From Sphingomonas sp. BT-65 (lineage in GTDB: Bacteria > Pseudomonadota > Alphaproteobacteria > Sphingomonadales > Sphingomonadaceae), in contig NZ_JAPCIA010000001.1 in the NCBI RefSeq assembly GCF_026107375.2, positions 1,178,001 through 1,242,000 on the forward strand: 64,000 nt of DNA, read 5' to 3'. The notes beneath the pieces are model-generated. The model saw nothing but the letters and a program-made list of their open reading frames with translations, was not told the DNA's origin and did no database searches. Positions within the stretch are counted from its first letter, which is position 1. Every line of letters starts with the position of its first letter. Below are positions 1 through 64,000 of the stretch, in pieces. Both the position numbers and the translations under genes were made by a program.

Positions 1-2623
1 TGGTCGCCTCGAGATAGAATTTCACATTCTTGTTGAGGTCGAAGTTCATCGACGCCGAGAGGCTGTCATAGGGACGATAATAGGTACCGCTGCCGCCAGA
101 CGAGATGCTGGAGAGATATTTGCTCCGCCAGTTCCAGGCGAGCCGCACGCCGATCGGCCCCTTCTCATAATAGCCGACGAGATTGACGTTGTATTTCGAA
201 AGCCCCTGCAGCGGCAGATCCTCGCCGGTGCGCACGTCGGGGATACCGGTGCTGCTGTCGACATAGGTGAAGGTGGCATTGACCCCGAGCCCGTCGAGAG
301 GACCCGGCAGGAAGCTCAGCGGCTGGCTCATCTGGGCCTCGAGGCCCTTGATCTTGCCGCCCTGGCCGTTGACCGTGCGGGTGATCGCGAAGAGGCCGTC
401 GGGATTGTTCACCGGGTCCGGCGTGAAACCCGGAATCTCCTCAAAGAAGACACGCCGGTAGAGGAAGGTTTCGACGTCCTTGTAGAAAAGGGCGACCGAA
501 TAGATCGCGCCCTTTGTCGGATAGAATTCAAGCGAAGCGTCGAGAGAGTTGACGCGGAACGGCTCGAGAGCTGGATTGCCGGCCGTAGCGACGCCCGAGG
601 ATTCGACGACCGAAAAGGACGGCGTCAGGTCGGTGGTGTCGGCGCGCGCCATGCTGCGCGCGGCGCCCAGGCGGAGCAGCGTCCGCGGCGCCACCTCGAA
701 GCGCAGCGACGCACTCGGCAGCCAGTCGTCATAGCGCACGAACTGGTTGTTGGGGCGCACGCTGTCGGGATCGTAGCGGACGCCGGCCCAGCCGAATGCG
801 TCGACCTCGTTGCGCACATAGCGCAGCCCGACATTGCCCGAGAAGGGAATGCCGAACAGCGACGAGCGGAAATCGGCCTGGCCATAGGCCGCGTAGGTGG
901 TCTCGACGAGCCGGTAGGACGAGGTCGGATCGAACAATTGGGGCTCGCACGTCGCCACGATCGCCTCGCACACATAGTCCGAGGTCCCGAGCGGCACGCC
1001 GGTCATGTAGGCGCGCGGGAAATTCCCCTCCACGCCCTCCAGGAAGTCGGGATATTCCGCGACGCGCCAGTTGCCCGGAAAGTTGGTCACCGGCGCCGAG
1101 GTGCCCGAGAAGATGACCTGATTGCGATAGGTGCCGCGATCGGAATCGACCCGGTTGTAGCGCACACCCAGCTTCACGTTGCGCAGGAAGCCGTCCAGTT
1201 CCTGGACGACATCGAGCTTCCCCGACACCTCCTTTGACGCATAGTCGAAGAAATTGTCGAACGAGGTGTTGAACACGAAGTTCGCCGGATTGGTGAGATC
1301 GAGGCCGTTGGGGAAGGTGACCGCCGGCACCAGCGCGTCGCGGAAATCGAAGGCGACGACCTGCTGGGTGCGCGTTTTGGTACTCAGATAGGACTGGGTA
1401 TAGTCCTGACTCGCCTCGGAATAGGCGAACTCGCCCGAGATCGTCAGCCGGTCGGTCACGTCCCAGCTGCCGCCCACCGCGCCCGAATAGATGTTGGTGG
1501 GGAGTTGGATGACCTCGCCATTCCCCTGGATGTTGGTCGCGCGGAAGGTGCCGGCGATCAGGTTCTCATTCTCATCGACTGTGAGCTGGGTATAGGCGCT
1601 CCCGGTGGGCTGCAGGGGGATGGCGAGCCAGTTTCGGTCGCGCACGGTATTGGCGCGCGCATAGAGGAAATCGAAATAGCCACGGAACCGCGATGACGGC
1701 GTCCAGTTGACGCTCGCCACGAGGCCAAGCTTTTCGCGCTCTTCCTCAAGGACCTGGAACCGCAAGTCGTTGATCCAGTGAACCGGCGATCCGTCGCCGT
1801 TCGGGTCGAGTGGAATGCCCGCGGGATTGTTGTTGAAACGGCTGTCGAACGGCCGGAAGCCCGTGGCGCTGTCGAACGAATCAGTGCGGATATTGAGCTT
1901 CTGATAGTTGATGCCGAACGACACGCCGAGCGTGCCGTCGAACAGCGACTTGGAGACCAGCGCGGTGCCGCGCCCGGAGAATTTGCCCGACTTGTCCTTG
2001 TAGACACCCTCCACCGAGGCGCCGAAGAAGAACGGCCGGCTGGCCGAAGGCCGGCGCGTCATGATGTTGACGGTACCACCGATCGAACCCTCGATGTTCG
2101 ACGCAGCTGGCGATTTGGTCACGTCCATCCGCCCCACGAGTTCGGACGGGATCAGCGTCATCACGCTATAGGCGCCTTCGTCTGGACCGTCGGGGCCGCG
2201 GCCATAGGGGCTGACGAGCGTGCGGCCATTGAATTCGAGCCGGTTCTGGCGAAGGCCGCGGATCGAGATCTCCTTGGCCTCGTCGATGCCCTGCTCGACC
2301 TGCACGCCGGAGACGCGCGAGAGCGATTCGGCGACGTTGCGGTCGGGGAGCTTGCCGATGTCCTCGGCGACGATCGAATCGACGATCTGGTCGGAATTGC
2401 GCTTGATGTCGATGCTCTGGGCAAGGCTCTCGCGGATACCCGTGACGATAACTTCTTCGGCGCCTTCGCCAGCAGCCGGCGCTGGCGTCGAGGTGCCATC
2501 TTGCTGCCGCGGCGCTGTCGCGACCTGACCAGGCTGCGCCGCGGTCTGAGCATAGCACAACGTTGAGGTCGAGCTCAGCGCCAGCCCAAAGACATTCAAA
2601 GCGATTACGCGGCCTTTAGCCAT
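1..2623 (-). CDS. TonB-dependent receptor (3' end outside window)
   Basis: Outer-membrane, TonB-energised transporter of unknown substrate; about 874 N-terminal residues lie in the window and the C-terminal barrel end is cut off at position 1. The start ATG (2623-2621) follows GGGGAGG by seven bases. A signal peptide covers about residues 1-25, a TonB-box-like EEVIVTGIRES sits near residue 52, and the plug begins with the SIDIKRNSDQIVDS and EDIGKLPDRNVAESL pattern typical of the large Caulobacter/Sphingomonas receptors, which often import sugars or other polymers rather than siderophores. RGLRQNRLEFNGR and NIEGSIGGTVNIMTRRP belong to the plug. The gene stands alone behind its own promoter at 2667-2695. 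Family assignment is secure; substrate is not. Confidence 0.93.
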   Translation of the reverse strand, partial: MAKGRVIALNVFGLALSSTSTLCYAQTAAQPGQVATAPRQQDGTSTPAPAAGEGAEEVIVTGIRESLAQSIDIKRNSDQIVDSIVAEDIGKLPDRNVAESLSRVSGVQVEQGIDEAKEISIRGLRQNRLEFNGRTLVSPYGRGPDGPDEGAYSVMTLIPSELVGRMDVTKSPAASNIEGSIGGTVNIMTRRPSASRPFFFGASVEGVYKDKSGKFSGRGTALVSKSLFDGTLGVSFGINYQKLNIRTDSFDSATGFRPFDSRFNNNPAGIPLDPNGDGSPVHWINDLRFQVLEEEREKLGLVASVNWTPSSRFRGYFDFLYARANTVRDRNWLAIPLQPTGSAYTQLTVDENENLIAGTFRATNIQGNGEVIQLPTNIYSGAVGGSWDVTDRLTISGEFAYSEASQDYTQSYLSTKTRTQQVVAFDFRDALVPAVTFPNGLDLTNPANFVFNTSFDNFFDYASKEVSGKLDVVQELDGFLRNVKLGVRYNRVDSDRGTYRNQVIFSGTSAPVTNFPGNWRVAEYPDFLEGVEGNFPRAYMTGVPLGTSDYVCEAIVATCEPQLFDPTSSYRLVETTYAAYGQADFRSSLFGIPFSGNVGLRYVRNEVDAFGWAGVRYDPDSVRPNNQFVRYDDWLPSASLRFEVAPRTLLRLGAARSMARADTTDLTPSFSVVESSGVATAGNPALEPFRVNSLDASLEFYPTKGAIYSVALFYKDVETFLYRRVFFEEIPGFTPDPVNNPDGLFAITRTVNGQGGKIKGLEAQMSQPLSFLPGPLDGLGVNATFTYVDSSTGIPDVRTGEDLPLQGLSKYNVNLVGYYEKGPIGVRLAWNWRSKYLSSISSGGSGTYYRPYDSLSASMNFDLNKNVKFYLEAT

Positions 2624-2666
2624 TTCAGCCTCCCCAATTGCAGCGATTACCCGCCACTTGAAGTGC

Positions 2667-2695
2667 ATAATGTTGCTAATTTAGCCATCTGTCAA
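2667..2695 (-). promoter_or_regulatory. Predicted sigma-70 promoter of the TonB receptor
   Basis: On the minus strand a perfect -35 TTGACA (2695-2690) is followed after exactly 17 bases by CATTAT (2672-2667), four of six matches to TATAAT. The implied transcript would begin near 2660, giving a leader of about 37 bases before the receptor start at 2623. Confidence 0.6.
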
Positions 2696-2923
2696 TTGAG
2701 CATGAGTGAAGGGTGGGCAACGCTGCTTTCAAGGGGCCTCTGGCTATGCAACAGCGCTCCGGCTCTGCGCGGCACCTGCGCCGAGATCGCTACAGCCTGG
2801 GATTATTTGTGACTAATATAGCACCCATGGGCGTGGAGCGAAATACTCGGAGCACAGCCCCAGCCTCATTGGCCCACAGCGCGATATATTGCGATGCGCC
2901 GCCGCGTTGATCCGCAGCGCACC
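2696..2923. other. Intergenic spacer, no gene seen
   Basis: About 230 bases between the receptor promoter and the stop of the TetR gene. A short open frame on the plus strand (2713-2910) has no Shine-Dalgarno sequence, no recognisable domain and atypical composition, so it is not called. Confidence 0.5.
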
Positions 2924-3580
2924 CTAGCCTTCAAGGCTTGACAGGCTGTCAGCCATTGCCAAGCGGCGCACACTGATCAGACCGAGCAACATTTCCAGCT
3001 GGCGCGCGGCGGTCTTAGTGACAGGAGGCTGAAGCCTGACGCGGCCCGCCAAGTGCAGCATGGCAAGACCGTGAAGCGCAGCCCAGATCACATGCCCGAT
3101 CCCGTTCAGCTCGGCATCGTCCGCGCCGGGGTTCAGCCGCCGCAGCAGATCAATGAGCAGCTGCCAGCTGAGGGCATTCTGCAGCGCCCCCTCGGGCCGG
3201 AACTCGATATCGCCCAGCCATTCGTCGAACATCAGGCGATATTCGTGCTCGTTGGCGATCGCGAATTCGAGATAGGCCACGCCCGCGCCGTAGAGTTGCG
3301 CACGCGGTTCGCCGCTAGTCTCGGTGCCGGCGCGGAGCGCGTCGGTGAAACGCGTCGAGATCTCCGACTTGAGGTCGCGGAACAGTTCTTCCTTGTCGGC
3401 ATAATAGCGATAGGCGGTCATCGGACTGATGTTCAGCGATGCCGCAAGCCCACGCATCGACACATTCCGCGCGCCCCGTTCGCGCAGCTCGCGAAGCGCC
3501 GCCGCGCGCAACACTTCGCGTGCCTGGTCGTGCCCGGCGGCGGCTGCCCATCGCGCGCCCAGTTCGCACCCGGCGCTCAA
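2924..3580 (-). CDS. TetR/AcrR-family transcriptional regulator
   Basis: 218-residue DNA-binding repressor. An N-terminal helix-turn-helix (about residues 22-66) reads AALRELRERGARNVSMRGLA then LNISPMTAYRYYADKEEL, the classical TetR pattern. The C-terminal half (GVAYLEFAIANEHEYRLMFDEW ... HVIWAALHGLAMLHLAGR) resembles the ligand domain with a WHG-like motif. The start is a TTG (3580-3578) overlapping the stop TGA of the upstream LytTR gene, so the two are translationally coupled. The neighbouring divergent RND efflux operon and the 13-bp palindrome at 4396-4408 make local repression of the pump, and autoregulation, the likely job; this is inferred. The ligand is unknown. Confidence 0.88.
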   Translation of the reverse strand: MSAGCELGARWAAAAGHDQAREVLRAAALRELRERGARNVSMRGLAASLNISPMTAYRYYADKEELFRDLKSEISTRFTDALRAGTETSGEPRAQLYGAGVAYLEFAIANEHEYRLMFDEWLGDIEFRPEGALQNALSWQLLIDLLRRLNPGADDAELNGIGHVIWAALHGLAMLHLAGRVRLQPPVTKTAARQLEMLLGLISVRRLAMADSLSSLEG

Positions 3581-4374
3581 TGCCCGAACGTCTCGCGCAC
3601 GGTCTGCGAATAGGGCTTGGAGACCGGGACGGTCAGCCCGTTGTGCAGCTCAATCCGCAATGTCCTGCCCGCGCGGCCGCCGGCCTTTACCGCGGCATGC
3701 GCGACCCACCAGGACCGGTGGACCCGCAGCCCCCGTTCCCCCAACGCCGCCACGGCATCGCCCATGCGCATCAACACCATCGCCGAACCACGGGCGGTAT
3801 GGATGCGAACATAATGGTCCTCCATCTGCAGGCAGAGGATCGGCCCGCGCAGATGCAGGGGCAGCCGCTCCTGCAGCGCGTCGACGACCGGCTCCGCGAT
3901 GCGCGGCTCGGCGACGGGCACCTCCGCATCCGTGACGAAACGGTGGATGCGCGGCCGCCGCCCGATCATTGCGATCGAGACGAGCGTCATGCCGGCCCCG
4001 ACCAGCAGCGTCTTGGGATAGAGGTGCAGGACCTTGTGCCAGGCAGGCGTGACGTGGAACAGCGCCTGGATGGCCGGGGCGACCGCCAGCAGCATCGGAA
4101 ACGTGGCAAGCATCAGCTTCACCGCCAGCCGTTGCGACCAGGAGAGATGCCGGGCGAGCGGGCTGCGGTCGACCAACGCCTCCACGACCATCATCAATAC
4201 GCACCAAACCGCACAAAGACCGATCCAGAAGCCGAGGCGCTGCAGCGGTTCGCTCTGATAGGTATGGAACGGGCCCCATAGAGCGAGCAGGAAGCCGCAG
4301 GCGACGGCGAGTCCCACCTCGGCCCAGAAACGCTCGGCCCATCGGGGCACTGGCAAAACCGCGAAATCACGCAT
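3577..4374 (-). CDS. Membrane-anchored LytTR DNA-binding regulator
   Basis: 265-residue protein with about four hydrophobic segments in its first 140 residues (WAEVGLAVACGFLLALWG, LGFWIGLCAVWCVLMMVVEAL, LAVKLMLATFPMLLAVAPAI, TLLVGAGMTLVSIAMI) followed by a C-terminal LytTR domain from about residue 165 (GPILCLQMEDHYVRIHTARG ... GLRVHRSWWVAHAAV ... GLTVPVSKPYSQTVRE). Such proteins are membrane-tethered transcription factors without a receiver domain. The start at 4374 is preferred over the ATG at 4413 because GGGAGG lies six bases upstream of it. First gene of a two-gene operon with the TetR gene, divergent from the efflux operon. Its sensed signal is unknown. Confidence 0.88.
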   Translation of the reverse strand: MRDFAVLPVPRWAERFWAEVGLAVACGFLLALWGPFHTYQSEPLQRLGFWIGLCAVWCVLMMVVEALVDRSPLARHLSWSQRLAVKLMLATFPMLLAVAPAIQALFHVTPAWHKVLHLYPKTLLVGAGMTLVSIAMIGRRPRIHRFVTDAEVPVAEPRIAEPVVDALQERLPLHLRGPILCLQMEDHYVRIHTARGSAMVLMRMGDAVAALGERGLRVHRSWWVAHAAVKAGGRAGRTLRIELHNGLTVPVSKPYSQTVRETFGH

Positions 4375-4395
4375 GACCAACCTCCCGCGAACTCG

Positions 4396-4408
4396 TTTAC
4401 ACTGTAAA
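4396..4408. promoter_or_regulatory. 13-bp palindrome, candidate TetR operator
   Basis: TTTACACTGTAAA is a perfect inverted repeat around a central C in the 131-bp gap between the divergent LytTR-TetR operon and the MipA/RND operon. On the minus strand it overlaps a plausible -10 (TACAGT) 17 bases after TTGCGT, so binding would block the regulator's own promoter. The assignment to the adjacent TetR protein is by position only. Confidence 0.45.
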
Positions 4409-4505
4409 TTCACGAAGTCGCCGACGCAACCGCGTAGTTGCGCTCGCGGCGCGATCCGGCCCCCCGATAGCGGACGGCACCCCCATGTTCGCCCGGAGTT
4501 GCCCG

Positions 4506-5324
4506 ATGCCCGACAAGATGCTGCCGCCGCTGATGCCGATCGTCCTGCTCCTGCTGCCTGCTCCCGCGCTGGCGCAGGCGGCCGATGAAACCGCTCCGCC
4601 CGAGGAGGAAGGCTGGTCCGGATTCGTCGCGATCGGACCCGCGCTCGCGCCGCGCTTCGAAGGTTCGGACGAATATCGGCTGGTTCCGTTCGCGATCGGC
4701 ACGGTACGCAACGGCGGCGTGTCGGTGGATCTCCGGGGATCGCAGCTCCGCGCCGATATCGTGCCTGCAGATCGGCTCGCGCTCGGCCCGCTCGTCAACG
4801 TCCGCCTCGGGCGCGATAGCGACGCGGGTGGCCGCGTCGGCGTACTCGACGAGATCGATGCGGCGGTCGAGCTCGGCGGCTTCGTCGGCATCCGGCTGGG
4901 CGGCGACCGCACGGGACAGGGCCAGCTCCAGCTCGATCTGACGGCGATCGCCGATGTCTCGGGAACGCATGACGGCGTGCTGGTCACCGGCGGCGTCACC
5001 TATCTCGCCTTGCGGACGCAGCGCTTCTCGCTCGCGCTCGACACCCAGGCGACCTGGGGCGACGGCGCCTATACGCGGACCTATTTCGGGATCACCCCGG
5101 GCGAAGCGACGCGCTCTGGTCTCGCAGCCTATGACCCCGGCGCTTCGCTGCGCGATGCCGGGGCAGGCGTGACGATCGGTTATCAGTTCGACCGGCGCTG
5201 GGGGCTGCTCGGCCGCCTCGGCTGGAGCTATTTGCTCGGCGACGCCGCCGACAGTCCGATCGTGCGCGACGAGGGTTCCCGCCATCAGGGCGTTGCCGGA
5301 CTCGCGCTCTCGTACCGCTTCTAG
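4506..5324 (+). CDS. MipA/OmpV family outer-membrane protein
   Basis: 272-residue outer-membrane beta-barrel with a signal peptide ending in APALAQA. The body shows the family features: GWSGFVAIGPALAPRFEGSDEYRLVP, DLRGSQLRADIV, and a C-terminal LALSYRF ending in phenylalanine as barrels do. E. coli MipA is linked to murein-synthesis scaffolding, but the broader family also includes OmpV-like porins, and the role here is open. ATG 4506 is chosen over 4485 because GGAG lies seven bases upstream. It heads the operon that continues with a 40-aa peptide and the three RND efflux genes, so export or envelope stress is the likely context. Confidence 0.85.
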   Translation: MPDKMLPPLMPIVLLLLPAPALAQAADETAPPEEEGWSGFVAIGPALAPRFEGSDEYRLVPFAIGTVRNGGVSVDLRGSQLRADIVPADRLALGPLVNVRLGRDSDAGGRVGVLDEIDAAVELGGFVGIRLGGDRTGQGQLQLDLTAIADVSGTHDGVLVTGGVTYLALRTQRFSLALDTQATWGDGAYTRTYFGITPGEATRSGLAAYDPGASLRDAGAGVTIGYQFDRRWGLLGRLGWSYLLGDAADSPIVRDEGSRHQGVAGLALSYRF

Positions 5325-5338
5325 CGCCGTGCCGGCCG

Positions 5339-5461
5339 ATGCGCTGGTGGCAGCGGCTCCTGCTCGGTCTCGCCGGGCTCGCCCTGATCGCCTGCGGCAT
5401 CGGCTGGACCTGCTCCTGCTCCGACATGCCAAGCGCACAAAGGGACGCCGACCACCAATGA
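5339..5461 (+). CDS. 40-aa hydrophobic peptide between MipA and the RND adaptor
   Basis: A short frame (41 codons with stop) begins 14 bases after the MipA stop and ends in an ATGA overlap with the adaptor start at 5458. It encodes MRWWQRLLLGLAGLALIACG followed by IGWTCSCSDMPSAQ and a short polar tail: one transmembrane-like or lipobox-like segment (ALIAC) and a CSC cluster. The tight coupling on both sides argues that it is translated. No homologue is recognised; it could be an accessory peptide of the pump, or only a coupling device for the downstream start. Confidence 0.5.
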   Translation: MRWWQRLLLGLAGLALIACGIGWTCSCSDMPSAQRDADHQ

Positions 5462-6495
5462 CCTTCTTCAGGCAAATCCCGCTGGTGACGTGCGCGCTGC
5501 TGCTTGCCGGCTGCGGCGCCGCGCAACCTCCCGCAACCGAGCCCGAGCCCCTCCCGGTGGAAGTGGTCGCCGCGAACCCGCAAGGCGATGCCGGCGCGAT
5601 ATCGGCGGTCGGGCGGATCGCGCACCAGCGCGAGATGACGCTGGCGTTCCGCGTCGCGGGAACGCTCGCACGGCTGGACGCCGATATCGGCGATCGGGTG
5701 GGGCGGGGCCAGGCGCTCGCCGCGCTCGATGCGCGCGATCTCGTGGCGCGCGTGGCGCAGGCCGAAGGCGATGTCCGCCGCTCCGAGCGGGCCGCGGCTC
5801 GCTATGCAGTGCTGAGCGAGAGCGGCGCGGTGGCGCGTGCCCGCTATGACGATGAACGCACAGCGCTCGACCAGGCGCGGGCGGCACTGCGCGCTGCCGC
5901 GTTCGATCGCGACTCCGCGCAGTTGCGTGCCCCGGCCGCGGGTGTGGTTCTGGAGCGCATCGCCCAGGCCGGCGAGACCGTGTCGCCCGGCCAGGCGGTC
6001 CTGCGCATCGCCGACACCGCCAGTCCCTTGCTGGTACGCCTGCCGGTGCCCGAGGGGCAGCTTGTCCGCGTCCGGTCCGGCGCGGCCGCGCGCCTGACAG
6101 CCGGGGACCGGATCGTCACCGGCACGGTGAGCCGCATCGGGGCACAGGTCGATGCCCGCACCGGCACCGCCGAAGTCGAGATCCGGCTCTCCGATGCCCG
6201 CGGGCTGGTCAGCGGCATGACCGGCACCGTCGAGATCGACGCCCCGGCCGCGGGTGGCGCGGGCATCGCCGCCATTCCGGCCGAGGCGGTGCTGGAGGCG
6301 AAGGGCAGCCAGGCCGCGCTGTTCCTGCTCGATCGCCAGACGCAGCGCGCGCGGCGGCGGATCGTGCGCTTCGTCGGCTTCACCGGTGACGAGGCGTTGG
6401 TCGCGGGGCTGCCCGCGGGCGCGCAGGTCATCACCTCCGGCGCGGGCTTCGCCGCCGACGGGCAGCGCGTACGCGTGACCGGAGGTGTGCGTTGA
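5458..6495 (+). CDS. RND efflux periplasmic adaptor (membrane fusion protein)
   Basis: 345-residue lipoprotein adaptor that bridges the inner-membrane RND pump and the outer-membrane factor. The start at 5458 gives a lipoprotein signal with lipobox LLAGC (Cys about residue 17). A biotinyl-lipoyl-like half (IGDRVGRGQALAALDARDL) precedes a short helical hairpin (VARVAQAEGDVRRSERAAARY) and the second half (LRAPAAGVVLERIAQAGETVSPGQ), then beta-barrel and membrane-proximal domains with AIPAEAVLEAKGSQAALFLL. It overlaps the upstream 40-aa frame by ATGA and the pump gene by one base, so the operon is co-translated. Confidence 0.93.
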   Translation: MTFFRQIPLVTCALLLAGCGAAQPPATEPEPLPVEVVAANPQGDAGAISAVGRIAHQREMTLAFRVAGTLARLDADIGDRVGRGQALAALDARDLVARVAQAEGDVRRSERAAARYAVLSESGAVARARYDDERTALDQARAALRAAAFDRDSAQLRAPAAGVVLERIAQAGETVSPGQAVLRIADTASPLLVRLPVPEGQLVRVRSGAAARLTAGDRIVTGTVSRIGAQVDARTGTAEVEIRLSDARGLVSGMTGTVEIDAPAAGGAGIAAIPAEAVLEAKGSQAALFLLDRQTQRARRRIVRFVGFTGDEALVAGLPAGAQVITSGAGFAADGQRVRVTGGVR

Positions 6496-9400
6496 TGCGC
6501 TTCAATCCCGCTACCTTCTTTGTCCGGCGCTGGCAGTTCACGCTGGTGCTGTTCGCGCTGTGCGCGCTGCTCGGCCTCAACGCCTTTTCGGCGATCCCGC
6601 GCACGGAGGACCCGCAATTTCCCTCGCCCTTCATGACCGTGCGCACGGTCATGCCCGGCGCGACCCCGGCGGAGATGGAACAGCTCGTCTCCAAGCCGAT
6701 CGAAGACGCGCTCGACGCGCTCGACGATGTCGAGGAGGTGCGCTCGACCAGTGCCGACGGCAGCTCGCAGGTGCGCGTCGAGTTCACCTGGGGCACCAAT
6801 TCCGACCGCAAATATGACGAGGTGGTGCGCGAGGTGAATGCGCTCCGTTCGCGCCTGCCCGCCGGCGTGACGCGGATGGACGTTCAGCGCGCGCGCACGA
6901 TCGAGGTTTCGATCATGCAGGTCGCGCTGGTGAGCGAGCACTTGCCCATGCGTCGGTTGGAGAAGACCGCGGACCGGCTGCGCGAAGCGATCCAGCGCGT
7001 TCCGGGCGTGCGCGACGCACGCTATTGGGGCGTGCCGCCTTCGGAGATGCGCGTCGCGCTCGATCTCGGGAAACTGGCGCAACTGAGACTGCCAGCGAGC
7101 GCGGTCGCCGACGCGCTTGCCCGGGCGGGGGTGGAAGCGCCGGTCGGCGCGGTCCATGCCGGCGACCGGCGGCTGACCGTGCGCCAGGGCGGCGCGTTCG
7201 ACAGCATCGCCGCGGTCCAGGCCGTGCCGGTGGCGAGCCTCAACAGCCGGGTGGTGCATGTGCGCGACGTGGCCGAGGTCTCGTGGAACACCGCCGAACT
7301 CGAGCACATCACGCGCTTCGGCGGCAAGCGAGCCGTGCTGGTCTCAGCCAACCAGAAGGAAGGCGGCGACGTCACTGCGATCACCCGCGACCTGCGTGCG
7401 ACGCTCGACGCATTCGAGAAGACCCTGCCCGCCGGGGTGAAGCTCGAGCGGGCCTTCTTCCAGGCCGATAATGTCAGCCATCGCCTCGGCGGCCTCACGC
7501 GCGATTTCGTGCTGGCGCTGCTGATCGTCGCCGTCACGCTGCTTCCGCTCGGCTGGCGCGCAGCGGGCGTGGTGATGGTGTCGATCCCGCTTTCGCTGCT
7601 GATGGGACTGGCGCTGATCCATGCCCTCGGCTTCAGCCTCAACCAGCTCTCGATCGCCGGCTTCGTGCTCTCGCTCGGTCTGCTGGTCGACGATTCGATT
7701 GTGGTGACCGAGAATATCGCCCGGCGCCTGCGCGAAGGCGAGGACCGGCTGACCGCCGCAGTGCAGGGCACCGGCCAGATTGCGCTGGCGGTGATCGGCT
7801 GCACCGGCTGCCTCATGCTCGCCTTCCTGCCGCTGATGATGCTGCCCGAGGGGTCGGGCGCCTTCATCCGCGCGCTGCCGGTGACCGTGCTGGCGACGGT
7901 GGCGGCGTCCTTCGTCGTGTCGATGACGGTCATCCCCTTCGTCGCCAGCCGCCTGCTCTCGCGCCACGAGGATCACGACGGCAACCGCCTGCTGCGCGCG
8001 ATCAATCAGGGCATCCACCGCCTCTACCGCCCGGTGCTCCACTACGGCCTGGAGCGTCCGTGGCGCGCACTGGCGGTGATCCTGGCGCTATGCCTGCTCA
8101 CCGTGCCGCTGCTGGGCGCGATCGGCAGCAGCCTGTTCCCGCCCGCCGAGACCCCGCAGTTTCTGGTGCGCGTGGAAACGCCCGAGGGCACCGCGCTGGC
8201 CGCCACTGACCGCGCCGTCGCCCATGTCGAGCGCCGGCTGGCGCGCGAGCCGGGCATCGCCTGGTATGCCGCCAATAGCGGCCGGGGCAATCCGCAGCTC
8301 TATTACAATGTCGGCCAGCAGGAGCCGGCGCCCAATTTCGGCGAGGTGGCGGCTGCCTTTCCCGTCTGGCACGCGGGTGAGAGTGACGCCAAGATAGAGC
8401 AGCTGCGCCGCGAGTTCGCCGCCTATGCAGGCGCCAAGATCAGCGTTCTCGTCTTCGAACAGGGCGCCCAGACCGAGGCGCCGGTGGCGATCCGCATCAG
8501 CGGGCCCGAGCTGGCCACGCTGAAGACGCTCGCGCGCACCGCTGAAACGGCACTCGCCGCCACGCCCGGCGTGCGCGACGTGGGCAATCCGCTGCAGCTC
8601 GACCGCACCGACCTGTCGCTTGGCATCGACGACGACAAGGCGGCGGCGCTCGGCGTTGCGGCGGGCGATGCACGGCGCGTCACCCGGCTGGCGCTGAGCG
8701 GCGAACCCGCCGCGCGGTTCCGCGACGCCGACGGCGACGACTATCCGGTGATGGTGCGCCTGCCGATGGAGACGCGCAACGAGCTCGCCGTGCTCGACCG
8801 GATCTATGCCCCGGGCCGTGACGGCGCTGCCGTTCCGCTTTCCGCCATCGCCAAACCCTCGCCCCAAGGCGGGCCTGCCCGGATCGACCGGCTCAACCGC
8901 GACCGCACGGTCACCGTCACCGCCTATGTCCGCCCCGGCTTTCTCACTTCCCGCGTCACGGCGGATGGCGTCGCACATGTCCTGCAGGCACTCAGCCTGC
9001 CGCCCGGCTACCGCCTGTCGATCGGCGGCGAGGCCGAGGCCCAGTCGCGCAGCTTCGCGGGGCTTGGAGCCGCGATCGTAATCGCGGTGCTCGGAATCCT
9101 CGCGGTGCTGGTGCTCGAATTCGGCCGCTTCCGCACCGTTGCCGTGGTGGCGGGAATCATCCCGCTCGGGCTGCTCGGCGCCGTCGCCGCGCTGTGGGTG
9201 ACCGGCTACTCGCTGTCCTTCACCGCCACGATCGGGCTGGTTGCGCTGATCGGGATCGAGATCAAGAACTCGATCCTGCTCGTCGACTTCACCGAGCAGC
9301 TTCGTGCCGAGGGAATGCGCGTCCGCGAGGCGATCGAGCGGGCAGGCGAGGTGCGCTTCCTGCCCGTGCTGCTCACCTCGGTCACCGCGATCGGCGGGTT

Positions 9401-9551
9401 GCTGCCGCTCGCGATCGAGGGGTCGGGTCTCTACTCGCCGCTGGCGATCGCGATCATCGGCGGCCTCGTCTCCTCCACCATCCTGTCCCGCATCGCCACA
9501 CCGGTCATGTACCTGCTGCTCGCCGGCCGAGACGAGGAGAAACCGGCATGA
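6495..9551 (+). CDS. RND multidrug/solute efflux permease
   Basis: 1018-residue proton-driven inner-membrane transporter of the HAE1/AcrB-like superfamily. It begins MRFNPATFFVRRWQFTLVLF, contains the early GATPAEMEQLVSKPIEDAL block, the transmembrane proton-relay aspartates in LLVDDSIVVTENIARR, a second repeat beginning after WRALAVILALCLLTVPLLG, and the C-terminal motif LIGIEIKNSILLVDF. The ATG overlaps the adaptor stop (TGATG) with GGAGG nine bases upstream. Overlapping coordinates with both neighbours indicate a single tripartite-pump operon. The substrate cannot be read from sequence. Confidence 0.95.
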   Translation: MRFNPATFFVRRWQFTLVLFALCALLGLNAFSAIPRTEDPQFPSPFMTVRTVMPGATPAEMEQLVSKPIEDALDALDDVEEVRSTSADGSSQVRVEFTWGTNSDRKYDEVVREVNALRSRLPAGVTRMDVQRARTIEVSIMQVALVSEHLPMRRLEKTADRLREAIQRVPGVRDARYWGVPPSEMRVALDLGKLAQLRLPASAVADALARAGVEAPVGAVHAGDRRLTVRQGGAFDSIAAVQAVPVASLNSRVVHVRDVAEVSWNTAELEHITRFGGKRAVLVSANQKEGGDVTAITRDLRATLDAFEKTLPAGVKLERAFFQADNVSHRLGGLTRDFVLALLIVAVTLLPLGWRAAGVVMVSIPLSLLMGLALIHALGFSLNQLSIAGFVLSLGLLVDDSIVVTENIARRLREGEDRLTAAVQGTGQIALAVIGCTGCLMLAFLPLMMLPEGSGAFIRALPVTVLATVAASFVVSMTVIPFVASRLLSRHEDHDGNRLLRAINQGIHRLYRPVLHYGLERPWRALAVILALCLLTVPLLGAIGSSLFPPAETPQFLVRVETPEGTALAATDRAVAHVERRLAREPGIAWYAANSGRGNPQLYYNVGQQEPAPNFGEVAAAFPVWHAGESDAKIEQLRREFAAYAGAKISVLVFEQGAQTEAPVAIRISGPELATLKTLARTAETALAATPGVRDVGNPLQLDRTDLSLGIDDDKAAALGVAAGDARRVTRLALSGEPAARFRDADGDDYPVMVRLPMETRNELAVLDRIYAPGRDGAAVPLSAIAKPSPQGGPARIDRLNRDRTVTVTAYVRPGFLTSRVTADGVAHVLQALSLPPGYRLSIGGEAEAQSRSFAGLGAAIVIAVLGILAVLVLEFGRFRTVAVVAGIIPLGLLGAVAALWVTGYSLSFTATIGLVALIGIEIKNSILLVDFTEQLRAEGMRVREAIERAGEVRFLPVLLTSVTAIGGLLPLAIEGSGLYSPLAIAIIGGLVSSTILSRIATPVMYLLLAGRDEEKPA

Positions 9552-10936
9552 TCCGCCATATTGGCCTGCTGTTCCTGCTGCCGCTCGCGGCCTGCACCGC
9601 CGGCAGCGACTATCGCCCGCCCGCGATCACCACCGCGCCGGCGTGGCGCGGCCCGCCCTCCGTACCGCCTGGCGCGGAAGGGCCTTGGTGGAAGGGCTTT
9701 CGCGATCCGGACCTCGACCGCCTGATCGAGATCGCGCTCGCCCAGAATCTCGACATCGAACAAGCACTTGCGCGCGTCGATCAGGCCCGCGCGGCGCTGC
9801 GTGCCGCCGGCGTCGCGCGATTGCCCGGCGGCGCGATCGAGGCGAGCGCCGCGCGCACCCGCCAGTCGACCGAGACCGGGCTAGGTCAGCTTGTCGGACT
9901 GGCTCCGGGGATCGATCGCGGCGTGAGCCAATTCGATCTCTCCGCAGGCGCGAGCTGGGAGCTGGACCTTGCCGGCGGCCTGCGCCGCGGGCGCGAGGCG
10001 GCCGCCTATGAGTATGAGGCGGCCGAGGCAACCGGCGCGGCGATCCGGCTGACCGTCGCGGGTGAAGTTGCCGATGCCTATGCCCAGCTCCGCGCGTTCC
10101 AGGCGCAGCTCGCGATCGCGCGCGTTCAGGCCGATTCCGCCAGCAAGCTCGCACAGCTGGTTGGGCAGCGGCTCGCGTTGGGGGACGCCTCGCGCCGCGA
10201 GGCCGAGCAGGCCACCGCAGCGGCCGAAGGCGCCCGCGCGGCGATTGCGCCGCTCGATGCCGGGATCGAGGCGCAGCTCAACCGCCTTGCCGTTCTACTC
10301 GGCCGGGAGCCGCAGGCTGACCGGCTTGGGCTGGAGGCGCCGATGCCCGTCCCGCAAGCGGCGCTGGCCGGTGCGGGAGCGCCCGCCCAGCTACTGCGCC
10401 GCCGGCCGGACCTGGTCGCGGCCGAACGAAGGCTGGCGGCGTCGCACGCGCGGATCGGCGTCGCACTCGCCGAATATTATCCGCGCCTGTCGCTCTCCGC
10501 GCTGCTCGGATTCCGGTCGAATGCTGCCTCGAACCTGCTCAGCGACGGCGCCAATATGATCCAGGGTGCTGCCGGCCTGCGTTGGCGGCTGTTCGACTTC
10601 CCCCGCATCGATGCCGAGGTCGCCCGGGCGCGCGGTGTCGAGCGTGAAGCGATCGCGGCCTATCGTCAGGCGGCGCTGCGCGCGGCCGAAGAGGTCGAGA
10701 CCAGCTTCGCCGCCTTTGCCCAGAACCGCGCCCGCACCGAACTGCTTTCTCGCCAAGTGGCCGCGCAACAGCGCGCTCGAAACCTCGCCAGGGCTGCCTG
10801 GCAGGCGGGCGAAATCAGCTTGATCGATCTGATCCAGGAAGATGACAGGTTGCTCGCCGCCCGCACCGCCCTAGCCGGCGCCGAAGCCGAGGCCGCACGC
10901 AGCCTGATCGCTTTCCACCGGGCATTGGGGGGCTAA
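9548..10936 (+). CDS. RND outer-membrane factor lipoprotein (NodT family)
   Basis: 462-residue TolC-like outer-membrane channel component. It carries a lipoprotein signal with lipobox LAAC, then the family opening GPWWKGFRDPDLDRLIEIAL, the repeated OEP helices (NLDIEQALARVDQARAALRAAG ... LLRRRPDLVAAERRLAASHARIGVALAEYYP) and the C-terminal ARAAWQAGEISLIDLIQ. It overlaps the pump stop by ATGA. Last gene of the efflux operon; no terminator was seen before the rpoB promoter. Confidence 0.94.
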   Translation: MIRHIGLLFLLPLAACTAGSDYRPPAITTAPAWRGPPSVPPGAEGPWWKGFRDPDLDRLIEIALAQNLDIEQALARVDQARAALRAAGVARLPGGAIEASAARTRQSTETGLGQLVGLAPGIDRGVSQFDLSAGASWELDLAGGLRRGREAAAYEYEAAEATGAAIRLTVAGEVADAYAQLRAFQAQLAIARVQADSASKLAQLVGQRLALGDASRREAEQATAAAEGARAAIAPLDAGIEAQLNRLAVLLGREPQADRLGLEAPMPVPQAALAGAGAPAQLLRRRPDLVAAERRLAASHARIGVALAEYYPRLSLSALLGFRSNAASNLLSDGANMIQGAAGLRWRLFDFPRIDAEVARARGVEREAIAAYRQAALRAAEEVETSFAAFAQNRARTELLSRQVAAQQRARNLARAAWQAGEISLIDLIQEDDRLLAARTALAGAEAEAARSLIAFHRALGG

Positions 10937-11002
10937 GGTTGTCGGCGCTTCACGCAGACCAGCGGTACCAATCGCAATGTCCTTCGTCGTGCAGCGGCAC
11001 AT

Positions 11003-11031
11003 TTGACAGCGCCCGTCCCGCTTCCTATATC
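11003..11031 (+). promoter_or_regulatory. Consensus sigma-70 promoter for rpoBC
   Basis: Perfect -35 TTGACA (11003-11008), 17-base spacer, then TATATC (11026-11031), five of six matches to TATAAT. It is the best promoter match in the window and points at rpoB 200 bases downstream. Confidence 0.75.
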
Positions 11032-11234
11032 CCGCCTTCCCCCGATCGGTCGGGAAATGATGCGCCGTCGCGCAGCGCATCGGACGAATTGGCCGCCGGG
11101 ATCCATAGACGCTTGAGAGGCTGAGCTTTCTTCTCTTTCGAAGAGGAAGTTGCTCGGCCCTTTTGGCGTCTGTTCGCGTGCCTGCCCCGGCGGATACCGG
11201 GACGAAATTCAGGCTGACGAGGCAAAAACCCAAT
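11032..11234 (+). other. rpoB 5' leader
   Basis: About 200 untranslated bases between the promoter and the rpoB start. It holds two modest hairpins: CTCTT-TCG-AAGAG near 11130-11145 and CCCGG-CGGATA-CCGGG near 11188-11205. The open frame could be extended upstream to a TTG at 11163, but the conserved RpoB N-terminus begins at 11235. No ribosomal-protein gene precedes rpoB here. Confidence 0.4.
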
Positions 11235-15389
<4,155 letters not shown>

Positions 15390-15472
15390 CGGGACCCAGA
15401 GCGCTGCAATTGCACTGTAGCGCTCTCCCCTCCCCGCCCCGACGAATTTGACCCTCCAGAGGGACACAGAGA

Positions 15473-19753
<4,281 letters not shown>

Positions 19754-19782
19754 TCGCTTTTTTCAGGAGCTTTCGCTGACAG

Positions 19783-19819
19783 AAAAGGCGCCGCCCGAAA
19801 TGCCGGGCGGCGCCTTTTT
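19783..19819 (+). terminator. Intrinsic terminator after rpoBC
   Basis: A near-perfect stem AAAGGCGCCGCCCG / CGGGCGGCGCCTTT with loop AAATGC is followed by a run of T, 30 bases past the rpoC stop. The A-run on the other side makes it potentially bidirectional. Confidence 0.9.
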
Positions 19820-19871
19820 CATGTTCTGCGCTGGACCAGCACGACTCAAAATCGAACCGGTCCAAACCAGT

Positions 19872-19892
19872 TAATGCGAGTAGTTTGCATTA
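19872..19892. promoter_or_regulatory. Fur-box-like palindrome
   Basis: A 21-bp element with perfect outer arms TAATGC and GCATTA, reading AATGCGAGTAGTTTGCATT in its core, about 43 bases upstream of the second TonB receptor start. It closely resembles the proteobacterial Fur consensus of the AATGCGAATnATTCGCATT type. Position and neighbours (receptor plus PepSY protein) support iron-dependent repression. Confidence 0.6.
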
Positions 19893-19934
19893 CCTCTCTT
19901 TCGCTGTTAGCGGGCGCAGCAAAGGGAGATTCCA

Positions 19935-22163
19935 ATGATCCGCCGTCTGCGTTCGCCACTGCCTCTCCTCGCGCTGGTCTGGCTCGCGCCCGCCGTCGCG
20001 CATGCCGAGGAGGCAGCGCCCGCGGCCGAAGCACCGGCCGACGCGGAGGACGAGGGCCAGGTCGTCATCACCGCGGCGCGCACCGTGCTGCCCGCCAACG
20101 CGCTCCCGCTCACCATCGACGTGATCGACAAGGAGACGCTCGACCAGCAGATCGCGATCTCGGGCTCGGTCACCGATGCGGTGGCGACGCTCACCCCTTC
20201 CTTCTCCCCCACCCGCCAGAAGCTGTCGGGCGCAGGCGAGACGCTGCGCGGACGCTCGCCGCTCTACGCGATCAACGGCATCCCGCAATCGACCCCGCTG
20301 CGCGACGGCAGCCGCGACGGCTTCACCATCGACGGCTTCTTCGTCGACCGGGTCGAGCTGATCTACGGCTCCAACGCACTGCAGGGCATCGGCGGCACCG
20401 GCGGCATCGTCAACCAGGTGACGCTCGGCGCGCCGAAGCGCGAGGGGCTGTCGGGCCGCGTGCTGGTGCAGGGCACCGCGGACAATGATTTCCACAGCGC
20501 GGGCCTCAGCGGCAAGGTCGCCGGGCTGGTCCAGTACAAGGCAGGCCGGTTCGATGCCTCGATCGGCGCGGCCTATGAGGATCGCGGTCTGTTCTACGAC
20601 GCCGAGGGCCGCCCGGTCGGGATCAACCTCACCCAGGGCGAGACGATGGCCTCCGAGGCGTGGTCGCTGTTCGGCCGTTTCGGTTATGCGCTGTCGGACA
20701 GCGCGCGGCTCGACCTGATCCTCTCGCGCTTCGATCTTCAGGGCAATCACGACTATGTGCCCGTCGCCGGCAGCCGCGCGACCGGCCTGCCGACCAGCAC
20801 GCGCCGCGGCACGCCGCCGCTCAAGCCCGCCGCCAATCTCGCCGAAAGCGCGGCGCTGTCGCTCACTGACAGCGACCTGTGGGGCGGCAACTTCGTCAGC
20901 CAGATCTTCGTCAGCCGCACGCGCGACACGTTCGGCGCAGACGTCACCCCGCAGGTCACGCAGCAGGATCCGTCGATCGCGCCGGTGGGCACGCTGTTCG
21001 ACCAGACCGAGAACCGCTCGCGCAAAATCGGTGCGAAGATCAGCTACGAGCGCGCGATCCCCGGCTTCGAGGCACTGACCTCGACGATCGGCTTCGACGC
21101 ACTGTGGGACCGCACCGAACAGCGGCTGATCGCCACCGACCGCACGTATGTGCCGCCGACCGACTTCCGCAGCCTCGCGCCGTTCGGCCAGCTCAATTTG
21201 AAGCTGCTCGACGGCCTGGTCCGCCTTGCCGGCGGTGCGCGCTGGGAGAATGTCCAGATCAAGATCGACGATTATCACACGATTGCTTGGAACACCCTCG
21301 CGACGCTTGGCCGCTATGAGGGCGTCGACGTCGCCGGCGGCAAGCCGACCTTCGACGACGTGCTGTTCAACGGCGGCGTGATCGTCGAGCCATGGGAGGG
21401 CATCCGCGCTTATGCGAGCTATGCCGAGGGCTTCACCGTCCCCGATGTCGGCCGCATCACCCGCGCGATCGCCAATCCGGGCGTGGACGTCGACAATATC
21501 GACGTCGATCCGATCGTTTCGAACAACCGCGAGATCGGCCTCGAGGTGAAGCGCGGCCCCCTCGATGCCAGCGCCACCTATTTCTGGTCGTCGAGCGACA
21601 AGGGCCAGTTGCTGATCCTGGGTACGGATCGCAATTACGACGTGCAACGCCAGCGGATCGAAATCGAGGGTGTCGAGGTCAACCTGCGGGTCGCGATGCC
21701 GATCGAGGGGCTCAAGTTCGGCGTCGGCTATGCCCATATTCGCGGACGCTTCGACAGCGACGCCGCCCGCACCGGCCCCGATGGCCAGTCGCTGGCCGAC
21801 GGCATCGTCGACACCGATCTCGACGGCGTCAACATCTCGCCCGATCGCCTCAACCTCTCGGCGAGCTTCGATCGCGGCCGCCTGTCCGCGCTGGTGCAGT
21901 CGAACTTCTACCTCTCGCGCACCTTCCACGCCGATCCGACCAAGCCGCGGCCCGACCCGCGCAACAATTTCGGCGGGTACAACGTCACCGACGCCACCAT
22001 CCGCTACGAAACGGGGCTCGGCGGGCTTCGCCTCAGCGTGATGAACCTGCTCAACGCGCAATATATCGACTATTCGAGCGATACTCGGCTGCCGGCCGAC
22101 AACCTCGCCTATTTCGCGGGCCGCGGGCGGACCTTCACGCTCGGCTGGGACTACCGGTTCTAA
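19935..22163 (+). CDS. TonB-dependent siderophore-type receptor
   Basis: 742-residue outer-membrane receptor with a signal peptide ending AVAHA. The TonB box region (EDEGQVVITAARTVLP) leads into a plug with IDVIDKETLDQQIAISGSV, LRGRSPLYAINGIPQSTPLR, DRVELIYGSNALQGIGGTGG and IVNQVT; the barrel ends in FTLGWDYRF. The GTGG-IVN plug and the Fur-like box upstream (19872-19892) indicate ferric-siderophore uptake. AAAGGGAG precedes the ATG. The PepSY gene follows after five bases, forming a small iron-uptake operon. Which siderophore is bound cannot be told. Confidence 0.94.
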   Translation: MIRRLRSPLPLLALVWLAPAVAHAEEAAPAAEAPADAEDEGQVVITAARTVLPANALPLTIDVIDKETLDQQIAISGSVTDAVATLTPSFSPTRQKLSGAGETLRGRSPLYAINGIPQSTPLRDGSRDGFTIDGFFVDRVELIYGSNALQGIGGTGGIVNQVTLGAPKREGLSGRVLVQGTADNDFHSAGLSGKVAGLVQYKAGRFDASIGAAYEDRGLFYDAEGRPVGINLTQGETMASEAWSLFGRFGYALSDSARLDLILSRFDLQGNHDYVPVAGSRATGLPTSTRRGTPPLKPAANLAESAALSLTDSDLWGGNFVSQIFVSRTRDTFGADVTPQVTQQDPSIAPVGTLFDQTENRSRKIGAKISYERAIPGFEALTSTIGFDALWDRTEQRLIATDRTYVPPTDFRSLAPFGQLNLKLLDGLVRLAGGARWENVQIKIDDYHTIAWNTLATLGRYEGVDVAGGKPTFDDVLFNGGVIVEPWEGIRAYASYAEGFTVPDVGRITRAIANPGVDVDNIDVDPIVSNNREIGLEVKRGPLDASATYFWSSSDKGQLLILGTDRNYDVQRQRIEIEGVEVNLRVAMPIEGLKFGVGYAHIRGRFDSDAARTGPDGQSLADGIVDTDLDGVNISPDRLNLSASFDRGRLSALVQSNFYLSRTFHADPTKPRPDPRNNFGGYNVTDATIRYETGLGGLRLSVMNLLNAQYIDYSSDTRLPADNLAYFAGRGRTFTLGWDYRF

Positions 22164-22168
22164 GCGGC

Positions 22169-23257
22169 ATGATGCGCTGGATCGACCTCTTCCACCGCTG
22201 GACGGGCGGCATCATCGGGCTGGTGCTCGGGCTGCTCGGCCTCACCGGCGCGATCCTCGCGTTCAAGACCTGGTGGCTGGCGTGGCTGCCCGGCGCGGGC
22301 GACGCGCAGCGGCAGGACATCGCGGCGCTGGCGGCGCAGATGGAGACCGCGATGGCGGCGCCGGGCGGGCCGCCGCAGTCGGTCCTGTTCGCGACGCATG
22401 ATTTCGGCCTCGCCCGCCTGACGCGCGACGAGGGCGCGGGCGCCTATGCCGACCAGTCGGGCCGCATCGTCGCCGAATGGGGCAGCAAGTGGGATCGAGT
22501 CGAGCTGTGGCTGTTCGACTTGCACCACCATCTCTTCTTCGGCGACACGGGCGAGACCGTGGCGGGCATCGCCGCCCTCATCGGCCTGCTGTTCGTCATC
22601 ACCGGCGCGATCCTGTGGTGGCGGCTGCGCAAGACCTTCAAGTGGCGCCTGGTACCCAAGCGGATGAGCCGCCCGGCGATCGTCACCCACCACCGCGACA
22701 TCGGCATCGTCTTCGCACCATTGCTATTCCTGTCGATGACGACCGGCATGCTGATGGTGCTCAAGCCGATCACCACCGCGATCTTCGCGCCAGGTACCGG
22801 CCTGACCGCGCCGTTCGAGGCGTCCAAGGTCGAAGGTGGACCGCTCGCCGCGAAACTCGACTGGGCGGCGATGTTCACCGCCGCTCGCGCCCGCTATCCG
22901 GACGCGGAGATCCGCCTCGTCTCGTTGCCGCGCAAGCCCGGCGGCCTGATCCTGGTGCGGCTTCGCCAGCAGCCCGAATGGCTGCCCAATGGCCGCACGC
23001 TCGTCTGGTTCCGGCCCGAGAATGGCGCACTGGTCGATACGCGCAACGTCCAGACGATGCCGGCGGGCATCCGCGCCTACAACGCGATCTATCCGCTTCA
23101 TGCGGGCAAGGTCGGCGGCATTCTGTGGAAGCTCGTCATCGCCTCTACCGGCCTAGTCCTCGCGATGCTCGGCAGCTTCGCGGTGTGGACCTTCTGGTTC
23201 AAGCGGCCCAAGCCACGTGCGCGTCCGGCGCGCCCCGCCCCGCTGCCGGCGGAATAG
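22169..23257 (+). CDS. PepSY-TM domain protein (PiuB-like)
   Basis: 362-residue inner-membrane protein with four main hydrophobic segments (GIIGLVLGLLGLTGAILAF, VAGIAALIGLLFVITGAILWW, IGIVFAPLLFLSMTTGMLMVL, LVIASTGLVLAMLGSFAVWTFW). The first segment follows RWIDLFHRWTGG, the usual PepSY-TM opening. Members next to TonB receptors are thought to act in reductive release of iron from imported siderophores. Start at the first of two adjacent ATG codons. Immediate position after the receptor supports this role; biochemical function is inferred. Confidence 0.87.
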   Translation: MMRWIDLFHRWTGGIIGLVLGLLGLTGAILAFKTWWLAWLPGAGDAQRQDIAALAAQMETAMAAPGGPPQSVLFATHDFGLARLTRDEGAGAYADQSGRIVAEWGSKWDRVELWLFDLHHHLFFGDTGETVAGIAALIGLLFVITGAILWWRLRKTFKWRLVPKRMSRPAIVTHHRDIGIVFAPLLFLSMTTGMLMVLKPITTAIFAPGTGLTAPFEASKVEGGPLAAKLDWAAMFTAARARYPDAEIRLVSLPRKPGGLILVRLRQQPEWLPNGRTLVWFRPENGALVDTRNVQTMPAGIRAYNAIYPLHAGKVGGILWKLVIASTGLVLAMLGSFAVWTFWFKRPKPRARPARPAPLPAE

Positions 23258-23266
23258 CCTGGCGAA

Positions 23267-24775
23267 TCAGCTCCGCGGCGCCTGGCGACGGTAGCTCAGT
23301 GCCTCGGCGACATGAATGCGTTCGACCGTCTCGCTTCCCGCCAGGTCGGCGATCGTCCGCGCCACGCGCAGCACGCGCGTATAGCCGCGCGCCGACATGC
23401 GCATCGCCTCCGCCGCCTGCGCCAGCAGCTTGCGGCCCGGCTCGTCGGGCGTCGCAGCGGAATCGAGCACGGGTCCGTCGGCCTCGGCATTGGTCCGCGT
23501 GCCGGTATCCCGGTAGCGCGCAGCCTGCACCGCGCGCGCCGTCGCTACCCGCGCGGCAACCTCGGCGGACCCCTCGGCAGGCGGCGGCAGCACCAGATCG
23601 GCGGCGGTCACCGGCTGCACCTCGACATGCAGGTCGATGCGGTCGAGCAGCGGCCCCGAGACCTTTGCCTGATAGTCCGCCGCGCATTTGGGCGCCCGCG
23701 CGCACGCCAGCGCCGGGTCCCCGAGATGCCCGCAACGGCACGGGTTCATCGCCGCGACCAGCTGGACGCGCGCCGGGAAGGTGACGTGGGCATTGGCGCG
23801 CGCCACGCTCACCGTCCCGCTCTCCAGCGGCTGGCGCAGCGAATCGAGCACCGCGCGCTGGAACTCGGGCAGCTCATCGAGGAACAGCACGCCGAGATGC
23901 GCCATGCTCACCTCGCCCGGCTTGACCTTGAGCCCGCCACCTGTGAGCGCCGCCATCGACGCCGAGTGATGCGGCGAACGGAACGGGCGCGCCCGTGTCA
24001 GCCGCCCGCCCTGCAGCGTCCCCGCGACACTCGCGACCATCGACACTTCCAGTGCCTCGGACGCGTCGAGCGGCGGCAAGATGCCGGGCAGGCAGCTCGC
24101 CATCAGCGACTTGCCCGCGCCCGGCGGCCCCACCATCAGCAGATTGTGCCCGCCCGCCGCGGCGATCTCGAGCGCGCGCTTGGCGGTCTCCTGACCCTTC
24201 ACCTGTCTGAGGTCCGGGCCGAAGCCCGGCGCGTCCGCCTCGCCCGGCTCGGGCGCACCGAGCAGTTGCTGGCCCTTCAAATGATTGAGCAGGCCGATCA
24301 GGTCGGGCGCGGCCAGAACCGCCGACGACCCCGCCCACGCCGCCTCCGCCCCCTGCGCCGCGGGACAGATCAGCGCCTTCCCCTCTCCCGCCGCGTGCAG
24401 CGCCGCCAGCAGCACGCCCGGCGACGACGCGATCCGGCCGTCCAGCGCCAGCTCGCCGACTACGACATAATCCGCCAGCGCCTCGGCATCGGTCACGCCC
24501 ATCGCCGCGAGCAGCGCCAGCGCGATCGGCAGGTCGAAATGCGACCCTTCCTTGGGCAGATCGGCGGGCGACAGGTTGAGCACGATATGCTTGGGCGGCA
24601 TGGCGAGCCCGATCGCGGCCATCGCCGCGCGCACCCGCTCGCGGCTCTCCGCCACCGCCTTGTCGGGCAGGCCGACGATCATGAACTTGGGCAAGCCGGG
24701 AACGAGGTTGCACTGCACCTCCACGGCGCGCGCCTCCAGCCCCAGATACGCAACCGTGGATACGCTCGCGACCAT
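23267..24775 (-). CDS. comM: YifB/ComM family Mg-chelatase-like AAA+ ATPase
   Basis: 502-residue ATPase, the usual family length. N-terminal Lon-like ChlI domain (LGLEARAVEVQCNLVPGLPKFMIVGLPDKAV ... LNLSPADLPKEGSHFDLPIAL), then Walker A GPPGAGKSLMAS, the sensor-like RPFRSPHHSASMAAL, Walker B VLFLDELPEF, and a zinc-type CRCGHLGDPALAC segment. The start at 24775 (GGGGGG just upstream) matches the family N-terminus; a longer reading to 25069 only adds arginine-rich shadow sequence. In Vibrio and Haemophilus ComM drives branch migration during natural transformation. Convergent with the PepSY gene. Confidence 0.93.
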   Translation of the reverse strand: MVASVSTVAYLGLEARAVEVQCNLVPGLPKFMIVGLPDKAVAESRERVRAAMAAIGLAMPPKHIVLNLSPADLPKEGSHFDLPIALALLAAMGVTDAEALADYVVVGELALDGRIASSPGVLLAALHAAGEGKALICPAAQGAEAAWAGSSAVLAAPDLIGLLNHLKGQQLLGAPEPGEADAPGFGPDLRQVKGQETAKRALEIAAAGGHNLLMVGPPGAGKSLMASCLPGILPPLDASEALEVSMVASVAGTLQGGRLTRARPFRSPHHSASMAALTGGGLKVKPGEVSMAHLGVLFLDELPEFQRAVLDSLRQPLESGTVSVARANAHVTFPARVQLVAAMNPCRCGHLGDPALACARAPKCAADYQAKVSGPLLDRIDLHVEVQPVTAADLVLPPPAEGSAEVAARVATARAVQAARYRDTGTRTNAEADGPVLDSAATPDEPGRKLLAQAAEAMRMSARGYTRVLRVARTIADLAGSETVERIHVAEALSYRRQAPRS

Positions 24776-24880
24776 ATGCCCCCCATTTGTTCGCCTGCGT
24801 GTAACGGCTTTTCCGCGGCAGGGAACGGTTGATCGCGGCAGCGCCTTGTATCGGCAATACACGCTCCCCACGTCGGTTCC

Positions 24881-25162
24881 ATGCGACGCAAGCCGCACCC
24901 GATGGTTCGTATCGCCCTGCTGGTGACGGGCTTCGTCCTGCTCGCCGCGGCGCCGCTGGTCGGCGTGGTGCCGGGCCCGGGCGGCGTCTTCCTCGCCGCG
25001 GCGGGGATCATCCTGATCCTGCGCAACTCGCGCTGGGCGCGGCGGCGTTTCGTGCGGTTGAAGGCGCAATGGCCCCGCGCGGGCGATTTCATCGACCGCA
25101 TCCTGATCCGCGGCAGCGCGAGACGCCGCCGCCGGCGCGCGAAAGAGGTTGCGGCGAATTGA
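24881..25162 (+). CDS. Small membrane protein (PGPGW-like)
   Basis: 93 residues with two hydrophobic segments (VRIALLVTGFVLLAAAPLVGV and VFLAAAGIILIL) joined by a turn PGPGG, followed by a basic C-terminus (WARRRFVRLKAQW ... RRRRRRAK). This matches the layout of the putative transmembrane PGPGW family; no function is known. It diverges from comM by about 105 bases and is followed by rpmH 87 bases later. Confidence 0.65.
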   Translation: MRRKPHPMVRIALLVTGFVLLAAAPLVGVVPGPGGVFLAAAGIILILRNSRWARRRFVRLKAQWPRAGDFIDRILIRGSARRRRRRAKEVAAN

Positions 25163-25242
25163 CTTCCTGCACGGCTTTGGCTACGGGCGCACCTCACAAG
25201 GTCGCCCCTGTGGCGGCCCTTTTAGTTTCTAGATTTCAGGGA

Positions 25243-25722
25243 ATGAGCGATGAAGCGGACCTTTCAGCCGAGCAATCTGGTGCGAGCGCGCCGGCACGGC
25301 TTCCGCGCGCGCATGGCGACTCCGGGCGGCCGCAAGGTGATTCGCGCCCGCCGCGCCCGCGGCCGCAACAAGCTGAGCGCCTGAACGCAAGCGCACTCGC
25401 GCGGCTGACGCTGCGCAAGGACTATCTCGCCGCCAACGCCGGCAAGCGCGCACCCATGCCCGGGTTCGTGCTGCTGGTCCGTGCGCGCGGCGATGATGAC
25501 GCGACGATGCGAATCGGCATCACCGTTTCCAAGAAGGTCGGCAACGCGGTCGTACGCAACCGCATGAAGCGCCGCTTCCGGGAGCTCGCGCGCGCGATCC
25601 TGCCCGCCGAGGGCATCGCCGGCGCCGACCACGTGCTGATCGGCCGCAATTCGGGGATCGAACGCGATTTCGCCGCACTCCGCACCGACCTGACCAAGGC
25701 GCTGGCAAAGGTCCGCAAGTGA
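25243..25722 (+). CDS. rnpA: Ribonuclease P protein component, start uncertain
   Basis: Protein cofactor of RNase P, which matures tRNA 5' ends. The conserved domain runs from [15 protein letters not shown] (about 25410) through [33 protein letters not shown] (the RNR signature) to the C-terminus. The frame contains no ATG, GTG or TTG between 25243 and the domain: either translation starts at CTG 25381, overlapping the rpmH stop and giving 113 residues, or it starts at ATG 25243 and wholly overlaps rpmH, giving 159 residues with a Pro/Arg-rich extension. ATG 25456 would cut off conserved residues. The coordinates given use the only canonical start that keeps the whole domain. GTGA overlap with yidD. 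Confidence 0.9.
25250..25384 (+). CDS. rpmH: 50S ribosomal protein L34
   Basis: 44-residue basic protein, [20 protein letters not shown] followed by [24 protein letters not shown], an unmistakable L34. AGGGA lies seven bases upstream of the ATG at 25250. The stop TGA (25382-25384) overlaps a CTG in the rnpA frame. A second ATG, four bases before this one (25243), opens the rnpA frame. Confidence 0.98.
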
Positions 25723-25931
25723 TCGCTCGCGTCCTCATCCTGATCGCGCGCGGCTGGCAGCTCGGCCCGTCGCGCATCCTCCCGCCCAGCTGCCGCTACG
25801 CGCCAAGCTGTTCGGCCTATGCAATCGAGGCACTCTCCCGCTATGGCGCGCTCAAGGGCGGATGGCTCGCGCTCCGGCGCATCCTCCGCTGCCATCCGTG
25901 GGGTGGGCACGGCTATGATCCCGTGCCCTGA
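25719..25931 (+). CDS. yidD: Membrane protein insertion efficiency factor
   Basis: 70 residues beginning at GTG 25719, overlapping the rnpA stop by GTGA. The family signature is complete: [51 protein letters not shown]. YidD is a small membrane-associated helper of YidC-dependent insertion. It lies in the usual rpmH-rnpA-yidD-yidC order. Confidence 0.97.
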
Positions 25932-25952
25932 TTTCCTGAACCGGGGACTGAC

Positions 25953-27698
25953 GTGAAAGACGACCAGAAGAATTTCCTGCTCTTCGCCGTGCTCGCCGCG
26001 CTGCTGCTGTTCGGGTGGCCGATGGCCACCCAATGGCTGTTCCCGACCGCCAATCCCCCGGTGACGCAGGTCAAGGGCGGCAAGACCGAGATCGTCCAGA
26101 ACCCCGGCGCCGATCCCGCGGCCGACAGCCCCGCCGCGATCCGCGACCGCAGGATCGTGCTCGCGGAAACCCCGCGCGTCGCGATCGAGACGCCGACCGT
26201 GCGTGGCTCGATCAACTTGAAGGGCGCGCGCATCGACGACCTGGTGATGGTCAAGCACAAGGAGACGATCGCCAAGGACAGCGCGCCGATCCGTCTGCTT
26301 TCCCCGTCCGGCACGCAGGACGCCTATTTCGCCGGCTTCGGCTGGTCGGGCCAGGGCCTGACCGCGCCGGGCCCCGACACGGTGTGGCACGCGAGCGGCA
26401 ACCGCCTCACCCCCACCACCCCGGTCAAGCTCACCGCCAGCAACGGCACCCAGCGGTTCATCATCGAGCTGTCGGTGGACGAGGGCTATATGTTCACCGT
26501 CCGCCAGCGCGTCGCCAATCTTGGCGACAAGCCGATCGGCGTCGCGGGCTATGGCTATCTCTACCGCTACGGCCCGGGCAAGGACCATGATACCTGGACG
26601 ATCCATGCCGGCCCGGTCGCCTCGTACAACGGCGCCGTCGACTATGACGTCAACTACGACACGGTGGCCAAGCCGGGCGCGCAGACCCGCTTCAACGCGA
26701 CCGGCGGCTGGATCGGCTATACCGACATCTACTGGCTCACCGCGCTCGTCCCCGACCAGGGCATGGCGACCGAGCTGCAGTTCCGCCCGGCGGCGGGCAC
26801 CGCGACCCAGGCGCAGTTCGCGCCGGCCACCCCGCGCCAGGTCGGCCCCGGCCAGATGGTCACCCAGACCTCGCGCTTCTTCGCGGGCGCCAAGGACATC
26901 AACCTGCTCGATCACTATGAGGAACAGGGTGGCATCCGCCAGTTCGGCAAGGCGATCGACTGGGGCTGGTTCGAGGTCTTCGAAAAGCCGATCTTCCACT
27001 ATCTCCACTGGCTGTTCCGGATGGTCAACAATTTCGGTCTCGCGATCATCCTGCTGACGGTCACCGTCCGCCTATTGCTGTTCCCGATCGCGCAGCGCCA
27101 GTTCGCGTCGATGGCATCGATGCGCGCGGTGCAGCCCAAGATGAAGGCGCTGCAGGAGCGCTACAAGGACGACAAGCCGCGCCTGCAGCAGGAGATGATG
27201 AAGCTCTACAAGGACGAGAAGGTGAACCCGCTCGCGGGCTGCCTCCCCACCCTGCTCCAGATCCCGATCCTCTACGCGCTGTACAAGGTGCTGATGCTCT
27301 CGATCGAGATGCGCCACCAGCCCTTCATCCTGTGGATCAAGGACCTCTCCGCGCCCGATCCGCTGCACGTGCTCAACCTGTTCGGGCTGCTCGACTTCAA
27401 CCCGCCGGCGTTCCTCGCGATTGGCGTGCTGCCGATCCTGCTCGGCGTGTCGATGTGGGCGCAGTTCAAGCTCAACCCGACGCCGATGGACGAGACGCAG
27501 AAGCAGGTCTTCGCGATCATGCCCTGGGTGCTGATGTTCGTGATGGCGCCGTTCGCGGCGGGTCTGCAGCTCTACTGGATCACCTCGAACCTGCTCACCA
27601 TCGCGCAGCAGAAGCTGCTCTACATGCGTCACCCGGCGCTCAAGGAGCCGCTGCCCGCAGTGGTGAGCGGCGGCAACGGGAAGCCGGCGAAGAAGTGA
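25953..27698 (+). CDS. yidC: Membrane protein insertase YidC
   Basis: 581-residue insertase, GTG start at 25953 with CCGGGGAC upstream. One N-terminal membrane segment ([16 protein letters not shown]), a large periplasmic domain (about residues 60-350), then the conserved core from [73 protein letters not shown] and further membrane helices to residue 560. Positively charged residues in the core helix are retained. engB follows with a GTGA overlap. Confidence 0.97.
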
Positions 27699-28336
27699 CA
27701 GCGTTCGACCCTGAGGCGATCGAGGCCGCGCGCAAGACCTTCGCCGGTCCGGTCGCCTTCCTCAAGTCCGCACCCGCGCTCCAGTTCCTGCCCGATCCGA
27801 CGGTGCCGGAAGTGGCGTTCGCGGGGCGGTCGAACGTCGGCAAGTCCTCGCTGCTCAACGCGCTCACCGGCCGGAGCGCCCTCGCGCGCACTTCGAACAC
27901 GCCAGGCCGCACGCAGGAGCTCAACTTCTTCGATGTAGGCGATCCGGTGCGGTTCCGCCTCGTCGACATGCCTGGCTACGGCTTCGCCAAGGCGCCCAAG
28001 GATGTGGTCAAGAAGTGGCGCTTCCTGGTCAACGACTTCCTGCGCGGCCGCCATGTGCTCAAGCGCGTGCTGGTGCTGATCGACAGCCGCCACGGCATCA
28101 AGGACGTGGATCGCGAGATCCTCGACATGCTCGACGCGGCCGCGGTGAGCTATCGCCTGGTCCTCACCAAGGGCGACAAGATCAAGCCGGCCGAACTCGC
28201 CGAGGTGACCGAGCGCACCATCGCCGAAGCGCGCAAACGCCCCGCCGCGCACCCCGACATCCTCGCCACCTCGAGCGAGAAGAGCGACGGCATCGCCGAG
28301 CTGCGCGCCGCGGTGCTCGAAACGGTCAGCGTCTGA
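27695..28336 (+). CDS. engB: Ribosome biogenesis GTPase EngB/YihA
   Basis: 213-residue GTPase for late 50S assembly. G1 [16 protein letters not shown], the switch-I Thr in [10 protein letters not shown]3 [10 protein letters not shown]4 TKGDK and a G5-like ATSSEKSDG are all present. The GTG start at 27695 overlaps the yidC stop. It ends the rpmH-to-engB run; the S9 peptidase converges from the other side 12 bases later. Confidence 0.96.
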
Positions 28337-28348
28337 ACCGCGCCCGGC

Positions 28349-30271
28349 TCAGGCCGGGTTGTGCTTGGCGAGAAACGCCTCCAATGCCTTGAGGAACTCC
28401 AGCCGGTCCTCGGTCCGGCTGAAATGGTGATCGCCCTCGGGCTGGACGATATAGGTCACGTCCTTCCCCGCCGCCTTCAGCTTCTGCGCCAGCACTTTCG
28501 ATTGCACCGGCGGCACCACCCGATCCTCGTCGCCATGCATGAGCAGCAGGGGAATCGAGAATTCCCCCGGAAAGTTGAGCGGCGACACGTTCTTGAGATC
28601 GGGCGCCTGCTTGCGCAGCCAGTCGCCGCGCGCCCCGCCATAGAGGAAATTGCGGTGGTGCTTCAGCATGCGGTTGAGGTCCGACACCCCGGCATAGGAG
28701 GCCGCGCAGCGATATTTCTTGCCGTCGCGCTGCGCCGCCCGGATCGCGGCGTAGCCTCCATAGGAGGCGCCGACCATGCACACCCGCGCCGGATCGGCGA
28801 TGCCAAGGTCGGCCAGCGCCTTCACCGAATCGTCGAGATCGTCCTGCATCGCGAGGCCCCATTGACCCTCGCCCTTCTCGGTAAAAGGCGTGCCATAGCC
28901 CGATGAGCCGCGATAATTGGGTTGGATCACCGCATAGCCGCGGTCGGCCAGGAACTGGGTCCACCAGTCCCAGGTCTCGCTGTCGCGCGCGAACGGCCCG
29001 CCGTGCGGCATGACGATCAGCGGCAGTTTCTCCTTACGCCCGGCCGGCAGCGTCAGCACCGCGGCGATCTCCAGCCCGTCACGCGCCTTGTAACGGATCG
29101 TGCGCACCGGATGCATCCGCCGCATCCTGATCGTCGGGTTGTTCAACCCCAGCGGCTCCATCGTGTTGTCCGCGCGCGCGAAGATATAGTATCCGCCCGG
29201 CGCGTCGGCACCGCCGACCTGCACGATCGCACGCGAGCGGTCGCGGCTGGTCGAGACGATACGCACCTGCGCCCCTTTGACCAGGCCCGATACCGCTGCC
29301 TGCATCGCGATCATCTCGGGATCGACCCAGCGGATCTCGGGCCGGTTCTCGTTCACGGCCACGCCCAGATAGCCGAAGCCGCTGGCGTCGCGCACGATTC
29401 CGCCGATGTCATAGCCCTTGCTCGCGAAGAGCTGCTTGCCGCGTTCGAGCGTCTTGAGGTCGAGCTCGTAGAGCGCCGAATAGCCGCCCTCGTCATCGTC
29501 GACGATCAGCGCCTTGCCCATGTCGCGCAGAAACAGCGCGGGCACCGTCAGCCGTTCCTCACGCGTCCGGGCCTTGTCGATGGTGCGGAACGTCGCACCG
29601 TGCCGCTCGCGATAATGGACGCGGCGCGAGCGGCCGTCCTCGCTCACTCCGATTCCCATCCGCACCACGCCGTCGCCATCGGCATACCAGCTCGCGACCC
29701 CCGGCCTGCTCGGCACGACAGTGCGCCGCTTGCCGGTGGCGAGGTCGATCTCATCCACCTGGGGCCAGAAACCAGGGTTGTTGGTATAAATCGAGGTCTG
29801 GTAGGCGAGCATGACCCGTGCCGAACCGTCGCGCGCACTCCAGATGACGTCGTCGCCACGTTGCGCGGCGTTCCGGGGAAGCTGGACAACCTTGCCCGTG
29901 ACCACCGAGTAGCCAAGCGCGCGAGTCACATACCAATTATCGCCCTCCACCGGCACTTCCTGGCCGATGCCGACGACCAGCCACTCGTCATTGACCCAGC
30001 TCCACCAGTTGAGATCGGCCTTGCCGGGATTGAGCAATTTGGGCGGCCCGCTCGAACCGGGGGTCAGTACTGCGAAGAACTGCTTGCCCTGGATCGCGAC
30101 CTTGCCCGCGATCTGCTTGCCGTCGGGCGAGATCTCCGGATCGTCGATCTGGGGAACCTCGGCGAACGCCTCGGTGGGCAGGGGCGCGCGGGCCGCCGGT
30201 GCGGCGGTTTGCGGCGCTGCCGCCCCGCCAAGCGCAAGCGACGCGACGGCCAACACGAAAATGCGCGACAT
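28349..30271 (-). CDS. S9 family prolyl-oligopeptidase-like peptidase
   Basis: 640-residue exported serine peptidase. A signal peptide (MSRIFVLAVASLALGGAAA) is followed by a beta-propeller-like region and an alpha/beta-hydrolase domain from about residue 385. Catalytic elements are visible: nucleophile serine in VGASYGGYAA, aspartate in HGDEDRVVP, histidine in PEGDHHFSR. PNYRGSSGYG and HGGPFARDSETWDW are the usual oxyanion-region motifs. The second of two adjacent ATG codons (30271) sits five bases after GGGGGAG and is preferred. It likely degrades short peptides in the periplasm. Confidence 0.92.
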   Translation of the reverse strand: MSRIFVLAVASLALGGAAAPQTAAPAARAPLPTEAFAEVPQIDDPEISPDGKQIAGKVAIQGKQFFAVLTPGSSGPPKLLNPGKADLNWWSWVNDEWLVVGIGQEVPVEGDNWYVTRALGYSVVTGKVVQLPRNAAQRGDDVIWSARDGSARVMLAYQTSIYTNNPGFWPQVDEIDLATGKRRTVVPSRPGVASWYADGDGVVRMGIGVSEDGRSRRVHYRERHGATFRTIDKARTREERLTVPALFLRDMGKALIVDDDEGGYSALYELDLKTLERGKQLFASKGYDIGGIVRDASGFGYLGVAVNENRPEIRWVDPEMIAMQAAVSGLVKGAQVRIVSTSRDRSRAIVQVGGADAPGGYYIFARADNTMEPLGLNNPTIRMRRMHPVRTIRYKARDGLEIAAVLTLPAGRKEKLPLIVMPHGGPFARDSETWDWWTQFLADRGYAVIQPNYRGSSGYGTPFTEKGEGQWGLAMQDDLDDSVKALADLGIADPARVCMVGASYGGYAAIRAAQRDGKKYRCAASYAGVSDLNRMLKHHRNFLYGGARGDWLRKQAPDLKNVSPLNFPGEFSIPLLLMHGDEDRVVPPVQSKVLAQKLKAAGKDVTYIVQPEGDHHFSRTEDRLEFLKALEAFLAKHNPA

Positions 30272-30374
30272 CATTACTCCCCCAAGCCCCCCGGATCGTG
30301 TCGCCAATCCCCGAGTCCCGCAAGCGATTCGTCGAATGGTTGCCCCCGCCCGGCGCCGCCGCTATCCCGCGCGC

Positions 30375-31040
30375 ATGCTCAAGCTCATCATCGGCAACAA
30401 GGCCTATTCGTCCTGGTCGCTGCGCGGCTGGCTCGCCTGCAAGCTCTCGGGCCTTCCGTTCGAGGAGGTCGTCGTCCCGCTCTATGACGACGACTGGGAC
30501 AAAAGGCGTGAAGGCGACGAGTTCGCCCCGTCCTCGGGCAAGGTGCCGATCCTGTGGGACGGCGACGCGGTGGTGTGGGACAGCCTCGCGATCGTCGAAT
30601 ATCTGAACGAGAAGTCGGGCGGCGACAAATTCTGGCCCGCCGACACCGCCGCGCGCGCCATGGCGCGATCGATGGCGGCGGAGATGCATTCGGGCTTCGC
30701 CGCGCTGCGCCGCAAGCACAGCATGAACATCCGCCAGGTCTATCCGCCCAAGACGCCGGACGACGACGTGATGCAGGACATCCAGCGAATCATGGAGCTG
30801 TGGGCGCAGGCCCGCGCCCGCTTCGGCGGCGAGGGCGAGTTCCTGTTCGGCCAGTTCGGTGCTGCGGACGTGATGTTCGCCCCGGTCGTCACGCGCTTCG
30901 TCACCTATTCGCTCCCGGTCGCTCGCTTCGCCCCCGCCTATATGAGCGCGGTGCTCCAGCACCCGTGGATGCAGGACTGGATCGCCGCCGCGCAGGAAGA
31001 GGAATGGGTGCTCGAGCAGTTCGAGCAGACGCCGGCCTAG
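30375..31040 (+). CDS. Glutathione S-transferase family protein
   Basis: 221 residues. Thioredoxin-like N-terminal domain with LIIGNKAYSSWSLRGWLACKL (the serine near residue 12 is a likely GSH-activating residue), SSGKVPILWDGDAVVWDSLAIVEYL (cis-proline and SNAIL-like DSLAI motif), then an alpha-helical C-terminal half with LFGQFGAADVMFAPVVTRF. It ends in a CTAG stop interlock with the convergent cupin gene (31037-31040). The substrate is unknown. Confidence 0.92.
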   Translation: MLKLIIGNKAYSSWSLRGWLACKLSGLPFEEVVVPLYDDDWDKRREGDEFAPSSGKVPILWDGDAVVWDSLAIVEYLNEKSGGDKFWPADTAARAMARSMAAEMHSGFAALRRKHSMNIRQVYPPKTPDDDVMQDIQRIMELWAQARARFGGEGEFLFGQFGAADVMFAPVVTRFVTYSLPVARFAPAYMSAVLQHPWMQDWIAAAQEEEWVLEQFEQTPA

Positions 31041-31483
31041 AAGCTGCTTCCGTCCTTGCGGCGGAACCCCTCGCCCGGAAACAGGTGCAGGTCGATGTCG
31101 GGATAGTGGCACGCCGTCACCGACGGCCGCCCCACCGCGACATAGACGCATTCGGCATCGCTGCGGTTCTGCAGCACATGGCCGTTGCCGTCATTCTTGG
31201 CGAACGCCGCTACGTCGCCGGGGCGCATCACCGTCTCCCCCGAATCGTCGACCAGCACCGCCTCGCCCGCGATCATCACCACCAGCTCGTCCTCGCCCTC
31301 GTGCCAGTGGCGCTGCGCCGACCAGGCGCCCGGCTTCAGCACCACATGGCTCACGCCGAAATCTTCGAGACCCGCCGCGGGCGCCAGCCGTCGGTACCAG
31401 CGCCCCTCCACCACGCCCGCATGTTCGGGCGGATAGCCGGTCGCATTGGTCTGCGGGATTGTGTCGAGGTCGAGCTTGGGCAA
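31037..31483 (-). CDS. Cupin domain protein
   Basis: 148 residues, single cupin barrel. Metal-ligand histidines are in QRHWHEGEDELVVMIAGEA (motif 1, HxHx3-4E) and NDGNGHVLQNRS (motif 2). A TTG start at 31483 is chosen because GGAGG lies five bases upstream and the product begins MPKLDLDTIPQTN, a normal opening. It faces dapE, which also begins with TTG only 30 bases away. Function unassigned; many such proteins are dioxygenase- or isomerase-like. Confidence 0.8.
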   Translation of the reverse strand: MPKLDLDTIPQTNATGYPPEHAGVVEGRWYRRLAPAAGLEDFGVSHVVLKPGAWSAQRHWHEGEDELVVMIAGEAVLVDDSGETVMRPGDVAAFAKNDGNGHVLQNRSDAECVYVAVGRPSVTACHYPDIDLHLFPGEGFRRKDGSSF

Positions 31484-31513
31484 TGGAGCCTCCAGGGATA
31501 AGCGGAGACAATC

Positions 31514-32635
31514 TTGCCCGACGTCGTGGAACTGACCAAGGCCCTGATCGCCGCCGAGAGCATCACGCCCGCGCGCGGCGCGGTGTTCGACGTGCTCGAG
31601 GCCGCGCTGCTGCCACTCGGCTTCACGGTCGACCGCTTCGTGGCGGGCGAGGCGCCTGACGGCCCGGTCGAGAACCTCCTCGCCGTGCGCAGCGCCGGGC
31701 CGGGGCCGCATTTCGCCTTTGCCGGGCATCTCGACGTGGTGCCGCCGGGCCAGGGCTGGACCTCGGGCGCGTTCGAGCCCGAGATCCGCGGCGGCTTGCT
31801 CTACGGCCGCGGCGCGGTCGACATGAAGGGATCGATCGCCGCCTTCGCCGCCGCGCTCGCCGTCCTGCCCCCGTCCGGCACGCTCAGCCTGATCATCACC
31901 GGCGACGAGGAAGGCCCGGCCACCTACGGCACGCTCGCCTTGATGGAGCGCATGGCCGCGGCGAACCTCCGCCCCGACCTGTGCCTCGTCGGCGAGCCGA
32001 CCTCCGCCCACCGCCTCGGCGACACCATCAAGATCGGCCGCCGCGGCTCGGCCGTGATCGATATCGAGGTGCCGGGGCGCCAGGGCCATGTCGCCTACCC
32101 GCACCTCGCCGACAATCCGGTCCCGCGCCTCGTCCGCGCCCTCGCCGAGATCGACGCCATCGTGCTCGACCAGGGCACCGACTGGTTCCAGCCCTCGAAC
32201 ATCGAGGTGATCGACCTCGAGGTCGGCAATCCCGCCACCAACGTCATCCCCGGCAAGGCCTCGGCGCGCATCTCGATCCGTTTCAACGACCAGCAGCGCG
32301 GCCCGGAGCTGGTCGAGCGGATCGAGCGCATCGTCCACGCCCATGCCCCCGCCGCGCATGTCCGCGGCCGCGTCTATGGCGAGGCGTTCCTGACCGAACC
32401 GGGCCCACTCTCCGCGCTGGTCGCGGACGCGATCGAGGCCGAGACGGGCCTGCGTCCCGAACTCTCCACCACCGGCGGCACCTCGGACGCGCGCTTCCTC
32501 TCGCGCATCTGCCCGGTGGTCGAGTTCGGCCTGCTCAACGCCACGATGCACAAGCTGGATGAGGCGGTCGCGCTCGACGACCTGTCCAAGCTGACAGCGA
32601 TCTACGCGAACCTGCTGCGGCGCATATACGCCTAA
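31514..32635 (+). CDS. dapE: Succinyl-diaminopimelate desuccinylase
   Basis: 373-residue M20-family zinc amidohydrolase of lysine/diaminopimelate synthesis. Zinc ligands are in FAGHLDVVPPG (His, Asp), GRGAVDMKGSIAAF (bridging Asp), TGDEEGPA (Glu-Glu), VGEPTS and the late TGGTSDARF / EFGLLNATMHKLDE. TTG start at 31514 with CGGAG upstream; an in-frame stop prevents extension. The stop interlocks with the convergent GGDEF/EAL gene by four bases. Confidence 0.94.
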   Translation: MPDVVELTKALIAAESITPARGAVFDVLEAALLPLGFTVDRFVAGEAPDGPVENLLAVRSAGPGPHFAFAGHLDVVPPGQGWTSGAFEPEIRGGLLYGRGAVDMKGSIAAFAAALAVLPPSGTLSLIITGDEEGPATYGTLALMERMAAANLRPDLCLVGEPTSAHRLGDTIKIGRRGSAVIDIEVPGRQGHVAYPHLADNPVPRLVRALAEIDAIVLDQGTDWFQPSNIEVIDLEVGNPATNVIPGKASARISIRFNDQQRGPELVERIERIVHAHAPAAHVRGRVYGEAFLTEPGPLSALVADAIEAETGLRPELSTTGGTSDARFLSRICPVVEFGLLNATMHKLDEAVALDDLSKLTAIYANLLRRIYA

Positions 32636-34317
32636 CCGGCGATCCGGACGCCCTCGATCCGCGGCGCACGCTGCGCCCAGGCGATGAACGCGTCTTCGGC
32701 CATCGGCTGCGCGATGACATAGCCCTGCAGCACGTCGCAGCCGATCACGCGCAGCACGTCGAGCTGCGCCTGGGTCTCGATCCCCTCGGCGACGACCTCG
32801 CAGCCCAGGCCATGGATCAGCCCGATCACCGCCTGCGCGATCGTCCGCGCCTCGGGATTGGTGGCGACATTCTCGACCAGGCTGCGGTCGAGCTTCACCC
32901 GATCGAGCGGCAGGTCGCGCAGCCGCGCGAGGTTCGAATAGCCGGTGCCGAAATCGTCGATCGCGATGCTGGCGCCGTCGGCGCGCAGCGCGGCGATCGC
33001 GTCGATCACCTCGCGCGAGCAATGCATCGCCAGCGTCTCGGTGATCTCGAGCTCGAGCAGCCGTGCGGGCGCCTCCGCGGCCTGCATCGCCTCGCGCAGC
33101 CGGCGGAAGAAGGTGGCGTGATCGAGCTGGCGCGGGCTGATGTTGACCGCCATGCGCTGTTCGACGCCGAGCTTGCCCCAGCGCGCGATGGTGTTGGCGA
33201 CGCTTTCGACCACCCATTCGCCGATCTCGACGATCAGCCCGGTCTCCTCGGCGCGGCTGATGAAGCTGCCCGGCAGGCATAGCCCGCGCTCGGGATGCTG
33301 CCAGCGCAGCAACGCCTCGGCCGCGACGATGCGGCCATCGGCGGCGCTGATCTGGGGCTGATAGACCAACGCGAACTGGTCGCGCTCGACCGCGCCGCGC
33401 AGGTCGGTCTCGAGCTGCGCGCGTTCGGCGATCTCGGCCGCCAGCTCCTCGCTGAAATGCTCGGCACGCCCGCGCCCCTGCGCCTTGGCGTGATACATGG
33501 CGGCATCGGCCGCGCGCATCAGGTCGGTCAGCGTCGTGCCATGCTCGGGCCGCATCGCGATCCCCACCGAGGCGCCGATGCCCACTTCCTGATCGGCCAG
33601 GTCGAACGGTTCCGACAGCGCGAACAGGATGCCGCGCCCGATCCGGTCGGCGTCGCGGACATTGGAGATCGCCGGGAAGAAGATCGTGAACTCATCGCCC
33701 GACAGCCGCCCGATCAGCGGCTGGCGCATCTCGTCCTCGACCCCGAACCGGTCGGCGACCGCACGCAGCCGGTTGGCGACCATCCCCAGCAGCTGGTCTC
33801 CCATCGCATGGCCGAGCGTGTCGTTGACCGCCTTGAACCGGTCGAGATCGACGAAGAACAGCGCCGCCATCGTCTCGTGCGGCAGCTCGGTCAGCGCCCG
33901 CTCGCAGCTGCGCCGGAAATGGATTCGATTGGGCAGCGCGGTGACCGGATCGAACAGCGCGAGCCGCTGCACGCTTTCCAGGTTCGAATGGAGCTGCCGG
34001 AACAGCCCGTCCATCGCCTCCGCCAGCGGCGGCACGCATTCGCCCACTTCCTGCGGGATCTCGCTCTCAAGGTCGCCATTGGCCGCGCTGGTCAGCCGCC
34101 CGATCGCCGCATCGATCGCGGCCGCAGTCGAGGCGATGGTACGCTCGGCATAGGCCCAGCACATCGCCGCACAGATGATCGCCGCGATCAGCGCGATTGC
34201 GGCGTTCTCGGCGTCGAATTTGCCGCCCGAAGTGGCCGCGAGCGCCAGGATGAACACGAACGCTCCGGCGCAGATCGCAAAGACGATCGCGCGACTTTTG
34301 AGCGAAAACCCGTTCAT
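32632..34317 (-). CDS. GGDEF/EAL cyclic-di-GMP protein
   Basis: 561 residues: two membrane helices (AIVFAICAGAFVFILALAA, AAIALIAAIICAAMCWAYA), a HAMP-like linker, a GGDEF domain (DPVTALPNRIHF, FVDLDRFKAVNDTLGHAMGD, signature changed to SGDEF) and an EAL domain (AEALLRW, VNISPRQL, LELEITE, DDFGTGYSNL, KLDRSLV, AEGIET). The EAL catalytic set looks intact, so phosphodiesterase activity is likely; cyclase activity is less certain because the first glycine of the signature is serine. ATG 34317 is preferred, since the stretch up to 34371 translates a CCCGC-GAAG-GCGGG hairpin. Confidence 0.92.
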   Translation of the reverse strand: MNGFSLKSRAIVFAICAGAFVFILALAATSGGKFDAENAAIALIAAIICAAMCWAYAERTIASTAAAIDAAIGRLTSAANGDLESEIPQEVGECVPPLAEAMDGLFRQLHSNLESVQRLALFDPVTALPNRIHFRRSCERALTELPHETMAALFFVDLDRFKAVNDTLGHAMGDQLLGMVANRLRAVADRFGVEDEMRQPLIGRLSGDEFTIFFPAISNVRDADRIGRGILFALSEPFDLADQEVGIGASVGIAMRPEHGTTLTDLMRAADAAMYHAKAQGRGRAEHFSEELAAEIAERAQLETDLRGAVERDQFALVYQPQISAADGRIVAAEALLRWQHPERGLCLPGSFISRAEETGLIVEIGEWVVESVANTIARWGKLGVEQRMAVNISPRQLDHATFFRRLREAMQAAEAPARLLELEITETLAMHCSREVIDAIAALRADGASIAIDDFGTGYSNLARLRDLPLDRVKLDRSLVENVATNPEARTIAQAVIGLIHGLGCEVVAEGIETQAQLDVLRVIGCDVLQGYVIAQPMAEDAFIAWAQRAPRIEGVRIAG

Positions 34318-34384
34318 CGCGGTTGCGTGATCCCCCAAGGCTCCCGCGAAGGCGGGCCGATGGTTCAGCATAGACCCAAAGTGG

Positions 34385-34966
34385 TTAAGAATTTCGCGCG
34401 CCGGCGTTTCGTTGCCTTTTCAGAACGATGTAGAGCGCGCCGTGCCCGCCGTGCCGCGGATGCGCATTTCGCACCGCAGCAATGCGATCCGCATGGCGCG
34501 ACGCGGTAATCCAGTCGCCGACCGCCGCCCGAATCGCGCCCCGCGCATGCGGGCGTTCCGACTCGGGCCGGGGTGGCTTGCCCGTGATCAGCAGCAGCAC
34601 GCGGTCGCCCCGCGCGATCGCCATCTCCAGCCCCAGGTCCAGGCGGGCATGCGCCGTGGCGAGCGTATGGCCGTGGAGGTCGATCGTGCTCTCGGGCGCC
34701 ACCAGCCCGCGTGAAAGGCGACGGTCCCATCCGGCATCCAGCGTGTCCGCGGGGGGCGGTGCTGGCTTGGGTTTTGTTGAGGGAGCAGGCGGCACGCGCC
34801 CCTTCGCGCGAGCCATGGGCGTGGCTTCCGGCGGAACAGGCGCCGGGGCCTTTGGTGCGGGTGCCTTGGTGGGAACCCGCTCGCGCTCGATCGGCGTCAC
34901 CGTCGCGATCACGCGCGCCCACAGCGCCCGTTCCTCGGGCGTCATCATTCGCGGCGGCCTGGTCAT
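34385..34966 (-). CDS. Smr/MutS2-type domain protein
   Basis: 193 residues. A Pro/Ala-rich, probably disordered N-terminal half (residues 30-75) precedes a Smr domain with STIDLHGHTLATAHARLDLGLE, VLLLITGKPP and HGGHGALYIVLKR; the DLHGxT and GHGALY-type motifs are the nuclease-associated signatures. It starts one base after the mltA stop, so it belongs to the Tim44-mltA-smr operon, an order commonly conserved in sphingomonads. Confidence 0.92.
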   Translation of the reverse strand: MTRPPRMMTPEERALWARVIATVTPIERERVPTKAPAPKAPAPVPPEATPMARAKGRVPPAPSTKPKPAPPPADTLDAGWDRRLSRGLVAPESTIDLHGHTLATAHARLDLGLEMAIARGDRVLLLITGKPPRPESERPHARGAIRAAVGDWITASRHADRIAAVRNAHPRHGGHGALYIVLKRQRNAGARNS

Positions 34967-34967
34967 T

Positions 34968-36200
34968 CTAGTCCGCGCCGTGGCGCGCGAGCGTTCCCTT
35001 GGGCAGCAGCAGCCACGCGGTGCCGCGCGCCGCCATGCCGCCGGCGATCGCGCGCGCCTCGTCGCCCGCGCCCCAGAAGGTGTCGAAGCGGTTGCTGCCC
35101 TTGATCGCGCCGCCGGTATCCTGGTTGACCCAGATGCCGGTCGCGTCCTGGCGGTCCATCGACAGGAACACCGGCGCGCCCATCGGCACGAACTTGGGAT
35201 CGGCCGCGACGCTGCCCCGCCCGGTCACCGGCAGCCCCATCGCGCCGAGCGGCCCCGGCCCGGTCAGCTCGCGGAAGAATACATAGCTCTTGTTCTCGCG
35301 CATGATCGCGCGGCCCTGCTCGGGATTGGCGTGCAGATAGCCCATGATTCCCTGCATCGACGCCTGCCCCTTGGGCAGGATGCCGCGGTCGAGCATCAGC
35401 TTGCCGATGCCGGTATAGTCGCGTCCGTTCTGGCTGGCATAGCCGATCCGCATCACCCCGCCATCGGGCAGCCGGAGACGCCCCGAGCCCTGGATCTGCA
35501 GGAAGAACAGCTCGACCGGATCCGCCGCCCAGGCGATCTCGAGCCCGCGTCCGGCGAGCGCGCCCTGCTCGATCGCGGTGCGGTCGTGATAGGGCACGAA
35601 CTTGGTGCCATCGACTCGCCCGCGGATCGAGCGGCCCTTGAGATTGTCGGAGAAGGTGCCGAGGTCGACGTCGATCAGATCGGCGGGGCGGCCGTAGATC
35701 GGCGTCTCATAGCCCGAGCGCCGCGTGCGCGACCCGGCGATCTCGGGCTCGTAATAGCCGGTGGCGAAGGCCTTGCCGTCGGCGACCTGCACCGCCTCGA
35801 AATAGCGCGCGAAGAACGCCGTAGCGCCGCTCGCCTGCGTGGTCCGCGCCGCGTCGCACGCCGCGCCCCAGTCCTCGGCGCGGGTGAGACCGCTCGCGTC
35901 GGTGCGCTTGACGAGGCTCGGGCAACTGATGCGGAACGCCTCCAGCGCGCGGGCCGCGCCGGCGGCGGTGATCGGCAGTTCGGCGATCTCGGGACCGGCC
36001 AGCAGTCCCGCCGCCGCGGCGGTCGCGACGGTCGCGGAAGCAGCGGGCGCCGGCTTAGGCGCGAGCGGCGTCGCCGCGGTCGGCTGGCGGACGGGAACCG
36101 AGGAACGCGGCGGCGCGGAACGCACCGGTTCCGGCCCCGAGGACGACGGCACGCAGCCGCTCAATGCCACGGCCAGCGCCGCTACCCCCCAAGCGCGCAT
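34968..36200 (-). CDS. mltA: Membrane-bound lytic murein transglycosylase A
   Basis: 410-residue outer-membrane lipoprotein (lipobox LSGC) that cleaves peptidoglycan glycan strands. The MltA domain spans about residues 150-310 (FATGYYEPEIAGSR ... GRLDGTKF-like region ... LFFLQIQGSGRLRLPDGGVMRIGYASQNGRDYTGIGK), and the 3D domain ends with the catalytic aspartate in NQDTGGAIKGSNRFDTFWGAGDEA. Pro/Ala-rich linker follows the lipobox. Full length and intact. Confidence 0.95.
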   Translation of the reverse strand: MRAWGVAALAVALSGCVPSSSGPEPVRSAPPRSSVPVRQPTAATPLAPKPAPAASATVATAAAAGLLAGPEIAELPITAAGAARALEAFRISCPSLVKRTDASGLTRAEDWGAACDAARTTQASGATAFFARYFEAVQVADGKAFATGYYEPEIAGSRTRRSGYETPIYGRPADLIDVDLGTFSDNLKGRSIRGRVDGTKFVPYHDRTAIEQGALAGRGLEIAWAADPVELFFLQIQGSGRLRLPDGGVMRIGYASQNGRDYTGIGKLMLDRGILPKGQASMQGIMGYLHANPEQGRAIMRENKSYVFFRELTGPGPLGAMGLPVTGRGSVAADPKFVPMGAPVFLSMDRQDATGIWVNQDTGGAIKGSNRFDTFWGAGDEARAIAGGMAARGTAWLLLPKGTLARHGAD

Positions 36201-36224
36201 CGTCTACCCCTTATGCTTCGCCAA

Positions 36225-36881
36225 TCACGCTTCGTCGGTGTCGCTCAGCTTCCAGTTGGGATCGTCGCTGTGCAGATCGCGGCTGAACGTCCACACATCG
36301 TGCGTCTCGACCGCGTCGCTCAGCGAGCCGGCGATGACGTTACCGTCCTTGTCGCGTGTCACCGCGGCGATGTCCGCGTCGAAGCGCATCGTGATGCGCG
36401 CTGTGCGGCCTTCCACCGCGATCTCGGAGATTGCCGCGCGCTCGATCGAGATCAGGCGGTTGTCGAGCGTCTCGCCCGCCGCCTCGCGCGCGTCGATCGC
36501 AGCGACGAAGCTGTCGCGCACCTCGTCCTCGACCAGCCAGCCGAGCGTGTCGCGGTCGCCCTTCCAGAATGCCTCGAGGATCATCTTGTAGGCCGATTTG
36601 GCGCCCTCGACGAACTGGCCCACGTCGAAGCTCGGATCGGCCGCGATCAGCGCGCGCAGGCCGCCCTCGGCGCCCGCCTCCACGCTGCGCGGGCCGGGTT
36701 CGCGGACCTCGGCCGGCATGTCGATCGTGCGCGGGATCGGCGGCGCGCCCACGCGCTCCTCGGCGGCACGCGGCAGCGGCTGCTGCTCATGGCCGGTGCG
36801 CTTGCCCAGCACCGAGTAGAGCCTCAGCGCCAGAAAGGCCGCGATCGCTGCGAACAATATGACCAGATACACTTGGGACAC
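36225..36881 (-). CDS. Tim44/TimA domain inner-membrane protein
   Basis: 218 residues: one N-terminal membrane helix (VYLVILFAAIAAFLALRLYSVLG), a variable linker, and a Tim44-like domain (FDVGQFVEGAKSAYKMILEAFWKGDRDTL ... RFDADI ... DVWTFSRDLHSDDPNWKLSDT). GTG 36881 follows GGTGG by seven bases and gives the usual short N-terminus; an upstream GTG at 36899 is possible. In Caulobacter TimA is an inner-membrane protein of the same family. Divergent from secB and first gene of the run toward mltA. Confidence 0.87.
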   Translation of the reverse strand: MSQVYLVILFAAIAAFLALRLYSVLGKRTGHEQQPLPRAAEERVGAPPIPRTIDMPAEVREPGPRSVEAGAEGGLRALIAADPSFDVGQFVEGAKSAYKMILEAFWKGDRDTLGWLVEDEVRDSFVAAIDAREAAGETLDNRLISIERAAISEIAVEGRTARITMRFDADIAAVTRDKDGNVIAGSLSDAVETHDVWTFSRDLHSDDPNWKLSDTDEA

Positions 36882-37060
36882 CTCGTTTCCACCCTTCACA
36901 TAGGCAGGATACGCGCCCGATTCAAATATAGCATGAACGGGCGCTGCGATCAGCGTGCGCGCAGGCCCGTTGAAACGCTTGATCGCCCCTGCTAGGCGCG
37001 ACCGTCATTCCAACGCGGATTGCCGCGACTTATATCCCAGACAAGAAGGACTTTCGAACG

Positions 37061-37573
37061 ATGGACGAGCCGGAAAACGCAGCGCCGCAAGGTGAGCCGC
37101 TCGCGAACGGCGCCGACACCGCCCCCTCGGTGGGCGTGATCTCGCAATATGTGAAGGACTTCTCGTTCGAGAATCCGAACGCCCCGGCGATCTACCAGGT
37201 GCAGGGTCAGCCGCAGTTCGACGTCCAGTTCAACATCGGCTCGGCCGAGGTCGCGCAGGACGTGCATGAGGTGGTGCTCAAGATCGACGTGCGCGCCGAG
37301 ACCGAGGGCCAGGTCGCGTTCGTCGTCGACCTCGCCTATGCCGGCCTCTTCGCGGTCCGCAACATCCCCGCCGACCATCTCCAGCCATTCCTGCTGGGCG
37401 AGGCGCCGCGCCTGCTCTTCCCGTTCGCCCGCCGCGTGCTGGCCGATGCCGTCCGCGACGGCGGCTTCCCGCCGCTGATGCTCGAGCCGATCGACTTCAA
37501 CGGCCTCTACTTCCAGCAGCTCGAGCAGCGCGAAGCCGAGCAGGGCGCCGCCGGGGAAGCCGGCCAGGCCTGA
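37061..37573 (+). CDS. secB: Protein-export chaperone SecB
   Basis: 170-residue tetrameric cytosolic chaperone that hands unfolded precursors to SecA. It shows QYVKDFSFENPNAP, the client/SecA-binding strand set, AYAGLFAVRNIPADHLQPFLLGEAPRLLFPFARRVLADAVRDGGFPPLMLEPIDF, and the C-terminal LYFQQL. AAGAAGGA precedes the ATG. Its short acidic N-terminal extension is typical of alphaproteobacteria. Confidence 0.97.
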   Translation: MDEPENAAPQGEPLANGADTAPSVGVISQYVKDFSFENPNAPAIYQVQGQPQFDVQFNIGSAEVAQDVHEVVLKIDVRAETEGQVAFVVDLAYAGLFAVRNIPADHLQPFLLGEAPRLLFPFARRVLADAVRDGGFPPLMLEPIDFNGLYFQQLEQREAEQGAAGEAGQA

Positions 37574-37595
37574 GCTTGGCCTCCGGGGCGCATCC

Positions 37596-39161
37596 ATGAA
37601 CCTCGTCCGGGCACTCGGGTCGATCGGCGGGCTGACGCTCGCCAGCCGCGTGCTCGGGCTGGTCCGCGACTCGCTGTTCGCGCGCTATGTCGGGGCGAGC
37701 TTCGCGTCCGACGCCTTCCTGATCGCCTTCCGCCTGCCCAACCTGTTCCGCGCGCTGTTCGCCGAGGGTGCATTCAGCGCCGCCTTTGTGCCGATGTTCA
37801 GCAAGAAGGTCGGCGAGGCGGACGGCGACACGCGCTCCGCGCTGTCCTTCGCCGAGGAGGCGCTGTCGGTCCTCTTGCCGATCCTGCTGCTGCTCACCGC
37901 GATCATGGAGATCGCCGCCTATCCGGTCGTCTGGGCGCTGTCGGGCGGGTTCAACGACGTGACGCCCGGCCAGTTCGCCTTCGCGGTCGAGCTGTCGCGC
38001 ATCACCTTCCCCTATCTCCTGCTGATCAGCCTCGTCTCGCTGCTCGGCGGGATCCTCAACTCGCTCCACAAATTCTGGGTCAATGCCGCAGCCCCGATCC
38101 TGCTCAACTTCACGCTGATCGCGGCGCTGCTGTTCTTCCACAACGACGACACGCTGCTCACCGCGCGCAACCAGGCGATCGCGGTCACCGTCTCGGGCGC
38201 GCTTCAGCTCCTCTGGCTGATCCTCGCCTGCCGCGCCAACGGCGTGAAGCTGCGCATCCGCATGCCGCGCCTCAGCCCGGACGTGAAGAAGCTGCTCGCG
38301 CTGATCGGCCCCGCCGCCGCGGGCGCAGGCGCGACCCAGATCAACCTGATCATCTCGACCGCGCTCGCCGCCAGCATGCTCGCCGAGGGCTCGGTCTCGT
38401 ACATCTATTATGCCGACCGGCTGAACCAGCTCCCGCTCGGGCTGATTGGCATCGGCCTCGGCACCGTGCTCCTCCCCACCATCGCCCGCCAGCTCGGCGC
38501 GGGGAAGGAAGCGGAGGCGATGCACACCCAGAATCGCGGCGCCGAGCTCGCGCTGTTCCTCACCCTTCCCGCCACCGCGGCTTTGGTGATCTGTGGCGGC
38601 CCGATCGTCGCCGCGCTGTTCCAGCATGGCGCGTTCACCGCGGAGAACACCGTCAAGACCGCGCAGGCGCTCGCCGCCTTCTCGATCGGCCTGCCCGCCT
38701 ATATCCTGGTCAAGGTGCTCACCCCCGGCTTCTACGCCCGCGCCGACACGAAGAGCCCGGTGCGCTACGCCACCGTCTCGATCGGCGTGAACCTCGCGCT
38801 CAACCTCGCGCTGATCGTGCCGCTCCAGCATATGGGTCCGCCGCTCGCCACCGCGATCGCCGCCTGGGTCAACGTCGCCATGCTCTACCGCGCGCTCGCC
38901 CAGCGCGGCCATTTCGTCGCCGACGCGCAGCTCAAGCGCCGCGTGTGGCGCCTGACCGGCGCTGCCGTCGCGATGGGCGCGGTGATGTTCTTCCTCAACG
39001 ATCTGTTCACGCCGTACACCACCGGCGCCTGGACGATCCGCACCGGGGCGATGCTGGTGCTGGTCGGCGCGGGATGCATCGTGTACGCGGTCGCGTGCTT
39101 CGGCACCGGAGCGGTGCGGATCGGCGACCTGAAAGCGCTGTTCCGCCGCCGCGCCGCCTGA
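37596..39161 (+). CDS. murJ: Lipid II flippase MurJ
   Basis: 521-residue MATE-like flippase with about 14 membrane helices. Typical blocks are LTLASRVLGLVRDSLFARYVGAS, DAFLIAFRLPNLFRALFAEGAFSAAFVP, YLLLISLVSLLGGILNSLHKFWVNAAAPILLN, and YADRLNQLPLGLIGIGLGTVLLPTIAR. The charged residues in the central cavity region (RVLGLVRD, RLPN) are retained. It starts 22 bases after secB and is followed by trpS after 23 bases. Confidence 0.96.
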   Translation: MNLVRALGSIGGLTLASRVLGLVRDSLFARYVGASFASDAFLIAFRLPNLFRALFAEGAFSAAFVPMFSKKVGEADGDTRSALSFAEEALSVLLPILLLLTAIMEIAAYPVVWALSGGFNDVTPGQFAFAVELSRITFPYLLLISLVSLLGGILNSLHKFWVNAAAPILLNFTLIAALLFFHNDDTLLTARNQAIAVTVSGALQLLWLILACRANGVKLRIRMPRLSPDVKKLLALIGPAAAGAGATQINLIISTALAASMLAEGSVSYIYYADRLNQLPLGLIGIGLGTVLLPTIARQLGAGKEAEAMHTQNRGAELALFLTLPATAALVICGGPIVAALFQHGAFTAENTVKTAQALAAFSIGLPAYILVKVLTPGFYARADTKSPVRYATVSIGVNLALNLALIVPLQHMGPPLATAIAAWVNVAMLYRALAQRGHFVADAQLKRRVWRLTGAAVAMGAVMFFLNDLFTPYTTGAWTIRTGAMLVLVGAGCIVYAVACFGTGAVRIGDLKALFRRRAA

Positions 39162-39184
39162 AAACTCAGTTCCAGAGAAGTCCC

Positions 39185-40192
39185 ATGCGCGTCGTTTCCG
39201 GCATCAAGCCCACCGGCAATCTCCACCTCGGCAACTATCTGGGTGCCATCAAGCAGTGGGTGGAGATGCAGGCCGATGTCGACGCGGCGGGCGGCGAGAG
39301 CATGTACTTCATCGCCGACCTGCACGGCCTCACCGAATGGATCGACCCGCAGGCGCTGTATGCCAACACGTTCGAGATCGCCGCGGCGATGATCGCGTGC
39401 GGCATCGATCCCAAACGCTCGATCCTGTTCAACCAGACCCGGGTGCCTGCACATAGCGAGCTCGCCTGGCTGCTCAACAACGTCGCGCGCGTCGGCTGGC
39501 TCAACCGCATGACCCAGTTCAAGGACAAGGCGGGCAAGAACCGCGAGGGCGCGAGCGTTGGCCTCTATGACTATCCGGTGCTGATGGCCGCCGATGTGCT
39601 GCTCTACTCGACCACCCATGTTCCGGTGGGCGAGGACCAGAAGCAGCATCTCGAGCTGGCGCGCGACATCGCCGCCAAGTTCAACCAGGATTACGGCGTC
39701 GAGCTGCTCGTCCAGCCCGAGCCGCTGGTGAGCAAGGCTGCGCCGCGCATCATGAGCCTGCGCGACGCCACCTCGAAGATGTCCAAGTCCAATCCCTCGG
39801 ACGCGGCGCGGATCAACCTGATCGACGACGACGACGCCATCGCCCAGAAGTTCCGCAAGGCGAAGACCGACCCCGAGCCGCTTGGTGACAGCTTCGAGGC
39901 GCTCAAGGACAGGCCCGAGGCGAAGAACCTCGTCACCATCTTCGCCGCGCTGTCGGATCGCACGCCCGACGACGTGATGGCGGAATATGCAGGCCAGGGC
40001 TTCGGCGCGTTCAAGCCCGCCCTCGCCGATCTCGCCGTGGCTAGGCTCGGCCCGATCCGCGACGAGATGGTCCGCCTCACGGCCGATCGCGCCGCGGTGG
40101 ACGCGATCCTGCGCGACGGCTCGGAAAAGGCCGCCGCCCTCGCCGCGCCCCTGCTCCGCAAGGTGCAGGAGACGATGGGCCTGTTGGTCTGA
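39185..40192 (+). CDS. trpS: Tryptophanyl-tRNA synthetase
   Basis: 335-residue class I synthetase. It begins MRVVSGIKPTGNLHLGNYLG, with the HIGH-type motif as HLGN, contains YPVLMAADVLLY and VGEDQKQHLELARDIA for adenylate/tRNA handling, and the KMSKS loop as TSKMSKSNPSDAARINLIDDDD. Length is normal. Follows murJ in the same direction. Confidence 0.97.
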   Translation: MRVVSGIKPTGNLHLGNYLGAIKQWVEMQADVDAAGGESMYFIADLHGLTEWIDPQALYANTFEIAAAMIACGIDPKRSILFNQTRVPAHSELAWLLNNVARVGWLNRMTQFKDKAGKNREGASVGLYDYPVLMAADVLLYSTTHVPVGEDQKQHLELARDIAAKFNQDYGVELLVQPEPLVSKAAPRIMSLRDATSKMSKSNPSDAARINLIDDDDAIAQKFRKAKTDPEPLGDSFEALKDRPEAKNLVTIFAALSDRTPDDVMAEYAGQGFGAFKPALADLAVARLGPIRDEMVRLTADRAAVDAILRDGSEKAAALAAPLLRKVQETMGLLV

Positions 40193-40196
40193 CGGG

Positions 40197-41525
40197 TCAG
40201 AAGCTCGCCGTCAGATTGAGCGAGTTGTAGACCGTGGTGCCCCCGCGCGGCGCGTTGGGGGCATCGCGCAGGAATCGTCCCTTCGCCAGCACCACGCCAG
40301 TCCATTCGAAGCGCAGCCGCTCGGGCCGCACCCACCAGCGCAGCCGCGCGTCGAACTGGTTTCCGGCAAAGCTGCCCGCGCGGCCGCTGGCGTCGCGGAT
40401 GCCGGTGGTCGAGAAGCTGTCCGTTCGCTCCGCCAGCCACATCGCGTGCCAGGTCGCGGTCAAATCGACACGCTTCGACGGCGCGGTCTCGATCCGCGGC
40501 CCGAACGACACGATATTCGCCCGCCCCACTGCATTGTAGAGCCCCGCGGGGGCCAGATCGGCGCGGCGCATTCCGAACAGCGTGTCGAACCGGCCATAGC
40601 GTCCGCCCGCTCGATCGCCGCTGGCGCGGTCATACTCGAGCGACAACCGTGTCTTCCACGAATCGGTCAGCGTATAGCCGAGATCGGCGTGCACGAAGCT
40701 CGCGCTGACCGGCAGCCGCGCCGCATTGGCTGCCGCAGATGCGCTGACAGTCCCGGACTGATGGAACGCCTCGACTTCGAAATCCGCCTTCCCCGCCGCC
40801 GGATCGCGCATCACCCGCCCACCCCAGGTATTGAGCGAGCGATCGCGCGTCGACCGCCCCGGCGTGTCGCGCTCGCCGAGATGGAAGAAGCTCGCCTCGA
40901 CGCTCACCGGCCCGATCGCCTTCGCCTTGGCGAGCGTGCCGCCCCACAGCACCTGATCGAACCCTTCATGATCCCATTCGACCCGCCCGCGCCGCAGCGC
41001 TGCATTGTCGTCGGGGCGCCGCTGCTGGGGCAGCACATAGACCGCCGTCGCACTCACCCCGCCGGGTGCCGCTATCTCGGCCCTGAGCCCGGTATAGCCA
41101 TTGGTGGTGTTGCGATAATCGTCCGCCGCCACCAGCCGCCGCGATCCGATGTTGAGCGTGAACCGCCCGCCTTGCAGCGTCACGCGCGTCTTGCCGATCC
41201 CGGTGCGCCACGCGGCATGCACCTGCACCAGCTCGAAGGTGTTGACCTCCCCCGTGCTTACCGGCGTGCCCGGGTCGTCACCCCAGACGCGGCTGTCCCA
41301 GAGCTCGGCGGTCAGGGTCAGCGGCCCCTCGCGATAACTGGCGAGCAAGGTGGTGCGCAGGTTGACCAGCGTGTCGCTGGGATCGAACCCGACGCGAAGC
41401 TGGTTGTCGATCGCTTCGTAACGGAGCCGCATCGTGGCGGAGAGGTCGAGCCCCTCGCGCTGCTGGGCAGTGGCGGATTGAGCGGCACAAACGGACAGGC
41501 AGGCAAGGGAAATTGCACGCAGCAT
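40197..41525 (-). CDS. Alginate-export-type outer-membrane porin
   Basis: 442-residue beta-barrel with a signal peptide ending SATAQ (ATG 41525, GAAGGA upstream). DLSATMRLRYEAIDNQLR opens the barrel; alternating strands include RTTLLASYREGPLTLTAELWDSR, RVTLQGGRFTLNIGSRRLVAADDYRNTTNGYTGLRA and the terminal TTVYNSLNLTASF ending in Phe. This is the pattern of the alginate_exp (AlgE-like) family, which in sphingomonads is widespread and mostly of unknown substrate. Convergent with trpS with only four bases between stops. Confidence 0.82.
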   Translation of the reverse strand: MLRAISLACLSVCAAQSATAQQREGLDLSATMRLRYEAIDNQLRVGFDPSDTLVNLRTTLLASYREGPLTLTAELWDSRVWGDDPGTPVSTGEVNTFELVQVHAAWRTGIGKTRVTLQGGRFTLNIGSRRLVAADDYRNTTNGYTGLRAEIAAPGGVSATAVYVLPQQRRPDDNAALRRGRVEWDHEGFDQVLWGGTLAKAKAIGPVSVEASFFHLGERDTPGRSTRDRSLNTWGGRVMRDPAAGKADFEVEAFHQSGTVSASAAANAARLPVSASFVHADLGYTLTDSWKTRLSLEYDRASGDRAGGRYGRFDTLFGMRRADLAPAGLYNAVGRANIVSFGPRIETAPSKRVDLTATWHAMWLAERTDSFSTTGIRDASGRAGSFAGNQFDARLRWWVRPERLRFEWTGVVLAKGRFLRDAPNAPRGGTTVYNSLNLTASF

Positions 41526-41708
41526 GACGCATCCTTCGAGACTTCGGTGGATGCGATGCTTCGGCTGACGCCTCATGAGGGGATCGCCGCCCCCATCGCC
41601 GGCGACAAGAAGGACGGCGGCAACGCTTGTCAAGGTTCAGCGACCCTAAACCACTGCGGCGACACGTAAACAATATGAACCTATTCGCGCGGGCACCGTT
41701 TTCATCCC

Positions 41709-42404
41709 ATGCTAAAACCCGTCAACGAAGCGGCTCATCCGCTCGCCCAGCGTTTCCAAGCCTTTGTGAGAGACCCCGAATTCCCCTGTGTCGGCGCCAA
41801 GTCCGCGCTCGGCCGCGGCCAGATGCGCTTCGTCATCGGCCGCGATATCCGCTCGGCATGGGATGATCTTCGCATCCTCCCCAGCCTGCACGATCTCGCC
41901 GCCTCCTACCGCGCCGATCCGGTGCTGTTCCAGTCGCTCATCGTTTTGTTCGAGAAGGATGCGGACCTCGACGAGCTCGGCTTCGAGACCAACCTCTGGG
42001 CGCGGCTGCAGTCGCTCACCGACAAGGACGACTGGCTCGGCCAACAGCCCGACCCGCGCGTCAGCCATTCGCCCGATGATCCGCATTTCTCGCTGAGCTT
42101 CGGCGGCGAGGCCTTCTTCGTCGTCGGCCTTCATCCCGCCGCCAGCCGTCCCGGCCGGCGCTTCGAGCGCCCGGCGCTGGTGTTCAACCTCCACGATCAG
42201 TTCGAACGCCTGCGCGCCGAAGGCTCGTACGAAAAGCTGCGCGGCACGATCATCGAGCGCGACGTCGCCATCGCCGGCGAGCCCAATCCGATGCTCGCGC
42301 GCCACGGCGCCTCTTCGGAGGCGCGCCAATATAGCGGCCGCGCAGTCGAGGCCGACTGGGCCTGCCCCTTCTCGGGGCGTCAAAAGGCCGACCATGCCGC
42401 ATAG
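41709..42404 (+). CDS. YqcI/YcgG (GntA-like) family protein
   Basis: 231 residues. HPLAQRFQAFVRDPEFPCVGAKSAL, the late SLSFGGEAFFVVGLHPAASRPGRRF, PALVFNLHDQFERLRAEGSYEKLRGTIIERD and the terminal WACPFSG are the family landmarks. A studied member, GntA, is a haem-dependent enzyme that N-hydroxylates a guanidino group in guanitoxin synthesis; other members may hydroxylate other guanidino or amino compounds. It overlaps the DUF1989 gene by 11 bases, so the two are co-translated. The exact substrate here is unknown. Confidence 0.87.
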   Translation: MLKPVNEAAHPLAQRFQAFVRDPEFPCVGAKSALGRGQMRFVIGRDIRSAWDDLRILPSLHDLAASYRADPVLFQSLIVLFEKDADLDELGFETNLWARLQSLTDKDDWLGQQPDPRVSHSPDDPHFSLSFGGEAFFVVGLHPAASRPGRRFERPALVFNLHDQFERLRAEGSYEKLRGTIIERDVAIAGEPNPMLARHGASSEARQYSGRAVEADWACPFSGRQKADHAA

Positions 42405-42975
42405 GATCGCACCGCGTACCGGCGCGGGGTTCGAGCTCGGCAAGGGCCAGACGCTCACCGTCATCGATCCCACCGGCGAGCAGGTCGCCGATCTCCTCGC
42501 CTTCCGCCGCGACGATATCCGCGAGGTGATCTCCTCGGGCCGCACGCTCGACTATGCCAGCCGCATCTACCTCACCACTGGTGACAAGCTCTATTCCAAC
42601 CGCAGCAACGTCCTGCTCGAGATCGTCGAGGACGATGTCGGCCGCCACGATTTCCTGCTCACGCCCTGCTCGAAGGACACCTTCCGCATCATCTATGGCG
42701 ATACCGATCCGCACCGCGGCTGCTTCGGCAACCTTGTTGCAGCGCTGGAGCCATGGGGGATCGAGCCGGACATGATCCCGGTCGCGTTCAACTGCTTCAT
42801 GAACGTGCCGGTCGACGGCGCCACCGGCGAGCTTCGCGTCGATCCTCCGCTGAGCAAGGCGGGCGACCGCATCGTCTTTCGCGCGCACGAAGACCTGGTG
42901 ATCGGCCTCACCGCCTGCTCGGCGCTTCAGTCGAACAACGGATCGTTCAAGCCGATCGACTACGCAATCGGCTAG
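42394..42975 (+). CDS. DUF1989 / urea-carboxylase-associated family protein
   Basis: 193 residues with the family pattern RTGAGFELGKGQTLTVIDPTGEQVADLLAF, TLDYASRIYLTTGDKLYSNRSNVLLEIVEDDVGRHDFLLTPCS, GDTDPHRGCFGNL and FNCFMNVPVD. Characterised relatives (CgdA/CgdB, formerly urea-amidolyase-associated proteins) form a carboxyguanidine deiminase. It starts inside the end of the YqcI/YcgG gene and its stop interlocks with gshA by CTAG. The partnership suggests guanidino-nitrogen metabolism; no urea carboxylase or guanidine transporter is nearby. Confidence 0.88.
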   Translation: MPHRIAPRTGAGFELGKGQTLTVIDPTGEQVADLLAFRRDDIREVISSGRTLDYASRIYLTTGDKLYSNRSNVLLEIVEDDVGRHDFLLTPCSKDTFRIIYGDTDPHRGCFGNLVAALEPWGIEPDMIPVAFNCFMNVPVDGATGELRVDPPLSKAGDRIVFRAHEDLVIGLTACSALQSNNGSFKPIDYAIG

Positions 42976-44345
42976 AACTTGGTCTCGCCATAGATCGCGC
43001 AAACATCGCCGTCCCATGCGCCGCGATAATGTTCGAGCAGCACCTCGGCCGGCACCTTGCCCGTCCGCACGATCTCACGCAGCGGGTCGAGGAAGCCGCT
43101 CTCATTGTCGCCCGCCGAATTGAGCCGCGCGCGCGCGGTGAGGCCGGCCCCGGCGATGTCGATCACCTGCCCCGCAATGTCGCGCAGCTTGCCCCCGCCC
43201 GGCAGCGGCGCGTCGAGCCCGAGCTTCGGCACGCTGTCGCGCAGCGCCTGCCGCTCGGCCATGTCCCAGTCCTTGACCAGATCCCACGCCGCATCGAGCG
43301 CGCCCTGGTCGTAAAGCAGCCCCACCCACAAGGCCGGCAGCGCACAGATGCGGTTCCACGGCCCACCATCGGCGCCACGCATTTCCAGGAACGTCTTGAG
43401 CCGCACCTCGGGGAAGGCGGTCGACAGATGATCCGCCCAATCGTCGATCGTCGGCTTCTCGCCGGGCAGCACCGAAAGCTCGCCCTTGAGGAAATCGCGA
43501 AAGCTCAGCCCCGCCGCGTCGATGTAGCGCCCCTCGCGATAGACGAAGTACATCGGCACATCGAGCGCGTACTCCATGTAACGCTCGTACCCGAACCCGT
43601 CCTCGAACACGAAGGGCAGCATGCCCGTGCGGTGCGGATCGGTGTCCGACCAGATATGGCTGCGGTAGCTCAAGAACCCGTTGGGCTTGCGCTCGGTGAA
43701 GGGCGAGTTGGCGAACAACGCCGTCGCCAGCGGCTGGAGCGCGAGGCCGACGCGGAACTTCTGCGCCATGTCCGCCTCGCTCGCATAATCGAGGTTCACC
43801 TGGATCGTGCAGGTGCGCAGCATCATGTCGAGGCCCAGGCTGCCGACGCGCGGCATATGGCGCAGCATGATGCCGTAGCGGCCCTTGGGCATCACCGGCA
43901 GGTCGCTGCGCGCCTTGTCGGGCCACATGCCAAGGCCCAGGAAACCGAGCCCGAGCTTCTCGCCGACCGCCTTCACCTGATTGAGGTGGCGGCCGGTCTC
44001 CGCGCAGGTCTCGTGGAGATTCTCGAGCGGCGCGCCCGACAGTTCGAGCTGCCCCGCGGGCTCGAGGCTCACCGTGCCGTCGGGGCCTGACAGCGCGATG
44101 ACGTTGCCGCCCTCGGTCACCGGCGACCAGCCGAACTGGGTCAGCTCGGCAAGCAGGTCGCGGATGCCGCCCGGCTCGTCATAGCTCGGCGCGTGATTGT
44201 CGCGCGTCGAATAGACGAACTTCTCGTGCTCGGTGCCGATTCGCCAGCGCTCGGCGGGCTTCTCGCCCTTGGCGAAATAGTCGAGGAGCTGCTGACGGCT
44301 CTCGATGACTGGGGAGTCGGTTGCGGAAGCCGTCTTGGTGCTCAT
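42972..44345 (-). CDS. gshA: Glutamate-cysteine ligase (alphaproteobacterial type)
   Basis: 457-residue first enzyme of glutathione synthesis, of the plant/alphaproteobacterial GCS2 class. It contains WRIGTEHEKFVY, ALSGPDGTVSLEPAGQLELSGAPLENLHETC, MPKGRYGIMLRHMPRVG, MMLRTCTIQVNLDYASEADM and LKTFLEMRGADGG. A start at 44345 or 44354 is possible; the former is used. Upstream toward rsmE lies the palindromic repeat 44420-44500. Confidence 0.95.
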   Translation of the reverse strand: MSTKTASATDSPVIESRQQLLDYFAKGEKPAERWRIGTEHEKFVYSTRDNHAPSYDEPGGIRDLLAELTQFGWSPVTEGGNVIALSGPDGTVSLEPAGQLELSGAPLENLHETCAETGRHLNQVKAVGEKLGLGFLGLGMWPDKARSDLPVMPKGRYGIMLRHMPRVGSLGLDMMLRTCTIQVNLDYASEADMAQKFRVGLALQPLATALFANSPFTERKPNGFLSYRSHIWSDTDPHRTGMLPFVFEDGFGYERYMEYALDVPMYFVYREGRYIDAAGLSFRDFLKGELSVLPGEKPTIDDWADHLSTAFPEVRLKTFLEMRGADGGPWNRICALPALWVGLLYDQGALDAAWDLVKDWDMAERQALRDSVPKLGLDAPLPGGGKLRDIAGQVIDIAGAGLTARARLNSAGDNESGFLDPLREIVRTGKVPAEVLLEHYRGAWDGDVCAIYGETKF

Positions 44346-44419
44346 CCGCGGCATTTAGGCGTGCGTAACGATCCGCGAAAGAGGGATAAAAATACCCCAT
44401 TTTCAGTGGGATTTTATAT

Positions 44420-44500
44420 TCCTCCCCTTCAGGGGAGGGGGACCGCCGAAGGCGGTGGAGGGGCCGCCCCGCAGGGGGCGGGAACCTCCCCTGAGGGGAG
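44420..44500. repeat. Intergenic palindromic repeat, copy 1
   Basis: Starts TCCTCCCCTTCAGGGGAGG (hairpin CCTCCCC-TTCA-GGGGAGG), continues with ACCGCC-GAA-GGCGGT and GCCGCCCC..GGGGGCGG stems, and ends CCTCCCCTGAGGGGAG. It is the same element type as 63813-63945. Lies between gshA and rsmE, both on the minus strand. Confidence 0.75.
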
Positions 44501-44513
44501 AAATGAAGGAGAA

Positions 44514-45257
44514 TTACCAATCCCCCGCCGCGCCCATCCACAGGCTCACCGCCGCCGCCGCCGCGGTCTCGGCGCGCAGGATCCGCGGCCCCAGCGAAAT
44601 CCCCACCGCCTGCGGCACCGCGCGGATCGCGTCGCGCTCCTCGGCGTCGAACCCGCCCTCGGGGCCGACCAGGATCGCCGCCGGCCCGGGATGCGCGCGC
44701 ATCGCCTTCAGCGCGGGCGCGCCACCGGTCTCGTCGGCGAAGAACAGCGCCCGATCCGCCGGCCAGTCGCGCAGCAACACCGCAAGCTTCACCGGCTCGG
44801 CCAGCTCGGGCAGCGCGGTGCGCCCGCATTGCTCGGCGGCCTCGATCATGTGGCTGCGCAACCGCTCGAGATTGAGCTTGTCGACCACCGCGCGCCGCGT
44901 CAGCACCGGCGCCAGCCGCGCGACGCCCAGTTCGCACGCCTTCTCCGCGACCCAATCGATCCGCCCCTTCTTGATCGGTGCGGCGCACAGCCACAGGTCG
45001 GGCACCGCCTCGCGCTCGCGCAGCCTTTCGCGCACTTCCAGCGTCACATCGCGCTTGCGCACCTCCGCAGCGACCGCGAGCCACTCCCCGGTCGCATCGT
45101 CGAACAGCTTGACCGGATCGCCCGCCTTGAGGCGCATGACGCTCGCCAGATAATGCCCCTGCGGCCCATCGATCCGACGCACCTCGCCTGCCGACAGCGA
45201 GGGCTCGACGAACAAACGCGGCGTCGATTGCGGCGGCCAGGCGGGAGTGGCGATCAT
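44514..45257 (-). CDS. rsmE: 16S rRNA (uracil1498-N3)-methyltransferase
   Basis: 247-residue SPOUT methyltransferase. PUA-like N-terminus (RLFVEPSLSAGEVRRIDGPQGHYLASVMRLKAGD) and the knotted C-terminal domain with KKGRIDWVAEKACELGV, EAAEQCGRTALPEL, LVGPEGGFDAEERD and LGPRILRAETAAAAAVSLW, the S-adenosylmethionine-binding knot. Sits in the gshA-rsmE-ubiA neighbourhood typical of sphingomonads. Confidence 0.96.
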   Translation of the reverse strand: MIATPAWPPQSTPRLFVEPSLSAGEVRRIDGPQGHYLASVMRLKAGDPVKLFDDATGEWLAVAAEVRKRDVTLEVRERLREREAVPDLWLCAAPIKKGRIDWVAEKACELGVARLAPVLTRRAVVDKLNLERLRSHMIEAAEQCGRTALPELAEPVKLAVLLRDWPADRALFFADETGGAPALKAMRAHPGPAAILVGPEGGFDAEERDAIRAVPQAVGISLGPRILRAETAAAAAVSLWMGAAGDW

Positions 45258-45389
45258 CGGAGCCCCTTATCCCGCGCTTTCCCGCGAAGTCGAGCGCCGG
45301 ACCGCCATTATTCATTTTCCTACAGCCCTCTGCCTGTGGCAGCAGAAAGCATGGTCTTCACCGTTTCGTTCCTCGTCCCGGCACCGCGC

Positions 45390-45518
45390 ATGACATCCGT
45401 CAAACGTGTCAACTTCGTCAAACGCCGCGCAACGCCCCGTGAAATCGTCAACTTCGTCAGCCGGTGCCCGGAAGCCTCCAAACTCGTCAACTTCGACAAA
45501 CGGCACGCATATGGTTGA
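45390..45518 (+). CDS. Possible 42-aa repeat peptide upstream of ubiA
   Basis: A short frame starting at ATG 45390 reads MTSVKRVNFVKRRATPREI, then VNFVSRCPEASKL and VNFDKRHAYG, i.e. a 13-residue unit repeated almost three times, and it overlaps the ubiA start by eight bases. No clear Shine-Dalgarno sequence precedes it. It may be a leader peptide coupled to ubiA, or only the translation of a DNA-level repeat. Confidence 0.25.
   Translation: MTSVKRVNFVKRRATPREIVNFVSRCPEASKLVNFDKRHAYG
45399..45502. repeat. GTCAA repeat array with 39-bp period
   Basis: GTCAACTTCGTCA occurs at 45408 and 45447 and GTCAACTTCGACA at 45486, exactly 39 bases apart each time, separated by less conserved sequence. At the left edge three nonamers are tandem (GTCAAACGT, GTCAACTTC, GTCAAACGC). 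The array ends eight bases before the ubiA start, in the gap between divergent rsmE and ubiA. All three frames are open across it: plus-strand VNFVKR-type and STSS-type 13-residue repeats, minus-strand DEVD-type. Confidence 0.75.
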
Positions 45519-46428
45519 TCAGGCCCAGACAGTCCCCGACACCGAGCATCGCGGCCTGATCCGCCTGCTCCCGGCCGCCGCGCGTCCCTACGCCCTGCTC
45601 GCGCGGTTCGACCGCCCCATCGGCTGGTGGCTGCTCTTCTGGCCCGGCGCCTGGGCGATCGCGCTGGCCGGCGGCGCGGTGCAGCGCTGGGACCTGCTGC
45701 TGTGGTTCCTGCTCGGCAGTATCGCGATGCGCGGCGCGGGTTGCGTCTACAACGACATCGTCGACCGCGATCTCGACCGCCAGGTCGCCCGCACCCGCAC
45801 CCGGCCGCTCGCCAGCGGCGCGGTAAGCCTCAAGGCCGCATGGATGTGGCTCATCGCGCTCTGCCTGATCGGCCTGGTCGTGCTCGTCCAGCTCAACCCG
45901 CTCGCCGCGATGATCGCGCTCGCCAGCCTCGCGCTGGTCGCGGCCTATCCCTTCATGAAGCGCATCACCTGGTGGCCCCAGGCGTGGCTGGGCCTCGTCT
46001 TCTCCTGGGCCGCGCTGGTCGGCTGGGCGGCGATCGCGCGCGAGCTGCCCGCCCCCGCCCTGCTGCTCTACGCCGGTTCGATCTTCTGGGTGATCGGCTA
46101 CGACACGATCTACGCGCTGCAGGATATCGAGGACGATGCGCTGGTCGGCGTGCGCTCCTCCGCGCGGCGCCTCGGTGCCAATGTCCGGCTCGGCGTCGCC
46201 GCCTTCTATGCCGTCGCGCTCACCTTGTGGGGCGCGGCGCTGTGGCAGGTTCGCCCCGACAAGCTCGTCCTCGCCGCGCTCGCCCCCGCCGCGATCCATC
46301 TGCTGTGGCAGGTCGGCACGCTCGTCCCCACCGATGGCGAGAATGCGCTGCGCCGCTTCCGCTCCAACCGCTTCGCCGGCCTGCTCGTCTTCGCCGCCTG
46401 CTTCGTCGTCGGGACCACTGCCTTTTGA
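45511..46428 (+). CDS. ubiA: 4-hydroxybenzoate polyprenyltransferase
   Basis: 305-residue integral membrane enzyme that prenylates 4-hydroxybenzoate in ubiquinone synthesis. First Asp-rich motif CVYNDIVDRDLDRQVARTRTRPLASG, second YDTIYALQDIEDDALVGVRSSARRLG, with eight or nine membrane helices between and after. Start ATG 45511 gives MVDQAQTVPDTEH; the frame stays open upstream through the repeat array but that part looks non-native. pmbA follows after 31 bases. Confidence 0.95.
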   Translation: MVDQAQTVPDTEHRGLIRLLPAAARPYALLARFDRPIGWWLLFWPGAWAIALAGGAVQRWDLLLWFLLGSIAMRGAGCVYNDIVDRDLDRQVARTRTRPLASGAVSLKAAWMWLIALCLIGLVVLVQLNPLAAMIALASLALVAAYPFMKRITWWPQAWLGLVFSWAALVGWAAIARELPAPALLLYAGSIFWVIGYDTIYALQDIEDDALVGVRSSARRLGANVRLGVAAFYAVALTLWGAALWQVRPDKLVLAALAPAAIHLLWQVGTLVPTDGENALRRFRSNRFAGLLVFAACFVVGTTAF

Positions 46429-46459
46429 CCTTCCGCCTCTCGCTTCCTAGATCGCCGCG

Positions 46460-47806
46460 ATGCTGACCCCCGAACAGGCCCGAGATCGAGTCCAGGACGC
46501 CATCGCCCGCGCGCGCAAGGCCGGCGCCGACGCCGCCGATGCGATGCTCTCCGCCGGCGAATCGCTCTCGGTCTCGGTCCGCCTCGGCGCGCTCGAGGAT
46601 GTCGGCCGCGCCGAGCATGCGGAACTTGGCCTGCGCGTCTTCTGCGGGAGCCGTTCGGCCAGCATCTCCTCGACCGATCTCACCCCCGCCGCGCTCGACA
46701 CCCTTGCCGAGCGCGCCGTGGCGATGGCGCGCGAAGCGCCCGAGGACGAATGGGCCGGCCTCGCCCCTGCCGAGCGGCTGCTGCGCGGCAACGTCCCCGA
46801 TCTCGATCTCGACGACGGCGATCTCGGCGACCCCGCCGCGCTCAAGGCCAGGGCGCTCGCCGCGGAGGATGCCGCCCGCGCCGTGCCCGGCGTCACCAAC
46901 AGCGAGGGCGGCGGCGCCTCGGCCAGCCGCAGCATCTGGGCGCTCGCCACCAGCCACGGCTTCGCCGGATCCTATGCGATCACCAGCCATAGCCTCTCGG
47001 CCAGCGTGCTCGCAGGCGAAGCCGGCGCGATGGAGCGCGACTATGCCCATCACAGCGCCCGCCACGCCCGCCATGTCGAATCCCCCGAGGCGATCGGCCG
47101 CCGCGCCGGCGAGCGCGCCGTCGCCCGCCTCAACCCCGGCCGGGTCAGGAGCGGCGCCATGCCGGTGGTGCTCGATCCGCGCGTGGGATCGAGCCTGCTC
47201 GGGCACCTCAGCGGCGCGATCTCGGGCGGCGCGATCACGCGCAGGACCAGCTTCCTGCTCGACGCGATGGGCACGCGCATCTTCGCGCCCGGCATCCGCA
47301 TCCAGGACGATCCGCACCGCCCCCACGGCCTGCGCTCGCGCCCCTTCGACGGCGAAGGCCTGCCGGTCTCTCCGGTCGCCTTGGTTGACGACGGCAGGCT
47401 CGAGACTTGGCTGCTCGACAGCGCCACCGCGCGCCAACTCGGGCTCGAGCCCACCGGCCATGCCAGCCGCGGCATTGGCGGCGCGCCCGCCGTCGGCCCC
47501 AGCAACCTGTTCCTGGAGAACGGCAAGCTGCCGGTCGAAACGCTCATTTCCGACATCAGCTATGGCGTCTATGTCACCGAATTAATTGGCCAAGGCGTCA
47601 ACATCGTCACTGGCGATTACAGCCGCGGCGCCGCCGGCTTCCTGATCGAGAATGGCGAGATCACCCGGCCGATCTCCGAATTCACCGTCGCCGGCACGCT
47701 CCAGGCGATGTTCCGTGAACTCGTCCCCGCCAACGATCTCGAATTCCGCTACGGCATCAACGTGCCGACGCTGCGCATTGACGGGATGACCGTCGCCAGT
47801 GGCTGA
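46460..47806 (+). CDS. pmbA: TldE/PmbA-family protease subunit
   Basis: 448-residue member of the TldD/TldE (PmbA) family; in E. coli PmbA partners TldD in a metalloprotease that matures peptide antibiotics and degrades unfolded peptides. Visible blocks are DAMLSAGESLSVSVRLGALEDVGRAE, LGLRVFCGSRSASISSTDL, PVVLDPRVGSSLLGHL, GHASRGIGGAPAVGPSNLFLENG and INIVTGDYSRGAAGFLIENGEITRPISEFTVAG-like C-terminus. It lacks the HExxxH of TldD, as PmbA proteins do. No tldD is in the window. Confidence 0.93.
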   Translation: MLTPEQARDRVQDAIARARKAGADAADAMLSAGESLSVSVRLGALEDVGRAEHAELGLRVFCGSRSASISSTDLTPAALDTLAERAVAMAREAPEDEWAGLAPAERLLRGNVPDLDLDDGDLGDPAALKARALAAEDAARAVPGVTNSEGGGASASRSIWALATSHGFAGSYAITSHSLSASVLAGEAGAMERDYAHHSARHARHVESPEAIGRRAGERAVARLNPGRVRSGAMPVVLDPRVGSSLLGHLSGAISGGAITRRTSFLLDAMGTRIFAPGIRIQDDPHRPHGLRSRPFDGEGLPVSPVALVDDGRLETWLLDSATARQLGLEPTGHASRGIGGAPAVGPSNLFLENGKLPVETLISDISYGVYVTELIGQGVNIVTGDYSRGAAGFLIENGEITRPISEFTVAGTLQAMFRELVPANDLEFRYGINVPTLRIDGMTVASG

Positions 47807-48590
47807 CACGCTCGCCTCCGCCGTCAGTGCCATCGCCGCCGAGGCCGCAGAGCTGGCGCTCGCCCGCTTCCGGACGGACGTGCGCAAATGGGAAAAGTCG
47901 CCGAACAATTTCGTGTGCGAGGTCGATCTGGCCATCGATGCGATGCTGCGCGAGCGCCTCTCCGCTTTGCTGCCCGATGCGGGCTGGCTGTCGGAGGAGA
48001 CCGCGGACGACCTCGCCCGCCTCTCCGCCAACCGCGTATGGGTGGTCGATCCGATCGACGGCACGCGCGACTATCTGCGCGAGCGGCCCGGCTGGGCGGT
48101 GTCGATCGCGCTGGTCGAGAACGGGCAGCCGGTGATCGGTGTGCTCGCCGCCCCGGCCCGTGGCGAACACTGGCTCGCCGAAGCCGGCAAGGGCGCGACC
48201 CGCAACGGCACCCCGATCGCGGCGTCGGACCGCATCGAACTCACCGGCGCGCGTGTCCCGGCCGACGATCTCCCCAAGGTCGATCGCCACCTGACCATGG
48301 TCGAGAAGCCCAATTCGATCGCGCTGCGCATCGCCATGGTCGCCGCGGGCGAGGCCGATCTGCTCGCCACCTTCCGCTGGGGCAATGAGTGGGACATCGC
48401 CGCCGCCACGCTGATCGCGCGCGAGGCCGGCGCCACGATCACCGACGCGCTGGGCAAGAAATTGCGCTTCAACACGCCGGCGGGCGAGGCCTTCGGCGTC
48501 CTCGCCACCGCCCCCGGCATCCACCAGGCGGCGGCCGGTCACCTGCGCGAACGCGCCGTCGAAGCGCTGGGCAGACAGCCTAGCCGCTGA
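47799..48590 (+). CDS. Inositol monophosphatase-family (CysQ-like) phosphatase
   Basis: 263-residue Mg-dependent phosphatase. Metal-binding motifs: EVDLAIDAML, LSEETADD, VVDPIDGTRDYL and NEWDIAAATLIAREAGA. The DPIDGTRDY form and neighbours fit 3'(2'),5'-bisphosphate nucleotidase (CysQ) or an inositol-1-phosphatase; sequence alone does not separate them. GTG start overlaps the end of pmbA by eight bases. Its 3' end overlaps the convergent membrane-protein gene by 11 bases. Confidence 0.88.
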   Translation: MADTLASAVSAIAAEAAELALARFRTDVRKWEKSPNNFVCEVDLAIDAMLRERLSALLPDAGWLSEETADDLARLSANRVWVVDPIDGTRDYLRERPGWAVSIALVENGQPVIGVLAAPARGEHWLAEAGKGATRNGTPIAASDRIELTGARVPADDLPKVDRHLTMVEKPNSIALRIAMVAAGEADLLATFRWGNEWDIAAATLIAREAGATITDALGKKLRFNTPAGEAFGVLATAPGIHQAAAGHLRERAVEALGRQPSR

Positions 48591-49293
48591 CCTGGTCGTC
48601 GCCCCGGTACTTCACCTGAAGATACCGCCCACGCGTCGCCAGCGCATCGAGGTCGCCCTGGGCAAGCTGGGTGGACATCTGCGCGATCTCCTGGTCGATC
48701 AGGCCGAGCCCATCGACCAGCTGCTTGTCCGGCGACTGACCATAGCGGTCCTGCCCGCGCAGATTCTGCGGCACGCGCTGATAGCCCTTGACCAGCTCGG
48801 GCAACTGCTCGCCGACCAGCTTGCGCACTTCGGCGGCCGCCGGCTCGCCCTCGTTGAGCGTCTTGAGCTGCCCCGCCAGCAGGTCGAGCTTCATCCCGAT
48901 CGAATCGAGCAGCGGCATCGCCGCACCCGGCAGCGTCGGCCGCTGGCGATCGAGCCATTCTTCGGTGCGCAGCGGCAGCGACGCCAGCGGCGCCTCTCCG
49001 AATTTCTCGGGCGCGACTTCCTTACTCGCCGGCATCAGCCCGAAGAACAGGGTCGCGGCGATCAGCAGCGCCATCACGACCAGCGCCCCGCCCATGCCGA
49101 GCGGGATGAACCAGCCGAGCACCATCGCCGCGACGATGATCACGCCCGCCGCGCCGGCGATCCGCCCGATCCGCGTCAGGATCTCCGCATCGCGCCGCTT
49201 CTTCGCGCGCGCGTTCAGCGTCGTGTAGCGCTCGCGCGAACGATTGAGCACTTCGTCGGCACGGGCGATTTCGCGATCGATCTCACTGGGCAT
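48580..49293 (-). CDS. TelA-associated membrane/coiled-coil protein
   Basis: 237 residues: basic, coiled-coil-prone N-terminus (EIDREIARADEVLNRSRERYTTLNARAKKRRD), two adjacent membrane helices (AGAAGVIIVAAMVLGWFIPLG, ALVVMALLIAATLFFGLM), and a soluble helical C-terminal half (LDSIGMKLDLLAGQLKTL ... DQEIAQMSTQLAQGDLDAL). The product recalls XpaC-like partners of TelA. It starts six bases after the telA stop, so the two form one operon. No function is established. Confidence 0.75.
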   Translation of the reverse strand: MPSEIDREIARADEVLNRSRERYTTLNARAKKRRDAEILTRIGRIAGAAGVIIVAAMVLGWFIPLGMGGALVVMALLIAATLFFGLMPASKEVAPEKFGEAPLASLPLRTEEWLDRQRPTLPGAAMPLLDSIGMKLDLLAGQLKTLNEGEPAAAEVRKLVGEQLPELVKGYQRVPQNLRGQDRYGQSPDKQLVDGLGLIDQEIAQMSTQLAQGDLDALATRGRYLQVKYRGDDQVSG

Positions 49294-49299
49294 CGCCGC

Positions 49300-50508
49300 T
49301 TACAGCGCCTCCAGCTTGAACTGCTCGGCATTGCCCGAGACCTGGTTCTGCGCTGCGCCTTCCGCCCGGGCGATATAGCCCTTCGACTTCTCGACCTCGC
49401 TCGACAGCACGTTGACCGTCGTCTTCATGCTATCGAGCGCCTTGAGCTTGAACACGTCGATCGCGTCCATCGTGTCATAGATGTTCTGGAAGGCGCGCTG
49501 CAGCGTCTCGATCGGGATCGTGCTCGACGCCGCCTGCTCATGGACCCGCGCCGTGTTTTCCTTGAGCAGCTTGCCGGTCGAATCGATGATGTTGGCGGTC
49601 GTCGTGTTGAGCGCGGTGATCTGGTCGAGCACCAGCCGCTGCGCGGTCAGCGCCTGCGCCACCGTCACCGCGGTGCGCAGCGCGCCGACGGTGGTGGTCG
49701 AGGCACGGTCGACGCCCTTCACCAGCTCGACATTGTTCTTCTTGACCAGGTCGAGCGCGAGATAGCCCTGCACCGTCACCGCCATCTGCGTCAGCAGGTC
49801 CTGCGTGCGCTGGCGGGTATAGAACAACGCAGTCTCGCGGATCGCCTTGGCCTTGGCCGGATCGGTATGATCCAGCTCGAGCGCCTTGTCCTCGAGCCTT
49901 TGATCCATCTCCTTGGAGATGTAGATCATCTGTTCGAGCCGCCCCATCGCCGCCCACAGATTCTGCCGCTCGACGTCGATCGCGGCATTGTCCATCAGCA
50001 GCTCGTCCTTGCCCGACTGCAGGCTCTTGAGGATCGCGGCGATGTGCGTCTGGCTCGACTTGTAGCTGTCGAAATAGTTGCGCAGCTTGTTGCCGAACGG
50101 AATGACGCCGAACAGCTTCTTGCGCTGGGTTAGGTCGCCTTTCTTGCCGGGATCGAGGTCCTCGACCACGCGGCGCAGCTCGGCCAAGTCCTTGCCGACC
50201 CCCACGTCCTTGTCCATCGCACGCACCGGCCGGTCGAGGAAGCGGTTGGACTGGCCCGCGGCGTCGCGAATCTCCTTCGATCCCATCGCGGTGATCGCGT
50301 CGACGCGCTTGCCGAACTCGGGCGAGTTCACGTCCTGCGCGACGAGCTCGTCGATGAAGCTCTCGACGCGAGTCACCAGCTCGTTCTTCTTGCCCTCGTC
50401 GACGGGGACCAGCCCGGCCATCTTCTCGGGCGCGCGCTCCTTCAGCGGCTCGGGTGCGGTCAGCACCAGATCGTCGGTCTTCTCGGCAGTCGCAGTCTCG
50501 GTCGCCAT
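49300..50508 (-). CDS. TelA family toxic-anion-resistance protein
   Basis: 402-residue, mostly alpha-helical cytoplasmic protein. Family hallmarks are RVESFIDELVAQDVNSPEFGKRVDAITAMGSKEIRDAAGQSNRFLDRP, AELRRVVEDLDPGK, FGVIPFGNKLRNYFDSYKSSQTHI, and ALRTAVTVAQALTAQRLVLDQITALN. TelA relatives are tied to tellurite or cell-envelope stress but the mechanism is unknown. It pairs with the membrane protein downstream; a 32-bp palindrome (50574-50605) lies about 65 bases upstream of its start. Confidence 0.92.
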   Translation of the reverse strand: MATETATAEKTDDLVLTAPEPLKERAPEKMAGLVPVDEGKKNELVTRVESFIDELVAQDVNSPEFGKRVDAITAMGSKEIRDAAGQSNRFLDRPVRAMDKDVGVGKDLAELRRVVEDLDPGKKGDLTQRKKLFGVIPFGNKLRNYFDSYKSSQTHIAAILKSLQSGKDELLMDNAAIDVERQNLWAAMGRLEQMIYISKEMDQRLEDKALELDHTDPAKAKAIRETALFYTRQRTQDLLTQMAVTVQGYLALDLVKKNNVELVKGVDRASTTTVGALRTAVTVAQALTAQRLVLDQITALNTTTANIIDSTGKLLKENTARVHEQAASSTIPIETLQRAFQNIYDTMDAIDVFKLKALDSMKTTVNVLSSEVEKSKGYIARAEGAAQNQVSGNAEQFKLEAL

Positions 50509-50573
50509 TTGCCCATCTCTCCAACACCAGATTTCTGGCGGTTCCCTGCAAGATGAACGGGAACCGCGCGCGC

Positions 50574-50605
50574 TTCAAGTGTATCGCCAATATAATACAC
50601 TTGAA
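50574..50605. promoter_or_regulatory. 32-bp perfect palindrome, candidate operator for telA
   Basis: Perfect 11-base arms TTCAAGTGTAT and ATACACTTGAA flank the 10-base spacer CGCCAATATA. The plus strand holds TATAAT at 50591-50596 inside it. The position, between telA and the small secreted-peptide gene, suits a repressor site; no cognate regulator is adjacent. Confidence 0.5.
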
Positions 50606-50682
50606 TTATCGCGCAACCGACCGACGTTGTAGGGTGTTCCGATGTCGCGACCTGTTAACATGTCGCGGTTAGGATGGGTGGC

Positions 50683-50853
50683 ATGGAACGCAGGCTGAAG
50701 ATGATGATTGCCGGTTCGATCGCGGTGTGGGTGCCGGTGAGCACGGCCGCGCAGGCGTCGCCCGGCGTCGTCGATCTCGGCAAGGTGTATCGCTTGAGGG
50801 CCGAACCGGCCGGCGACTCGCCAGCCCTTCCCGCGCCGCACAATATCCGCTAA
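50683..50853 (+). CDS. Small exported peptide (56 aa)
   Basis: A 57-codon frame with AGGA eight bases upstream. It encodes a signal peptide ([20 protein letters not shown] then TAAQA) and a mature part of about 31 residues, [20 protein letters not shown] followed by [14 protein letters not shown] 50674 in the same frame is an alternative start. Two ATGTCGCG direct repeats (50642, 50660) lie just upstream. No homologue is recognised. It ends 42 bases before typA. Confidence 0.6.
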
Positions 50854-50895
50854 GGGCGCCGCCGAACCGCGCTCCCGCGGCATCCAGGACCTGTT

Positions 50896-52710
50896 ATGAA
50901 CCTTCGCAACGTGGCGATCATCGCACACGTCGACCACGGCAAGACCACGCTCGTCGACCAGCTCTTCCGCCAGTCCGGTACCTTCCGCGACAACCAGCGC
51001 GTCGAAGAAAGAGCCATGGATTCCAATGACTTGGAGAAAGAGCGCGGGATCACTATCCTCGCCAAGCCGACCTCGGTCGATTGGGAAGGCATCCGCATCA
51101 ACATCGTCGATACGCCCGGCCACGCCGATTTCGGCGGCGAGGTGGAGCGCATCCTCTCGATGGTCGACGGCGTCATCCTGCTGGTCGATTCGTCCGAAGG
51201 CGCGATGCCGCAGACCAAGTTCGTGACCGGCAAGGCGCTGAAGCTCGGCCTGCGTCCGATCGTCGTGGTCAACAAGATCGACCGGCCGGACGAGCGCATC
51301 CAGGAAGTGCTGGACGAGGTGTTCGACCTGTTCGTCAGCCTCGACGCGACCGACGAACAGCTTGATTTCCCTGTCCTTTATGCCTCGGGCCGTAACGGCT
51401 ATGCCAATGAGGACCCGACGCTGCGCGAGGGCACGCTGACCCCGCTGTTCCAGAAGATCGTCGACCATGTCCCGCCGCCCGCGCTCGACGTGGACGCGCC
51501 CTTCACCTTCCTCGTCACCCTGCTCGACCGCGACAACTTCCTCGGCCGCGTGCTCACCGGCCGCGTCACCTCGGGCAAGGTCAAGGTCAACCAGGCGATC
51601 CACGCGCTCGACATGGACGGCAACGTCATCGAGACCGGCCGCGCGTCGAAGATCATGTCGTTCCGCGGACTCGACCGCGTACCGGTCGACGAGGCGCAGG
51701 CGGGCGACATCATCAGCCTTGCCGGCCTCACCGTCGCGACCGTCTCCAACACCATCGCCGACACCTCGGTCAGCGTGCCGATCCAGGCGCAGCCGATCGA
51801 CCCGCCGACGCTGTCGATGCGCTTCGCCGTCAACGACAGCCCGATGGCGGGCCGCGAGGGCACCAAGGTTACCTCGCGCATGATCCGCGACCGCCTGTTC
51901 CGCGAGGCCGAATCCAACGTCGCGATCAAGGTCACCGAGGCCGCCGACAAGGACAGCTTCGAAGTCGCCGGCCGCGGCGAGCTCCAGCTCGGCGTGCTGA
52001 TCGAGACCATGCGCCGCGAGGGCTTCGAGCTCGGCATCAGCCGCCCGCGCGTGCTGCTGCGCGAGGAAGACGGGCAGAAGATGGAGCCCTACGAGACCGT
52101 CATCATCGATGTCGATGACGAGCATTCGGGCGCGGTGGTCGAGAAGATGAACCTGCGCAAGGCCGAGATGACCGACATGCGCCCCTCGGGCGGCGGCAAG
52201 ACCCGCATCACCTTCAGCGCCCCGTCGCGCGGCATGATCGGCTATCATGGCGAGTTCCTGTCGGACACGCGCGGCACCGGCATCATGAACCGGCTGTTCG
52301 AGAAATACGGCCCGCACAAGGGCGCGATCGAGGGCCGCAAGAACGGCGTGCTGATCTCCAACGGCGCGGGCGAGGCCAATGCCTATTCGCTCAACACGCT
52401 TGAAGAGCGCGGCATCCTGTTCGTCGGCCATGGCGAGGCCCTGTATGAGGGCATGGTGATCGGCGAGAACGCCAAGCCGGAGGACCTCGAGGTCAATCCG
52501 ATGAAGGCGAAGCAGCTGAGCAACGTCCGCTCCTCGGGCAAGGACGACGCGATCCGCCTGACTCCGCCCAAGAAGATGACGCTGGAACAGGCGATCGCCT
52601 ATATCGACGACGACGAGATGGTCGAGGTGACGCCCAAGACGATCCGCCTGCGCAAGCGCTTCCTGGATCCGCACGAGCGCAAGCGCGCGAGCCGGGCCAA
52701 GGCGGCCTGA
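50896..52710 (+). CDS. typA: Translational GTPase TypA/BipA
   Basis: 604-residue ribosome-associated GTPase involved in 50S assembly and stress adaptation. G1 [15 protein letters not shown], switch-I ERGITI, G3 [12 protein letters not shown]4 NKIDRPD, G5-like YASGRNG, then EF-G-like domains II, III and V and the BipA-specific C-terminus ([38 protein letters not shown] ... [30 protein letters not shown] end). Followed by a terminator at 52739-52770. Confidence 0.97.
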
Positions 52711-52738
52711 GGCCGCCGGGCTAGATCGAGATTTGGAA

Positions 52739-52770
52739 GGCGCCGGGGGAAACTCCGGCGCTTTTCTTTT
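52739..52770 (+). terminator. Intrinsic terminator after typA
   Basis: Stem GCGCCGG / CCGGCGC with loop GGGAAACT, then TTTTCTTTT. Closely similar in sequence to the terminator after the OmpA gene (54023-54053). Confidence 0.85.
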
Positions 52771-53086
52771 GCGGTGGCCGGATCGCGCCCTTCCCGATGA
52801 TTAACGACTGATTCAGGGGGGCCGAACGCGGAGCCTGAATCGGCCCGCCGCATGATGCGCTCCAATTACCGGCACAACTCCAACGCCACCGGGGCTGTTC
52901 ATCTGCGCGAAAGGTTGGGCTGAACAACGCAGGCACTCCAGGGCGTGCAGATGCTGCATCTGTATCGCCCCAGGGATCGAGATGGAGGGGGTTTTGACGA
53001 CCGGTTGCGTCAATCGCGGGGGCGGCGGTTGGACGCGAGGCTGCGATCACGCACGCCCGGCCGGTCGAGTTTGAAGGAGTGAAGTA
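52771..53086. other. Intergenic region with an 8-bp-arm inverted repeat
   Basis: About 316 bases between the typA terminator and the OmpA gene. At 52810-52841 perfect arms GATTCAGG and CCTGAATC enclose 16 bases. The rest carries no convincing coding frame; the last 25 bases give the GAAGGAG ribosome-binding site of the OmpA gene. A small RNA is possible but unsupported. Confidence 0.4.
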
Positions 53087-54010
53087 ATGCGTGTGATTTC
53101 CAACAGCCCAAAGTCTCTCTTGCTGCTCGCCCTGCTTGCCGGGGCAGCGCCCGTCAGCCTGGCCGCGCAGGAGCAGCCGCCGGCGCAGGAGCAGCCGCAG
53201 GACCGGCCCCCGGCCGACGTCTCCATCACGGGCACGCCCGAGCCCGCGCCCGTGGCGGCCGAGATGACCGAGGGCCCCGAGGTCAACGGCATCATCTCCG
53301 CACGCGACGGTGACCGGGTGCAGGTCACCACCGCCGACGGCAACAAGACGATCGTCGCGGTCAATGATTCCACGCGGATCCGGGCCAGCGGCGGGTTCCT
53401 GGGGCTCAATCGCAGCAAGCTCGCCGCGGACGCGCTGCTCAACGGTCTGCCGGTCAGCATCAAGACGATGCAGGCGGGCGACACGCTGGTGGCGAGCCAG
53501 ATCAAGCTGCAGAACAAGGACCTCAAGACCGCGTCGATGATCCACAACGGCACCGACCAGCGCTTTGCCGAGCAGACCGCGGCGACCGAGGCGCTGCGCG
53601 GCCGCGTGGGCGATATCGACCAGTATAACGTCAAGGGCACGACCAACGTGAACTTCGACACCGGCAAGGCGGTGCTGTCCGAGCAGGCCAAGGCCGATCT
53701 CTGCACCGCGGCCAAGTCGGCCGAGGCGATGGACAACGCGCTGCTGCTGGTCGTCGGCTACACCGATTCGACGGGCAGCCAGGAGTTCAACCAGACGCTC
53801 AGCGAAAAGCGCGCGAGCAGCGTGATCAACTATCTGCAGCAGGCGTGCGGCTGGAAGCCCTACCGCATGCTGACCCCCACCGGCATGGCCGAAGCCGACC
53901 CGCTGGCGGACAACGAAACCCCCGAAGGCAAGGCACAGAACCGCCGCGTTGCGGTGAATGTGCTGGTGAGCAAGGCGGTCGACGGATTGCGCGAGGCGCG
54001 GGTTAATTGA
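53087..54010 (+). CDS. OmpA-family outer-membrane/peptidoglycan-binding protein
   Basis: 307 residues: signal peptide ending SLAAQ, a Gln/Pro-rich linker (QEQPPAQEQPQDRPPAD), a small beta domain (VNGIISARDGDRVQVTTADGNKTIVAV ... GLPVSIKTMQAGDTLVASQIKL) and a C-terminal OmpA domain (TNVNFDTGKAVLSEQAKADL, GYTDSTGSQEFNQTLSEKRASSVINYL, NRRVAVNVLV). The Asp/Arg diaminopimelate-binding pattern of the OmpA domain is present. GAAGGAG lies upstream of the ATG. Stand-alone gene with its own terminator. Confidence 0.92.
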   Translation: MRVISNSPKSLLLLALLAGAAPVSLAAQEQPPAQEQPQDRPPADVSITGTPEPAPVAAEMTEGPEVNGIISARDGDRVQVTTADGNKTIVAVNDSTRIRASGGFLGLNRSKLAADALLNGLPVSIKTMQAGDTLVASQIKLQNKDLKTASMIHNGTDQRFAEQTAATEALRGRVGDIDQYNVKGTTNVNFDTGKAVLSEQAKADLCTAAKSAEAMDNALLLVVGYTDSTGSQEFNQTLSEKRASSVINYLQQACGWKPYRMLTPTGMAEADPLADNETPEGKAQNRRVAVNVLVSKAVDGLREARVN

Positions 54011-54022
54011 GGGATGAGGAAA

Positions 54023-54053
54023 GCGCCGGGGGTGACCCCGGCGTTTTCTTTTT
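54023..54053 (+). terminator. Intrinsic terminator after the OmpA gene
   Basis: Stem CGCCGGGG / CCCCGGCG with a four-base loop followed by TTTTCTTTTT, 13 bases after the stop. Confidence 0.88.
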
Positions 54054-54204
54054 GGTGATGACGGGTTTGCGCCCTCAATTCTGCCTTCAGGGCAGCTTCA
54101 AGCGTGCCTGAAAGCGGTCATTAGGTTATCCCAGTTTCGTGTCCAAAACGAAGCCGTAGGGCCTGCGCCTGAAATCCCACATCGACGTTGCCTCAGTCCG
54201 AGGC

Positions 54205-54566
54205 TCAGGCACGCCAGGAAATCGATGCAGCGCTGACGTCGTCGGTCAGATAGGCCCGCAGGTAGCAGGCGAGGTCGCGATACCGGGACTCGCCGTTGGC
54301 ATCATAAACCCAGAGCTCCGGCTCATCTTCGAAGTCCAGCCACAGCAGATAGATCTTTTCGTAATTATACTCGCTGCCGGCGAAGAGCGACAACCGCTCC
54401 GGCCGGAACAGGATGTAAGGATCGTTAGGCCAGCCTTCCGCACCGGCGCCGACATCCTCGGGCACAGCGCCTCGTCGGCATCCTCGCGATATTTCGCCGC
54501 CTTCGTGAAGGCCGCTTCGATCAGACCCTCAATCATCGCCCGTTCTTGGGAATAGAGTGAGGTCAT
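54205..54566 (-). pseudogene. Frameshifted small gene (SMI1/KNR4-like product)
   Basis: The first 33 codons from ATG 54566 (MTSLYSQERAMIEGLIEAAF then TKAAKYREDADEA) read smoothly, then that frame turns to arginine/serine-rich nonsense. Near 54465 the adjacent frame continues with PEDVGAGAEGWPNDPYILF, FAGSEYNYEKIYLLWLDFED and EPELWVYDANGESRYRDLACYLRAYL. One missing (or two extra) bases would join them into one protein of about 120 residues. The C-terminal style resembles SMI1/KNR4-type proteins, which are often immunity proteins, but that is tentative. A GTG at 54465 could also start an 86-residue short form. Confidence 0.6.
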
Positions 54567-54609
54567 ATGGCCACCACGGCAGCCACTGAACCCTTCCAGG
54601 TGCAGCCGT

Positions 54610-55341
54610 TCAGTCTGCGAAGCCCGCCGGCGTCAGGCGCAGGCGGCGCAGATCGAGCTTAACATCGGCCCGAAAGCGCGCCACAGCGGCGTCGGACAGG
54701 CGTGTGGCGAGCGCTGCGTCCCTGCGGGCCGTCGCGTCGGAAAAGGCGCTGCCCTGCGCGATGAAATTGAGCATATAGGTCTCGGCCAATTCCTGCCGGG
54801 CGGCATCATTCATCCGCGCGAAGCCGGGACTGGTGCCGAGCGCACTCGCGATCTGGCCGCGCACCGCCTGCACCTGAGCGCGACTGGTGAACGGGACTTT
54901 GTTGGCGATCTGCCAATTCTGGACCCAATAGGCAGCCATCGCATCGGCCACGTCGCCGCGACGTAGGCCATCCGTCGCGACATGCCGTTCCCACAGGCCA
55001 AGCAGATCGTTCTGCTGGATCACCTGGCGCAGGCGCGCGGCATTGACCGGGTCGGCCTTCGCCACGAAATCGGCGAACTGTCCGCGCACGCGCGCCGAGA
55101 CTGCAGGGGACGATTTGTAGCGCGTGCCGACAGTAGCGGTCAGAGCCGGCGGCCTGGTCGCAGCGCGGCGATCGCCGCCGCGACTCCGCACCGTCGCGCC
55201 CAGCACATTGTTCATCTGCCCGACCGAGGCCATGGACGCGCCGAAGTCGATATATTGGCTGCCGATGGCAGGGAAATCCTGCGCCGCTGCCGGCGCTGTA
55301 GCGAGAAGCAGGGCAGCGAAAACGGCGAGGCCATGTTGCAT
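54610..55341 (-). CDS. Exported protein of unknown function
   Basis: 243 residues with a clear signal peptide (MQHGLAVFAALLLATAPAAA) cut before QDFPAIG. The mature part is helical and Ala/Arg-rich: FADFVAKADPVNAARLRQVIQQNDLLGLWERHVATDGLRRGDVADAMAAYWVQNWQIAN and FARMNDAARQELAETYMLNFIAQG. It looks like one of the uncharacterised DUF families common in sphingomonads. ATG 55341 follows CGGAG by eight bases and is preferred over 55389. Lone gene in the accessory stretch. Confidence 0.72.
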   Translation of the reverse strand: MQHGLAVFAALLLATAPAAAQDFPAIGSQYIDFGASMASVGQMNNVLGATVRSRGGDRRAATRPPALTATVGTRYKSSPAVSARVRGQFADFVAKADPVNAARLRQVIQQNDLLGLWERHVATDGLRRGDVADAMAAYWVQNWQIANKVPFTSRAQVQAVRGQIASALGTSPGFARMNDAARQELAETYMLNFIAQGSAFSDATARRDAALATRLSDAAVARFRADVKLDLRRLRLTPAGFAD

Positions 55342-55979
55342 TGCGGACGCTCCGGTCTTTCCAGCAACTCTGGCGGGTGATCGTGACATTGGGAAGCCGC
55401 GCGACAGGGTGTGATATAGCAGCTGGCCCGGCGCGCGCCACGTTCTGCCGCCTAGTGCACGGATATCTCCTCGCGGCGCCGATGGCGGTCATGTTCGCTA
55501 GCATGATAGGCACTGGAATTCACGGATGTGCGCCAAATTTCTGCTTTTTCCGTAGCCCGCCCGCGACCTTGGGTTCGCTTCCCTCCACCCGCGGAAGGTC
55601 GACGCAGGCCGTCGTATTCGGAGATGCTCTGCGCGGTCGATCCGTTCCGGGCTATGGCTGGACGAAGGCGATTTGCCCAGAGCACCTCATGGCTTGCCAT
55701 CGGGCGATGGAGGTCCGCTTTAGCGTTTCGGCGATCGAAACCGCGGACCGCTATCGATCCACAAGCGGCGGGGCGCTTTTGGCGTGAGCTGCCGGGCTGC
55801 TAAGCGCCCTCAAGTCAGTCATTCTATATCGTGGGGCCACTGCCCGGAAGCAGACGTTCACTCACGATCGAGGCAGGAGCCCTGTATGCGGGCAAGCAGG
55901 TCAGCTTTGCCCTTATTCTCTGGCCTCCGGCGCGTCGGCGTCGTTTGAGCGGGCGCATCGATCCAGCCTCGAGAGCTGC
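55342..55979. other. Long spacer without a convincing gene
   Basis: About 640 bases with only short open frames on both strands, none with a Shine-Dalgarno sequence, domain or sphingomonad-like codon use. At about 55567-55583 GGGTTCGCTTCCC resembles a tRNA T-arm but no tRNA can be folded around it. The stretch looks like decayed coding DNA. Confidence 0.45.
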
Positions 55980-57659
55980 TCAGCTTCCGAGACCTGGCAG
56001 CTGGTTCCGCAGCCTCACCATGCGCAGGTTGATGACGCGGCCGTTCGACAAGGTGAGCTCGCTGACCTTCCGCCGGCGATCCCGCCGGAACTGAAGGGCG
56101 CCCGCCAGGGATTCGGTGTAGAATGCGTCGGGCTCGCGCAGGGCTGCGGGCTGCTGGTGGATGATGGTTTGGCCCATTGGGCCGCGCAACCGCATCCGGC
56201 CCGCGCGGACGGAGACTGTGTAGATCGCCTTGAGTTCCGGACTGTAATAATCGCCGACATATTCCGCCATGCGTGCGGGAGTGAGATCGGGGACGGCGCC
56301 CAGGGCGATGCGCCGGGCGATGCGGTCATGATCCGGCTCGTGGATGACGAGCGTCGATTCGTCGGGAAAGCTGAAAGTGACCGGCGCATTCGCCAGAAAG
56401 AAGTCGCCCTGTCCGAACGCAGTCATCTCGTCGCGTCCCTGCATGAACAGCTTGCCGCCGCGCAGGCTGACGGCGAACAGGACGCCAGGCTCTTCCTTGT
56501 AAGTGCCGACGAAACCCGCGAGGCGCTGCGCATCCAGAACAATGGGTCTGCGTTCGACCTTCGCCTCGGCAGCCAGAACGTCTCCCAGGTAGAGATCGGC
56601 GATCCTCCGGGCGAGCTCGACCGGGTTTGGCCCCTCGGCGTTGCAAAGGAGGCTGATCGCCAGATGGTGCTCCGGCAGCATCAGGAAATCGGCGACGTAG
56701 CCGGGATCGGTACCGCTATGCTCGACCGTCACGGCGCCGCGATAGCGCCCGATCTCGAAACCCGACGCATAGGGAATTGCCTTGCCCGTCTCGTCCCGTG
56801 TGATGGCGAGCATGGCGTCGATCATCGCCGGGGTTCCGATCCTGGGCTGATCGAGGTTCATCGCCCAGCGCGCCATGTCCTCGACATTGGTCTGCACGCC
56901 CGTCGCACCGTAGCTCGAATAGGGCAGCGAGCGGCGCTGGAATCCGTTCGCGCTAGGCCCATAGGGCTGCGCATGGCCGGCTCGCACCAGCCGGAAATCA
57001 TCTTGTATCCAGGTATTTGCCATCCCCAGCGGCTCGAACACCCGCTTCGCCATGAACTGGCCAAAGGATTGCCCGGACGCGCGTTCCACCACCAGGGCGA
57101 GCAGCGTATAGTTGGAGTTGGAATAGGCGAAGCGGCTTCCGGTCGGGAAATTGAGCTCGCGCTGGGCCAGGATCGCCTGGACCACATCGTCCTGCGTGAT
57201 CGTGTCCTCGAGGCGTCGGCCGCCCAGGGCCAGCAGGCTCCATTGGTCGCGCAGCCCGCTGGTGTGGTGGAGCAGGTCGGCAAGCCTGATCGGATGGCCG
57301 AAATCGTGCAGCTCGGGGACGTATTTACGAACGTCGTCGCCGATCGACAGCTTGCCGTCGGACTGGAGCAGATAGATCGCGAAGGCAGCGAACTGCTTGG
57401 ACACGGAAGCGATGTGGAAGGTGGTGACCGGCGTGTTGGGCGTGCGGCTCTCGAGGATCGCGCTTCCATAAGCGCCCTTGAAGACCAACTCCTGCCGCTG
57501 TGTCACCGATACCGCGCAGCCAGGGCTGTCGGGCTGGTTCCAGCGCGCGAAGAGCGCGTCGATGGCGGCCGGCGCGGTCTGGTGCGGCGGCGACGCGCGC
57601 GCCTGCAGAGGGGGTGCCGCGACAATTCCGAGCGCGAACGCCAGCAGGAACCTCTTCAT
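55980..57659 (-). CDS. Serine beta-lactamase-family hydrolase (class C-like)
   Basis: 559-residue exported protein. After a signal peptide (MKRFLLAFALGIVAAPPLQA) the beta-lactamase/penicillin-binding fold shows the nucleophile motif SVSK (TTFHIASVSKQFAAFAIYLL), the tyrosine motif YSNSNY and a C-terminal HSGT in place of KTG, as in esterases and D-aminopeptidases. A further 180-residue C-terminal domain follows (RLAGFVGTYKEEPGVLF ... YVGDYYSPELKAIYTVSV). True beta-lactam hydrolysis is possible but peptidase or esterase activity is equally likely. AGAGGA precedes the ATG; a BlaI/CopY-type operator overlaps its promoter region. Confidence 0.9.
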   Translation of the reverse strand: MKRFLLAFALGIVAAPPLQARASPPHQTAPAAIDALFARWNQPDSPGCAVSVTQRQELVFKGAYGSAILESRTPNTPVTTFHIASVSKQFAAFAIYLLQSDGKLSIGDDVRKYVPELHDFGHPIRLADLLHHTSGLRDQWSLLALGGRRLEDTITQDDVVQAILAQRELNFPTGSRFAYSNSNYTLLALVVERASGQSFGQFMAKRVFEPLGMANTWIQDDFRLVRAGHAQPYGPSANGFQRRSLPYSSYGATGVQTNVEDMARWAMNLDQPRIGTPAMIDAMLAITRDETGKAIPYASGFEIGRYRGAVTVEHSGTDPGYVADFLMLPEHHLAISLLCNAEGPNPVELARRIADLYLGDVLAAEAKVERRPIVLDAQRLAGFVGTYKEEPGVLFAVSLRGGKLFMQGRDEMTAFGQGDFFLANAPVTFSFPDESTLVIHEPDHDRIARRIALGAVPDLTPARMAEYVGDYYSPELKAIYTVSVRAGRMRLRGPMGQTIIHQQPAALREPDAFYTESLAGALQFRRDRRRKVSELTLSNGRVINLRMVRLRNQLPGLGS

Positions 57660-57680
57660 ATCGATCCTCTCGCATCCAGA

Positions 57681-57700
57681 TTGACTACAACTGTAATCAA
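57681..57700. promoter_or_regulatory. BlaI/MecI/CopY-type operator
   Basis: TTGACTACAACTGTAATCAA is an almost perfect dyad whose core TACA-AC-TGTA matches the TACAnnTGTA operator of the BlaI/MecI/CopY winged-helix repressors. It lies 22 bases upstream of the beta-lactamase-family start codon. No blaI or blaR gene is visible in the window. Confidence 0.6.
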
Positions 57701-58070
57701 AGTGGGTGCGGGAGCAATGGGTGCGTAGCTCTATTTGAGCACGCCTCGTCGGCGACGACCGAGAAGCCTGCGCTTCATGCACTGGTGTTGTTGGTGAAAG
57801 AACGCGCCGTCCGCGACGCCACGGGTCCGCTGCCAACGGCAGTTATGACGACTTCCACCTCTAAAACGGACTGGCGGCAAATGGATCGTAAGCGGTCGTG
57901 ACCCGCGGGCTGCACGTGATGTCTGCTTTCAGGCTCTCCCGGCCGAAAGCTGTCAGGCTGAAATCGGCCCAATTTCAGCCAGCAGCCATAGAACAAATCA
58001 AAAACAAATCCCTTTCCTACACGCCCTGCCTACACACTGGCCGGTTGGGCGAATCGCAAGGAGGGGAAAG
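57701..58070. other. Spacer with an SOS-box-like element
   Basis: About 370 bases without a convincing gene. At 57991-58005 GAAC-AAATCAA-AAAC differs by one base from the alphaproteobacterial LexA box GAAC-N7-GAAC, ahead of the truncated gene at 58071. Confidence 0.35.
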
Positions 58071-58224
58071 ATGCAGAACCGGGTTCCCGTGAAGCGCGAG
58101 GAGCGGCCGGCGCTGCCCGACTTCACGCCGGTGCCGCGCCGGGCGCGCCATGACGGGTGGGCGCCCGAGCGGCAGCGGGCGTTCATCGAGGCACTCGCAG
58201 ATACCGGCTGCGTCAGCCGCGCGG
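58071..58224 (+). pseudogene. Truncated 5' fragment of a conserved sphingomonad gene
   Basis: After a strong AAGGAGGGG the frame reads MQNRVPVKREERPALPDFTP, VPRRARHDGWAPERQRAFIE and ALADTGCVSRAA. This is the N-terminal signature (FTPVPRR..HDGWTPERQR.FI.ALA.TG.V..AA) of a DNA-binding-like hypothetical protein frequent in sphingomonads. Beyond CVSRAA the expected helix-turn-helix continuation is replaced by unrelated, low-quality sequence up to the end of ruvB at 58301. The 3' part was probably lost by deletion. The family identification is from memory of the motif. Confidence 0.55.
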
Positions 58225-58300
58225 CGCCCCCGGCACGGACTTGGATTGCCGGAAGCAATCCAACCCAGCACTCCCTCCGGGAGGAATTTCTTCTCACTCC

Positions 58301-59329
58301 TCACTTACCGTCGAACAACCCGTCCTGCGCGCCCGCCGGCGGGTGGAGGCCGAGATGCTTCCAGCCGGCCGCGTTGAGGCAGCGGCCGCGCGCCGTCCGG
58401 GCGATCATGCCGATCTGGATGAGGTAGGGCTCGATCACTTCCTCGATCGTGTCGCGCGGCTCGGAGAGGCCGGCGGCGAGCGTCTCGACGCCGACCGGGC
58501 CGCCCTTGTAGATGTCGGCGATCATGGTGAGGTAGCGGCGGTCCATCGCGTCGAGGCCGAGCGCGTCGACCTCGAGCCGGTTGAGCGCAGCGTCGGCGGC
58601 CTTGGCGTGGACGGTGGTCTCGCCCGCGACATTGGCGAAGTCGCGCACGCGGCGCAGCAGGCGGCCGGCGATGCGCGGGGTGCCGCGTGAACGGCGCGCG
58701 ATCTCGGCCGCGCCGTCGGGGGCGATGTGCAGGTCGAGCAGGCCCGCGGCGCGCGTGACGACGCGCTGCAGCTCCTCGACCGTGTAGAATTGCAGGCGCA
58801 CGGGGATGCCGAAGCGGTCGCGCAGCGGGGTGGTGAGCAGGCCCTGGCGCGTCGTGGCGCCGACCAGGGTGAAGCGGGGAAGATCGATGCGCACGCTGCG
58901 CGCCGAGGGGCCCTCCCCGATCATCAGGTCGAGCGCGCGGTCCTCCATCGCGGGATAGAGCACTTCCTCGACCGCGGGCGCGAGGCGGTGGATCTCGTCG
59001 ATGAACAGGACGTCGCCGTCCTCGAGATTGGTGAGCAAAGCGGCGAGGTCGCCCGACTTGGCGATCACCGGGCCGGAGGTGGCGCGGAACCCGACGCCCA
59101 TCTCGCGCGCGATGATCTGGGCGAGCGTGGTCTTGCCGAGGCCGGGCGGGCCGAAGAACAGGACATGGTCGAGCGCGTCGCCGCGGGTGCGGGCGGCATC
59201 GATGAACACGCGGAGATTGTCGCGCGCCGCGCGCTGGCCGACGAACTCGTCGAGCGACTTGGGGCGCAGCGCCGCGTCGACGTCCTCGGGGCGGCGGGCG
59301 GCGGTGAGGATGCGGTCGGAGTCGGTCAT
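58301..59329 (-). CDS. ruvB: Holliday junction branch-migration ATPase RuvB
   Basis: 342-residue AAA+ motor. [15 protein letters not shown], Walker [16 protein letters not shown], Walker [10 protein letters not shown], sensor 1 [19 protein letters not shown] with arginine finger, and the C-terminal winged helix ([45 protein letters not shown]). Normally directly behind ruvA; here the two are 466 bases apart with a repeat-bounded GIY-YIG pseudogene between. Confidence 0.97.
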
Positions 59330-59346
59330 GCCCGCCGCCTCATGCC

Positions 59347-59376
59347 GTCATGCTGAACTTGTTTCAGCATCCATCG
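59347..59376 (+). repeat. REP-like hairpin (TGCTGAA stem), left copy
   Basis: 30 bases: GTCA, stem TGCTGAA, loop CTTGT, stem TTCAGCA, then TCCATCG. It is 29/30 identical to the reverse complement of 59739-59768. The stop codon of the GIY-YIG frame lies inside this repeat. Confidence 0.88.
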
Positions 59377-59693
59377 TGCCGCGGGCGACTGGCTAGCGGT
59401 TCCAGTCCAAGTGCCGGAGCAAGGTCCACCCAGTCCGGGTTCTCGGATTCGACCAGGTTGATCTTCCATTGCTGGTGCCAGCGCTTGAGTTGCTTCTCGC
59501 GCGCAATGGCCTCCGGCATCGTGGCGTAGAATTCGTAGCGGACCAGGATGTGGACGTGGTGGCGCGAGGTGAAGCCCGGGATCTCGCCGGATCGGTGTTA
59601 ATGCAGGCGGGCGAGCAGATCCGATGTCACGCCGATGCAGATCGTGCCCATCCGGTGGCTGGCGAGCAGATAGACGCAGGGTTGCTTGGGCAT
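59364..59693 (-). pseudogene. GIY-YIG nuclease, inactivated by one in-frame stop
   Basis: From ATG 59693 the frame reads MPKQPCVYLLASHRMGTICI GVTSDLLARLH, then TAA at codon 32 (59598-59600), then HRSGEIPGFTSRHHVHILVR, YEFYATMPEAIAREKQLKRW and KINLVESENPDWVDLAPALGL with no frameshift. In intact relatives the stop position is glutamine (LARLxQHRSG), so a single C-to-T change (CAA to TAA) explains it. The GIY motif is here VYLLAS...TICIG, with the second Tyr changed to Cys. The whole gene sits between two inverted REP-like hairpins, and its stop codon is supplied by one of them. Confidence 0.85.
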
Positions 59694-59738
59694 TGTTGCG
59701 CCCTTCTCGAAGGAACCGAGGATCAGTCGTCCGTGGCC

Positions 59739-59768
59739 CGGTGGATGCTGAAACAAGTTCAGCATGAC
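59739..59768 (-). repeat. REP-like hairpin (TGCTGAA stem), right copy
   Basis: Reverse complement of 59347-59376 with one mismatch. Together the two copies bound a 362-bp segment that contains essentially only the GIY-YIG gene and separates ruvA from ruvB. Confidence 0.88.
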
Positions 59769-59795
59769 GACAGAGAGGGTGGAGAGGGAGGCGCC

Positions 59796-60392
59796 TCACT
59801 TCGCCGCCTTCCGCAGCGCCAGCCGGACGAGCGCGTCGAGGCTGGCGCCCGGTCCCAGCTCGTCGCTGGCGGCGTTGACCGCGGCGCTTGCTTCGGCGGG
59901 CTTGAAGCCGAGGTTCATCAGCGCCGAGACCGCGTCGTTCGCCGCGCCGCTCGCCGGGAGCGCAGCCCCCGCCCCGCCGCCCAGTGCGATGCCGCCGGCC
60001 TTGTCCTTGAGCTCGTTGACGATGCGCTGGGCGAGCTTCGGCCCCACGCCGTTGGCCCGCGCGATCATCGCCGCATCGGCGCGGGCGACGGCGGTCTGGA
60101 CTTCGGCGGGCGAGAGGATCGAGAGGATGGCGAGCGCGACCTTGGCCCCCACCCCCTGCACGCCGGTAAGCAGGCGGAACCAGTCGCGCTCCTCGGCCGA
60201 CGCGAAGCCCATCAGGCGGATCGAGTCCTCGCTCACCAGCATCTCGGTATGCACCGTCACGAACTCGCCCAACGCGCCCAGCGCCGCCAGCGTCCTGGCC
60301 GAGGCGCCGACGAGATAGCCGACGCCGTTCACGTCGATCACCGCATGGTCGATGCCGGTCGCGGCGAGATGGCCGTTGAGATGCGCGATCAT
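59796..60392 (-). CDS. ruvA: Holliday junction-binding protein RuvA
   Basis: 198 residues, normal length. OB-fold N-terminus ([31 protein letters not shown]), two helix-hairpin-helix motifs ([42 protein letters not shown]) and the C-terminal RuvB-contact domain ([20 protein letters not shown]). RuvA tetramers grip the junction and load RuvB. A 14-bp perfect palindrome (60398-60411) lies just upstream of the start. Confidence 0.97.
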
Positions 60393-60397
60393 CGGCG

Positions 60398-60411
60398 GGT
60401 ATCCGGATACC
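60398..60411. promoter_or_regulatory. 14-bp perfect palindrome upstream of ruvA
   Basis: GGTATCCGGATACC, six bases before the ruvA start codon in the 207-bp gap between ruvC and ruvA. It could be an operator or an RNA hairpin controlling ruvA translation. No LexA box was recognised in this gap. Confidence 0.35.
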
Positions 60412-60599
60412 GGAAGTTATCGAAGCTCACACTACGTACCCCCCGGTTTCCCCTCCCCCGGAACTGCGCGCGCGAGGCCGAAAGGGTCGAGGCAGGGAAG
60501 CCGTGCGTCATGGCCGGTACATAAGCGGAACGGCGCCGTGTAGGAAAGTGAAAAGGAAACAGTCAGTTTACTTCAGCCCGCGAGGTCGATCCTTCGAGT

Positions 60600-61097
60600 T
60601 CAGCGCAGCGCCCGCGCGCTCGCCAGATGGTGCGCGTGGCAGATCGCCACCGCGAGCGCATCGGCGGCATCCGCGCCGGCGATCTTCGCGCCGGGCAGCA
60701 GCCGCGCGACCATCGCGTGGACCTGCACCTTCTCGGCATTGCCAGTGCCCACCACCGCCTTCTTGACGAGGCGCGGCGCATATTCGCCGACGTCGAGCCC
60801 CGCGCGCGCCGCGGCGCAGATCACCACCCCACGCGCCTGGCCGAGCTTGAGCGTCGATTGCGGGTTGGCGTTGACGAACACTTCCTCGACCGCGGCGGCG
60901 TCCGGCGCGTGATCGGCGATCAGCGCGGCGAGCTGTCCGTCGAGATGCGCGAGGCGGCGCGGCAGCGGCGCGGCGCTGTCGGTCTTGAGCTGCCCGTTGG
61001 CGAGGTGCGAGAGGCGGTTGCCCTCGGCACGGATCAGCCCCCAGCCGGTGGTGCCGAGGCCGGGGTCGAGACCCAAGATCACCAGGGGCTTGATCAT
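60600..61097 (-). CDS. ruvC: Holliday junction resolvase RuvC
   Basis: 165-residue RNase-H-fold endonuclease. Catalytic acidic residues: Asp in [14 protein letters not shown], Glu in [22 protein letters not shown], and the late pair in [21 protein letters not shown] 61097 overlaps the stop of the upstream exported-protein gene (TGATG), so the two are coupled. Ends before a 207-bp gap to ruvA. Confidence 0.96.
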
Positions 61098-61633
61098 CAA
61101 TACCAGGCTTCGAATTGCGGATCGGTGTCGTCGGGGACTTCGCGCAGGTGCCCGGGCAGGCTGGCGCGCAGCAGCTGCTCCCAATTCTCCGTGGGCCAGG
61201 CGTTGCTCTTGCAGCGCAGCGTAGCGAGGTCGTTGCCGCCGCGGCTGACATGGATGCCCGACCATTGCTTGCCGGGGATTTCGGTATATTGCCCGCCAAC
61301 ACCCCAGAAGACGAGATAATGGTGGTCGCCGCGGGTGAAGCGCAGATATTCCTGCGACCCGCCCCCGCCGCCGACCACGCCGCCGCGATGGACATTGCCC
61401 CAGTTCGCGTCACTGGCGATCTCGATCTGCGGCCGTCCCGGCGGGCCAAAGCGGTAGTGAAGCGACCCGCGACCCGCGCAGACGCTGCCCAGCGACTTGC
61501 CGAAGCGGCAGCTATAGACCGTCTTCTCGCCCGCGCGGCACTGGCTGGCCGGCACCGCGGGTGAGGCGGTCAGCGGCACCGCGGCAGGCGCCGCCAGCGC
61601 CAGCGACAGGCCGGCAAGGAGAAAGGTCCGCAT
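61097..61633 (-). CDS. Exported protein of unknown function upstream of ruvC
   Basis: 178 residues with a signal peptide ([20 protein letters not shown]). The mature protein has paired cysteines ([27 protein letters not shown]), [14 protein letters not shown], a [31 protein letters not shown] core and a C-terminal [22 protein letters not shown] lies just before the ATG. It is translationally coupled to ruvC, an odd placement for a periplasmic protein. No function is recognised. Confidence 0.78.
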
Positions 61634-61692
61634 CTGCCCCTCCGCAATCGCGTTTCGTGCGAGCGCGGTATCGCGCGGAACGCAGCGCGCGG

Positions 61693-62436
61693 CTAGCCCA
61701 GCTTCTCCATCACCGCGTCGGAGACTTCGTAATTGCCCCACACGGTCTGGACGTCGTCATCGTCGTCGAGCGCGTCGATCAGCTTGAACAGGGTCGCGGC
61801 GTCGCTCTCGTCGACCTCGACCATGGTCTGCGGGCGCCAGGCGAGCTTGGCGCCCTCGGCCTCGCCCAGCACCGGCTCGAGCGCCTTGACCACCTCGTGC
61901 AGGTCAGCCTGCGCGGTCCAGATCTCGTGGCCGTCCTCGCTAGAGGTCACATCCTCGGCGCCAGCCTCGAGCGCCGCCTCGAACACCTTCTCGGCATCGC
62001 CCGCGCTCGCCGGATAGCTGATCAGCCCGACGCGGTCGAAGGCATGGCTGACCGAGCCCGACGCACCGAGGTTGCCGCCATTCTTGCTGACCGCGGTGCG
62101 CACGTTGGTGGCGGTGCGGTTGCGGTTGTCGGACAGCGCCTCGATGATCAGGCTGACGCCGCCGGGACCGAAGCCCTCGTAGCGGATTTCCTCGTAATTC
62201 TCGCCGTCGCCCCTGCTCGCCTTGTCGATCGCGCGCTGGATATTGTCCTTGGGCATCGACTGCGCCTTCGCCGCGTTGACCGCGGCGCGCAGGCGCGGGT
62301 TCATGTCGGGATCGGGCAAGCCCATCTTGGCCGCGACGGTGATTTCGCGGCTGAGCTTGGAGAACATGCCCGAGCGCTTCTTATCCTGCGCGCCCTTGCG
62401 GTGCATGATGTTCTTGAATTTGGAATGGCCTGCCAT
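61693..62436 (-). CDS. YebC/PmpR family regulator/translation factor
   Basis: 247 residues. Starts [20 protein letters not shown], with the conserved [91 protein letters not shown] and the acidic C-terminus ([20 protein letters not shown]). YebC proteins have been described as DNA-binding regulators and more recently as ribosome-associated factors. Its place upstream of the ruv genes is a widespread arrangement. Confidence 0.95.
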
Positions 62437-62499
62437 GGGTGGTCTCTATGGAATTGGGTGCGGGCGTCTCTAGGCGAGCCAGGGGTTTGCGCGCAAGTC

Positions 62500-62604
62500 G
62501 TCACCCCGGCCTTGTGCCGGGGTCCACCGTTCGGCTGGCGATGCGAAAGAGGCTGCAGGCGATCGCGCGCGGCACCGTGGATCCCGGCACAAGGCCGGGA
62601 TGAC
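62500..62604. repeat. Inverted pair of REP-like hairpins (CCGGC stem)
   Basis: Left copy 62500-62527: GTCA, stem CCCCGGC, loop CTTGT, stem GCCGGGG, TCCAC. Right copy 62577-62604 is its reverse complement with two differences that are paired in the stem (C-G versus T-A). The 49 bases between hold no gene. GTCA ends point outward, as in the pair around the GIY-YIG pseudogene. Confidence 0.88.
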
Positions 62605-62613
62605 GGTTAGGGA

Positions 62614-62940
62614 TTACGCGCCGCTCACCGTCACCGCCGTGCCCGAGGCCGAGACCATCAGCATCGACCCGCCCTGCCCCAGCACCTCGTAATCGAAGTC
62701 GATCCCGATCACGCCGTTGGCGCCCAATGCGCGGGCTTCCTCCGTCAGCTCGTCGAGTGCGGTCTTGCGCGCTTCCTTGAGCGGGCGCTCGTAGCTGCCC
62801 GAACGCCCGCCGACGATGTCGCGGATGCCGGCGAACAGGTCGCGGAAGATGTTCGCGCCGATGATCACCTCGGCCGTCACGATGCCGTGATAGCGGGTGA
62901 CGGCATGGCCTTCGACGGTGCTGGTGGTGGTGAGAATCAT
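62614..62940 (-). CDS. YbjQ/UPF0145 family protein
   Basis: 108 residues: [20 protein letters not shown] followed by [45 protein letters not shown], then [33 protein letters not shown]. This is the complete YbjQ signature, a pentameric-looking family annotated as putative heavy-metal-binding but without proven function. Confidence 0.93.
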
Positions 62941-62970
62941 CAGGTGAGCCTCCGTTGGAGAGGCCCGACC

Positions 62971-63210
62971 TTATGCCATCCCGAGCGCGGCGCGATAGGT
63001 CTCGAGCAGCGCATCCTGCTCGTCGAGCTGGTGCTTCTCCATCTTGCGCAGACGGACGATCGTGCGGATCGTCTTGGCGTCGAAGCCGGTCGACTTGGCC
63101 TCGGCATAGACATCCTTGATGTCGTCGCTGATGCCCTTCTTTTCCTCTTCCAGCCGCTCGATCCGCTCGATCAGAAGGCGCAGCTGCTCGGCCGAAATCG
63201 AGTCGCTCAT
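62971..63210 (-). CDS. DUF2312 / GapR-like DNA-binding protein
   Basis: 79 residues, coiled-coil: [20 protein letters not shown] then [61 protein letters not shown]2312 includes Caulobacter GapR, a nucleoid-associated protein that binds overtwisted AT-rich DNA ahead of forks and polymerases; the GFDxKxIRxIVRLR segment is the family core. ATG 63210 follows GGAGCGGG. Assignment to the family is firm; a GapR role is inferred. Confidence 0.92.
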
Positions 63211-63410
63211 GTCCCGCTCCATATAGGGTGAACGGGCGCGTTTAGCGGCTGCGAGCGGGGGTGCAAGGGGGCGCGGCGCGGAACGCTGTGGATTGGCCCA
63301 AATGCCTGCGCCGCCGCCCATTACCTGTGACGTAATTGGAATGATTCGGCGGACCGGCGAACTTGCAATCACCGCGGCGGAGATGCCGCACGATCGCAAG
63401 GAGAACCACG

Positions 63411-63806
63411 ATGATCCGCTTTCCGCTCACCGTTCGCCAGGCGCTGACGCTCGATTTCGTCGCGACCGGCGCCACCGCCCTGCTCGCGCTGACCGCTTCG
63501 GGTTTCACCGCGGGCCTGACCGACCTGCCCGAACCGCTGCTGCGCGGCGCCGGGCTGGTGCTGCTGCCCTTCCTCGCGCTGGTCGCGGCGATGGCATTCA
63601 AGCCGAAGCGCGGCGGCGTGATCGCGGTAATCGCGATCAACATCGCCTGGGTGATCGCGAGCATCGTGACGCTCGCCTTCTTCGTCAGCCCGAACGCGCT
63701 GGGCTATGCCTTCGTCGCCGCGCAAGCGCTGGCGGTTGGCGTGTTCGCGGAGCTCCAGATCCTGGCGCTGCGCGGCGAGGCCAAGGCTGACGGGGTGTAT
63801 GCTTGA
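63411..63806 (+). CDS. Four-helix membrane protein of unknown function
   Basis: 131 residues, almost entirely hydrophobic: about four membrane segments ([93 protein letters not shown]). AAGGAG precedes the ATG at 63411. The layout resembles the small SPW/DoxX-like integral membrane proteins common in sphingomonads. No function is known. Confidence 0.75.
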
Positions 63807-63812
63807 AGAAAA

Positions 63813-63945
63813 TCCTCCCCTTCAGGGGAGGTGGCAGCGCGAAGCGCTGACGGAGGGGCGGCCGCGGCACGCGGCGGTTGCCCACCGCGCCCTTCCACCA
63901 CCGCTTCGCGGCGGTCCCCCTCCCCTGAGCGAGCTCAGGGGAGGA
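63813..63945. repeat. Intergenic palindromic repeat, copy 2
   Basis: Starts TCCTCCCCTTCAGGGGAGG like copy 1 (44420-44500) and ends with CCCCTCCCCTGAGCGAGCTCAGGGGAGGA; inner stems include AGCGC-GAA-GCGCT and ACCGC-TTC-GCGGT. It is longer than copy 1 (133 versus 81 bp) but has the same ends. Confidence 0.75.
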
Positions 63946-63946
63946 A

Positions 63947-64000
63947 TTGATTCCCTACGACTTCCGCGGCTTCCTGCGCTCCATCGAGCCGCTCGGCATA
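63947..64000 (+). CDS. Possible 5' end of a gene running off the window
   Basis: A TTG at 63947 just after GGGGAGGAA opens a frame IPYDFRGFLRSIEPLGI that stays open to the window end, with high third-position G+C (about 15 of 17 codons). The Shine-Dalgarno-like bases belong to repeat copy 2 and sit very close to the TTG, so the true start could differ. Too short to name. Confidence 0.3.
   Translation, partial: MIPYDFRGFLRSIEPLGI

Follow-up and report, generated by a model that had tools for sequence, protein, structure and literature searches.

The window, a stretch of 64,000 nucleotides from the genome of Sphingomonas sp. BT-65, holds a small GIY-YIG nuclease gene, enclosed by two facing hairpins, between ruvA and ruvB. 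The three ruv genes and the nuclease frame are all read from the minus strand: ruvB at 58301..59329, ruvA at 59796..60392, and ruvC at 60600..61097, the last named from its sequence and with its start codon picked within a longer open reading frame. Just past the end of ruvB, at 58071-58300, a short open frame resembles the cut-off start of a longer gene and has the look of a fragment. Between ruvA and ruvB lies a unit of 424 bp (59346..59769; minus, by the strand of its gene), with limits set by the CGTC tags of its facing repeats; the corresponding unit in L126, a Sphingomonas MAG, is equally long. The left hairpin (59346..59373, plus strand) consists of a CGTC tag at 59346-59349, an 8-bp stem, a 5-nt loop, and a CCA tail, and the right hairpin (59742..59769, minus strand) is an inverted copy of it. 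The two facing copies of the 30-nt hairpin repeat are identical at 29 of 30 positions, and the CGTC tags at the two ends of the unit point outward. A single GIY-YIG frame (59364..59693) takes up nearly the whole space between them, and its terminal TGA (59366-59364) falls within the left hairpin; the hairpin-boxed frame and the embedded stop codon, both reported in an earlier note on this DNA, are thereby confirmed. Taken together, the data presented here suggest that the unit is probably the decayed form of a two-part system, consisting of a one-domain GIY-YIG nuclease and its own CGTC REP, which boxes the gene and is scattered as dimers.

With its internal stop read as X, the nuclease frame (59693-59364) scores 42 bits against the Pfam GIY-YIG profile PF01541 (cut-off 22.6). 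It shares its domain with UPF0213 and other single-domain GIY-YIG proteins (PDB 1zg2 and 1ywl), to which the profile matches are weak (E 7e-5 and 0.004) and for which we know of no tie to cognate hairpins; Rfam, searched at the gathering score, and NCBIfam gave no match. Codon 32 is a TAA stop (59598..59600), and codon 19 (59637..59639) encodes Cys where most relatives have the Tyr of the second motif, which confirms the earlier reading of this copy as dead. The conserved Tyr, Arg, Glu, and Asn of GIY-YIG domains are catalytic residues. They are invariant or almost so across 23 relatives, and the set is incomplete in the window copy, where the second-motif Tyr is gone and the frame is truncated. 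A PF01541 profile search of the window genome found no second copy of the gene; the single further match lies inside a 741-aa open frame that, judged by its length, we take to be UvrC. An orthologue with an open frame is present in L126, where the protein is 83% identical and the unit, again of 424 bp, occupies the ruvA-ruvB junction.

The protein family is large. Relatives of the window protein (E 1e-3 or better) occur in 137 of 199 genomes of the host family, with up to 11 per genome. A wider set comprised the best 80 of 564 qualifying loci from named genomes, chosen by protein similarity alone; by their record titles, these 80 include Gammaproteobacteria, Planctomycetes, Chloroflexi, Nitrospirae, Bacteroidetes, and Neisseria, as well as many metagenome assemblies, and their hairpin stems and loops vary between taxonomic groups. 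Relatives were found in only 32 of 72,556 plasmid records, 31 of the 32 being typed as non-mobilizable, and in none of 50,697 phage records. An origin from a phage, a plasmid, or a defence system was rejected on these counts and because PADLOC matches were only marginal.

The hairpins fall into a class with a published description. CGTC REPs form one of the two great REP superfamilies. Di Nocera et al. (2013; PMC3733652), who record them from five phyla, state that they 'lack a dedicated transposase' and leave open how they arise and spread without one. By fit to this description (PMC3733652), in which stems measure 8-9 bp and loops 4-5 nt, the window hairpins are CGTC-type REPs, sharing the tag, the 8-bp stem beginning with A-T, the 5-nt loop, the CCA tail, the arrangement in head-to-head heterodimers, and an alpha-proteobacterial host; the REP-like character suggested earlier is thus borne out. 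The paper (PMC3733652) reports no dedicated enzyme for the repeats, whereas here they enclose a GIY-YIG gene, and gene and repeat correspond in type. With up to three mismatches allowed, the 4.08-Mb genome contains 14 copies of the hairpin motif and none of the motif read backwards, so that its presence is not a product of chance. Outside the unit, its occurrences fall in 11 head-to-head dimers with a different stem type at each end. The dimers are near-identical and measure about 93 bp (nine are exactly 93 bp and two are shorter by one base), copies too alike to reveal any covariation among themselves. Across genera at the ruvAB site, in contrast, stems have changed on both sides with pairing kept, leaving one broken pair in 35 hairpins (15 upstream and 20 downstream, from 20 loci), which were collected with a finder that accepts at most one mismatch. 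When the joined flanks of ten dimers were looked up in ten relatives, the hairpin core was missing from the relatives in 14 two-sided comparisons over 6 sites, in drifted intergenic DNA where the junctions are not base-precise; two further comparisons were one-sided, and one locus, L209, spanning 995 bp, was left unscored.

The association between gene and hairpins, proposed in the earlier note from this single locus, proved to be real, specific, and far above control. Among the best 80 of the 564 qualifying loci, 71 had 250 bp of flank on both sides and were scored together with 768 control ORFs from the same loci. Correctly oriented CGTC hairpins were present on both sides of 40/71 relatives versus 1/768 controls, and on at least one side of 61/71 versus 32/768. 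When inverted repeats were scored blind to the motif, 49/71 relatives reached 18 or more, versus 1/768 controls. Of the 71 relatives, 10 carry a strict hairpin on neither flank and 12 score below 12, that is, show no clear inverted repeat, which indicates that the hairpin box is common rather than universal. The genes also have an excess of neighboring hairpins that face the wrong way (25/71 and 22/71 versus 21/768 and 21/768; on both sides, 11 versus 0), perhaps reflecting whole dimers nearby. Within the host family, the 29 top-ranking loci outside the window genome include 23 with paired inverted hairpins, and two of the six unpaired loci (L030 and L034) lie near contig ends and were examined at the wrong position. 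A Neisseria gonorrhoeae record, L180, holds a relative of the window protein (59% identity to the first row of the alignment) whose gene is boxed by hairpins of the ATTCCC type, which Di Nocera et al. (PMC3733652) equate with dRS3 repeats.

These counts bear on another view, according to which the hairpins are mere transcription terminators or RNA stabilizers of a small gene. A stop codon embedded in the downstream hairpin of the window unit would suit such a function, as would the G[C/P/S] that directly precedes the stop codon in many relatives. However, just 1 of 163 short control ORFs carries both hairpins, and a terminator would not account for the upstream hairpin, the inverted orientation, or a hairpin type specific to the subfamily. 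We consider a purely transcriptional role very improbable.

The association is also specific to type. An added set of 40 weaker matches from 22 genomes of the host family retains the box: by the strict motif, both hairpins are present at 17/40 and at least one at 24/40, and a motif-blind score of 12 or more, which 33/768 controls attain, is found at 37/40. Single genomes hold several GIY-YIG paralogues with different hairpins, as many as four kinds each in G087, G104, and G122. Between genomes, protein identity correlates with hairpin similarity at 0.628 over 63 of 67 loci, the remaining four lacking a clear inverted repeat. Shuffling hairpins only among the paralogues within each genome lowers the correlation to 0.32 +/- 0.06, and the observed value was attained in 0 of 2000 shuffles, which removes host taxonomy as the cause, although not the co-inheritance of linked DNA. 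Nuclease and hairpin types thus covary beyond the host genome, as linked DNA could also do by co-inheritance.

A correspondence is also seen in trans, among 199 genomes that belong to one family and are therefore not independent. The CTTGT hairpin is present in 86 of the 199. Ten or more copies occur in 30/58 genomes in which the gene has a strong match versus 6/141 in which it has none of that strength, and in 19/58 versus 6/141 (p = 2.6e-7) after two hairpins have been subtracted for each gene match. For a second hairpin type, cognate pairing gives 18/27 versus 13/172, a count that includes the flanking hairpins. Carriers of only the other type's gene show no enrichment (2/14 and 3/45). The cut-offs for a strong gene, 1e-28 for the CTTGT type and 1e-33 for the second type, were picked after the tables had been seen. 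The correspondence is imperfect in both directions: 16 strong-gene genomes contain fewer than three CTTGT hairpins, and G070, G136, G142, and G177 contain 12-23 of them and no GIY-YIG match, which seems to reflect either REPs outliving their gene or gaps in draft assemblies. Overall, where a hairpin type is abundant, its cognate gene tends to be present as well. Y1 transposases are the enzymes of the other REP superfamily. A PF01797 search for Y1/RAYT transposases found none in 11 of 12 REP-rich genomes, the window genome (G000) among the 11, a result that suits the RAYT-like role which the earlier note proposed for the GIY-YIG endonuclease.

Evidence bearing on movement comes from the sister, or second, type. 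In G071, this type occupies nine sites where flanking identity drops to background (L357-L365): five hold gene-bearing copies that are 94-97% alike, two hold one internally deleted form, and the other two hold a shorter deleted form. The reading frame is uninterrupted along the whole match in four of the five genes, and mean pN/pS among the five is 0.35, on few changes. A deleted copy of the genome's own unit is found at another site in G168 (L373/L374), and G021 has three copies at unrelated sites that are 96-99.8% alike and have broken frames (L278/L283/L288). In G071, the sister type therefore shows what is expected of an autonomous transposable element, namely gene-bearing copies at unrelated sites accompanied by deleted copies, whereas the window's type is represented by one gene copy in its genome. 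The suggestion of a small mobile unit is thus half right: the sister type forms such copies, but the position of the window unit itself, between ruvA and ruvB, is old and widespread.

The boundaries of the sister-type copies admit another explanation, in which both units and dimers are passengers, moved by a different enzyme that recognizes the hairpins or sequence outside them. The segment that is repeated in G071 and G021 continues for about 20-48 bp outside the hairpins, which implies either that the hairpins are not the true ends or that another element is involved, and the shared outside sequence of the sister-type units (G071, G168, and G021) carries GCGGAC/GTCCGC motifs, as if these units had inserted into, or moved with, another repeat. 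That the moved copies in G021 have broken frames points the same way. Neutral passengers, however, would not be expected to have gene-specific hairpin types or the cognate pattern in trans, and Y1 transposases are absent by the PF01797 search. We regard the passenger reading as unlikely.

A comparison of flanks across 70 sphingomonad loci placed 20 at one common site, 9 at another, and 25 at unshared sites. The 20-locus site is the ruvA-ruvB junction, with ruvB seen in 20/20 and ruvA in 19; L041, L120, L138, L155, L122, L126, and L072 likewise lie at this junction. A recurring unit length of 403 bp (8 of 23 paired loci) was set aside as a sign of mobility because synteny places most such loci at this one orthologous site. 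At least 16 of the 199 host-family genomes, from 14 genera, carry a GIY-YIG gene no more than 300 bp from ruvB (15 by matching of coordinates by eye, and G019 via L026), and ruvA follows on the far side in the 12 of them that were inspected there, all but G066, G165, G002, and G191. Two more genomes give partial views: in G104 ruvB was seen about 0.5 kb from the gene and ruvA was not, and in G016 ruvA was seen next to it and ruvB was not. This distribution does not support a unit that has newly split ruvA from ruvB, as the earlier note had supposed.

Nor is the arrangement uniform. At 29 ruvB loci of other family genomes, selected as encoding the most similar RuvBs, two carry a GIY-YIG gene and 15 have a ruvA-ruvB gap of 0-170 bp with no GIY-YIG gene, so that the junction can indeed be tight, as had been assumed; within the window's own genus, its spacing varies widely. 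The gene runs opposite to ruvAB at the 20-locus site (for example, L023, L031, and L036) and in the same direction in the window, L126, L041, L072, L120, L122, L138, and L155, so that the unit has either been inverted across its hairpins or inserted more than once at a favored site. The distribution and the two orientations together mean that the ruvA-GIY-ruvB order, which would have spoken against a mobile unit if ancestral and fixed, is ancient and present in many genera, without being fixed or confined to one orientation. The close relative G227 retains one hairpin at this position, and the junctions of G242 and G204 have none. On a poorly resolved tree of 72 proteins (101 columns), 28 site changes are needed, against a minimum of 8, and well-supported branches force several relocations. 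We read this history of the units as one of long residence with occasional moves.

Long residence would also be expected of a nuclease that serves its host. Ssn proteins (Chenal et al., Nat Commun 2025) are reportedly small, site-specific nucleases of the GIY-YIG superfamily that cut single-stranded DNA, have cognate repeats, and were first studied in Neisseria; the study is said to concern ssDNA cutting and natural transformation. By this definition, the proteins described here resemble Ssn in size, domain, and possession of cognate repeats, and the gonococcal relative L180 falls in the same family. An Ssn-like enzyme would cut its cognate repeats in incoming or replicating ssDNA and thereby tune DNA uptake or recombination; the repeats would be target sites rather than offspring, and the gene would be kept by selection and inherited vertically. 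Consistent with this, the gene has long resided at ruvA-ruvB in many genera, relatives' frames are mostly open, pN/pS among the G071 copies is low (on few changes), relatives are rare on plasmids and absent from the phage records, and L180 is boxed by dRS3-type hairpins. A host-serving role leaves unexplained the gene-bearing and internally deleted copies at nine G071 sites, as well as the relocations forced on the protein tree. We see it as a substantial possibility that falls somewhat short of even. The REP superfamily, the deleted copies, and the relocations are what the present analysis adds to the Ssn picture, some of which the Ssn paper may itself cover.

For the two-part system that we favor, the following sequence of events can be envisaged. 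The GIY-YIG protein would recognize its own hairpin, probably as a single strand, and cut near the tag or stem, a step of the kind reported for Ssn. GIY-YIG enzymes are thought to hydrolyze DNA without a covalent intermediate, and joining would therefore fall to the host, whose replication and repair may copy or join the ends elsewhere. Hairpin-ended segments, mainly short dimers, would spread in this way at a low rate. The window unit would then have occupied the ruvA-ruvB junction for a long time and lost its gene, and 11 dimers are still present in the genome. A bolder form of the proposal holds that CGTC REPs in general are spread by a dedicated one-domain GIY-YIG nuclease and that the units are minimal transposons of a new chemistry, recently active in G071. 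In that case, hydrolytic cutting at hairpin ends followed by host joining would give rise to gene-bearing units, deleted units, and short dimers alike. This extension is offered tentatively, and we would sooner doubt than assert it.

The system resembles a REPtron in the way it works, without being a RAYT system. As with RAYTs and their REPINs, a nuclease gene lies between inverted REPs, short dimers are dispersed, the gene is mostly resident, and there is no target-site duplication; unlike them, the enzyme is a GIY-YIG protein rather than a Y1/HUH transposase, and the tag is CGTC rather than the GTAG of RAYT REPs. The parts, that is, the GIY-YIG domain, CGTC REPs, and, as reported, Ssn nucleases with cognate repeats, were known. 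What appears new is that CGTC REPs have a GIY-YIG gene for a partner, in the place described as empty in PMC3733652, and that gene-bearing copies occur together with deleted ones: a literature search outside preprints and most subscription papers found neither, nor any paper joining GIY-YIG proteins with REPs. A GIY-YIG nuclease may be the enzyme that this common class of dispersed repeats had seemed to lack. A cognate nuclease makes the spread of CGTC REPs testable, with multi-paralogue genomes providing several independent gene-hairpin pairs and G071 being a genome in which copies with the gene and deleted ones can both be followed. Such a nuclease would also link the Ssn nucleases to REP biology, and many natural hairpin-specific nucleases would become available as tools.

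The immediate surroundings of 140 units were compared at their ends. Target-site duplication was rejected as a general feature, with none above chance in this set: duplications of 2 nt were seen 4 times versus 5.75 expected, of 3 nt twice versus 1.2, and of 4 nt twice versus 0.4. In the nearest 10 nt, the sequence is pyrimidine-rich before the units (0.63-0.81) and purine-rich after them (0.68-0.73), a bias that returns to background within 20-30 nt.
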